This document shows positions 1 to 37,770 of a stretch of DNA of 37,770 bases, one piece after another. The position numbers were made by a program, and so were the translations under genes. Every line of letters starts with the position of its first letter. Within the stretch, counting starts at the first letter, position 1. The stretch is from Lysobacterales bacterium (GTDB lineage: Bacteria; Pseudomonadota; Gammaproteobacteria; Xanthomonadales; SZUA-5), in NCBI GenBank assembly GCA_022844135.1, contig JALHMG010000048.1, forward strand, positions 1-37,770. The letters run 5' to 3'. Under the pieces are notes generated by a model, which saw nothing but the letters and a program-made list of their open reading frames with translations, searched no databases and was not told where the DNA came from.

Positions 1-103
1 AGCGCCAATACCGCCTCAACCCGCTTCGCTGCGGGCAACTCGCTTCGCTTCGGCATCTTCCTGTCCTCGATGGTTTACTAACATTCCATCGGGTCCAAGG
101 GAC
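1..103. other. left-edge non-coding stretch with a small hairpin
   Basis: I see no credible gene here. Bases 20-35 form a short hairpin (cccgc / gcggg around ttcgct). The stretch lies beyond the premature end of the pirin remnant and contains none of the missing pirin C-terminal coding sequence, so the break in that gene lies near base 104. It may be a repeat or intergenic sequence joined by rearrangement. I cannot tell which from this window alone. Confidence 0.3.
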
Positions 104-451
104 TCAGCGCAAGACAAGATCGCCATCGATCTCGGGCTGCTCCTCATGCAAAACGCCGCGTCCGGCCACGGTGATGTGCAGCGCACCAGGCGCGATGCGA
201 TTGCGCGTGCCGAGCGAATCCTGGTTGATGAAACCGACCCTGCTTTCGGGAAGGATGTACGTAGCGACCATGAATCCAGCATGCGGATGCGGCGGAAACG
301 TCGGCCCGCGCATGGCATAGAGCGACACCATGATGAACGGGTCGAGGTCGGCGCCGACAACGCCGGTCTGCGCGTCACGGGTCATCAGTCGTTCGCCGAG
401 ATGCTGCTCGCGCAGTCGGGCGATAGTGTGGACATTGCGCGTCCGAGTCAT
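104..451 (-). pseudogene. pirin family protein, N-terminal half only
   Basis: The 115-residue product matches the N-terminal cupin of pirins. It has the PPHPHAGF segment, a DSLGTRNRIAPG-like stretch and GRGVLHEEQPE, so the four pirin metal-ligand positions (His, His, His, Glu) are still present. Pirins are normally about 230-300 residues, with a second cupin. Here homology stops right after HEEQPE and a stop follows 8 codons later, so the C-terminal half is missing. The ATG at 451 shares its A with the TGA of the upstream hydrolase remnant (TGATG), which indicates an old translationally coupled pair. Function of the truncated product is doubtful. Pirins are iron-binding cupins, some with quercetinase activity, but I infer loss of function here. 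Confidence 0.7.
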
Positions 452-600
452 CACGTTCCCTCTGCTGCTTCAACCTTCTGGAAAAAATCACGCAGCCGTT
501 CGGTCAGGGCTTCGGGCTGTTCGTCCGCGAGCCAGTTGCTGGCACGAGGCCAATGCGAGAAGTCCGTCGCGCAACGAACGCTGCGCTGCCGATAGCAGGC
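451..600 (-). pseudogene. alpha/beta hydrolase, C-terminal remnant
   Basis: The minus-strand frame ending at the TGA 453-451 reads DFSHWPRASNWLADEQPEA followed by LTERLRDFF. This is the characteristic C-terminus of haloalkane/haloacetate-dehalogenase-like alpha/beta hydrolases, where the catalytic His sits in the xSHW segment and an EQPE motif follows. No N-terminal part (oxyanion hole, GxSxG nucleophile) exists upstream, where the BLUF/Roadblock operon begins in the opposite direction. I therefore read it as a 5'-truncated gene fragment. The exact upstream limit is uncertain because homology fades near base 570-600. It was originally coupled to the pirin gene. Confidence 0.55.
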
Positions 601-685
601 TCGCTCCAGGGGCGTACACAACTATTTTCAAAACCGTTTCGACAGAGTTGCTAGCCTGAAAGTCCCGTGAGCAGAGGACTTCGAA

Positions 686-1084
686 ATGGCAGCAAAGTCG
701 GTGATGGAAGCGCAAGCATTGGTGCCCGATTGTGTGGCGGTCGGTGTTGTTGACGTTGAATCAGGCCTTCTGCTAGACGTCAAAACGGTGGATTCGCACC
801 CCTCGGAGGTGCTCGATCTGGTTGCAGCCGCCACAGGCGATCTGTTTCAAGGTCCGAACGTCTCTGCGATCGAAAACCACTTCAAGAAAGCTCGAGGTGT
901 TTCGACCGACGCACGGTACTTCCAAGAAATCATGGTCAACAGCACGCATCTGATTCACGTCTTCATTCGGATGAAGAAGAAGCAGTCGCAGGTGGTTGTA
1001 TTCGTTTGTCGCAACTCTGCCAATATCGGCATGGTGCTGTCGAAGGCCCGTCTGGCCATGCCTGCATTAGAAGCAGCGTTCTGA
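686..1084 (+). CDS. Roadblock/LC7 domain protein 1
   Basis: The 132-residue soluble protein has the single alpha/beta Roadblock/LC7 fold expected from its length and pattern. An N-terminal helix precedes a V-x-G-V-V-D-V-E-S-G-L-L beta hairpin, a central helix (residues 35-60) and a C-terminal V-V-V-F-V-C strand with a final helix. Roadblock proteins of the MglB type act as regulators or scaffolds of Ras-like GTPases, and a COG2229 GTPase is encoded four genes downstream. The ATG at 686 is preceded by a good AGAGGA ribosome site (674-679), and this is the first gene of the operon. The next gene follows within 14 bp. Function as a GTPase regulator is inferred from family and context. Confidence 0.75.
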   Translation: MAAKSVMEAQALVPDCVAVGVVDVESGLLLDVKTVDSHPSEVLDLVAAATGDLFQGPNVSAIENHFKKARGVSTDARYFQEIMVNSTHLIHVFIRMKKKQSQVVVFVCRNSANIGMVLSKARLAMPALEAAF

Positions 1085-1097
1085 CTTGAATACTGCT

Positions 1098-1520
1098 ATG
1101 TCAGGCGATCCAGCTACGCCACGTTCCGCCAGTCTTCGACTGACTGGCGACCACGTCGCGCAAATGGGGCGGATTTTGGGCGAGAATTTCACTGAACAGG
1201 CTCGTTTGCGTTTTGTTCTGTTGGCCACAATTGATGGGCGTGTTGTGACCAAACACTCTCGACAAGATGTGGACACAGTGAAATTCGCCGCCCTTACATC
1301 GACGATCATGTCGATGTCCGCCGCCGCTGTCCGCGAATTAGGCGGCACGAGTCCAGATGAGTGCCTCCTGACTTACGACAAGGGCTCGGCCTGTATGGGC
1401 AAGTGCGGTCCGTCCGGTCGCCTGGTGTTGTGCCATGTAGCCGGTTCTGACCTCAGCATGGGTCTGTTAGTCAGCGGTTGGCGCAGAACTGCTGCTGCGC
1501 TCACGGCTGCCTTTCCGTAG
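1098..1520 (+). CDS. Roadblock/LC7 domain protein 2, Cys-containing
   Basis: This 140-residue protein is a second Roadblock/LC7 member: RFVLLATIDGRVVTKHS is the typical first hairpin, SMSAAAVRELG the central helix, and RLVLCHVAGSDLSMGLLVSG the C-terminal strands. It is close to the prokaryotic Roadblock type found in actinobacterial conservons (CvnB). Four cysteines fall at residues 89, 99, 103 and 112, with a C-x3-C pair in the loop before the last strands, which could be redox- or metal-related. A TTG at 1086 would add four residues, but ATG 1098 is preferred. It lies 13 bp after Roadblock 1 and 12 bp before the BLUF gene, so one transcript is likely. Pairing with Roadblock 1 as a heterodimer is inference. 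Confidence 0.75.
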   Translation: MSGDPATPRSASLRLTGDHVAQMGRILGENFTEQARLRFVLLATIDGRVVTKHSRQDVDTVKFAALTSTIMSMSAAAVRELGGTSPDECLLTYDKGSACMGKCGPSGRLVLCHVAGSDLSMGLLVSGWRRTAAALTAAFP

Positions 1521-1532
1521 TCGCGACGGACC

Positions 1533-1925
1533 ATGGACCTGTTGCGGCTAATCTACGTCAGCCGGGCAAGAAGCACCGCGTTGCATGGGCGCGCCATCGC
1601 GGACTTTGCTCAGAGTTTCAACAGCAAGCATGATCTGACCGGCGTTCTGATCGCGACATCCCGGTTGTATATCCAGGCCATCGAGGGCGATCCTGCGGTC
1701 GTCCGGGCGCTCTACCAGAGAATTTCCGCCGATACTCGGCATCAGCATCCCAAGATACTGGCCGAGGCGGAATGCGACCTGCGCCTGTGGCCCAAATGGT
1801 CGATGCAATTGATCAGCGCCTCGACATGGCAAGAACATGCCGGCCCATTGGCCATGGCCGACTACGAAGCTGTTGTAGCGGCTGGCGTAGATGTTTGCGA
1901 TCGAATCTATGCGCTCCACAATTGA
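1533..1925 (+). CDS. BLUF-domain blue-light photoreceptor (flavin-binding)
   Basis: The 130-residue protein is a stand-alone BLUF domain that should bind FAD non-covalently. The residues that carry BLUF photochemistry are all in place: Tyr8 in LIYVS, Asn30 five residues before L-T-G, Gln48 in YIQAIEG, and Trp89/Met91 in KWSM (equivalents of AppA Y21, N45, Q63, W104, M106). The usual D-T-R-H segment is also present (residues 67-70). No output domain is fused, so it must signal by protein contact, as short BLUF proteins such as PixD do. It sits between the Roadblock genes and the GTPase gene. I infer that it makes the downstream GTPase or phosphatase light-responsive. Confidence 0.9.
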   Translation: MDLLRLIYVSRARSTALHGRAIADFAQSFNSKHDLTGVLIATSRLYIQAIEGDPAVVRALYQRISADTRHQHPKILAEAECDLRLWPKWSMQLISASTWQEHAGPLAMADYEAVVAAGVDVCDRIYALHN

Positions 1926-1943
1926 AGGTTGAGTAGTCCCTTG

Positions 1944-2846
1944 ATGCGAATCGCCCACTATGCGGGATTGCCGTTGCCTGCGCTGACAGCGTTGACGGCC
2001 GCGATTCCGCGAACGCTCGGCGATGGCTGGCGACTCGAACCGTGGATGGGACGAATGAGCGGCGACCTGCTGATCGTCGGCAGCGGCGCTCTGGGGTTCC
2101 AGGCCAGAACGGCAGGCGCTGCGGCTCTGCGAGCAGTTGTAGAGGTCAGCGGCGTTGAAGTGGCAGATTTCCGCAAGTGCTTTGCCACACAACTACCGCC
2201 GTTCGCCGAATTTTGCGCCCCGCGGCAGAGCCCTTTCCACGTGGCTCGACAGTTGAAAGGACTCGCTTCGCTTTTGCTTTGCGGCGCACTGGATGCGAGG
2301 CTGCGTCAGACAGTGCACCGATATCGGCATCCCATCGTCGGTAGTGTGGAAATCGACTTCGTGGGTGGCTGGGTGACGAGCGAACAACCGATCGCGAACG
2401 TGGTTGGAGTGTTGCTCGATGACGCCTGGCTGCCAGGGACAGCGAGCAGCGAATCCGACCATTGTTACTCGCTGGAAGCGGTGGTCTGGTTGAGCGTGCT
2501 GCGCTGGCGAAGCGTGCTTGTGCAGTTGGATTCATTCCCCCCGTTGCGAATTACCGAGTTTCCCGACATTGCTTCAATAAGTGGGCAAGCGGGATTGCAC
2601 GAAGCCGTATTTGCCTGGCAACAGGCCGGTTCTATCGACGATCTGGTGGCGCGAACCAGCGTCAGTTTAGAAATGGCGAAGGCGATAGCCGTTGCGGCGG
2701 CCTTATCGGGATTGGCCGAGGTTACCCCCGTTAAATCACCCAGCGCCGGTCAAGCTGTCGAGAAGATACCGTCGCGGCCCACTGCGTTGGCGAGGCTCGC
2801 GCATTTTCTGGGGTTGAGCCGTGCAACAGCGCGAGAATTCCCATGA
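1944..2846 (+). CDS. unrecognised 300-aa protein of the BLUF/Roadblock operon, C-terminal wHTH-like region
   Basis: I do not recognise the family. The protein is soluble, without signal peptide or convincing membrane segment. Residues 1-200 are a mixed alpha/beta region with no motif I can name. Residues about 205-265 have a helical pattern ending in VSLEMAKAIAVAAALSGLAEV, reminiscent of the winged-helix tail of DUF742 (CvnC) and DUF4388 proteins, which accompany Roadblock proteins and COG2229 GTPases in other phyla. In-frame TTG codons at 1929 and 1941 precede ATG 1944. A GAAGG at 1924-1928 does not discriminate well between them. The stop overlaps the GTPase start (ATGA at 2843-2846), so the two are translationally coupled and may form a complex. 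Confidence 0.7.
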   Translation: MRIAHYAGLPLPALTALTAAIPRTLGDGWRLEPWMGRMSGDLLIVGSGALGFQARTAGAAALRAVVEVSGVEVADFRKCFATQLPPFAEFCAPRQSPFHVARQLKGLASLLLCGALDARLRQTVHRYRHPIVGSVEIDFVGGWVTSEQPIANVVGVLLDDAWLPGTASSESDHCYSLEAVVWLSVLRWRSVLVQLDSFPPLRITEFPDIASISGQAGLHEAVFAWQQAGSIDDLVARTSVSLEMAKAIAVAAALSGLAEVTPVKSPSAGQAVEKIPSRPTALARLAHFLGLSRATAREFP

Positions 2847-3376
2847 TCGATAGCCAGCAGAAGTTCGTGTTCGTCGGCGAAATGGGTGCGGGAAAGACGA
2901 CGGCTATCACGTCGATCAGTGGCAGCGATACGCTGCGCATGGAAGTGCCTTTGCCTGAAAGCGATTATCAAGGTGAAAAGACGACAACAACGGTTGGCTT
3001 CGATTTTGGGGTCGTTAGTCTTCAAGGGGCTCCGATGTACTTATACGGAACGCCTGGGCAAGAACATTTTCACGTTGTGGCGGCCGAAGTGCTTTCCGGT
3101 GCCGTCGGTGTCGTGTTGCTAATCAATGCGAGTGCCAGAGCAATCGACAATGAACTCGACCAATGGCTTCCGCTGATTCATAAAGCCACTCAAGATGTAC
3201 CGATTGTTGTTGCCGTCAATCGGCACAACAGCAAAACACCCCCGCTCAACGAAATCAGGGCTCGTTGCAGGGCAAGATCGAGCAGTGTTGTGGCCGTTAT
3301 GCTGGCTGATCCGCGGCGGCGCATGGAAATGAGCGCATGCCTTCGAGTGCTGACACTAGCCCAGCTGCGGACTTGA
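2843..3376 (+). CDS. COG2229/MglA-like small Ras-family GTPase
   Basis: The 177-residue protein is a single Ras-like G domain. G1/P-loop is GEMGAGKTT (residues 12-20), switch I carries the KTTTTVGFDFG segment (46-56) typical of COG2229, and G3 is GTPGQEHF (69-76) in place of DxxGQ. G4 is NRHN (126-129), so the usual guanine-specifying Asp of NKxD is replaced by Asn. The G5 region is not obvious. COG2229 proteins include CvnD of Streptomyces conservons and are related to MglA, whose GTP hydrolysis is stimulated by the Roadblock protein MglB. The gene is coupled by ATGA to the gene before it and overlaps the next gene by 40 bp. A role as a nucleotide switch controlled by the two Roadblock proteins is inferred. 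Confidence 0.85.
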   Translation: MIDSQQKFVFVGEMGAGKTTAITSISGSDTLRMEVPLPESDYQGEKTTTTVGFDFGVVSLQGAPMYLYGTPGQEHFHVVAAEVLSGAVGVVLLINASARAIDNELDQWLPLIHKATQDVPIVVAVNRHNSKTPPLNEIRARCRARSSSVVAVMLADPRRRMEMSACLRVLTLAQLRT

Positions 3377-4563
3377 CGTTGGCATCGATATCGTTACGGT
3401 TGCGCCATTTCGGCGTGGCCTACGACCAGAAGATCGTCCATAGCGATTTGAACTGGGAACTTCGCTCTGGCGCGGTGCATTTGCTATTCGGTGCAGCGGG
3501 TTGCGGCAAGTCGACACTGCTTAAGGCTCTGGCGGGGTGGCATCGTCGCATTCCGAGCATGCGCGTCTGGGGCAGCGCACAGATCCTCGGGTGCCCCTTC
3601 GAACCGGCTTTGGTCCATCAATCGCTCGGCGCCTTCGTCTCGACGGTCGGCATTAACCTTGCCAACGCCATGCCGAACAGGTCCGCATTGACGCAAGCCC
3701 AACAACGAGAACTGGCGCGGCAAATCCTGGCTCCAGTCGACCTTTCGCATCTTGTCGATCTTTGGCATGAACCAATGAGCAGGCTCGAAGCGCTGCAGCG
3801 CAAACAGGCGTGTCTTGCGCTTGCGCTGATAGAAGGCAAAAACGTTCTGCTGCTCGATGAACCGGGCGTCGGGCTGGCGAACAACGAGTACGACCTGCTG
3901 GCCAGACAGCTGACGGCCATCGCCGAGCGATGCCTGGTGATTGTTGTGACGCACGATGCGAACGATCAGCAACGATATCCAGGCTCGTACATCGCGACTC
4001 TGCGCGAACGTTACACTTCCACGCCGCAACAAGCCGTCGAGATAGAAGCCGTCAGAGTCGGTTCGCAACCGGTACCTGCGCCGGTCGCTATCCGACGCAT
4101 GGCACCAAGCGGCTTCCATTGGGTTTGGGAGAAGCAACTAGCGGCGCTTGCGCGACCGGGACTGATGGCAGACGTCGACGAGGACTTTCTCCTTTTGAAA
4201 CGGCTGCAGATCGACTGCCTGCTTTGTCTGGAAGAAAGCATCGCCTACGCCGAGGCCGCCACACGTCACGGCATTGAGGTGATGCACTTTGCGATTCAGG
4301 ATATGCAAGCGCCGGCATCGGTCGACGCACTACGGCCCATCATCCAGCGTGTCATTGAGCGACTGCATGCCCGCCAGCGAATCGGTGTCCATTGCCGAGC
4401 AGGCCTTGGACGGACTGGGCTGATTCTCGGCTGCATCCTGATCGAGGTCGAACAACTCACGGCTGCCCAGAGCCTGCGCCGTATTCGATCGATCAACCCC
4501 AGATTCGTTCAGAGCGATGAGCAAGCTTCCTTCCTTGAGTCGTATACGCCAGCCAATTGGTAA
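3337..4563 (+). CDS. ABC-type ATPase domain fused to dual-specificity/tyrosine phosphatase domain
   Basis: The 408-residue protein has two recognisable halves. Residues about 15-225 form an ABC nucleotide-binding domain: Walker A GAAGCGKST (52-60), a Q-loop Gln near 95, Walker B VLLLDEP (170-176, Asp174/Glu175) and H-loop VTHD (His206). The LSGGQ signature is degenerate (RLEALQRKQ, 149-157), and no transmembrane partner is encoded nearby. Residues about 258-405 are an atypical dual-specificity phosphatase with P-loop HCRAGLGRTG (352-361; Cys353, Arg359) and a likely general acid Asp322. I know of no characterised protein with this architecture. ATG 3337 lies 9 nt after a GGA; a TTG at 3373 is an alternative. 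It is the last gene of the operon and probably its output enzyme (inference). Confidence 0.85.
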   Translation: MPSSADTSPAADLTLASISLRLRHFGVAYDQKIVHSDLNWELRSGAVHLLFGAAGCGKSTLLKALAGWHRRIPSMRVWGSAQILGCPFEPALVHQSLGAFVSTVGINLANAMPNRSALTQAQQRELARQILAPVDLSHLVDLWHEPMSRLEALQRKQACLALALIEGKNVLLLDEPGVGLANNEYDLLARQLTAIAERCLVIVVTHDANDQQRYPGSYIATLRERYTSTPQQAVEIEAVRVGSQPVPAPVAIRRMAPSGFHWVWEKQLAALARPGLMADVDEDFLLLKRLQIDCLLCLEESIAYAEAATRHGIEVMHFAIQDMQAPASVDALRPIIQRVIERLHARQRIGVHCRAGLGRTGLILGCILIEVEQLTAAQSLRRIRSINPRFVQSDEQASFLESYTPANW

Positions 4564-4713
4564 TTCCGACCGCAATCGGCCCGGCCCAAGCCTTCAGCGC
4601 AGAACCAACGCCTGGCTGCGCGACTTGCACTCCAGGAACGCGCCTGGCTGCCACTGCGTCTCGCTGCAGAGAATGTGTTTCAAAGCAATCCATCCGATTG
4701 CCGACGTTCGGGC

Positions 4714-5083
4714 TCATCCGCTTTGCCCGGATCTTTGCGCTGCCAGTACCGCCTCGCCCAACGCTTTCAAGAACGGCTTGCCGATCTCGTCGTAGGCATA
4801 ACGCGCATCGTTGAGTACGCCGTCGTGGTCGACGAACAGGATGGCCGACAGCGCGAAGGCGAAGGATCTGCCGGCCACGAAGGCGCTGTCGCCGACGTAA
4901 CCACAGGATTGCGCGTTCTTGCTGACGACGGTGACCGAATCGCGCGGTGCGATCAGCCATTTGCTGTGATCGTCTGGCTTGGGCTGGCCAATGTCGCGTG
5001 GTCGCAGCGACATCCATGCGCGCAGGCGCAGGCCGAGCTCCGGGTCGATCTCGAATTGCCCGGTGTCGGCGAAGCCGAGGCCA
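4714..5083 (-). pseudogene. duplicated 3' fragment of the serine-hydrolase gene
   Basis: This stretch is a near-copy of 7173-~7542, the last ~120 codons of the intact serine-hydrolase gene. By eye there are about 20 mismatches in ~370 bp, mostly transitions and several at third codon positions, and the frame stays open to the same stop. Homology begins at the shared segment just before the stop codon and ends near 5083-5087. Without the SxxK and SxN motifs of the N-terminal two thirds it cannot be a functional enzyme. It is either a partial duplication or the leftover of recombination with a related gene. The mixture of silent and coding changes suggests it is not recent. Confidence 0.85.
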
Positions 5084-5312
5084 CATTGGGCCGGCCACTT
5101 GGATCACTTGCTGATCCACAATTCTCGCCACTGTGATCGATGCTGGGCGTGTCGCGATCAACTCAAGGCCCGCGCCCAACTTGGTGAAAATGCTGACTAT
5201 GGTGCGCAATCAGGTTCGAGCAGGTATTCTGAGCTCTGGTGTTGAAACTGGCGCAGGTCTGAGTAGTGCTGTAATCTCCAAACGAGAATAGTCATCTGCA
5301 ATGGAGTCTATA
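5084..5312. other. unassigned intergenic stretch between duplicate fragment and lipoprotein gene
   Basis: No gene is supported here. Short frames on both strands stay open from ~5085 to ~5230 but match nothing I recognise. A 7-bp perfect hairpin (tggatca / tgatcca, 5100-5118) lies at the point where the homology of the duplicated fragment stops. Composition turns markedly AT-richer from about 5180 into the next gene, consistent with a junction between DNA of different origin. A promoter for the lipoprotein gene should lie within 5200-5300, but I cannot pick hexamers confidently. Confidence 0.3.
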
Positions 5313-6431
5313 ATGGCATGGCTTTCGGGATTTGCATGTCTATTTTTGGTCTTGTTAACCGTCGAAGGCTGTGCAGGCTCTTCTCGTGACAGGAGTAATG
5401 CAGTCCCCGAATTGCAGCGACTGAAAGTGGTGGGTGACAAAGCCCGAAACGGAATTTTCGATGCTTCATTGGAATACCACAGTGATGGTACCGGATGGAT
5501 GGCTTATTCATCCATTGAAATTCCAGAATACGTTGAGACTCATGTTGCAAAATCGGAAGACAATGGCAAGACGTGGACCTTTATTGGAAAGCCAAACAGC
5601 TCTGTTGACTTTCAGCGGGCGGCCAAAAGCGGCAAGGTGACGGAGGGTGTGTGGCGCCATGAAACACCGAGCCTTCTTTTTGACCCGCTGGATGTGCCCG
5701 AGCGGCGTTGGAAATTATTCACCAACCGTTATCCCGTGCTGAAGCCATTTGGTCCGACCGATCGCAGGATGTCGGAGGGCTCGATTGAAGTGCAATATGC
5801 CTCATCACCAGATGGAGTATGGTCAAAGCCAATCTGCGTTATTGGTTCGTCGATTGGTTGTCGTGCTGATATCTCCAAAATGGATGCGAGCCTCGCCGAT
5901 GTCAAATCCATGACCGAGCCCGGCACGATCATACACAATGCCACGATTTATATGAGCATGGATGTTAGCACTAAAGAAAATGGTTTGGGCGATTGGGAGC
6001 GTTATCGCGTTATTTTGTTGGCATCCAAAGATCGTGGGGTTAATTGGCATTATGTCGGGACCCTGCTCAACCACAACGAAGCCATGAGATTCAAGTATCG
6101 TGTCTTCACCGGCACCAGCCTCGTGAGGGAGCGAGGAGAAATCTATCTTATGGCCACACCCTCTGGCGCGACGCGTAAAGCGCAACAAGATCACGACGGT
6201 ACGATGGTCATGGAAGTCGCCGACATAAGTCAAGCCAAATTAACTCGTGATGGCATCGGAGCGCCAGTTGTAGTCAAGCGGATAACTGTCGAAAAGCAAT
6301 CCGGGGGCCTGGCTGATTACGACGAACAGAATACGGCCGGCGGAATTGTGTTCTCGCAAATTTCTCTTTTTGGAATGCCGGAAGTTTTCCAGCTCTGGTC
6401 GACGGGTGAGACCAGAGTTGGCGCTCCTTGA
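5313..6431 (+). CDS. putative lipoprotein with BNR/Asp-box (sialidase-fold) repeats
   Basis: The 372-residue product begins with a hydrophobic signal sequence ending in TVEGC, an imperfect lipobox (Glu at -2). A membrane-anchored periplasmic protein is therefore likely but not certain. Two Asp-box motifs of the S-x-D-x-G-x-x-W type are visible, SEDNGKTW and SKDRGVNW. These mark beta-propellers of sialidases and other exo-glycosidase or carbohydrate-binding folds. I see no certain arginine triad, so a sialidase activity cannot be claimed. ATG 5313 is chosen over ATG 5301 because GGAG (5303-5306) sits 6 nt before it. The gene is clearly AT-richer than its neighbours and lies between the two copies of the serine-hydrolase 3' end, which suggests acquisition by transfer. 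Confidence 0.7.
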   Translation: MAWLSGFACLFLVLLTVEGCAGSSRDRSNAVPELQRLKVVGDKARNGIFDASLEYHSDGTGWMAYSSIEIPEYVETHVAKSEDNGKTWTFIGKPNSSVDFQRAAKSGKVTEGVWRHETPSLLFDPLDVPERRWKLFTNRYPVLKPFGPTDRRMSEGSIEVQYASSPDGVWSKPICVIGSSIGCRADISKMDASLADVKSMTEPGTIIHNATIYMSMDVSTKENGLGDWERYRVILLASKDRGVNWHYVGTLLNHNEAMRFKYRVFTGTSLVRERGEIYLMATPSGATRKAQQDHDGTMVMEVADISQAKLTRDGIGAPVVVKRITVEKQSGGLADYDEQNTAGGIVFSQISLFGMPEVFQLWSTGETRVGAP

Positions 6432-6674
6432 CGCGCTCGCGTCAGGTGTCCGAAACGTTTTTTGCCGCTCCAATCCACGAAGTCGCTCTACACACACAGA
6501 AAAGCCCCCGGTTAGAAGGGCGAACGCTGAAAGTCGTCTCAGAACTTTCCGACGAGTATTGGTTTCGGCGCAGTGTTCAGCAGGGCGGTGACCCGCAGGA
6601 CCGAGGTCGGAAATGACAGTTTGCCGTGCCGGAATCCGCTCATGGGAATAGACCCCCAGCAAGGAATACCCGCC

Positions 6675-7067
6675 GTGCGCCGCAAGCTGATTCTTTCCGC
6701 TCTGTTCCTCAGCCATGCCACCTTCGCTGGCCCAGCGCCGTGGCTCAACTTCTTTGCCCGCGATCCGGATGCGGACACCCTGATCTAGACCGCGATTGCC
6801 GCCCGACGGGAGTGGAAGATGCGCTTTGGCCGCGACGTACCCTTGCTGATTGTTGGCGCCATCGCGCTGGCCCTGATGCTCCTGGCCGCATTCGCCACGC
6901 AACTGTACAGCCAGCAGTCGCGAGCGATGGAACAGGCCACGTTCGCGCAACTGCGCGCCATCCTCGAATTCAACCAGCCCGGCGACGCACGCCAGGACAC
7001 TGGCCGCATCCTGTTCCAGGGTGGTCCGGCGTTTGAACTGCCACTGTTCGGCAACGGCTTCGAATAA
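6675..7067 (+). pseudogene. small membrane protein gene interrupted by an amber stop
   Basis: A GTG at 6675, preceded by AAGGA (6661-6665), opens a signal-peptide-like sequence (RRKLILSALFLSHATFAG). It continues to a TAG at 6786-6788. The same frame then runs on without interruption to TAA at 7067, with the same GC-rich third codon positions. It encodes one strong membrane segment (VPLLIVGAIALALMLLAAF) and a soluble tail ending in LFGNGFE. TAG could derive from CAG (Gln) by one transition. I do not recognise the family. Alternatives are that the second part (ATG 6819, 82 aa) is translated on its own as a small membrane protein, or that the two parts were always separate. No minus-strand gene is credible here. 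Confidence 0.5.
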
Positions 7068-7102
7068 GGCGCCGGCCAAGCGCTTGCCGTTCGCCAGAAT
7101 CG

Positions 7103-7147
7103 GCGACGGTCGCGGACCGGTTTGAACCGGGCAGCCGCGACCGTCGC
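7103..7147. terminator. 13-bp stem-loop between convergent genes
   Basis: gcgacggtcgcgg (7103-7115) and ccgcgaccgtcgc (7135-7147) are perfect inverted repeats. Inside them ccggtt / aaccgg (7117-7122, 7125-7130) forms a second stem. The element lies between the plus-strand broken gene ending at 7067 and the minus-strand serine hydrolase ending at 7173, where a bidirectional terminator is expected. There is no long T-tract on either side, so intrinsic termination is plausible but not proven. A recombination or protein-binding site cannot be excluded. Confidence 0.5.
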
Positions 7148-7172
7148 TTCCCCAGCATTGGGATGGATTGGC

Positions 7173-8270
7173 TCATCCGCTTTGCCCGGATTTTTGCGCG
7201 GCCAGTACCGCCTCGCCCAACGCTTTCAAGAACGGCCTGCCGATCTCGTCGTAGGCATAACGCGCATCGTTGAGTACGCCGTCGCGGTCGACGAACAGGA
7301 TGGCAGACAGCGCGAAGGCGAAAGATTTGCCGGCCACAAAGGCGCTGTCGCCGATGTAACCATAGGATTGCGCATTCTTGCTGACGACGGTGACCGAATC
7401 GCGCGGTGCGATCAGCCATTTGCTGTGATCGTCCGGCTTGGGCTGGCCAATGTCGCGTGGTCGCAGCGACATCCATGCGCGCAGGCGCTGGCGGAGCGCG
7501 GAGTCGATCTCGAATTGCCCGGTGTCGGCGCGGCCGATGGAGCCGATCAATCGATGCACCACGCTGAGCGGCACGAAGTTTGAGGCCGAAAAATCGTGCG
7601 GCCCCTCGATGCGATGCCCGTTCTGGAGCCAGGCGCGGCCCTTGCTGGCGGCGCCGAAGGGAAAGCGTTGGGCTGCCTGCGGGCCGCTGGCATCCGACAC
7701 AAAGCGTGTCGTGCCATGGTCATCGACCAGTCGCGCACGCAGCTTGCCCGGCGCGGCGATGGTGCAGCCCAGACGCTGCGGGATACGCACCTCGCCCATG
7801 CCGAGCACGGCCAGACGCGCGTGCAGCGCATCGCTACCGATCAGCTCATAGAGCGCGTTGAAACTAGGGTTGTCGCTGACCACCAGCATGTGCGCGAACA
7901 GGTCGCTGAGTTTCGCTGGCAGGCTGGGCAATGGCGCACAGCTGCTGCCATCCAGATGCAGCCACAACTCGTCGAGCGCCGCGCTCAATCGCGCGCGCGT
8001 GAGGGTTTCCAGCAACTGCAGCGCGAGCAACGGTTTGACGAAGCTGGCGGCTGCAAACCAGCGCCGGTCATCGACGCCGTGACGATAGGTCGCGATCGGC
8101 GCAAAGCCGCCGTCAACGCGGTAGCGGGTGAGCAGCACCTGCAACTCGAAACTCGGATCGCTCGCTACGCGGCGCAATACCGGCGCGCTGCGCAGCGCCC
8201 GTGCCAAAGGGTCGGCCGCAGACGCCAGCGGCGCGGCGGCGAGCAGCGTTAGCGCCTCACGGCGTTGCAT
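7173..8270 (-). CDS. exported serine hydrolase, class A beta-lactamase-like fold
   Basis: The 365-residue product has an RRE-containing signal peptide (MQRREALTLLAAAPLASA), possibly Tat-type but lacking a full twin-arginine consensus. It has the active-site pattern of the penicillin-binding/beta-lactamase superfamily: S76-F-V-K (SxxK) and S132-D-N (SxN). A degenerate third box near SKN replaces KTG. The domain resembles beta-lactamase2 (PF13354) enzymes, so a periplasmic hydrolase or peptidase is likely; true beta-lactamase activity is unproven. ATG 8270 is chosen because the signal peptide starts there, and it overlaps the 3' end of the preceding gene by 14 bp. It is the third gene of a permease operon. 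The last ~370 bp are duplicated at 4714-5083. Confidence 0.8.
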   Translation of the reverse strand: MQRREALTLLAAAPLASAADPLARALRSAPVLRRVASDPSFELQVLLTRYRVDGGFAPIATYRHGVDDRRWFAAASFVKPLLALQLLETLTRARLSAALDELWLHLDGSSCAPLPSLPAKLSDLFAHMLVVSDNPSFNALYELIGSDALHARLAVLGMGEVRIPQRLGCTIAAPGKLRARLVDDHGTTRFVSDASGPQAAQRFPFGAASKGRAWLQNGHRIEGPHDFSASNFVPLSVVHRLIGSIGRADTGQFEIDSALRQRLRAWMSLRPRDIGQPKPDDHSKWLIAPRDSVTVVSKNAQSYGYIGDSAFVAGKSFAFALSAILFVDRDGVLNDARYAYDEIGRPFLKALGEAVLAAQKSGQSG

Positions 8271-9405
8271 CGTCGGCAGCGATGGCTTCGCTGCGGCGAT
8301 AGATCTGCAGGTTGCTGTCGTTACGCCGATGCCGATAGCCGATGCCGAAGGGCAGTGGCTGCACATCGCTCGCCTTGTAATCGGCCGCGAGCGCACGCTG
8401 GTGCCAGTTGGCGAACAACGCGATCGGTGCACTGTAGGTGCCGTAGAGGGTTGCCGTCCAATCGCGCGCAGGGAACCACTGATGCGGGATGCCGGAATCG
8501 TCCTGCATCACGAAGGGCGTTTGCAGAATTGCAGCGCGAATCTTCGAGAAGTACGGCTTGTGCATCAGGTACGACGCGCTTTTCAAATACGTGCCGCTTG
8601 GCGCGAAGTCGCGCGCAAAATCCAGGTATTGCGGCGTGCGCAACAGTCCGCCATCGCCAAGATCCGCGGTGAAATAGGTCATGCGCCGGAATTTCAGATC
8701 GCCGGGCTTGAAGTAGTCGATGGCCACGCCGGCGAGTGTACCCTTGGGTGGCGCGGTTATCTGGCCGGCGTCCGCGGCGCACAGGCGGCCGTCGGGCGGC
8801 AACCACAGGTAGCTGACATCGAGCACCGCAAATCCTGCCTCGGCAAGAAATACGAACAGGATCGGCGTCACGCCGCCAAAGCGGCTGCGCTTTAAGTCCA
8901 CCGTCAGATCGTTGGTGCGGAAAAAACTGAAGCTCAGGATGGCGTTCAGTGAGTTGCGTACTTCCGCAAGGCCGGCCTCGATTTGCTGTGGGCTGAGCGA
9001 TCCGAGATCGGGGACCAGACCGACCGGCTCCAGTCCGGTCAGTAACGACTGTTCGGCATCGGGGAACAGCGCCAGCAGGTACAGCGCGTCGGGCCCGCTG
9101 AACGGATAGAACACGCGCGTAGCGGGTGGCGATTGCGATTGCCCGAAGGCGCGCACCGCATCGAGTTGGCGCTTGCGCAGCGCGGCCCAACCATCGCCCA
9201 GCGTCTCCTGATGACGCGCTAACGCACCCTCGCTCAGCTGGTCTTTGAGTGCCGAGTCGAGCGGTGTGCGCAAACCGGCAAGCACGCGTGCGGTGTCGTG
9301 CAACTGGCCACGGTCCCAGTCGGTCTTCGAACTGGCGCCTGGGCAAGGCTCCAGAGCGAATGCGGGTGCGGCGAATAGCAGAGCAAGCAGGCAAGCGCGA
9401 ATCAC
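8257..9405 (-). CDS. exported conserved hypothetical protein with YPFSGPD / GLEPVG motifs
   Basis: The 382-residue product starts with a clear signal peptide (VIRACLLALLFAAPAFA). The mature part contains FYPFSGPDALYLLALFP and LLTGLEPVG, which I recognise as signatures of a widespread exported family of unknown function. No catalytic residues can be assigned. GTG 9405 is supported by AAGGAG seven nt upstream, by the signal peptide, and by a 4-bp overlap (GTGA) with the stop of the permease gene. It is therefore translationally coupled to an amino-acid permease upstream and a serine hydrolase downstream. A joint role in handling a peptide or amino-acid derivative is inference. Confidence 0.75.
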   Translation of the reverse strand: MIRACLLALLFAAPAFALEPCPGASSKTDWDRGQLHDTARVLAGLRTPLDSALKDQLSEGALARHQETLGDGWAALRKRQLDAVRAFGQSQSPPATRVFYPFSGPDALYLLALFPDAEQSLLTGLEPVGLVPDLGSLSPQQIEAGLAEVRNSLNAILSFSFFRTNDLTVDLKRSRFGGVTPILFVFLAEAGFAVLDVSYLWLPPDGRLCAADAGQITAPPKGTLAGVAIDYFKPGDLKFRRMTYFTADLGDGGLLRTPQYLDFARDFAPSGTYLKSASYLMHKPYFSKIRAAILQTPFVMQDDSGIPHQWFPARDWTATLYGTYSAPIALFANWHQRALAADYKASDVQPLPFGIGYRHRRNDSNLQIYRRSEAIAADDATP

Positions 9406-10736
9406 GCGGTCTCCTTGGGCGCATGGCGTCGAAACGGAACATACAGCAGCACTGCCAGGGCGATCGCGCCGACCGACACCAGAACGGCGATGGTCTGGTT
9501 GATCGCCAAAAACACCATCATCCAGCCGTTGATCAGGACGAATAGCGCCGCGCAGGGAATTCCGAACGGCACGCGAAACGGGCGCACGCGATCGGGGCGA
9601 CGGATGCGATCGCGAATGAAGCCCACCATCACGCCCATATTGAACAGCGACAGCGATACTCCGATGAAGTTGACCACAAACTCGAAGCTGGCCGTGACCA
9701 GCAAGATCACGATCAGCAGCCATTGCACCATGATTGCTGCGCGCGGCGCGCCGCCGGCGTGGCGCTCGCCCAAGCGCGCGAACGGTCGCCAGTCGTCGGC
9801 CAACGTCGCCAGCACTCGCGGGCCGGCAAGAATCATCGCACTCACAGTGGATACCAGCGTCAGCGCAATGGCCGCGCCGACGATCATCGCGCCCTGCTCG
9901 CCGAACAATGCGCGGCCAGCGAGAAACCCGACCGCAAGTTCGTTCTCCACCGTCATCGCGCCGGGATCGATTTTCACCAACTCGGCGAACGGCACCAGAC
10001 GCAGGAACGACCAGTTCACCGCAATGTACAGCAGCGTGACCGCCAGGGTGCCGAGAATCAGGGCGCGCGGCAGATTGCGCTGCGGATCGCGCACTTCACC
10101 GGCGACATACAGCGCGGCGTTCCAGCCAAAGTACGCGTACGCCACGTAAACCATCGACACCGCGAATGCGGGGCTCGCCATCAGGCCCAGCGTGTCGCCG
10201 CGCGTCGGCGCCTGCTCGGGCGCGAGCGCGATGGCCGCAGCGACGATTGCGAACATCACAATCAACTTGAACACCGTGGTGACGACCTGAAATTGCGCGC
10301 CGATCTCCACGCGCAGCATATGCAGCGCGCTGATCAAAGTGACCAGCAGCAGCGCCACGCTGACCGGCCATTGCTCCGCCACCGGCCAGAGTTTCCCGAG
10401 GTACGCCGAAAAGGCCAGCGCCGCTGCGGCGATGGGGCCGGCAAAGCCCGCAACCATCGACACCCAGCCGGCCGCAAATCCGGCTGCCGGGTGGATCAAA
10501 TCGGTCAGCAGCGAATACTCGCCACCCGAGCGCGGGCGCGCGGCGCCCAGTTCCGCGCAACACAGGGCGCCGGTGAGCGCCGCCAGGCCGCCGATCAGCC
10601 ACAGCCACAAGATCGCCGCCTCATCGGGCAGCGCGTGCACCTGATAGCTCAAGGTGGAGAACACGCCGGTGCCGACCATATTGGCGACGACGATGGCGGC
10701 GGCGCTGGCAAGGCCGAGACGTGCAGGAGAACTCAT
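9402..10736 (-). CDS. APC-family amino-acid permease
   Basis: The 444-residue integral membrane protein has about 12 hydrophobic segments and the APC-superfamily start region IVVANMVGTGVFSTL, where a G-x-G loop in TM1 binds the substrate backbone. The glutamate of SGGEYSLL and the FGWNAALYVAGEVRDPQRNLPRA loop (TM6 to cytoplasm) are typical of amino acid/polyamine/organocation transporters. It imports or exchanges an amino acid at the inner membrane; the substrate cannot be read from sequence. ATG 10736 starts just inside the divergent region shared with slyD. The gene leads a three-gene minus-strand operon. Confidence 0.9.
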   Translation of the reverse strand: MSSPARLGLASAAAIVVANMVGTGVFSTLSYQVHALPDEAAILWLWLIGGLAALTGALCCAELGAARPRSGGEYSLLTDLIHPAAGFAAGWVSMVAGFAGPIAAAALAFSAYLGKLWPVAEQWPVSVALLLVTLISALHMLRVEIGAQFQVVTTVFKLIVMFAIVAAAIALAPEQAPTRGDTLGLMASPAFAVSMVYVAYAYFGWNAALYVAGEVRDPQRNLPRALILGTLAVTLLYIAVNWSFLRLVPFAELVKIDPGAMTVENELAVGFLAGRALFGEQGAMIVGAAIALTLVSTVSAMILAGPRVLATLADDWRPFARLGERHAGGAPRAAIMVQWLLIVILLVTASFEFVVNFIGVSLSLFNMGVMVGFIRDRIRRPDRVRPFRVPFGIPCAALFVLINGWMMVFLAINQTIAVLVSVGAIALAVLLYVPFRRHAPKETA

Positions 10737-10925
10737 CGACGCAGTATGCCCAAGGCGCGGTCGATTTCGCGCTCGCGCGACGTGCGTTGCAATCGCAACC
10801 AGGCGCTCCCGTCGACGCAGCGGTTGTGGCAGGCCCGCCCGCGCCGCGCCGGCCCCCGCCGCGCAGACTTTACGTAAGGCCAGATGCTAGCCTTCGCCCC
10901 CCGTCGCGAAAGCCAGAGCCGCACC

Positions 10926-11399
10926 ATGTCCGAACCCATCGTCATGCGTTTTCATTACTCCGTCGCGGAAGTCGGCCAAGACCCGGTAGAGAACTCTCGC
11001 GATGGCGAACCGCTGACTGTTTTGCTGGGTGCCGGGTCGATCATTCCGGGCCTCGAACGCGAGCTCATCGGCAAGACTGCTGGCGATCGCCTTAGCGTGA
11101 CGATTCCGGCCGCCGAAGCTTACGGCCTGCACAATCCGGCGTTGATCCAGCGCATCAGCAAAAAACATGTTCCTGCTGAAGCGCACAAACCCGGCGCCAC
11201 CGCCGTGCTGCAAACCCAGGGCGGCCCGCGCGTCGTGACGGTCCTGAAAGTCGGCATGTCGGTGCTCGATGTCGACTTCAACCACCCGATGGTCGGCAAA
11301 GACCTGAGCTTCGAGATCGACGTGGTCGAAACGCGCCCGGCAACGCCGGAGGAAATCAGCCACGGGCACGTGCATGGCGATGGTGGCGTCCATCATTGA
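10926..11399 (+). CDS. slyD: FKBP-type peptidyl-prolyl isomerase / chaperone SlyD
   Basis: The 157-residue protein follows the SlyD layout: an N-terminal FKBP half with SIIPGLERELIGKTAGD, an insert-in-flap chaperone domain (residues ~70-120), then DFNHPMVGKDLSFEIDVV, the DxNHPLAGKxLxF hallmark. The C-terminus is a short His-rich tail (HGHVHGDGGVHH), shorter than the long metal-binding tail of E. coli SlyD, but enough to bind Ni or other metals. It catalyses cis-trans proline isomerisation and holds unfolded proteins in the cytoplasm. ATG 10926 gives the canonical start MSEPIVM. Confidence 0.93.
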   Translation: MSEPIVMRFHYSVAEVGQDPVENSRDGEPLTVLLGAGSIIPGLERELIGKTAGDRLSVTIPAAEAYGLHNPALIQRISKKHVPAEAHKPGATAVLQTQGGPRVVTVLKVGMSVLDVDFNHPMVGKDLSFEIDVVETRPATPEEISHGHVHGDGGVHH

Positions 11400-11436
11400 T
11401 CCAGATGGGCGGCCGCTTGGCTTGGCGTTGGGCGTC

Positions 11437-11658
11437 ATGGTGAAGGACAAACAGTCATTCGCTGGCTCGTTGATACTTGCGCTTGCAGGCGTGGTCTTTC
11501 TGGCGCTGCCTTGGGCCGCAGCAACCTCTGCATCGCGAGGCTCGGTTTGGGTCATCATCGTTTGCTGCCTGCCGTCCGCAGTGCTTTTTGGCATCGCGTT
11601 TTTCGGCTCGAAGAGCCTCAGGCAGGCCGTGGCTGAGTTCCTGCCATGGTCAATGTAG
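11437..11658 (+). CDS. small two-helix membrane protein, hypothetical
   Basis: A 73-residue product with two hydrophobic segments (LILALAGVVFLALPWAA and VWVIIVCCLPSAVLFGIAFF) and a short charged tail. It starts 37 bp after slyD on the same strand, so it may be read through from slyD. No family recognised. The frame is open further upstream (to 11374, overlapping slyD), but ATG 11437 leaves a compact membrane protein. Low GC skew and lack of a strong ribosome site keep confidence moderate. Confidence 0.45.
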   Translation: MVKDKQSFAGSLILALAGVVFLALPWAAATSASRGSVWVIIVCCLPSAVLFGIAFFGSKSLRQAVAEFLPWSM

Positions 11659-11908
11659 CGTGCAACGGCCAGTCAACTCGAAGACGCCCGTCACCATGCT
11701 CGGTGCACCCCAGAATGGCTGCGTGCCGCTCACGCCTGTCGCACCCACGGAAACAGCTTCTGGAGGGGGTTTTCGCCACATCGATTGAATTCGATGTCGT
11801 CGACGGTGATGTCGCGGTTGATGTTTAGGGATGGATGTGGGGCGATTTGCGCTGATTCGGGCTGTTGTTTCCTGCGCACTTTGGCACCTGCATATCTTGT
11901 CGGGCGCC

Positions 11909-13939
11909 TTACGGCTGGCTTTCCTCCAACCGGTCCAGATTGCGCCTGCTGGCGGCATCGTTGGGGTCTGTCTTCAGTGCCATCCGATAGGCAGAGATTG
12001 CCTGCTGGCGGTCGCCAGCCAGAGCATGCAGATAACCCATCGTGCGCCACCAGGCGTGGTCGTCGGGCAGTGGCCCCAGGGCCCAAAGCGCGTCTCGGGC
12101 GTCGGCAGCGCGTTGTGCGGCGTCCTTTGCGCCGGGTTGGATCGTTGCGGCTTGCGCGTAGGCAGCCATGCGTCTGGGCACATCGTCGTCGCGCACCAGT
12201 TCCAGCGCACGCAGCAAGGCCGCTTGTGCGGCCTCGTCTTGTTCTTGCGCGAACAGCAGGCGCGCCTGCTGTAGCCAGGCTCGCGGTAATGTCGGTGCTC
12301 CGATCGTCAAATGCGTGATGGCGGATGCGGGCCAGCGGCATTCACGCAATGGGTGCTCCCCCAGGCGCAGCAACGGCAAGACCGAATGCGGCTGACGGTC
12401 CAGTGCGATCATCTGCGCCGCAGTCAGCGCGCCTTCGGGGCAGCCCAGCGATGCGGCGGTTCCGCCGAGCGCCGGGCTCTGTGGCGAAGTCCACAACCAG
12501 CGATGCGCGCCGCTCACCAGCACCGCCAGCAGCGGCAACAGTGCGATGGCGATGGCGCCAGGAATCAGCGCGATGCGCGGGGCGATTTCGCCGCTACGGT
12601 TGCCGCGAAAGTAAGCCTGTTCGGCGATGTCTCCCGCCCCGATGGCCGGGGCCTTTGCTGCGACGGGTGACCTGGCGCCAGAACCATTGTGGAGGCTGGC
12701 AATGCATCCGGCCGTCAACAGCGCCAGCAACAGGTCGGCGGCGGCACTCGGCACGCCTGTGCTGCGTTCCAACCAGGCCGTCAGCCAGGCGGCAGCAAGC
12801 GCTGGCGGCAAACGACCGCTGCGCAATCCGCCGATCAGGGCAAAAAGCAGTACCAACCACACGGCGATACTCAGCCCACCGGCGAGCAACCCGCCCTCAA
12901 GCGCCCGATCCAGGAACGCGTTGTGACTGCGATCGGCGAGCCGGTCGTGGCCGCGCATCTCCAGCCTATCGAGCTCAGAGGCGCGTTGGCGGGTCAAGGC
13001 AGGTTCGAGGTTGTCGCGACCCAGACCAATCCAGGCCCGCTGCGACGCCAGCGCATCCTGGCCTCCGTCCCAGCGGCTCAGTGCCTCGCTTTGCCAGGCG
13101 GCGTCGATGGCCGCAATCCACAGATGACCGCGAATTTGTACCGAACCCGGCCGGACGGCGAACATCGCAACGGCCAACAGGCCGAGCAACAGCATCACCG
13201 GCAACAAGTTCCGTGCGCGCGCCGCCGGTGTCAGCCTACTGAGCCAGAGTCCACTGCCGGCCAGTGCAACGGCCATGATTGCAGCGCGCGAGCCGCTCAA
13301 CAGCAGCGCGGAGAGTAGCCAAATCGTGAGTAACCAGCGCAGTGCGCGTTGTCGGGACGACTGCGTGGTGTTTCCGAGTGCCGAGCCTAAGGCCAGCACC
13401 GCAGCCGGCGCCAGCACGCCGGCAGCGAACAAGGGATTGCCGAGTGGGCCGCCGGGTCGTTGACCATGGACGCTGCCGCTGGTTGTCCACCATTCCACCC
13501 ACAGCCAGAGCGCGAGAAGCGTGCTGCACGCGAGCACCCCAAGGTGCAGCCGGTTGGCGAATTCAAAGCGGACCAGCACGCCAGACATTGCGACAACGAT
13601 CAGGCACCATGCGCCAAGATCCAGCACGCCAAGGCCGCGGTCGGGTGTGCCGATCCAGGCGGGCCAGGGCTGCAGCGCAAATACGGCGCACACGACCTCG
13701 GCGAGTAACCAGGCCGGCAGGCACCAGCGCAGCAAGCGCGGCAATGCGCGCCAACCGGCCATCAGTGTCGCTGGCGCCAGCGCACAGCAGAACGCCAAGG
13801 CCCAGGTGAGGCTGCGCCGATCGACCTCCCAACTGGCATCGCTCAGCGGCAGCGGATTCAGGCACTGCCAGGCGAGTGCTGCCATGGCCAGCCATTGGAG
13901 CCAACTCGACGAGCGTGAGGCTGCCATTGGCGATGGCAT
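11909..13939 (-). CDS. O-antigen ligase/polymerase-like membrane protein with C-terminal TPRs
   Basis: The 676-residue protein has about 10-12 hydrophobic segments over residues 10-480. Its motif pattern is that of the Wzy/WaaL (O-antigen ligase, PF04932) superfamily: GNPLFAAG (167-174), LSGSRAA with Arg218 before a long periplasmic loop, and RSHNAFLDRALEGG (337-350) with His339. Residues ~555-670 are tetratricopeptide repeats (for example YLHALAGDRQQAISAYRMALKTDPND in the last unit). Such TPR-bearing relatives include pilin O-oligosaccharyl-transferases and exopolysaccharide polymerases, so the substrate could be a glycan or a glycoprotein. No glycosyltransferase cluster surrounds it. ATG 13939 lacks a clear ribosome site; ATG 13927 is an alternative. 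Confidence 0.8.
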   Translation of the reverse strand: MPSPMAASRSSSWLQWLAMAALAWQCLNPLPLSDASWEVDRRSLTWALAFCCALAPATLMAGWRALPRLLRWCLPAWLLAEVVCAVFALQPWPAWIGTPDRGLGVLDLGAWCLIVVAMSGVLVRFEFANRLHLGVLACSTLLALWLWVEWWTTSGSVHGQRPGGPLGNPLFAAGVLAPAAVLALGSALGNTTQSSRQRALRWLLTIWLLSALLLSGSRAAIMAVALAGSGLWLSRLTPAARARNLLPVMLLLGLLAVAMFAVRPGSVQIRGHLWIAAIDAAWQSEALSRWDGGQDALASQRAWIGLGRDNLEPALTRQRASELDRLEMRGHDRLADRSHNAFLDRALEGGLLAGGLSIAVWLVLLFALIGGLRSGRLPPALAAAWLTAWLERSTGVPSAAADLLLALLTAGCIASLHNGSGARSPVAAKAPAIGAGDIAEQAYFRGNRSGEIAPRIALIPGAIAIALLPLLAVLVSGAHRWLWTSPQSPALGGTAASLGCPEGALTAAQMIALDRQPHSVLPLLRLGEHPLRECRWPASAITHLTIGAPTLPRAWLQQARLLFAQEQDEAAQAALLRALELVRDDDVPRRMAAYAQAATIQPGAKDAAQRAADARDALWALGPLPDDHAWWRTMGYLHALAGDRQQAISAYRMALKTDPNDAASRRNLDRLEESQP

Positions 13940-13975
13940 GAACGCGGCTGCCCGAGTATTAAAGGCGCCCGATCA

Positions 13976-14488
13976 CTACGGGCAAACGAGCCCTCTGCTC
14001 GCGACGTTCCCACCAGACGGTTTAACAGGAAGTTCCCGCGTGCCTGGGTCGCCGGCGCCGGTCATGAGACCGTCCGGAAGAGCGCGCCCCAGCTTCACCA
14101 CTGACCAGGCAACCTGGCAATAGCGGCGTCCAAGCAGGTCTTCCGAAAGCCAGCGACTGGCGATGCCCGTACTTTGAGTGAGGCGCAAGGGGTAGGTGTA
14201 CAACACCGACTGGCCAGCAGGCAATGTGTACAGCGCCGCACTTTCGAGCACGCCCAGTTGCTCGGAGACGATTTGGTGCAGATAAAGGGTGTCGACGCCG
14301 TTGTTAGACAGTCGCAGGCAAACCACCACGTTCGCCGGGCCCGCCGGCAGCGCCACGTTTTGAGTGTTCGCGCAGCTGCGGCGGTCAAGACCCACGGTGC
14401 TTTCAAGCTGGAAGCCGCGCTCAAGGGTCTGCGCCTGCGCCGCCATGGGGACGGCACACAGGCCGAGTGCTAACAACAACGCGCGCAT
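13976..14488 (-). CDS. small exported protein, beta-rich, unknown function
   Basis: The 170-residue product has a standard signal peptide (MRALLLALGLCAVPMAAQAQ). The mature part is predicted beta-rich with the pattern VVVCLRLSNNGVDTLYLHQIV, similar in feel to DUF11-like/conserved-repeat extracellular domains. It has four cysteines that may form disulphides. I do not recognise a specific family. ATG 14488 is preferred over the in-frame ATG 14521 because the signal peptide begins there. It is upstream of the O-antigen-ligase-like gene on the same strand (36 bp gap), so the two may be cotranscribed. Confidence 0.6.
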   Translation of the reverse strand: MRALLLALGLCAVPMAAQAQTLERGFQLESTVGLDRRSCANTQNVALPAGPANVVVCLRLSNNGVDTLYLHQIVSEQLGVLESAALYTLPAGQSVLYTYPLRLTQSTGIASRWLSEDLLGRRYCQVAWSVVKLGRALPDGLMTGAGDPGTRELPVKPSGGNVASRGLVCP

Positions 14489-14843
14489 GCAAAACCCCGT
14501 TTTTGAACTTTCCAGGAGCATGGGGCCAAACGGGTCGAGCGATCAAGGCTACCGGAGGGGCGCCATCGAAACGCGATCGGAAAACGCAATGGGACATCCG
14601 GCGAAGACCGCCACGCCTGGCGGGCAAGAATCGTAGCGCGTCACCGCTGCAGAAGTTCGGCGCTGCGACGCGGACGCTGGTGATGCGCAAACCAGCACGC
14701 AAAATCGAACGCGCCGCGTGCGCCGGTGAACACTGCGCGGACGTGAGTTCTCAGATTCTGCGGCGCAATTGCCGGATGGCAGCGAGCAACGATGGATGGC
14801 ACAGCGCGTGCTTACGGGGCTTATCCGTCCATGGAGTTTCTAT
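14489..14843. other. divergent intergenic region without a gene
   Basis: The 355-bp region separates the exported-protein gene (minus) and the FtsX-type permease (plus). I see no supported ORF. A hairpin (ccgcca / tggcgg, 14608-14623) is present, and the permease ribosome site GGAG lies at 14833-14836. Promoters for both genes should lie here, but no hexamer pair is convincing enough to call. Confidence 0.4.
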
Positions 14844-17267
14844 ATGCGTTTGGTCCGCGATGTTGCGCTTGCTCTGCGCCAATGGACACGCCGGCCGGTC
14901 TTGGGAGCGCTGGCGGTGCTGCCGCTGGCGTTGGCCATTGCGGCGTTGGTGGCCTTGTTCACGGTGGTCAATGTCACCTTGCTGCGACCATTGCCGGGAA
15001 TCGCAGCGAGCGAGCGATTGGTGGAAATCGGAAGCCCGAGCAACGGTTTGGATTCGCTGTCGTGGCTGGATTTCAACGACATCGGCGCGCAAACGCAGAC
15101 GCTGGATCGAGTCTTCGCCTACGCGTTCGCCGCGCTGGCGGTGCGCGCAGGAGAGGCGAGCGCCGTCAATAGTTTCGGGATGTTGGTCGATGACAATTAC
15201 TTCGACGCCCTGGGTGTGCGCGCTGTTCGTGGCCGGCTGTTCATCGCCGCAGACATGACGCAGTCGGGCGACATGCCCGCAGTCGTGCTTCCGTATTCCA
15301 CCTGGCAGCGGCGGCACGGCGGCGACCCGGACGTGGTGGGCGGCACCTTGGCGATCAACGGCCAGGCCTTCACCGTGGTCGGCGTGCTGGCGCCGGCTTT
15401 TCGTGGTCATATCGCGGGGATCGCGCCAGAGTATTTCCTGCCGATCACGCGTCGGGCGCAATTGCGCCAGAGCGACGCGGGAATCTACGGCAATCGCCTC
15501 GCGCAGTGGCTGCTGGTCGGCGGCCGCCTGGCCGACGGGCGCACGCTCACGGAGGCGCGCGCGGAACTGGCCACCATCGGCGAGCGCCTTTCGATGGCGC
15601 GCACCGAGGCTGGCGGCGATCGGGCATCTGCGCGGGGACTCACGGCGCAGCCTTTGCGTCCGCTGCCGACCGCGGCGATGCGTGCGGTGCTGTTGGTCGC
15701 CGGTGTGTTGGGCGTGCTGGTTGGGCTACTGCTGCTCGTGGCCTGTATCAATGTCGCCGGACTGACGTTGGCGCGCGCGCAGGAGCGGAGCAGCGAGTTG
15801 GCGCTACGCATTTCGCTCGGCGCCTCGCGGCTGCAGTTGACGACGATGATGCTGGTCGAGTCGCTGATGCTGGCGATCGCAGCGACAGCGCTCGGCAGTC
15901 TGCTCGCGCATACCGTGCTGCGCTTGCTGCTCGCGGTGCCGCTGCCGATTCCGATCCCGATGCACTTCGATCTGTCGCCCGACGTGCGAATGCTCGGCTT
16001 TGCGCTGGCGCTGGCCACGCTGACCGCTGGCGTGTGCGGGCTGATTCCGGCGTGGCGCGCGGCGAGCGGCAATCTGGCCTCGCAGATGCAGCGCTTTCGC
16101 CCGCAGCGCGCCCAGCAAGCACTCTCGGTTTTACAAGTGATCGCCACGCTGTCGCTGCTGGTAGGCGGTGGGGCGATTCTGCGCGCGTTGTACTTCAGCG
16201 AAATCACCGATCCGGGGATCGAGGTCGATCGCGTTCTGACGGTTGAGCTGGATCTCAGCACCGTGGGATACGACGACGCGCGCGCCCAACCGGTTGCCGC
16301 CGATATCCTTGCCGCAGCGCAAGCAACGTCGGGCGTCGAAGGCGCTGCGCTCGCCGCAGTGGTGCCGCTGACCTTGTCGAGCATGTCGCTGGGCGCCGTG
16401 ACGGGCGATGGGCTGCCGCCAGAAGGCTTGTTCCCCGAGACCAACGTGGTCACGGCGGGATTCGCGGGTGTGCTTGGCATACCGCTCCGAGGGCGGGATT
16501 TCGACAGCGGCGATCGCGCCGAATCGACGCCGGTGGCGATCATCAATCGCACGCTCGCGCAGCAGATTTTCGGCGCGAACGATCCGATCGGTCGACGTTT
16601 CAACTTTGGCGACGATGATGATCGGCGCCAGATGACGGTTGTCGGCGTCATCGAAGACAGCCACACCAGTCGCGTGGGCGAGGAGAAGCGCGGCTACCTG
16701 TTGCTGCCGCTGGCGCAGCACTCGATGAACGGGCTGAACCTGTTGTTGCGCACGTCGCTGGAGCCTGCCACCGCCGCCGCTGCGCTGTCGGGGGCATTTT
16801 CTCGCATCGATCCCAATTTGCCGTCGCCGCGGGTCTTCAAGCTTTCTGAGCAGGCGGCCATCGCGTTATTGCCGCAGCGGCTGGCCAGCGCTGTGATTGG
16901 CGTGCTTTCCGCTGTGGGCCTGTTACTCGTTGCGCTTGGTTTTTATGGCCTGCTCAGCCAGTTCGTGCACATGCGTGTGCGCGAGTTCGGCGTACGCCAG
17001 GCGCTGGGCGCGGAGCCGGCAAGCATTCGCAGCGAGGTTCGCTGGCGCGCGTTGCGGCTGGTCGGCATCGGCGTGTTGCTGGCGCTGCCGCTGTCGTTCG
17101 TTGTGTTGCAATTGTGCGCCAGTGTGTTTGTCGGCGTGCGCGCATTCGACGTGCCGCTGGTCGGCCTGTCAGCGCTGGTGCTCGTGGTTATCGCCGCGCT
17201 GAGCTGCCTCGCACCGGCGCGACGCGCAGCGCAAATTTCCCCGGCGGCGGCGCTGCGTTCGGAGTGA
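14844..17267 (+). CDS. MacB/FtsX-type ABC permease (ADOP family), no ATPase nearby
   Basis: The 807-residue protein has the double layout of ADOP-type permeases: an N-terminal TM segment (LGALAVLPLALAIAALVALF), a MacB-like periplasmic domain, and an FtsX domain with three TMs (residues ~275-430). A second periplasmic domain and a final FtsX domain (~690-800) end in the typical ARRAAQISPAAALRSE. Such proteins accompany a MacB-like ATPase in export of peptides, lipoproteins or drugs, but no ATPase gene is adjacent, so it must recruit one encoded elsewhere. ATG 14844 is chosen because GGAG lies 7 nt upstream and the usual MRLVRDVALALRQW start follows. The in-frame extension back to 14769 looks non-coding. 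Confidence 0.85.
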   Translation: MRLVRDVALALRQWTRRPVLGALAVLPLALAIAALVALFTVVNVTLLRPLPGIAASERLVEIGSPSNGLDSLSWLDFNDIGAQTQTLDRVFAYAFAALAVRAGEASAVNSFGMLVDDNYFDALGVRAVRGRLFIAADMTQSGDMPAVVLPYSTWQRRHGGDPDVVGGTLAINGQAFTVVGVLAPAFRGHIAGIAPEYFLPITRRAQLRQSDAGIYGNRLAQWLLVGGRLADGRTLTEARAELATIGERLSMARTEAGGDRASARGLTAQPLRPLPTAAMRAVLLVAGVLGVLVGLLLLVACINVAGLTLARAQERSSELALRISLGASRLQLTTMMLVESLMLAIAATALGSLLAHTVLRLLLAVPLPIPIPMHFDLSPDVRMLGFALALATLTAGVCGLIPAWRAASGNLASQMQRFRPQRAQQALSVLQVIATLSLLVGGGAILRALYFSEITDPGIEVDRVLTVELDLSTVGYDDARAQPVAADILAAAQATSGVEGAALAAVVPLTLSSMSLGAVTGDGLPPEGLFPETNVVTAGFAGVLGIPLRGRDFDSGDRAESTPVAIINRTLAQQIFGANDPIGRRFNFGDDDDRRQMTVVGVIEDSHTSRVGEEKRGYLLLPLAQHSMNGLNLLLRTSLEPATAAAALSGAFSRIDPNLPSPRVFKLSEQAAIALLPQRLASAVIGVLSAVGLLLVALGFYGLLSQFVHMRVREFGVRQALGAEPASIRSEVRWRALRLVGIGVLLALPLSFVVLQLCASVFVGVRAFDVPLVGLSALVLVVIAALSCLAPARRAAQISPAAALRSE

Positions 17268-17338
17268 CGGTTGCGGCTTTGGAGGTCAGCGCAAATTGTC
17301 CGATGCGGCGGCGCTGCGTTGCGAGTGTCCGTTGCGAG
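17227..17338. repeat. imperfect ~50-bp tandem duplication at the end of the permease gene
   Basis: 17227-17276 (starting cagcgcaaatt, ending ggttgcgg) is repeated with several mismatches at 17287-17338. The shared core is cagcgcaaattt(g)cc, then cggcggcgctgcgtt, gagtg and gttgcg. The first copy encodes the last codons and stop of the permease gene and the second is non-coding, so the duplication lengthened the intergenic region between two convergent genes. Both copies are GC-rich, and part of the match could be due to composition. Confidence 0.5.
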
Positions 17339-17346
17339 GACTTGGG

Positions 17347-19989
17347 TCAGCCAGCGCGCCGGACGAGCAATTGGGTGATGAGACTGCGCAGCGCTGGTGC
17401 GCGCACAGGTTTGACCAGATGGCTCCAGCCGCCGGCGTCGTCGCCCAGCTTGCGATCGGCGCTGATCAGGATCAGCGACGGCGTCGCCTGTTCGTTGCAA
17501 CGCCAGCGAGCGCAGAGTTCCTGCCACAGCGCGCGATAGTCTGAGTCGGCTGGCGGAGCCAGCAGCAGCACTTGCGGTGGGGGCCGCTGCAAGGCCGCGC
17601 TGAGCGCCAGCGCCGTGCCGCCGCTAAAAGCCACCTCGCAGCCCCAGCGTTGCAGCAACGCACAAGCGGCGGCGCAGGATTCGGGGTTGTCGTCGGCGCA
17701 CCAGATTCGGCAGCCGCGCAGCGGAGATTCTTCCTGAGCGACTGGACTCGATCCGGCGGCTGACGCCGCGACCGCTTCGCGGTCTCCGAGCGGGACTGTG
17801 ATCCAGAACACGCTGCCGCGACCCAGCGTCGAGTGCAGGCCGATGGGATGATCGAGCAGGCGACCTATGCGGTCGACGATCGCCAGGCCCAGCCCGGCGC
17901 CGCGATCGCCGCTGCCGCCGTTGTCGAGGCGACGGAACTCTTCAAAAATCGCTCGCTGCTGCGATTCGGGGATGCCGGGGCCCTGATCGTGCACCTCGAT
18001 GCGCAGCTGCTCGCCGCAGCGCCGGCAGCCTAGCAGCACGCGACCTCGATGCGTATAGCGGATCGCGTTGGCAAGAAAGTTCTGCAGCACGCGGCGCAAC
18101 AGCGCAACATCGCTGCGCACCACCGCGTGCGTCGGCACGATCTGCAGTTGCAGGCCGCGCGCCTGGGCCACGATGGCCGCTTCGCTGCCCACGGCCTGCA
18201 GCAGTGTCGCCAGGAGAAAGTCGCGGCGCTGCACCTCAAGATTGCCAGACTCCAGACGCGCGATGTCGAGCAGGCTGCCGAGAATGGCGTCCTGGGCTGC
18301 CAGCGATTGGTCCACTTGGGTTGCGATGCGCAGTCCCTGGTCGGTGCGGACGTGGCTGCGCAACGCCGCGACGAACATGCGTGCGGCATTCAGCGGCTGC
18401 AATAGATCGTGTACAGCGGCGGCGACGAACCGCGATTTGTGGCGATTGGCGATTTCCGCATCCTGTTTGGCCGCATCGAGCGCGCGCGTGCGCTCGACGA
18501 CTCGCTGCTCCAGCGCGTCGGCCAGCGAGCGCAGTTCGCGCGCCGCGTTGCGGTAACTGGTGATGTCGGCATAGCTGGTGACGAAGCCACCTTCCGGCAG
18601 CGGATTGCCGCGAATCTCCAGTACCGTACCGTCGTCTTTCTCGCTCTCGCGCTGGTGCGGTTTACCGGATCGCAAATGTTGCATACGCCGCTCGATGGCA
18701 TCTTCAACCGGGCCCGGCCCCAACAGACCACGCTGCGCGTTGTAGCGGAACAAGTCCTCGATAGGTTGTCCGACGCGTAGCAGATCCGGCGGAAAACGGA
18801 ACAACTCCCGGTACCGCGAATTCCATGCCGCCAGACGTAGCTGCGCATCGACAATGACCACGCCCTGCGGCAGGTGCTCAAGGCTGCGGCTCAGGCCTGC
18901 GTCGGCTTGCCGTGCAGCCTCGACGACGCCGTCTTGAGCGGTGCGCAGTTCCTGCGCGTGTTGCTTGAGCATGGACTCAAGCTCCTGGCGACTGCGCTCC
19001 TTGAGCGTGGCGGTGCGTCGGCGCTGCAGGACGAACAGCGCCAGGAACGAGGCGGCCAGCACACCGCCACCGGCGGCGAGCGCGGCGTTGCGTGCGGCGT
19101 CGGCGATCGCGCTCGCATCGTGCAGCAGATGCAACTGCCAGCCTTCATCGGACAGCGCCAGCGAGCGCCAGAGCACCGGCGCGCGCAGGTCGGGATCGAC
19201 CACCTGCAGTTGCCTTGGGCGGGTGTCTTGTGGAAAGGATTCGATGGTCCGAATCGCCTGCAACGCTTGGCCGGCGTATTGCTGCGTGGCTTCCAACTTG
19301 AGCCGATCCTGCGCACTGAGCGGCGCCAACGTCCGATAGCGCCACTGAGGCTTGCTGGCCAGAAAGATCACGCCGTGCGCATCGCTGACGAGCACCACAT
19401 CGGAGGTGCTCAGCCATTCGGTCTCCAGCGCGTCCAGATCGATCTTGATGACCACCAGGCCTGCCGCTGTGCCATCTGCGTTGCGGATGGCCTGCGACAG
19501 GAAATAGCCTGGCTCCCCGGTGGTCATGCCGATGCCGTAGAACTGACCGCGGCCTTCGCGCAGGCCCTGTTGGACATAAGGCCGGAAGCTGTAGTCGCCG
19601 CCCACATTGCTGGCTGGCGTTCGCCAGTTGCTGGCGGCCAGAGCAATGCCTTTGGCATCGATCAGCGTCAGCGTCGAAGAGCGCGTGACCTTGTTGGCTT
19701 CTTCCAGTCGCTGATTGAGCGCAAGCCGCCGGGCAGCATCGATCGGTGCGGATAAGGCACTCGACAACTCAGGGTCCAGGGCCAGCACCTGCGGCAGGGT
19801 GCGATAACGGTCGATGCGTTGCTGCAGCGATTGCGCATACAAAGCGAGCTGCCGATCGAGCTGCTCGGTTTCCTGCCTGAGCGCCAATTGCCCACCCCAG
19901 CGATGGGCCAGGTACATCGCCAGCAGCAGCAACATCGCGATGGCGATCGCGACATGCGAGGTGCGGGATTGAAGAAGACGTTCTGGCAT
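17347..19989 (-). CDS. DctB-like hybrid sensor histidine kinase with degenerate receiver
   Basis: The 880-residue protein has two TM segments (~13-28 and ~302-321) flanking a periplasmic dCache-type sensor resembling DctB/DctS. A PAS domain (~365-480) and a short coiled coil follow. Then comes HisKA with His527 in AAVHDLLQPLN, and HATPase with N-box NFLANAIRYT (637-646), DQGPG (668-672) and GAGLGLAI (697-704). The C-terminal receiver (~760-875) keeps the acidic pair Asp766/Asp767 and Lys860, but the phospho-acceptor strand reads VLLLAPPAD, so the usual Asp is Ala. It may not accept phosphate at the normal site. It is divergent from a DctA-type symporter gene, so C4-dicarboxylate sensing is likely. 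No response-regulator gene lies nearby. Confidence 0.85.
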   Translation of the reverse strand: MPERLLQSRTSHVAIAIAMLLLLAMYLAHRWGGQLALRQETEQLDRQLALYAQSLQQRIDRYRTLPQVLALDPELSSALSAPIDAARRLALNQRLEEANKVTRSSTLTLIDAKGIALAASNWRTPASNVGGDYSFRPYVQQGLREGRGQFYGIGMTTGEPGYFLSQAIRNADGTAAGLVVIKIDLDALETEWLSTSDVVLVSDAHGVIFLASKPQWRYRTLAPLSAQDRLKLEATQQYAGQALQAIRTIESFPQDTRPRQLQVVDPDLRAPVLWRSLALSDEGWQLHLLHDASAIADAARNAALAAGGGVLAASFLALFVLQRRRTATLKERSRQELESMLKQHAQELRTAQDGVVEAARQADAGLSRSLEHLPQGVVIVDAQLRLAAWNSRYRELFRFPPDLLRVGQPIEDLFRYNAQRGLLGPGPVEDAIERRMQHLRSGKPHQRESEKDDGTVLEIRGNPLPEGGFVTSYADITSYRNAARELRSLADALEQRVVERTRALDAAKQDAEIANRHKSRFVAAAVHDLLQPLNAARMFVAALRSHVRTDQGLRIATQVDQSLAAQDAILGSLLDIARLESGNLEVQRRDFLLATLLQAVGSEAAIVAQARGLQLQIVPTHAVVRSDVALLRRVLQNFLANAIRYTHRGRVLLGCRRCGEQLRIEVHDQGPGIPESQQRAIFEEFRRLDNGGSGDRGAGLGLAIVDRIGRLLDHPIGLHSTLGRGSVFWITVPLGDREAVAASAAGSSPVAQEESPLRGCRIWCADDNPESCAAACALLQRWGCEVAFSGGTALALSAALQRPPPQVLLLAPPADSDYRALWQELCARWRCNEQATPSLILISADRKLGDDAGGWSHLVKPVRAPALRSLITQLLVRRAG

Positions 19990-20149
19990 GGAGAGAGCGT
20001 AGCGCAGTCTCCGAGCGAGCGCTTCCGCGCGTCTGTGACAACGAGCGCTGATCGGTCCAGGCGAAAAGGTCGGTTCCTAGTAGCTTTAGGTTATTCGGGC
20101 TTGCCGGGCTTCGGTGTAGAAAGGCGCGGACCTTCCCAGGACGCCAACC

Positions 20150-21502
20150 ATGGCCATTGCTGTCGCCGCCGAGCCATTGGGTGACCGGCGCATGCCGCTG
20201 TATCGGCAGCTGTATTTCCAGGTGATCGTGGCGATCACGCTCGGTGTGGTCGTGGGGCATTTCGAACCAGAGATTGGCGCCGCGCTGAAGCCGCTGGGCG
20301 ACGCCTTCATCAAACTGGTCAAAATGATCATCGCGCCGGTGATTTTTCTGACCATCGTCACCGGGATTGCCGGTATTGCCGAACTGCGCACGGTGGGACG
20401 CGTCTTCGTCAAGGCGATGGCGTATTTCCTGTTTTTCTCGACGCTGGCGCTGGTCGTCGGCATGCTCGTGGCGCACGCGGTGCAACCCGGCGCTGGCATG
20501 AATATCGACCCGTCCACGCTGGACACCGCCGCGGTCGAAGGTTACGTGCAGCAGTCGCAGCAGATGACGTTGACCGCTTTTGTGCTCGACATCATTCCTA
20601 CCACACTGGTCAGTCCGTTGGTCGGCAACAACCTGCTTCAAGTGCTTCTGATCGCCGTGCTGTTCGGCATTTCGCTGGCGATGGTGGGGCCGCCGGGCAA
20701 GCCCGTGCTGCATTTTCTGCAGGCACTGACGGCGCCGGTATTCACCTTGGTGAATCTGCTCATGAAAGCCGCGCCGATCGGCGCTTTCGGCGCGATTGCG
20801 TTTACGGTCGGTAAGTACGGACTGAGTTCGCTGACGAACCTGGCGTGGCTGGTCGGCACGTTCTATCTCACCTCGCTGCTGTTCGTACTGGTCGTCCTGG
20901 GGACGATGGCTCGGCTGTGCGGATTCTCGATCTTCAAACTGTTTCGCTACTTGAAAGCTGAGTTGTGGCTGGTACTCGGCACATCCTCAAGCGAGTCGGC
21001 CTTGCCGTCGTTGATGGAAAAAATGGAACGCGCCGGTTGCGCCAAGTCGGTGGTCGGCATGGTGGTGCCCACCGGCTATTCGTTCAACCTGGATGGCACC
21101 AATATCTACATGACGCTGGCGGCACTGTTTATCGCGCAGGCGACCAATATCGAGTTGTCGATCGGCCAGCAAGTGGGGCTGCTGCTGATCGCGATGCTCA
21201 CCTCGAAGGGCGCTGCAGGTGTCACTGGCGCGGGCTTCATCACGCTGGCGGCCACGCTCGCCGTCGTGCCTGAAGTTCCCGTGGCGGGAATGGCGCTGAT
21301 ACTCGGCGTGGATCGCTTCATGAGCGAATGTCGCTCGTTGACCAATTTCATCGGCAATGCCGTCGCCACGCTCGTGGTCGCGCGTTGGGAAGGGCAGCTC
21401 GATCGCGCCGCATTGCGCCGGGCGCTGAATGACGAACCCGCTTTGGCGGCGAGCCCGAACCCAGCGGTGGCAGGCGATCCGCGCGCGCTCGATGTCGATT
21501 GA
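20150..21502 (+). CDS. dctA: C4-dicarboxylate:cation symporter, DctA/GltP type
   Basis: The 450-residue integral membrane protein has the DAACS signatures: serine-rich [21 protein letters not shown] at the re-entrant hairpin HP1, and [19 protein letters not shown], whose NLDGT segment in TM7 is the DctA hallmark. It imports succinate, fumarate or malate (or glutamate in close relatives) with Na+ or H+. The sensor kinase gene 160 bp upstream on the opposite strand is probably its regulator. AGGAC lies upstream of ATG 20150. The TonB receptor gene starts 33 bp after its stop on the same strand, suggesting cotranscription. Confidence 0.85.
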
Positions 21503-21535
21503 ATACGCTAGAAATACACAGGGAGGAATTCGACC

Positions 21536-24500
21536 ATGCGAACCAGGCACCCAGTCAGTAGAACCATGCGCGGCGTCATCGCCATCTCTTTGCTGACAGC
21601 AGCCATCGAGACGGCTTTGGCGCAGGCATCCGAGCCGGCCCCGGCCAGCCAGGCCCCGAGTGCGGAAGGCACAGCCGACGCGGCAGCCGAGAAAGCCACG
21701 CTGGACACAGTGATGGTGGTCGGCTCGCAGATCAAAGGCGCCGCGACTACCGATGCTTTGCCGGTGTCGGTCATCGAACGCGAGCAGATCGCGGTGTCTG
21801 GCGCGCTCAGTGGCGATGAATTGCTGCGCGAGATTCCGCAGATGGGCGATGTGCTGTTCGATGCCTCCAACAATCCGCAAACCAGCAACGCCGCTCGCGG
21901 CGATGTCAATTCGGTGAACCTGCGCTCGCTGGGTGTTGGCAATACGCTGGTGCTGCTCAACGGCCGCCGCCTCGTGCAGCATCCGACCAGCCAGGGCACC
22001 TCCGACACCGGCACGGTGCCGGTGCAAAGCTTCAATTCCAATTCGCTACCCGTCGCGGGCCTCGAACGCCTGGAGATCCTGCTCGATGGCGCAGCCGCGA
22101 TTTACGGAGCAGACGCCGTCGCTGGCGTCGTCAATACGGTGCTGCAAACCGAGTTCGATGGCGTTGGCATCGGCACTCAATACGGCGTCGCGGAAGGCAC
22201 CGGGATGGAGGAATACGAGGCCAACATCTTCGCCGGAAAAACCTTCGACACCGGCAACATCTCGCTGTTCGTCAACTACACCGACCGCTCGGCGCTGGAC
22301 GCCGACGAACAGGAATTCACGCGCTCGGACGATCTGCGTCCGCTGTTCGCCGACAATCCGGATTTCGCCAACGTTGCCGCCTTGGATGGTCGCTCATCGA
22401 ACACGCCATGGGCGCGCCTGACGCTCGGCACGCGCCCCGTCGTCCGCACCAACGGCACCGCGGTGACCAACACCGCCGGTGCGTTTCGCGTCCAACCGAC
22501 GAGCTTTGGCTGCACCGGCGGCATCAGCTATGGCACCGGTTTGTGCCTGCTCAGCGGCAATCACAACTTCAACTCCACCAACCGCGAGATGCGCTACGAC
22601 ACGCGCTACCTGACCACCGTGCGGCCGTCGGTGGAGCGCATTAACACCTACCTGACCGGGACGCGCGAACTCAGCGAGGATGTCGAGTTCTTCGGTGAAA
22701 TCGGTTACTACCGCGCGCAGAGTGAGGCGCTGCAGCCGCCGGTGGTGAATCTCAACGCGATATGGATTCCAGCGAGCAACTATTGGAACCCGTTTGGCCC
22801 GGTGACCTTCGCCGATGGTCGCGCCAATCCCAATCGCCTGCCGGGACTGACCGGCGTGCCCGCCACAGGGTTGCCGGTGTTGATGAGCAACTATCGGTAT
22901 GTCGATGCCGGCTTTCAGACGGTGGAGGTGGAGAATTGGCAATCGCGATTCCTGGGCGGATTGCGCGGCACTTGGAATGGCTTCGAATGGGAATCGGCGC
23001 TGGTGTATTCGGAGGCGCAAGCCATCGATCGCTCGCCGAACATCAATCGCACGCGCTTGCAACAGCAGCTGGCTTTATCCACCCCAGAGGCCTACAACCC
23101 GTTCAGCGGCGGCTGCGTGGACACCCCGACGATTGGCGATTGCTCGCCGAGCGCGCAGGGCGCAATCGACAACATCGTCTTCATGCTGGAGCGCGAATCG
23201 CGTACCACGCTGAGCATGGCGGACTTCCGCATGAATCGCTTCGATCTTGCTCAGAACTGGGCGGGCGATGTGGGCATCGCTTTCGGCGTCGAGGCGCGCC
23301 GCGAAACGCAGCGCGACGATCGCGACGAAAACCTCGATGGCACGATCCGATTTACCGACGCGGTCACTGGCGTCACGGAGCTGAGCAACGTCGCTGCTGT
23401 GAGCCAGAATCCCGACACCGAGGGCTCGCGCAATGTGGCCTCGGCATACATCGAATTCGCCGTGCCGCTGGTCGCGCCGGAGATGGAAATCCCGCTGGTG
23501 TACAACGTCAACGTGCAGTTGGCGGGACGCTACGAGAACTACTCGGATTTCGGATCGGTGGCCAAACCGAAACTGGCGGTCGCGTGGGATCTTGCGCCGG
23601 GATATCGGATGCGCGGCTCGTACTCGGAAGGCTTTCGCGCACCGAACCTGGAGCAGACCAACGCTACGCAATACTCGCGCCTGGCCTCCGGCATCGACTA
23701 TGTGCGCTGCGAAGCCGAGCGCCGGCGCGGCACGATCGCGTCGTTCGCCCAGTGCGCGCAGACAACCGCCGGCCTCTCGCTGCTGGTATCGGGCAATCCG
23801 TTGCTGGAGCCGGAGGAGAGCAAGAATCTGTCCTTCGGCTTTGTGTTTCAGCCGGAGTTCGTTCCGCCCGAGTATGGCGAACTTACGTTCACCATCGATC
23901 GTTGGCGCATCGAGCAAGAACAGATCGTTGGCTTGCTCGGCGCTCAGACCGCGCTGATCGTTGACTACTTGAGCCGGGTGACTGGCGGAGTCAATCCCTT
24001 GGTCAATCGCGAAGCGCCGACGCCTGAAGACATCGCGCTGTTCAACGGCACCGGCATTACGCCGGTGGGCCGTGCGATCTCAGTGTCCGACGCTTTCATC
24101 AACCTGCAGCCGCAGAACGTCGAGGGCATCGATCTCGCCGCAGAATGGCGCCTCAAGCGCACGCGCTATGGCAACTTCACGTTGCGCTTCAATGCCAGCA
24201 AGTTGACCGAGTTCACCCGCGATCCTGGCGATGTCGTCAACTCGCTGTTCGAGGCGCGCGCAGCCGGCACCATCGATCCGCTCACCCCGCTGCCCGATCC
24301 CACGCAATTGATTGGCCAGAACGGCCGGCCCGAGTGGCGCGGCAACACCACTTTCATCTGGTCTCAGGGACCCTGGCGCGCGGGCGCTACTGCGCTCTAC
24401 ATGAGCTCCTTTGAACAAGCCTCGCTGCTGGGCGCGAGCGGCACGCCGTACAAGGTCGATCACCGGCTGACGTTCAATATGTACGGCCAGTATGAATTTC

Positions 24501-24637
24501 CCTTTGGCGCTGCGGTACGCGTGGGTGTGCGCGACATCTTCGACGAAGGCCCGGCGTTGGCGGACGGCGGCTATCGCGGTTCGTTGCACAACCCATGGGG
24601 GCGCTATTGGTATGTTGGCGTGAATCACCGGTTCTGA
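21536..24637 (+). CDS. TonB-dependent outer-membrane receptor
   Basis: The 1033-residue protein carries a signal peptide (cleavage near Ala-Leu-Ala-Gln, residue ~30) and a TonB box DTVMVVGS (57-64). The plug domain includes NLRSLGVGNTLVLLNGRRLV and IYGADAVAGVVN, which are classic plug signatures. A long beta-barrel ends in the terminal Phe needed for BAM insertion (GRYWYVGVNHRF). It resembles the large OAR/oligosaccharide or peptide receptors of Xanthomonadales. The ribosome site GGGAGGA lies 10 nt before ATG 21536. It follows the DctA-type gene by 33 bp and precedes an exported hydrolase gene. The ligand cannot be read from sequence. Confidence 0.93.
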   Translation: MRTRHPVSRTMRGVIAISLLTAAIETALAQASEPAPASQAPSAEGTADAAAEKATLDTVMVVGSQIKGAATTDALPVSVIEREQIAVSGALSGDELLREIPQMGDVLFDASNNPQTSNAARGDVNSVNLRSLGVGNTLVLLNGRRLVQHPTSQGTSDTGTVPVQSFNSNSLPVAGLERLEILLDGAAAIYGADAVAGVVNTVLQTEFDGVGIGTQYGVAEGTGMEEYEANIFAGKTFDTGNISLFVNYTDRSALDADEQEFTRSDDLRPLFADNPDFANVAALDGRSSNTPWARLTLGTRPVVRTNGTAVTNTAGAFRVQPTSFGCTGGISYGTGLCLLSGNHNFNSTNREMRYDTRYLTTVRPSVERINTYLTGTRELSEDVEFFGEIGYYRAQSEALQPPVVNLNAIWIPASNYWNPFGPVTFADGRANPNRLPGLTGVPATGLPVLMSNYRYVDAGFQTVEVENWQSRFLGGLRGTWNGFEWESALVYSEAQAIDRSPNINRTRLQQQLALSTPEAYNPFSGGCVDTPTIGDCSPSAQGAIDNIVFMLERESRTTLSMADFRMNRFDLAQNWAGDVGIAFGVEARRETQRDDRDENLDGTIRFTDAVTGVTELSNVAAVSQNPDTEGSRNVASAYIEFAVPLVAPEMEIPLVYNVNVQLAGRYENYSDFGSVAKPKLAVAWDLAPGYRMRGSYSEGFRAPNLEQTNATQYSRLASGIDYVRCEAERRRGTIASFAQCAQTTAGLSLLVSGNPLLEPEESKNLSFGFVFQPEFVPPEYGELTFTIDRWRIEQEQIVGLLGAQTALIVDYLSRVTGGVNPLVNREAPTPEDIALFNGTGITPVGRAISVSDAFINLQPQNVEGIDLAAEWRLKRTRYGNFTLRFNASKLTEFTRDPGDVVNSLFEARAAGTIDPLTPLPDPTQLIGQNGRPEWRGNTTFIWSQGPWRAGATALYMSSFEQASLLGASGTPYKVDHRLTFNMYGQYEFPFGAAVRVGVRDIFDEGPALADGGYRGSLHNPWGRYWYVGVNHRF

Positions 24638-24860
24638 GCAGCGGGGTGACGCGGTGATCGAATGCATGGCGAATCGGTACGAGGCGATTGTCAACCCTCG
24701 CTTGGGCGCGCGCTTTGCGGCACGGGTCGTGGGGCGAGGGTCGGACTTGTTCGCTAGTCCTGTATCACGCTTGAGATCTGGCATAGAGGCAGCAAAAGTC
24801 TGCTCGGAGATTGACGTTCGGCCCCCGCCGCCCGCCTCTCGTCCCCGGTTTTTCGCCGCG

Positions 24861-26171
24861 ATGCGCTGGTTAACGAGTTGCTTCATTCCGGCGCGACGTC
24901 TGGCCCTGGCGTGCTTGCTCGCGACATCGGCGCCCGCCTGGGCCAGGAAATTCGATCGAATGGCCTGCCCAGACTCGATCAGATCGATTGCCACCTGCCA
25001 TGAAGCGCGCGATGCACAAGGCGCGTTCGTGCTCGTCGCGCTGCCGGCAGAGTGGAACGGCACATTGATCGTGCACGCGCATGGTGGACCGCGTCTGGCC
25101 GTGCCCAAGTCCGGCGACTCGATTGAAGACCTCGATCGTTACGCGGCGATGGTCAAGGCTGGTTATGCGTGGGTCGGCTCCACCTATCGCCGCGGCGGCT
25201 ACGGCGTGCGCATGGCGGCAGCCGATATCGAGCGCAGTCGCAAGCTGTTCTTGAAGCACTGGCCCAAGCCCAAGCGCGTGTTCTTGCACGGGCAGTCCTG
25301 GGGCGGAAACGTGGCGGCCAAACTGGCGGAGCTGTACGCCTTGGACAGCCGCGGCAAACCACGCTACGACGCAGTACTCACCACCAACGGCGTGTTGATG
25401 GGCGGCACGCGGGCATATGGTTTTCGTACCGATCTGCGCGCGATCTGGCAGCACTACTGTCGAAACCATCCGGCCCCGGACGAGAAGCAGTATCCGTTGT
25501 GGCAGGGGTTGCCGCGCGGCGTGAAGATGTCGCGTGAGGAATTGAACCGACGTATCGAAGATTGCACCGGACTGTCCACACCGATCACACGTAGCGCGCA
25601 GCAAACGCAGCGGCTGCGAGAAATCCTAGCCGTCAGCGGCGTCTCCGAGCAGCAGTTGGCAAGCCATTTGGCGTGGTCAACGTTCCACTTTCAAGACCTG
25701 GTGCAAAAGCGCCTCGATGGCCGCAACCCATTCGACAACCGCCACACGACGTACCGCGGATCGTCCGACGACCAGGCGTTGAATGCCGGCGTGCAACGCT
25801 TCGACGCGGATCCGGTGGCGCTGGCCAAGCTCGCGTACGACGCCGATCTGTCCGGCTTGATTGTGCTGCCCACGCTGAATGTGCACGCCTCTGGCGATCC
25901 GGTCGTGTCGCCGCGCGCACTCGATGCCTACGCGGCGACCATTGCCCAGGCCGGACGAGCGCAACTGTTGGCACAAATCGAGACCAACGAATCCGACCAC
26001 AGTCGGCTTGACGATGCGACCATTCTGTCCGCACTGGCCGCCCTGGAGCGCTGGATCGATAGCGGCAATCGGCCCGACGCAGCCGTCGTCGCAACACTCT
26101 GCCGCTCATTCAGCGACGCACTGAACGACTGCCAGTTTGCGGCGCCATTGCCCGCGGAAGATCGGGATTAG
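24861..26171 (+). CDS. exported alpha/beta hydrolase (serine esterase/peptidase type)
   Basis: The 436-residue product starts with a signal peptide (MRWLTSCFIPARRLALACLLATSAPAWA). It carries an alpha/beta-hydrolase nucleophile elbow HGQSWGGN with Ser146, an oxyanion-region VHAHGGP (71-77), an Asp in VHASGDPVVS and a His in ESDHSRL. These complete a Ser-Asp-His triad. Paired cysteines in the mature part (CPDSIRSIATC) look like a disulphide. Substrate unknown; tannase/feruloyl-esterase-like and peptidase roles are possible. ATG 24861 is chosen at the signal peptide; the frame is open back to 24654, but that part looks non-coding. It follows the TonB receptor gene, so a shared extracellular substrate is a fair inference. 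Confidence 0.8.
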   Translation: MRWLTSCFIPARRLALACLLATSAPAWARKFDRMACPDSIRSIATCHEARDAQGAFVLVALPAEWNGTLIVHAHGGPRLAVPKSGDSIEDLDRYAAMVKAGYAWVGSTYRRGGYGVRMAAADIERSRKLFLKHWPKPKRVFLHGQSWGGNVAAKLAELYALDSRGKPRYDAVLTTNGVLMGGTRAYGFRTDLRAIWQHYCRNHPAPDEKQYPLWQGLPRGVKMSREELNRRIEDCTGLSTPITRSAQQTQRLREILAVSGVSEQQLASHLAWSTFHFQDLVQKRLDGRNPFDNRHTTYRGSSDDQALNAGVQRFDADPVALAKLAYDADLSGLIVLPTLNVHASGDPVVSPRALDAYAATIAQAGRAQLLAQIETNESDHSRLDDATILSALAALERWIDSGNRPDAAVVATLCRSFSDALNDCQFAAPLPAEDRD

Positions 26172-26521
26172 AGATCGACACCGCAGCAAGCGCAAAGCGT
26201 CGCGCGTGGCGCGACCCTCACTGTGTGGCACAAGGGCGCTGGTTATCGACAGAGCGATTCCATGCTGTCGTAGGTCGCGCCGCGGCGCGACGCTTTGTCT
26301 GTCTCCGATGGCGCAATCGCCAGGCGATCAACGGAGCCAGGTAGCGTTCGAGTGGCCCCAGCGTGCTCGTCGTGCGCCCCAATTCTGCTGAACTAACAAG
26401 CCAATTCCAGGCCCAACCTAGTGTGCTCGCTCTACCACGCATCACGAAGATGCGCGCTCATTCCTACGGGTCGGCACCGCGTCGGCCCGGGTCGAGGCTG
26501 CAATACCAGCAGAGGGTTTTT
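26172..26521. other. 350-bp intergenic region with REP-like doublet
   Basis: No gene is supported here. The left part holds the REP-like doublet described separately. The right part leads to the phasin ribosome site and presumably its promoter, which I cannot define. An in-frame extension of the phasin back to 26363 looks non-coding. Confidence 0.6.
26199..26302. repeat. REP-like doublet (two inverted palindromic units)
   Basis: Two palindromic units face each other. The left unit (about 26199-26223) includes the hairpin gtcgcgc-gtg-gcgcgac. The right unit (about 26274-26302) is gtcgcgcc-gc-ggcgcgac preceded by GTAG and followed by gctttg. As inverted repeats they agree over ~25 bp with a spacer of about 50 bp. 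A GTAG head before a GC-rich palindrome is the usual form of REP elements in Stenotrophomonas/Xanthomonadales (SMAG type), which occur as inverted pairs between genes. They may stabilise transcripts or be RAYT substrates. No RAYT gene is in this window. Confidence 0.65.
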
Positions 26522-27193
26522 ATGAAGACGTCGAAGGGTTCCAAGGCCAAGGCGAAGGTTGCGCCGGAAGCCGACAAGAAATCGGTCAAGCACACGGCGA
26601 AAGCGATCATGGAGCAGGCCGAGCAGATTTGGCTCGCCGGCTTGGGCGCCTTCGCGAAGGCACAAGAGCAGAGCGGCAAGTTGTATGAAACGCTCGTCAA
26701 AGAGGGCACGGCTTTGGAACGCGCGACACGTAAACTGACGGGCGTCAAGCTCGATGAAATGCGCGGCATTGTCGAAAACACCGTGAGTCAGGTACGCGAG
26801 CGCGCCACCGACACCATCGATCGTCTGGAGCAGGTGTTCGAGAATCGCGTTTCGAAGGCACTGGGCACACTCGGCATTCCGGGTCGCGAAGAGATCGAGC
26901 AGTTGGCCAAGCGCGTCGATGAGTTGAGCCGCGCCGTGCGTTCGCTGGATGCCAGCACGCGCAAAGCGCCGGCCAAAGCCGCTGCGACGAAGCCGGCCGC
27001 CAAGGCGACAGAGAAGGCTGCTGCGAAGCCCGCTGCAAAGGCTGCCGAGGCGAAGCCGGCTGCCAAGCCAGTCGCCGCTAAGGCTGTTGAGGCCAAGCCC
27101 GCCAAGCCGGTCGCTGCGAAGAAGCCTGCGGTGAAGAAAGCCAAGCCCGCGCCGGTTGTTGAGCAAGCCGCTGCTCCGGTGGCAGCTGAGTAA
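26522..27193 (+). CDS. phasin (PHA granule-associated protein) with Lys/Ala-Pro-rich tail
   Basis: The 223-residue protein has a helical phasin core (residues ~20-145), with AKAIMEQAEQIWLAGLGAFAKAQEQSGKLYETLVKEG as the family hallmark, matching poly(hydroxyalkanoate) granule-associated proteins (TIGR01837-like). It is followed by a low-complexity tail of AAKPA/KPAAK repeats resembling histone H1 or the PhaM/PhaF C-terminal DNA-binding tail. It likely coats carbon-storage granules and, through the tail, tethers them to the nucleoid. ATG 26522 lies a few bases after AGAGGG. A stem-loop follows the gene. PHA synthase genes are not in the window. Confidence 0.85.
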   Translation: MKTSKGSKAKAKVAPEADKKSVKHTAKAIMEQAEQIWLAGLGAFAKAQEQSGKLYETLVKEGTALERATRKLTGVKLDEMRGIVENTVSQVRERATDTIDRLEQVFENRVSKALGTLGIPGREEIEQLAKRVDELSRAVRSLDASTRKAPAKAAATKPAAKATEKAAAKPAAKAAEAKPAAKPVAAKAVEAKPAKPVAAKKPAVKKAKPAPVVEQAAAPVAAE

Positions 27194-27209
27194 GTTCTAG
27201 AAGAATTGC

Positions 27210-27230
27210 GGGAGCGCCGCGTGCGCTCCC
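27210..27230 (+). terminator. 8-bp stem-loop after the phasin gene
   Basis: gggagcgc / gcgctccc (27210-27217, 27223-27230) forms a perfect hairpin with a 5-nt loop, 17 bp after the phasin stop. No T-tract follows, so it may be a weak or Rho-assisted terminator. The patatin gene ends on the opposite strand at 27421. Confidence 0.45.
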
Positions 27231-27420
27231 TGATCGGTGGCGCAAAGCTACCGATCGCGCCAGGGACGGCGCATCGTTTCTATGCCCGCCAGCCAAGCTC
27301 CTCCAAAACCGTTCGTCCTCCCCGACCGGTCGGCTGGCGGGCACCTCCTTTACGGCTGACCGGGCCGGCGCCCCACCTCGCATCCGCGGCGTCAGGATGC
27401 GCGGCATCAGGAAACCCACA

Positions 27421-28683
27421 CTACATTCGAGTGCGACCCGCGCCGCGCCGTTGCTCACGCTCCAATACCCGATCGAGCTCGTTCAGTGAGCGATTCAGGC
27501 GCGAAAGCACCGACGTCGCCGGCGGTTTTGTGCCGGACAGGCCGTCCCAGATGGTGCGCCCCAAATCATCGAGCACTTCGCTGCGCAGCCTCAATCCGTG
27601 GCGCTTCAGGACGGCTCCGAAAGCCTCGCGCTGGCGGCGAATGTCGGCGAGCGTATTGCTGTAGGCGTGCTCGCATAACTGTCGACGCGAGCCGAACGAG
27701 AACACGTTGGTGAAAAACATTTCCGCGTCGTCGGCGTCAGGTTCGAAACGCACCAGATCGGATTGATCGTAACTCTTGTCGTACTTGCCGAACCCCACGC
27801 GCATTCGCGAATACAGCATGGCGCGAATGGTTTGGCTCAGCACACGCGGCAGCCCGCCATGGACCAGGCTCTCCGGCGTCTTTTCGCCCTTCTCCTGCAA
27901 CTTGGATGCGTCGAACGGAACCAGCGGATTCAGCGCCAGCAACAAATCGATATCCTCATCGAGCGCTACCGAGGCATGCAGGGTGCGTTGCAATGCGCCA
28001 TCCACATAAAACCGCCCGTCGATTTCCACCGGTGGATAGAAGCCGGGTAGCGCGGAGCTGGCCTGGACCGCGCGGCTGATCGGCACGCGATTGGCGTCTG
28101 CGGCACCAAATCGCACCGTGTGGCCGCTATCGAGATCGACCGCGATCACATACAACGGCCGGTCGAGCTTGCGAAAATCGTTACTACGACCGTGGCCGGT
28201 GAATATGCCGCGCAAATAGCGCTCGATGCCTTCGTTGTCGAAAATGCCAGTCGGCAGCGCCTCGCCGATACGCCCCAGGCCCTCGCCCCAGCGATGCTCG
28301 CCGGGCCTGAACAGCGAGTCGAGCAACCAGTCGCCGAGGATGCCGGGCACAGAGCCTAAGCGTTTGGCGAATTCGAAAAACGCCGGGCGCAAGAACAACT
28401 CCGGACGAAACGCGTTCTCTGCAGTTTCGTTGGTCACGAACATGCGACACATTTCGGCCGTGTCGATGCGATTGGCGAGGCCAGCGGCGAGAAATGCCCC
28501 GGAACTCACGCCCACGTAAACATCCAGGCGCGTCAAGTCCAGGCCTTCGATCGCCTCGTCGAGCGCGCGCAGAGCGCCCATCTCGTAGATGCCGCCAATG
28601 GGTCCGCCGCCAGCGATCGCTAAACCGATGCGATGCGGGTGGCGCAGCGAGCGCGGGCGACGAGCTTCTTGCAAATGCAGCAT
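27421..28683 (-). CDS. patatin-like phospholipase
   Basis: The 420-residue protein has the patatin fold motifs: the glycine-rich oxyanion loop GGGPIGG (25-31), nucleophile elbow GVSSG with Ser60 (58-62), and the catalytic-dyad Asp228 in VDGA (DGG/A box). No signal peptide or membrane segment is seen, so it acts in the cytoplasm or at the membrane face on acyl esters. Residues beyond ~290 are helical and family-specific. It converges on the phasin gene. A link to PHA granules is possible but unproven, since patatins hydrolyse many lipids. Confidence 0.88.
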   Translation of the reverse strand: MLHLQEARRPRSLRHPHRIGLAIAGGGPIGGIYEMGALRALDEAIEGLDLTRLDVYVGVSSGAFLAAGLANRIDTAEMCRMFVTNETAENAFRPELFLRPAFFEFAKRLGSVPGILGDWLLDSLFRPGEHRWGEGLGRIGEALPTGIFDNEGIERYLRGIFTGHGRSNDFRKLDRPLYVIAVDLDSGHTVRFGAADANRVPISRAVQASSALPGFYPPVEIDGRFYVDGALQRTLHASVALDEDIDLLLALNPLVPFDASKLQEKGEKTPESLVHGGLPRVLSQTIRAMLYSRMRVGFGKYDKSYDQSDLVRFEPDADDAEMFFTNVFSFGSRRQLCEHAYSNTLADIRRQREAFGAVLKRHGLRLRSEVLDDLGRTIWDGLSGTKPPATSVLSRLNRSLNELDRVLEREQRRGAGRTRM

Positions 28684-28933
28684 CGAACTCTACTTCCGGT
28701 CAAAGACGGCGGCGGAGTCTACGGCGCCCGGAGCCAAGTTTTGGCTCGATCTTCGGTTCTTTACGATGCGAGCTCAGCCACGCCGCGTCCTGACGTGCGG
28801 ACGCTTTCGCCAGCCGCAGCGAGGCACGTTCTTTCCTTTCATTGGGTCCTGCTGTCGATTGGGCGGGCAAAAGGCGTCAACCGCACCACAACGGCGATTG
28901 CCGCAGCGCGAAACGCCGCGTAGAATAGCCGTC

Positions 28934-28943
28934 TAGACGTCTA
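28934..28943. promoter_or_regulatory. 10-bp palindrome upstream of the CysB-like gene
   Basis: tagacgtcta (28934-28943) is a perfect palindrome 11 bp before the ATG of the LysR-type gene, next to the AT-rich ataagaata. LysR-family proteins of the CysB type often autoregulate through sites overlapping their own start. The proposal that this is such an operator is inference from position and symmetry only. Confidence 0.3.
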
Positions 28944-28954
28944 TAAGAATACTC

Positions 28955-29944
28955 ATGACACTGACCCAACTCCGTTATCTCGTCGCCGTGGTCGATGCCG
29001 GCAACAACATTACGCAGGCAGCGATCAAGGTGCATGCGACGCAGCCGGGACTGAGCAAGCAGCTCAAGCAGCTGGAGCAGTGGTTGGGCTTTGAGCTGTT
29101 CGCTCGGCGCGGCAAGGCACTCGATGGCCTGACCGAGCCCGGCGCTCGTGTGGTCGAGCAGGCCCGCGCGCTGCTGGAACGCGCAGATGCGATTCGTGGC
29201 ATCAAAGCGAGTTTTTCGGTCGATCAGGGCGGCGCCCTGCGTATTGCCACCACGCACACCCAGGCGCGCTACGTGTTGCCCAAGGCGATTGTTGCGCTGA
29301 AGCGTTCGTGGCCGCTGCTGGATGTGCAACTGACGCCGCTCGACGACGATGTGGCGATCGGCGCGCTGCAAAGTGGGGCGGCCGATGTCGCCGTGGTTTC
29401 GGCGCCGCACGCGCCTGCGGACTTGTTGGCGTTGCCGTTGTACCGCTGGGGCCGCCATGCATTGCTGCCGGCGGGTCATGCGCTCGCCAAGGTTCCGTTG
29501 ACGCTGGCCGAACTGGCGCGCTTTCCGCAAGTCAGTTACGCATCGGCGCTGAGCCCAACCGGCTCGCTGCGAGTCGCTATGGAGAACGCCGGTTTGCAAC
29601 TCGTTGTTGGAATGGCAGCCAGCGACGGCGACTTGATCAAGACCTATGTACGGGCAGGCTTGGGCGTTGGAATCATCGCGCCGATGGCGCTGACCAGCGA
29701 TGATGCCGATCTGACCGCGCGCTCACTGGGTGGCGTGCTGCCGATGATGACCACATGGCTGGTTCTGCGCCCGCAGCAAACGCTGACCCGCGCGCTCGCC
29801 GCACTGCTCGAACACCTGGCGCCGCATGTCGATCCATGGGCGGTTAAGCAACGCCTGTTGGGCGATGCGCACGTCGACGTCCTGAAGGGTGAGGTGCCGG
29901 AATGGAACCGCGCGCCCGCCATTAAGATCGCAAAGGCGGCGTAA
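28955..29944 (+). CDS. cysB: LysR-type regulator, CysB/Cbl subfamily
   Basis: The 329-residue protein has an N-terminal winged helix (MTLTQLRYLVAVVDAGNN, with TQPGLSKQLKQLE as recognition region). Its CysB-type effector domain begins with the subfamily signature TTHTQARYVLPKA. Length matches CysB (324 in E. coli), longer than ordinary LysR proteins. CysB activates sulphate assimilation genes with O- or N-acetylserine as inducer. No cys genes are adjacent, so CysB versus Cbl cannot be settled. It is divergent from the patatin gene. Confidence 0.8.
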   Translation: MTLTQLRYLVAVVDAGNNITQAAIKVHATQPGLSKQLKQLEQWLGFELFARRGKALDGLTEPGARVVEQARALLERADAIRGIKASFSVDQGGALRIATTHTQARYVLPKAIVALKRSWPLLDVQLTPLDDDVAIGALQSGAADVAVVSAPHAPADLLALPLYRWGRHALLPAGHALAKVPLTLAELARFPQVSYASALSPTGSLRVAMENAGLQLVVGMAASDGDLIKTYVRAGLGVGIIAPMALTSDDADLTARSLGGVLPMMTTWLVLRPQQTLTRALAALLEHLAPHVDPWAVKQRLLGDAHVDVLKGEVPEWNRAPAIKIAKAA

Positions 29945-30161
29945 CGGTTACACTCTCAGCCAAGCTTCGCCTCTGACCGGGCATCGTGGGCTTCGCTCGA
30001 CGACAACCGGCGTATCCCCACCGCCGCAGCCGCGCCCTTCGGGCCCGGTCGCTCCTTTGATTCAAGGGCGCTCAAGAGCGAAACCCGCAGAAAAATCGAT
30101 GCAATTGACAAGATCACGCCCTTTCCCGGACCCTAGATTGGTCCAAACCTGAGCATTCGCC

Positions 30162-31214
30162 ATGACCGATACCGTACCGCCGATGGACACGGGCGCCAAA
30201 GTCTCTGTACCACCGCTGCGCTCCTGGCGTTCCTGGCGCTGGCGATTGGGCGCGGGCGTGCTGGGCTTTCTCGTATTGCTCGTTGCCGGGCTCATGTTCT
30301 GGTGGTCCTCCGAGCCGGATGCGTTCAAAGTACAGGCGAATGCCGACGCCTATGCCAAGGCGCGCGGCGAGCGCATGGTTCCGGGTTATGTGAGCGTTGC
30401 CACTGCCGTCAGAATCGGCAAAACGCTGCTCGACAAGCGCGGTGGTTACTTGTCCAACGATCTGCTGCCGCCCGGCGTGCTGATGGACAACATTCCGGAA
30501 TGGGAATTTGGCGTGTTGCAGCAACTGCGCGATTTCTCGCTCGCGTTGCGCAACGATTTCTCGCGTTCGCAAAGCCAGTCGCAGGACGATGTCGATCTGA
30601 GAGAAGCGCAGCCGTTGTTCGCATTCTCGAACGACCGCTGGATACTGCCCTCCACAGAAAGCCAATATCGCAAAGCGCTCGGCCACCTCGATGGGTATCT
30701 GGCCAGGCTCTCCGATAGCGACGAATACAACGCGCAGTTTTATGCGCGCGCCGACAATCTGGTGGCGTGGTTGACGCTGGTCGAAAAGCAAATCGGCTCG
30801 CTTTCGCAGCGTTTGTCGGCGAGTGTCGGACAAGTGCGCATCAACACCGATCTGGCGAACGAAGAAGCCGCCACGCAATCGACGCCAGCGCCGGCCATCG
30901 TGGTCACGCGCACGCCCTGGCTCGAAATCGACAACGTGTTCTACGAAGCGCGTGGTACCAGTTGGGCGCTGCTGCATCTGCTCAAAGCCGTCGAGCGCGA
31001 CTTTCGCCCGGTGCTTGAAGACAAGAACGCCGTGATCAGCGTCAAGCAGATTATTCGCGAACTGGAAGAGGCCCAGGCGCCGGTCATGAGCCCGATGATC
31101 TTGAACGGCGGCGGCTACGGATTCTTCGCCAACCATAGCCTGGTGATGGCCAATTACTTGTCGCGCGCGAACGCTGCGATCATCGATTTGCGCAAGCTGC
31201 TGGAACGCGGGTGA
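30162..31214 (+). CDS. DUF2333 family inner-membrane protein
   Basis: The 350-residue protein has a short cytoplasmic N-terminus, one TM segment ([20 protein letters not shown], ~29-48) and a large periplasmic domain. The DUF2333 (PF10095) signatures are clear: [31 protein letters not shown] and SRSQSQ. The family is widespread in gammaproteobacteria and uncharacterised. No catalytic residues can be named. It lies just before hisF on the same strand with a 106-bp gap, probably its own unit. Confidence 0.85.
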
Positions 31215-31287
31215 GCCGCCGCGTTTGCGACTCATGGCGCTCGGCTGCGAAGCCTTCGGGGTGCGACCGACATCCGGACGCCCAAAT

Positions 31288-31316
31288 CAAGAACCAAGAA
31301 CCGTCAACCAAGAACC
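31288..31316 (+). repeat. three copies of caagaacc in the hisF leader
   Basis: caagaacc occurs at 31288-31295, 31295-31302 and 31309-31316, immediately before the hisF ATG at 31321. It could be a slippage repeat or part of the leader mRNA. No attenuator structure or His-rich leader peptide is visible. Confidence 0.5.
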
Positions 31317-31320
31317 AGCT

Positions 31321-32112
31321 ATGACCCGCCTTGCTCGCCGCCTCATTCCCTGTCTCGACGTACGCGACGGCAAAGTCGTCAAAGGCGTGCGCTTCAGGGA
31401 CCACGTCGTGATGGGCGACATCCTCGATCTGGCGCTCCGATATCGCGACTCAGGCGCGGACGAGCTGGTGTTCTACGACATCACGGCCAGCCCGGAAGGC
31501 CGCAGCGTCGATCGCGATTGGGTCGAGCGCGTGGCGCGAGCGATCAACATCCCGTTTTGTGTCGCAGGCGGCATTCGCAGCGTCGCCGAGGCGCGCGCGG
31601 TGCTGTTCGCGGGCGCCGACAAAATCAGCGTGAACTCGCCGGCGCTGGAACGCCCGGCGCTGATCCAGGAATTGTCGGACGAGTTCGGCGCGCAGTGCGT
31701 GGTCGTCGGCATCGACAGCAAACTCATCGACGGCGACTGGCGCGTCAATCAGTTCACCGGCGATCCGGGCAAGACGCAGCAACTGCAGACGCGCACGTTG
31801 GACTGGGTGCAGCAGGCGCAGGCCTTGGGCGCTGGCGAGATCGTGCTCAACTGCATGAATGTCGATGGCGTGCGCCAAGGTTATGACATCGAGCAACTCA
31901 AGGCGGTGCGCGCCATTTGTGCCGTTCCGCTGATCGCCTCCGGCGGCGCTGGCGCGCCGGCGCATTTCGACGCCGTGTTTCGCCACGCCGATGTCGATGG
32001 CGCATTGGCGGCCAGTGTGTTCCATTCGGGAGCGATCGAAATTCCGGCGCTGAAGTCGTATCTGATCGAGCGTGGCCATGCGATACGTCCGCCGGAGATG
32101 GCCGATGCTTGA
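31321..32112 (+). CDS. hisF: imidazole glycerol phosphate synthase cyclase subunit HisF
   Basis: The 263-residue (beta/alpha)8-barrel matches His[20 protein letters not shown] at the start with catalytic Asp13 (Asp11 of T. maritima HisF), VVVGIDSK with the second catalytic Asp, and phosphate-binding loops including PLIASGGAG. It uses ammonia from HisH to form imidazole glycerol phosphate and AICAR from PRFAR. ATG 31321 gives the standard [13 protein letters not shown] start; the frame upstream is non-coding. It overlaps hisIE by 8 bp. hisH and hisA, usually immediately upstream, are absent from the window, so the pathway is split. Confidence 0.96.
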
Positions 32113-32707
32113 ATTGTCGCAAGTCGATTTCAGCAAAGGTCTGGTACCTGCCGTCGTGCAGGACGCCGACACCGCACAGGTGCTGATGCTCGGGTACATG
32201 AACGCCGAGGCGCTGGCGGCCACGCTCGATAGCAAGCACGTCACGTTCTACTCGCGCAGCAAGCAGCGGCTCTGGACCAAGGGCGAGTCGAGTGGCCATA
32301 TGCTCGAACTCATCGACGCTTTCGTCGATTGCGATGGCGACACGATCCTGATTCACGCTCGCCCGAAAGGGCCGACCTGCCACACCGGTACGACCACATG
32401 TTTCGGCGAATTTCCGGGTCCGCCCGCAACCTTCCTGGGCGAGCTGATGCGCATCGTCGCCGCGCGCCATCGCGAGAAGCCGGAAGGCTCTTACACCACC
32501 AGGCTGTTCGCGCGCGGGGTCTTCAAGATCGCGCAGAAGGTGGGCGAGGAGGGCGTCGAAACCGCATTGGCGGGCGTAGCGCAGTCGGACGAAGAACTGC
32601 TCGGCGAATCGGCGGATTTGATCTTCCATCTGCTGGTGCTATTGCAGGCGCGCGGTTTGTCCCTGGATGATCTCGCTCGGGTTCTTCGAGGGCGCCATCG
32701 GCCATGA
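32105..32707 (+). CDS. hisI: bifunctional phosphoribosyl-AMP cyclohydrolase / phosphoribosyl-ATP pyrophosphatase HisIE
   Basis: The 200-residue protein fuses HisI (residues ~1-110) and HisE (~115-200). The HisI part has [27 protein letters not shown] and [21 protein letters not shown], whose Asp and Cys residues bind Mg2+ and Zn2+. The HisE part has [12 protein letters not shown] and a nucleotide-pyrophosphatase-like helical core. It performs steps 2 and 3 of histidine synthesis. ATG 32105 overlaps the hisF end. Its stop overlaps the start of the following lipoprotein gene (ATGA, 32704-32707), so that gene is translationally coupled to the his genes. Confidence 0.95.
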
Positions 32708-33414
32708 CGAAGCAGGTACAAAAACTGCTGCGACGAACCGTTTCTATCGCCATGCTGGCAGTGTTATTGAGCGCCTGCGCAGTGACGCGCAACGAACGCG
32801 CGAGCGGAGTGGCAAAAGACGCGCAGCTCGGGCGCGGCGCTGAGGTCGTGATATTGCCGCCGGATGTGGAGTTGTCGTCGCTGTTGGCGTCCGGGTTACA
32901 AGAAGTGCGCGCCGATTGGACGCAAGCGGCCACCGGCCATGTCCGCACGGCGCTGCTCGATGCGCTCAAGGCGCGAGGCGCAACGGCGCGAATCGTCGAA
33001 GATTTTTCGGCGCTGGACGATCCCGATCGTGCGCAGCAACTCAAACTTTTGCACGAGGTGGTTGGTTACAGCGTCATGATGCACGGGCTTGGGAACGGCA
33101 AGCTGGCGCACAAAGATAGTTTTGATTGGACGCTGGGCGAAGGCGCGCGGGCGCTCGATCCGAAAGCGCGCTATGGGCTCTTTGTCTTCATTCGCGATTC
33201 GTATGCCACGGAAGGCCGCAAAGCGATGCTCGCGCTGGCCATCGTCGGCGTTGGCGTCTCGATGGGCCAGCAAATCGGGTTCGCCTCTCTGGTCGATCTC
33301 GACACCGGTGCGATCGTCTGGTTCAATGTTCTCGCTTCGGCGCGCGGCGATCTGCGCGAACTCGATAAAGCCCGCGCATCGATCGAAAACTTGCTGACTG
33401 GAGCGCCGCTATAG
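32704..33414 (+). CDS. lipoprotein of unknown function, coupled to hisIE
   Basis: The 236-residue product has a signal peptide with a good lipobox (LLSAC at residues 21-25), so it is a lipoprotein. The mature part is soluble with a hydrophobic stretch near 185-200 (MLALAIVGVGVSMGQQIG). I do not recognise a family; the pattern resembles small lipoproteins associated with cell-envelope maintenance. It starts at the ATGA overlapping the hisIE stop and is followed 49 bp later by an M48 protease gene, which may act in the same compartment. Confidence 0.7.
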   Translation: MTKQVQKLLRRTVSIAMLAVLLSACAVTRNERASGVAKDAQLGRGAEVVILPPDVELSSLLASGLQEVRADWTQAATGHVRTALLDALKARGATARIVEDFSALDDPDRAQQLKLLHEVVGYSVMMHGLGNGKLAHKDSFDWTLGEGARALDPKARYGLFVFIRDSYATEGRKAMLALAIVGVGVSMGQQIGFASLVDLDTGAIVWFNVLASARGDLRELDKARASIENLLTGAPL

Positions 33415-33463
33415 GGGCGTGATTCATCGCGCCCGCGCAGGTCGCTGGCGCATTCGGGCGCAA

Positions 33464-34621
33464 ATGGCGCTAACCACACCTCATCGAACGAACGTGCGCT
33501 TCCTGACTTCATTTGCTTTTCTGAGCCTTCTTCTGCTTGCGGCCTGGCCATTGGCCGCACAGCAAGCGGCGGTCGCAGCCGACGAGGCTGGATTACTGCA
33601 TCAGGCAGAAGCGTTCGAAGCGCGCATCGCATCCCGCGCCTCGCGCGTGCGCGATCCGGTGCTCGACAGCTACTTGCGCGAACTGGTGTGCAAAATCGAT
33701 GCGCAACGCTGCACCGATGTACGCATCTATGTCATTCGTGAGCCGTACTTCAACGCGCTGATGGCACCCAACGGCGCGATGGTATTGTTCACCGGATTGC
33801 TGCTGCGTATGGAGGACGAGGCGCAGTTGGTGTTCGTGCTCGGGCACGAGCTGAGCCATTTGCGCTCGCGGGATTCGCTGGCCGGCTGGCGGCGACTCAA
33901 GGCTGCGGGCAACGCGTCGATCGCTTTGCAGATTGTGGGTGGAGCGGTCGGCGGTTCGGCGCTCGCTGCGGTTGCCGGATTGGGCGCATTGGCGCCGGCA
34001 TTTGCGTTTTCGCGCGACCAGGAACGCGCCGCGGACGACTATGGTTTGCAGCGGCTCGCCGAATTGGGCTACGACACGCATCGCGCCGGACAGTCGTGGG
34101 CCGACATCTGGCGCGAAGAGCAGGCACGCGAGCGCAAGTTGTCCTCCGGCATTTTCGCCACACATCCGGCCAGCGAGGAGCGCGCCAAACGGCTGAAGGC
34201 CGCAGCGACCAGCGGCGGCGAAACCCGAAGCGAAGCCTTTCACGCAGTGATTGCGCCGCACCGGCTCGACTGGCTGGAAGACGAGGTCGGTCGCCGACAC
34301 TATGGACAAACCAAGGTGCTGCTTGAACGCCTGCGGCGCTTGCCCTTCGCGCCAGCGGAGATCGACTATGCGATCGGCGAAATGTACCGCCGCCGCGCGC
34401 GCGAGGGCGATCTGGAGCGCGCGCAGGAACATTACGAGACATCCACCTCGGCTCCCGATGCGCCCGCTCGCGCCTGGCGAGGCTTGGGCTTGAGCGCTGC
34501 CCGGAGGGGCGATCGAACCGCCGCAGTCAAGGCGTTGAACCGCTACCTGGAACTGGCGCCGGACGCGCCCGATCGCGAGTTGATCGAGATGGAGTTTGAA
34601 GATCAATCTGCGGCGCCATGA
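33464..34621 (+). CDS. M48-family zinc metalloprotease with TPRs (BepA/LoiP-like)
   Basis: The 385-residue protein has a signal peptide (RFLTSFAFLSLLLLAAWPLAAQQ) and an M48 peptidase domain with HELSH (128-132) as zinc site, Glu187 in ERAAD as the third ligand, and a hydrophobic loop between. Residues ~310-375 are tetratricopeptide repeats. The layout fits periplasmic outer-membrane quality-control proteases such as BepA. ATG 33464 is used; in-frame GTG at 33419 and 33494 are alternatives, and none has a strong ribosome site. The preceding lipoprotein gene may be cotranscribed. Confidence 0.88.
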   Translation: MALTTPHRTNVRFLTSFAFLSLLLLAAWPLAAQQAAVAADEAGLLHQAEAFEARIASRASRVRDPVLDSYLRELVCKIDAQRCTDVRIYVIREPYFNALMAPNGAMVLFTGLLLRMEDEAQLVFVLGHELSHLRSRDSLAGWRRLKAAGNASIALQIVGGAVGGSALAAVAGLGALAPAFAFSRDQERAADDYGLQRLAELGYDTHRAGQSWADIWREEQARERKLSSGIFATHPASEERAKRLKAAATSGGETRSEAFHAVIAPHRLDWLEDEVGRRHYGQTKVLLERLRRLPFAPAEIDYAIGEMYRRRAREGDLERAQEHYETSTSAPDAPARAWRGLGLSAARRGDRTAAVKALNRYLELAPDAPDRELIEMEFEDQSAAP

Positions 34622-34663
34622 CGCGCGTGCGGACGGGGCGAATGGCCTGAACAAAAGCTGAAC

Positions 34664-34693
34664 TGAAATGTAAATTTCACATCATTTTTTTTT
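34664..34693 (+). terminator. AT-rich hairpin followed by a T9 tract
   Basis: tgaaat / atttca (34664-34669, 34674-34679) with a 4-nt loop is followed 5 nt later by nine T residues (34685-34693), 43 bp after the M48 stop. The stem is short and AT-only, so it is a weak candidate intrinsic terminator. The T tract could equally be an UP-like element for the next gene. Confidence 0.4.
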
Positions 34694-34760
34694 GCACAGA
34701 CTAAGCTTCCAATTGCCAACTGCCTGAGAGTCGGCGGCCCCAGAATCCATAGGAATGCCC

Positions 34761-35252
34761 ATGAAACCCATGAGATACATCGCGTCGGCCTTTCTCGCGC
34801 TGTTAACGTCTGCGACCGCGGTAGCGGGACCAAACGATTCGTGTACGACCGAAGAGAAGACGGCAACTTTCCTGCCTTCCACCGCCGGGTTCCTAGACGC
34901 GGTCAAAATGCAGAACGCCCTAGTCGCGCAATCGGATACCGGTCGCCTCGATCCCACGGTGAAAGATTGGAAAATCGTGCCGTCCGCCGTCACATTTGTA
35001 GCCGTTCAGTCAAAGATGAAACGTTGTGACTCGGATCAGTCGAAATTCAACTGCACTGAGGAAGGTTGCAACGAGTCTATTCCCGGAACCGAGCATTATG
35101 GTGTCGGTGCGGAGCTAAGCGTATCGAGCTGCGGCCCCAATGCCTATGGCTCTTTTTCGTACACCACGTTGCTCTGGGTCAAACAAGGCGACGGTTCGTG
35201 GACTATGACAACCCGTACTTCTGAATTGCGGGTGTCCTGCGACCCTACCTGA
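34761..35252 (+). CDS. small exported protein, unknown function
   Basis: The 163-residue product has a signal peptide (MKPMRYIASAFLALLTSATAVAG) and a mature domain with seven cysteines, probably disulphide-bonded in the periplasm. I do not recognise a family. ATG 34761 is preferred over ATG 34755 because AGGA (34751-34754) lies 6 nt before it. The gene is somewhat AT-richer than its neighbours and is followed by hairpins that separate it from a convergent carboxypeptidase gene. Confidence 0.6.
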   Translation: MKPMRYIASAFLALLTSATAVAGPNDSCTTEEKTATFLPSTAGFLDAVKMQNALVAQSDTGRLDPTVKDWKIVPSAVTFVAVQSKMKRCDSDQSKFNCTEEGCNESIPGTEHYGVGAELSVSSCGPNAYGSFSYTTLLWVKQGDGSWTMTTRTSELRVSCDPT

Positions 35253-35292
35253 CCTAATTCTCTTTGGTATGCGACAAAGAATCAGTCGGAAG

Positions 35293-35368
35293 TCTCGGGC
35301 TCCGAGATAAGTGGGGAATTTGACTCGATGCCACAACCGAGGCTTCGGTTGTGTGGGGGCCGCGGCCC
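35293..35368. terminator. cluster of three hairpins between convergent genes
   Basis: Three palindromes lie between the small exported-protein gene and the minus-strand carboxypeptidase gene: tctcgg / ccgaga (35293-35307), cacaaccga / tcggttgtg (35332-35353, 9-bp perfect stem with 4-nt loop) and the 12-bp palindrome gggccgcggccc (35357-35368). The second is the best bidirectional terminator candidate. No long T-tract follows. Confidence 0.5.
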
Positions 35369-35454
35369 TCTTTCGGTAAGGAGCGACAAGATTCGAGGTG
35401 GAGATCGATGCGTGTTCCTCCGAACGTATGCCGAGCGCAGGTGCGGGGCAGTTC

Positions 35455-37104
35455 CTATTCGAACCGACTCGCAAAAATCTCGCCCACATCGCTGCGTTCG
35501 ACAAACACCGCGGTGACCGGTCCCGTGTTGCCACCGGCGTCTAGCGCCTGCAGATAGATGAGGTGCCGTCCCTCCGGCACAGCGCTGCCGGGAATCGTGA
35601 CCTCGACGTCTTCGGCCGATGCGCTGAAGCTGCCGTCGCTGGCGATCATCGGAAAGACGCCGGTTATCGTGCCCCAGGGCGGAGTGGTCAGCGCTTCGGC
35701 GGCGGTGACGATTTGCGTAGGCTCCGTACCCACGGTGTTATTGAAACGACCGTCGTCGGCGCGCGCGCGAATCAAGAAACTGCCGCTGGCCGAGGCGATC
35801 GCTGGCGTCACCGACGTCTGCGTCAGCTCCGGCCCGGCCGGCGTCAAATAGGGCGTGCGCGGGACTTTGCTGGCGATCAGAAGCGCGTTGATGTTCGGCG
35901 TCAACAGCTGCTGCTCGTAAACTGTACAGTCGGGGAAGAACGTAGTTCCGCCAAGTTCAATCGTGAACGAAGCGACGCCGCGCGTGCCGTAGACGTAGTC
36001 CTCGGTAGTGCCGCCGATAGCCCCGCCCATGTTGGCCTGCTGCGGGGTCAGCAGGCTGTAGAAGCTCATTTTTCGACCAAGCGTTTGCAACGCCGTGGCT
36101 GACGGCGCCAGCACGCCATCGACGCTGCCCCACGGCCAAAGCGTCATGCCCGCATTGCTGTGCACATCGAGGTAAATGCCGGTCGCCTCAGGGGAAACCG
36201 GCGTCGTCAGATCAAGCCCCGGCGATTCTGCGCGCTGGTCCGGGAAGATGCTCTGCACGTGCGCGATGATCGCTGCGGTCTCTGGTTCAGAACTCGCGCT
36301 CACGCCCCAATACACCTCCGTGCATTCATCGGGCGATCCGCCTGGGCCGGCGAAGTTAAAGGGGAAGTTGCGGTTGAGATCGACGCCCACCTGGGTTCCG
36401 CCCGCCGGGCAATGGTTGCTGTTTCGGTTCTTGCGCTGCAACTGCGTACCGATGGTTTCGGCGATGCGTCTGCCATCAGGATTGGCATGGACCAGGATCT
36501 GGATGTTGTGCTGGTCGACGATCCAGGTCACGTCGGGATCCACTCCATAATTGCTGAGCAGAAACTCACCAAAGCGCAGCAGGGTTTCGCTGGTGATGTA
36601 CTCGCGCGCATGTAGCCCGCCTTGCATGAAGATCACCGGCTTAGGCCCCGCGATGGCGGAATTGCTGATCTTCAAGACCAGCAAGTCGCTGCCGCCGGGC
36701 TGGCCGTTGGTTTTGCGCCAGCTATCGCCAATGTCGATCAGCGCTGCACGTTGGGGATGGCTGGAGACCAGCTGCTGCATCCGCGCGTAGCTTTCGTCGA
36801 CCGTCCGGATGCATGAGAAACCGGGTATCCCGCCGCCCGAGCCGCGCGTCGGCAGATTTTGCAGCGCTGCCGTAAGTGCTTCATTCAGCTCGACCTTGAA
36901 TCCGAGCTTCTCGATCGACTGCCAGGTGAAACGATCCGGGACATCCAGCCGCACGGTCCGGGCGCGGCGATCTACTCGCCACGGCGCGGTTCGCGCCAGC
37001 AGCAGCGCTAACGCGCGATCATCTTCGTAACGGGCGTCAATGACGTACGGCCCGGTATCAGAGGCGCCCAGCGCCAAAGCCAACGCCAGCGATGAAAAAT
37101 ACAT
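35455..37104 (-). CDS. exported M14 zinc carboxypeptidase with C-terminal beta domain
   Basis: The 549-residue protein has a signal peptide (MYFSSLALALALGA), a short propeptide-like region and an M14 (carboxypeptidase A/T) domain. The HARE zinc motif GGLHAREYITSE supplies His and Glu ligands, the third His is in LDVHSNAG, the substrate-binding NPDGRR and Arg of LNRNFPFNF are present, and the catalytic Glu is in TIELGG. The C-terminal ~110 residues form an Ig-like beta domain ending GEIFASRFE. It removes C-terminal residues from peptides outside the cytoplasm. ATG 37104 is chosen over the in-frame ATG 37146 because the signal peptide begins there. Confidence 0.9.
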   Translation of the reverse strand: MYFSSLALALALGASDTGPYVIDARYEDDRALALLLARTAPWRVDRRARTVRLDVPDRFTWQSIEKLGFKVELNEALTAALQNLPTRGSGGGIPGFSCIRTVDESYARMQQLVSSHPQRAALIDIGDSWRKTNGQPGGSDLLVLKISNSAIAGPKPVIFMQGGLHAREYITSETLLRFGEFLLSNYGVDPDVTWIVDQHNIQILVHANPDGRRIAETIGTQLQRKNRNSNHCPAGGTQVGVDLNRNFPFNFAGPGGSPDECTEVYWGVSASSEPETAAIIAHVQSIFPDQRAESPGLDLTTPVSPEATGIYLDVHSNAGMTLWPWGSVDGVLAPSATALQTLGRKMSFYSLLTPQQANMGGAIGGTTEDYVYGTRGVASFTIELGGTTFFPDCTVYEQQLLTPNINALLIASKVPRTPYLTPAGPELTQTSVTPAIASASGSFLIRARADDGRFNNTVGTEPTQIVTAAEALTTPPWGTITGVFPMIASDGSFSASAEDVEVTIPGSAVPEGRHLIYLQALDAGGNTGPVTAVFVERSDVGEIFASRFE

Positions 37105-37243
37105 GCGCACTTGGGTAGGTTCGAGGCCATAATCTTCGCACGCCACCGACCGCGTTGCGCAAATTGGCGCCTAACGTTCTGCCGCAGGCTGAACGGCCAG
37201 CATCAACTGCACGCCGAAAGGGCTTGACTCGCCCCCGCGGCGG

Positions 37244-37273
37244 TTGACAGCGAACCGCCCATGCACAGAGAAT
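37244..37273 (+). promoter_or_regulatory. putative stable-RNA promoter of the tRNA-tuf operon
   Basis: TTGACA (37244-37249) is followed after 18 bp by GAGAAT (37268-37273) and then by the GC-rich GCCGGGC before the tRNA-Tyr gene. A GC-rich discriminator downstream of -10 is typical of stringently controlled rRNA and tRNA promoters. The -35 is perfect; the -10 matches four of six consensus positions, so the assignment is reasonable but not tested. Confidence 0.5.
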
Positions 37274-37288
37274 GCCGGGCTCCGTTGG

Positions 37289-37373
37289 GGAGGGATACCC
37301 AAGCGGCCAAAGGGGGCTGACTGTAAATCAGCTGTCACTGACTTCGGTGGTTCGAATCCACCTCCCTCCACCA
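37289..37373 (+). tRNA. tRNA-Tyr(GTA)
   Basis: An 85-nt type II tRNA with long variable arm, anticodon GTA in ctgtaaa, acceptor ggaggga pairing with tccctcc, and encoded CCA. First of three tRNAs before tuf. Confidence 0.95.
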
Positions 37374-37424
37374 GCCGTCGTTGAAACCGGAGCCGTAAAG
37401 CGAAAGCCGTACGATCTCCGAATT

Positions 37425-37498
<74 letters not shown>

Positions 37499-37522
37499 GG
37501 TTGTGTCAACAAAAATTTGCAT

Positions 37523-37598
37523 GCCCCCGTAGCTCAGTCGGTAGAGCACCTCCTTGGTAAGGAGGAGGTCGTTGGTTCGATTCCAATCGTGGGCACCA
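37523..37598 (+). tRNA. tRNA-Thr(GGT)
   Basis: A 76-nt tRNA with anticodon GGT in cttggta, T-loop ttcgatt and encoded CCA. The acceptor stem gcccccg/cgtgggc carries a C-U mismatch at pair 5:68, discussed as a finding. Confidence 0.93.
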
Positions 37599-37642
37599 CT
37601 TTCCAAAAGCCGTCAACAAACAAGCGCTAGCAGAGGTTTCGC

Positions 37643-37770
37643 ATGTCCAAGGGTAAATTCGAACGCACCAAGCCGCACGTCAACGTGGGGACGATTGGGC
37701 ATGTGGATCACGGCAAGACGACGCTGACGGCGGCGCTGACGAAGATTGGCGCTGAGCGATTTGGCGGCGA
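37643..37770 (+). CDS. tuf: elongation factor Tu, N-terminal part (runs off the window)
   Basis: The first 42 codons ([26 protein letters not shown] and onward) are the EF-Tu start, with P-loop GHVDHGKT that binds GTP. The gene continues beyond the right edge. It delivers aminoacyl-tRNA to the ribosome and lies at the end of the tRNA-Tyr/Gly/Thr cluster, with which it is cotranscribed in other gammaproteobacteria. Confidence 0.97.

Follow-up and report, generated by a model that had tools for sequence, protein, structure and literature searches.

A BLUF- and ABC-phosphatase-containing operon of a Lysobacterales bacterium as a candidate light-input variant of the Group 3 MglA signalling system

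In beta- and gamma-proteobacteria, Group 3 MglA systems are widespread, and little is known of their inputs and outputs. As described by Wuichet and Sogaard-Andersen (2014, PMC4316618), such a system joins an MglA-like GTPase to a receiver-like/winged-helix partner and to MglB/Roadblock proteins, of which there are one or two, the GTPase having a G4 motif without the conserved lysine and a G5 motif with a conserved arginine (DAR). We have analysed a stretch of 37,770 nucleotides from a Lysobacterales bacterium (contig JALHMG010000048.1; hereafter the window), in which a first-pass annotation had proposed a new light-responsive signalling operon of six genes. The core of this operon is of the known but little-studied Group 3 kind, so that the novelty lies in its two additions, a BLUF blue-light sensor and an ABC ATPase-phosphatase fusion: among the matches listed, we found in the open-licence literature no description of the former as a Group 3 addition or of the latter as a Group 3 partner.

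Organization of the operon and its Group 3 core

The ORF check confirmed the presence and positions of six contiguous plus-strand genes (Table 1), all intact and with the checked motifs present, and the tiny gaps and overlaps claimed for them are evident from the coordinates. The gaps at the RoblA/RoblB, RoblB/BLUF and BLUF/UNK junctions amount to 1, 12 and 3 nt; UNK and the GTPase overlap by ATGA, and the GTPase and the fusion by 40 nt if the latter starts at ATG 3337, or by TTGA if it starts at TTG 3373. Alternative starts were also noted for RoblB (ATG 1098, yielding 140 aa) and UNK (ATG 1944). Since the spacing is so tight, we infer that the six genes are co-transcribed; a promoter scan found no sigma-70-like site (1.7 expected), and the three terminator-like sites (5.4 expected) are every one intragenic. 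The GC content of the operon is 0.579, as compared to 0.634 for window positions 7100-37770.

Table 1. Genes of the operon, with positions in the window.
Gene product	Position	Strand	Length	Basis
RoblA, divergent Roadblock-like protein	686..1084	+	132 aa	family accompanies ABC-phosphatase
RoblB, MglB/Roadblock protein	1086..1520	+	144 aa	Pfam Robl_LC7 5e-7
BLUF blue-light sensor domain protein	1533..1925	+	130 aa	Pfam BLUF 3.9e-21
UNK, divergent Group 3 receiver-like + winged-helix partner (putative)	1929..2846	+	305 aa	hhalign
MglA-like small GTPase, Group 3 type	2843..3376	+	177 aa	Pfam Roc/Ras, G motifs
ABC ATPase - DSP/PTP phosphatase fusion	3337..4563	+	408 aa from ATG 3337	Pfam, motifs

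The GTPase is matched in Pfam by Roc (1.4e-7) and Ras (7e-7), and its motifs have the features of Group 3: next to a G1 of GEMGAGKT, G3 (GTPGQ at 69) lacks the usual aspartate, G4 (NRHN at 126) lacks lysine and G5 is DPR at 156, with its D and R invariant in 17 aligned GTPases. Together with the Pfam match of RoblB, these motifs bear out the MglB-MglA-like character that had been attributed to the Roadblock and GTPase genes. In a tree from which MglA Groups 1, 2, 4 and 5 were left out, the window protein groups with Group-3-type relatives at supports of 85 and 93, neither of them starred, and ends a branch of 1.49. Overlapping loci contribute identical GTPases to this tree (L061/L130, L057/L133, L059/L148, L044/L161, L154/L211 and L060/L215), and its rows are therefore not all independent. 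The tree neighbours of the window GTPase come from modules without the fusion, whereas RoblA belongs to a fusion-linked clade. One genome of the same genus (G001) gave no match to the Group 3 GTPase and none to UNK.

Two Roadblock/LC7 proteins had been announced, a claim that stands in full for RoblB, which besides its Pfam match reaches 96.7% in hhalign against a profile of 46 RoblB relatives. RoblA appears Roadblock-like only remotely, by profile-profile similarity: Pfam gives no Roadblock match for it or for 14 relatives (0 of 15 members), and comparison of its profile with that of RoblB results in 81.8% over 52 columns with a score of 36.8, versus at most 19.9 in 50 column shuffles. A second family, RoblA', resembles RoblA (76% over 107 columns) and seems weakly tied to Roadblock, with 7.6% against RoblB and, in one of four members scanned, a Robl_LC7 match of 0.0042 that falls below the cut-off. 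The RoblA family, in which the window protein is 54-64% identical to 14 aligned relatives, forms a clade separate from RoblA' with a starred support of 100. Coupled MglB homologues, of which a Group 3 system has one or two, are found with the GTPase, RoblB firmly and RoblA remotely.

The fourth gene, described at first as an unknown of 300 aa, is judging from profile alignment a divergent member of the Group 3 receiver-like/winged-helix partner family. UNK aligns with that family in hhalign at 93.9% over residues 138-301, with a score of 52.2 versus 23.1 for the best of 100 shuffles and 17.6 for the reversed sequence; with 52 window ORFs as decoys, the scores of the six with the highest probability do not exceed 17.0. 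This kinship surfaced only with a deep profile, shallow ones giving at most 11.6%, and the N-terminal half by itself has no signal (13.9, versus 17.1 reached by 50 shuffles). In agreement, AlphaFold2 with an alignment models the C-terminal part best, with block means of 82-92 over residues 221-260, being poor elsewhere (50.3 overall), while the single-sequence model is poor (pLDDT 37.4); a PDB fold search with the UNK model returned no match with E ≤ 0.001. Searches with UNK alone recovered only the protein itself (1 of 61 genomes and 1 of 299 genomes of the order), and BLAST against the paralogous locus found nothing. Winged-helix matches, of the MarR and DprA types, were obtained with a relative of the partner.

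Recurrence of the ABC-phosphatase and BLUF linkages

Parts of the six-gene set recur together in many bacteria, and the exact set was seen in this genome alone. That the genes form a linked module is upheld by these comparisons, as both the fusion linkage and the BLUF linkage recur far above chance. Their co-occurrence elsewhere, on which the first-pass annotation had staked its proposal, holds in part: each of the two links is found in other genomes at different loci, and both together in this genome only.

The fusion is matched in Pfam by ABC_tran (6.5e-14) and by a DSP-type phosphatase (1.6e-14; Tc-R-P/PTP-SAK/DSPc), and contains the motifs GAAGCGKS, LLDEP, VTHD and, at 352, HCRAGLGRT, which agrees with the DSP/PTP active site HCxxGxxR[ST]. 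The LSGGQ signature is absent from the window fusion and from all 77 fusions tested (0/77), of which 76 keep the phosphatase motif; this count covers fusions of at least 360 aa, the window's included, cluster members below 360 aa having been left out, and an earlier count of 78 cluster members had comprised one protein that is not a phosphatase (L099, 371 aa). The fusion is a widespread partner: of the best 80 of 280 confirmed fusion loci, 50 have a Group-3-type GTPase within 6 kb and 77 have the RoblA family. RoblA is no further than 1.5 kb from the phosphatase domain in 73 loci and no further than 3.5 kb in 77; these RoblA distances were measured domain to domain because mechanical ORF calls sometimes extend too far upstream. 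Kinase-like ORFs occur in two of these 80 loci (L139 and L168), thus no kinase is conserved; five further loci, two of them one place, have such ORFs. Pfam detects no membrane permease among the six genes, and recurrent neighbours elsewhere were scanned in part.

Within the class of the window's genome, 368 of 369 genomes match the fusion, among the matches listed all but eight by the ABC part only. Full fusions occur in at least eight genomes, a number that may be higher because only four candidates were scored per genome; RoblA, for which up to 11 candidates per genome were scored, was found in eight of the 369 genomes, the same eight. It was not found in the phage records searched, and plasmid records gave five matches with 33.6-36.4% identity. 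None of 1549 plasmid records matched by the fusion covers 80% of it, and a single-protein scan of genome contigs with the fusion found no relative, relatives having been found by the alignment scan.

The BLUF domain matches its Pfam profile over positions 1-92 of 92. Tyr8, Asn30, Gln48, Trp89 and Met91, which we take to be the flavin-switch residues, are invariant among four aligned BLUF proteins, in line with the photochemically complete domain that had been proposed. In at least nine of 35 genomes having both, from four families, a BLUF gene and a Group 3 GTPase gene are at most 3 kb apart, where about 0.14 would be expected under random placement in 4 Mb with kinship ignored; the lower bound derives from 150 listed BLUF places in 96 of 97 genomes. 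Among the BLUF matches listed, no adjacency of the two genes was seen in 26 of the 35 genomes. At L063 the BLUF domain is fused to the winged-helix partner (hhalign 88.7%, score 45.0; 20 shuffles at most 16.0), at L206 and L207 it adjoins a winged-helix-only partner (96.4 and 96.7%), and at L211 the receiver-like part is fused to a GTPase (88.8%). Three BLUF proteins are extended at length beyond the domain on the C-terminal side, and two of them are unconfirmed as partner fusions (L209, 10%; L210, 0.3%). No BLUF gene other than the window's was found in the best 80 of 280 fusion loci.

Proposed mechanism and rival explanations

We favour, with a probability of about 0.55, the reading that the six genes make up a light-input variant of the Group 3 MglA signalling system, all of whose functions are putative. 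RoblB would control the GTP/GDP state of the GTPase, for which UNK would be a partner and probably a DNA-binding output; BLUF may replace or join the receiver-like input, such that blue light would alter the partner/GTPase complex. RoblA would be paired in a dedicated manner with the ABC-phosphatase, whose ABC domain, lacking the normal signature motif, may gate the predicted phosphatase by binding ATP. Taken together, these steps would lead from light to the state of the G-protein and from there to transcription and/or dephosphorylation. Counted for this reading were the fit of the GTPase motifs to Group 3, the kinship of UNK with the partner family, the occurrence of RoblA and full fusions in the same eight genomes, the RoblA and GTPase genes near the fusions, the recurrent closeness of BLUF and Group 3 GTPase genes, and the arrangements at L063, L206, L207 and L211; counted against it were the occurrence of the six-gene set in this genome alone, the long GTPase branch, the silent N-terminal half of UNK, the 26 genomes with no BLUF-GTPase adjacency among the BLUF matches listed, the remote likeness of RoblA, the unconfirmed L209/L210 fusions and the null PDB fold search. 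In a bolder form, which we put forward tentatively, RoblA and the signature-less fusion would be an obligate pair, an unrecognised G-protein-linked phosphatase present across several phyla with exchangeable inputs; here BLUF would take the place of the receiver-like input, making a light-controlled Ras-type switch that acts on both DNA binding and dephosphorylation.

The adjacency of BLUF and GTPase genes in four families, far above the expected value, the BLUF-partner fusion at L063 and the junctions of 12 and 3 nt argue against BLUF being a passenger with no regulatory role in an otherwise real Group 3 system with RoblA/ABC-phosphatase. This explanation, which we deem rather unlikely, would account for the genomes with no adjacency of the two genes among the BLUF matches listed and for the lack of BLUF in the remainder of the best 80 fusion loci, and the lower GC of the operon would fit gain by transfer. 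Less probable still is that two Group 3 modules have merged into a hybrid now in decay, whose GTPase and partner no longer work as in their relatives: the unstarred grouping of the GTPase with fusion-less modules, as opposed to the fusion-linked clade of RoblA, its long branch, the finding of UNK in 1 of 299 genomes and the lack of both matches in G001 are consistent with it, but the six ORFs are intact, with checked motifs present and tight junctions kept.

As to the output, it may be surface motility or polarity through type IV pili rather than transcription, the winged helix then binding protein. Myxococcus MglA works on type IV pili (PMC11580455, PMC7519303); in Snodgrassella, where mglA belongs to Group 3, orphan mglB mutations were suggested to act via pilus-dependent motility (PMC11112851); and the BLUF protein PixD acts on the pilus motor via a CheY-like protein (PMC9090330). 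The MarR- and DprA-type matches of the partner relative speak for DNA binding, however, and the 2014 paper argued for transcription (PMC4316618); a motility output is a doubtful alternative, to be given slightly more weight than a passenger BLUF. Hardly credible is that the last gene follows the operon by chance, as a defence gene or as an importer ATPase of the usual ABC kind. The ABC part does match CydC/AztA/PstB-type profiles, and PADLOC gives matches (best mad3, 1.8e-10), but all eight of these span ATPase stretches only, and the fusions lack LSGGQ and keep the phosphatase motif; this reading is strongly disfavoured because the fusion co-occurs with RoblA, and a plain transporter or defence gene was rejected on these grounds.

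If the favoured reading of a light-input Group 3 system is right, the operon brings its own blue-light sensor, and with it an input that can be switched to probe how such systems work. The close pairing of RoblA with the ABC-phosphatase suggests an enzymatic output that goes unmentioned in the published description. Should light truly control a bacterial Ras-type switch, the operon would be a natural start for light-controlled G-protein tools.

Relation to known systems

The actinobacterial conservons (Group 2, Cvn), which likewise join MglB and MglA homologues with a sensor in one operon, had been named as an instance of Roadblock-GTPase partnership; Group 3 is nearer. Conservons have the histidine kinase CvnA, where the window operon has BLUF and the ABC-phosphatase. 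Conservon membership was rejected, Pfam finding no histidine kinase among the six genes. With Myxococcus xanthus MglA-MglB (Group 1) the operon shares the logic of a GTPase and its Roadblock regulator, but its MglA is of another group, with other G4/G5 motifs and other partners (PMC4316618 for the features of the groups). In Synechocystis PixD-PixE, too, a BLUF protein that stands alone acts on a partner of the CheY-like kind; in contrast, PixE has a PATAN domain and its target is PilB1, and the passage on this pair names no GTPase or Roadblock protein (PMC9090330). The Ruegeria plasmid operons, source of the five plasmid-borne RoblA relatives, have them beside GTPase genes in two records, but these are dynamin-type GTPases accompanied by a protein kinase in those two, and one record has FHA and PP2C. 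In the main text on the Group 3 set (PMC4316618) the words phosphatase and BLUF occur 0 times, whereas the window operon has both, and its partner UNK is very divergent. What the operon shares with that set is a GTPase with odd G4 and G5 motifs, Roadblock-type proteins and a putative partner of the receiver-like/winged-helix family.

Gene content of the operon and its genome

The six plus-strand genes claimed in the first-pass annotation are borne out by ORF calls and Pfam; three of their junctions are short gaps (1, 12 and 3 nt) and the other two are overlaps. The operon has a GC content of 57.9%, compared with 63.4% in positions 7100-37770 of the window, which is contig C48 of a genome of 5.34 Mb. 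A second module is found in the same genome on contig C52, with the order UNK' (the counterpart of the 305-aa UNK), GTPase, RoblB and RoblA' (a second Roadblock-like family), and with neither BLUF nor fusion within the stretch inspected. The repeat copy just past the operon looks like a fragment of a Beta-lactamase2-family gene, since the second copy sits in the 3' end of such a gene.

Positions of the features discussed
Record	Positions	Feature
Window	686-4563 (+)	Operon: RoblA, RoblB, BLUF, UNK (305 aa), MglA-like GTPase, ABC ATPase-phosphatase fusion
Window	4711-5010; 7170-7469	300-nt direct repeat, 96%
Window	5301-6431	Protein after the operon, sub-cut-off similarity to Pfam DUF4185 (1.5e-6, 28.1 of 39.5 bits)
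Window	7173-8432 (-)	Beta-lactamase2-family gene
Window	37289-37598	Consecutive tRNA-Tyr, tRNA-Gly and tRNA-Thr, close to the window end
L224, Ruegeria plasmid	6926-7327	RoblA relative between pairs of dynamin-family GTPase genes, then protein kinase gene
L225, Ruegeria plasmid	7926-8327	As L224, with additional FHA and PP2C genes after the RoblA relative
L097	10270-11871	Member of cluster c4

In the Group 3 MglA systems described by Wuichet & Sogaard-Andersen (PMC4316618), almost exclusively from beta- and gamma-proteobacteria, one or two MglB homologues accompany an MglA homologue, whose G4 motif is often without Lys and whose G5 is of the DAR type, and a partner that is receiver-like at its N-terminus and winged-helix at its C-terminus. 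The window GTPase has the motifs GTPGQ, NRHN and DPR, being the D and R of G5 invariant across 17 aligned GTPases. UNK, taken at first as an unknown 300-aa protein, indeed shows no family in single-sequence searches, but a deep profile of partners matches its residues 138-301 with a score of 52.2 (93.9%, hhalign probability), against 23.1 for the best of 100 shuffles, 17.6 for the reversed sequence and at most 16.0 for six other window proteins. The score is 51.6 once BLUF-linked and fused members are removed from the profile. By itself, the N-terminal half of UNK gives no significant match, scoring 13.9 where the best of 50 shuffles scores 17.1.

The fusion and RoblA

An alignment of eight fusions was scanned against genome contigs, and the best 80 of 280 confirmed loci were used; by record title these belong to Gamma- and Betaproteobacteria, Myxococcota, Nitrospirota, Acidobacteriota and Planctomycetota. 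A RoblA domain lies at most 1.5 kb from the phosphatase domain in 73 loci and at most 3.5 kb in 77, being absent near the fusion in L144, L171 (a 4.7-kb contig) and L174. A Group-3-type GTPase is found within 6 kb in 50 loci, 49 of which have a near RoblA too, and partner-GTPase-fusion-RoblA-RoblB is the most frequent arrangement seen. In an independent draw from the window's class (369 genomes), RoblA occurs in 8, from 8 families, identical to the 8 whose fusion matches, among those listed, span the phosphatase part, a coincidence of ~1e-16 under random choice, kinship and scoring limits disregarded. Among the 77 fusions that are 360 aa or longer, the phosphatase motif is present in 76, Walker A in 72, Walker B in 73 and LSGGQ in none. 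RoblA is highly conserved (mean column identity 69%, 15 aligned) and forms a separate clade; of the two proteins initially assigned to Roadblock/LC7, RoblA resembles that family by profile comparison only.

Other neighbours were also observed. Cluster c4 is common beside the fusion/RoblA module (36 loci), and the sole member scanned (L097) combines ferredoxin, FAD/NAD reductase and bacterial globin; perhaps it provides a redox or oxygen input. In L143, L154 and L156, RoblA and fusion have two further neighbours, a ~500-aa Ras/Arf-like GTPase (c13) and a family of calcineurin-like phosphoesterases (c12), one member of each scanned, and kinase-like ORFs are close to the fusion in two of the 80 loci (L139, L168). 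The two Ruegeria plasmid records inspected perhaps represent another RoblA-GTPase system.

BLUF linkage and the origin of the operon

BLUF is present in 97 of 299 genomes of the window's order and Group 3 GTPases in 90. Among the matches listed, both occur in 35 genomes, and they lie within 3 kb in nine (G000, G002, G007 of family f1; G032 of f5; G456, G486, G491 of f9; G482, G592 of f10), where ~0.14 would be expected from random placement in 4 Mb, kinship ignored. Gene maps place BLUF in line with the Group 3 module. In L063, L209 and L210 a BLUF protein with a long C-terminal extension occupies the partner's position, the extension matching the partner C-terminal region at 88.7%, weakly (10%) and not at all (0.3%), respectively. 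L206 and L207 carry a stand-alone BLUF ahead of a partner cut down to its winged-helix part (96.4 and 96.7%), and in L211 the GTPase is fused to a receiver-like part (88.8%). The BLUF label would need five changes on the GTPase tree, but the starred branches force only two for BLUF loci without fusion. A four-sequence profile found no BLUF across the 80 fusion loci, and the window is thus the sole locus seen with both. The neighbourhood co-occurrence proposed as a check holds for GTPase with RoblA-fusion (49/80) and, separately, for BLUF with GTPase (9/35); BLUF and fusion were seen together in the window alone.

The window GTPase clusters (supports 85 and 93) with fusion-less modules, among them L038 and L039, which are linked to BLUF, a placement made unsure by the GTPase's branch of 1.49, and the window RoblA falls inside the fusion-linked clade; from these sequences, the operon is possibly a hybrid of two module types. 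A rival reading would have this hybrid decaying, and another would make BLUF a passenger in the operon.

Proposed function and relation to known systems

By analogy with the known MglA/MglB pair, RoblB would set the state of the GTPase, the partner would read it, and its winged helix would act on DNA; the alternative output is motility instead of transcription. In the mechanism that we propose, BLUF would substitute for, or act on, the receiver-like input, and RoblA together with the ABC domain would gate the predicted phosphatase.

In the open-licence literature, subscription papers lying mostly outside, and among the matches listed, we found neither a system that combines BLUF with Roadblock or MglA nor an ABC-phosphatase tied to Group 3 systems. 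The suggestion of a new operon would thus hold for the BLUF and fusion additions and not for the core, which, as judged from its sequence against the description in PMC4316618, is of an already known kind, a Group 3 MglA system.
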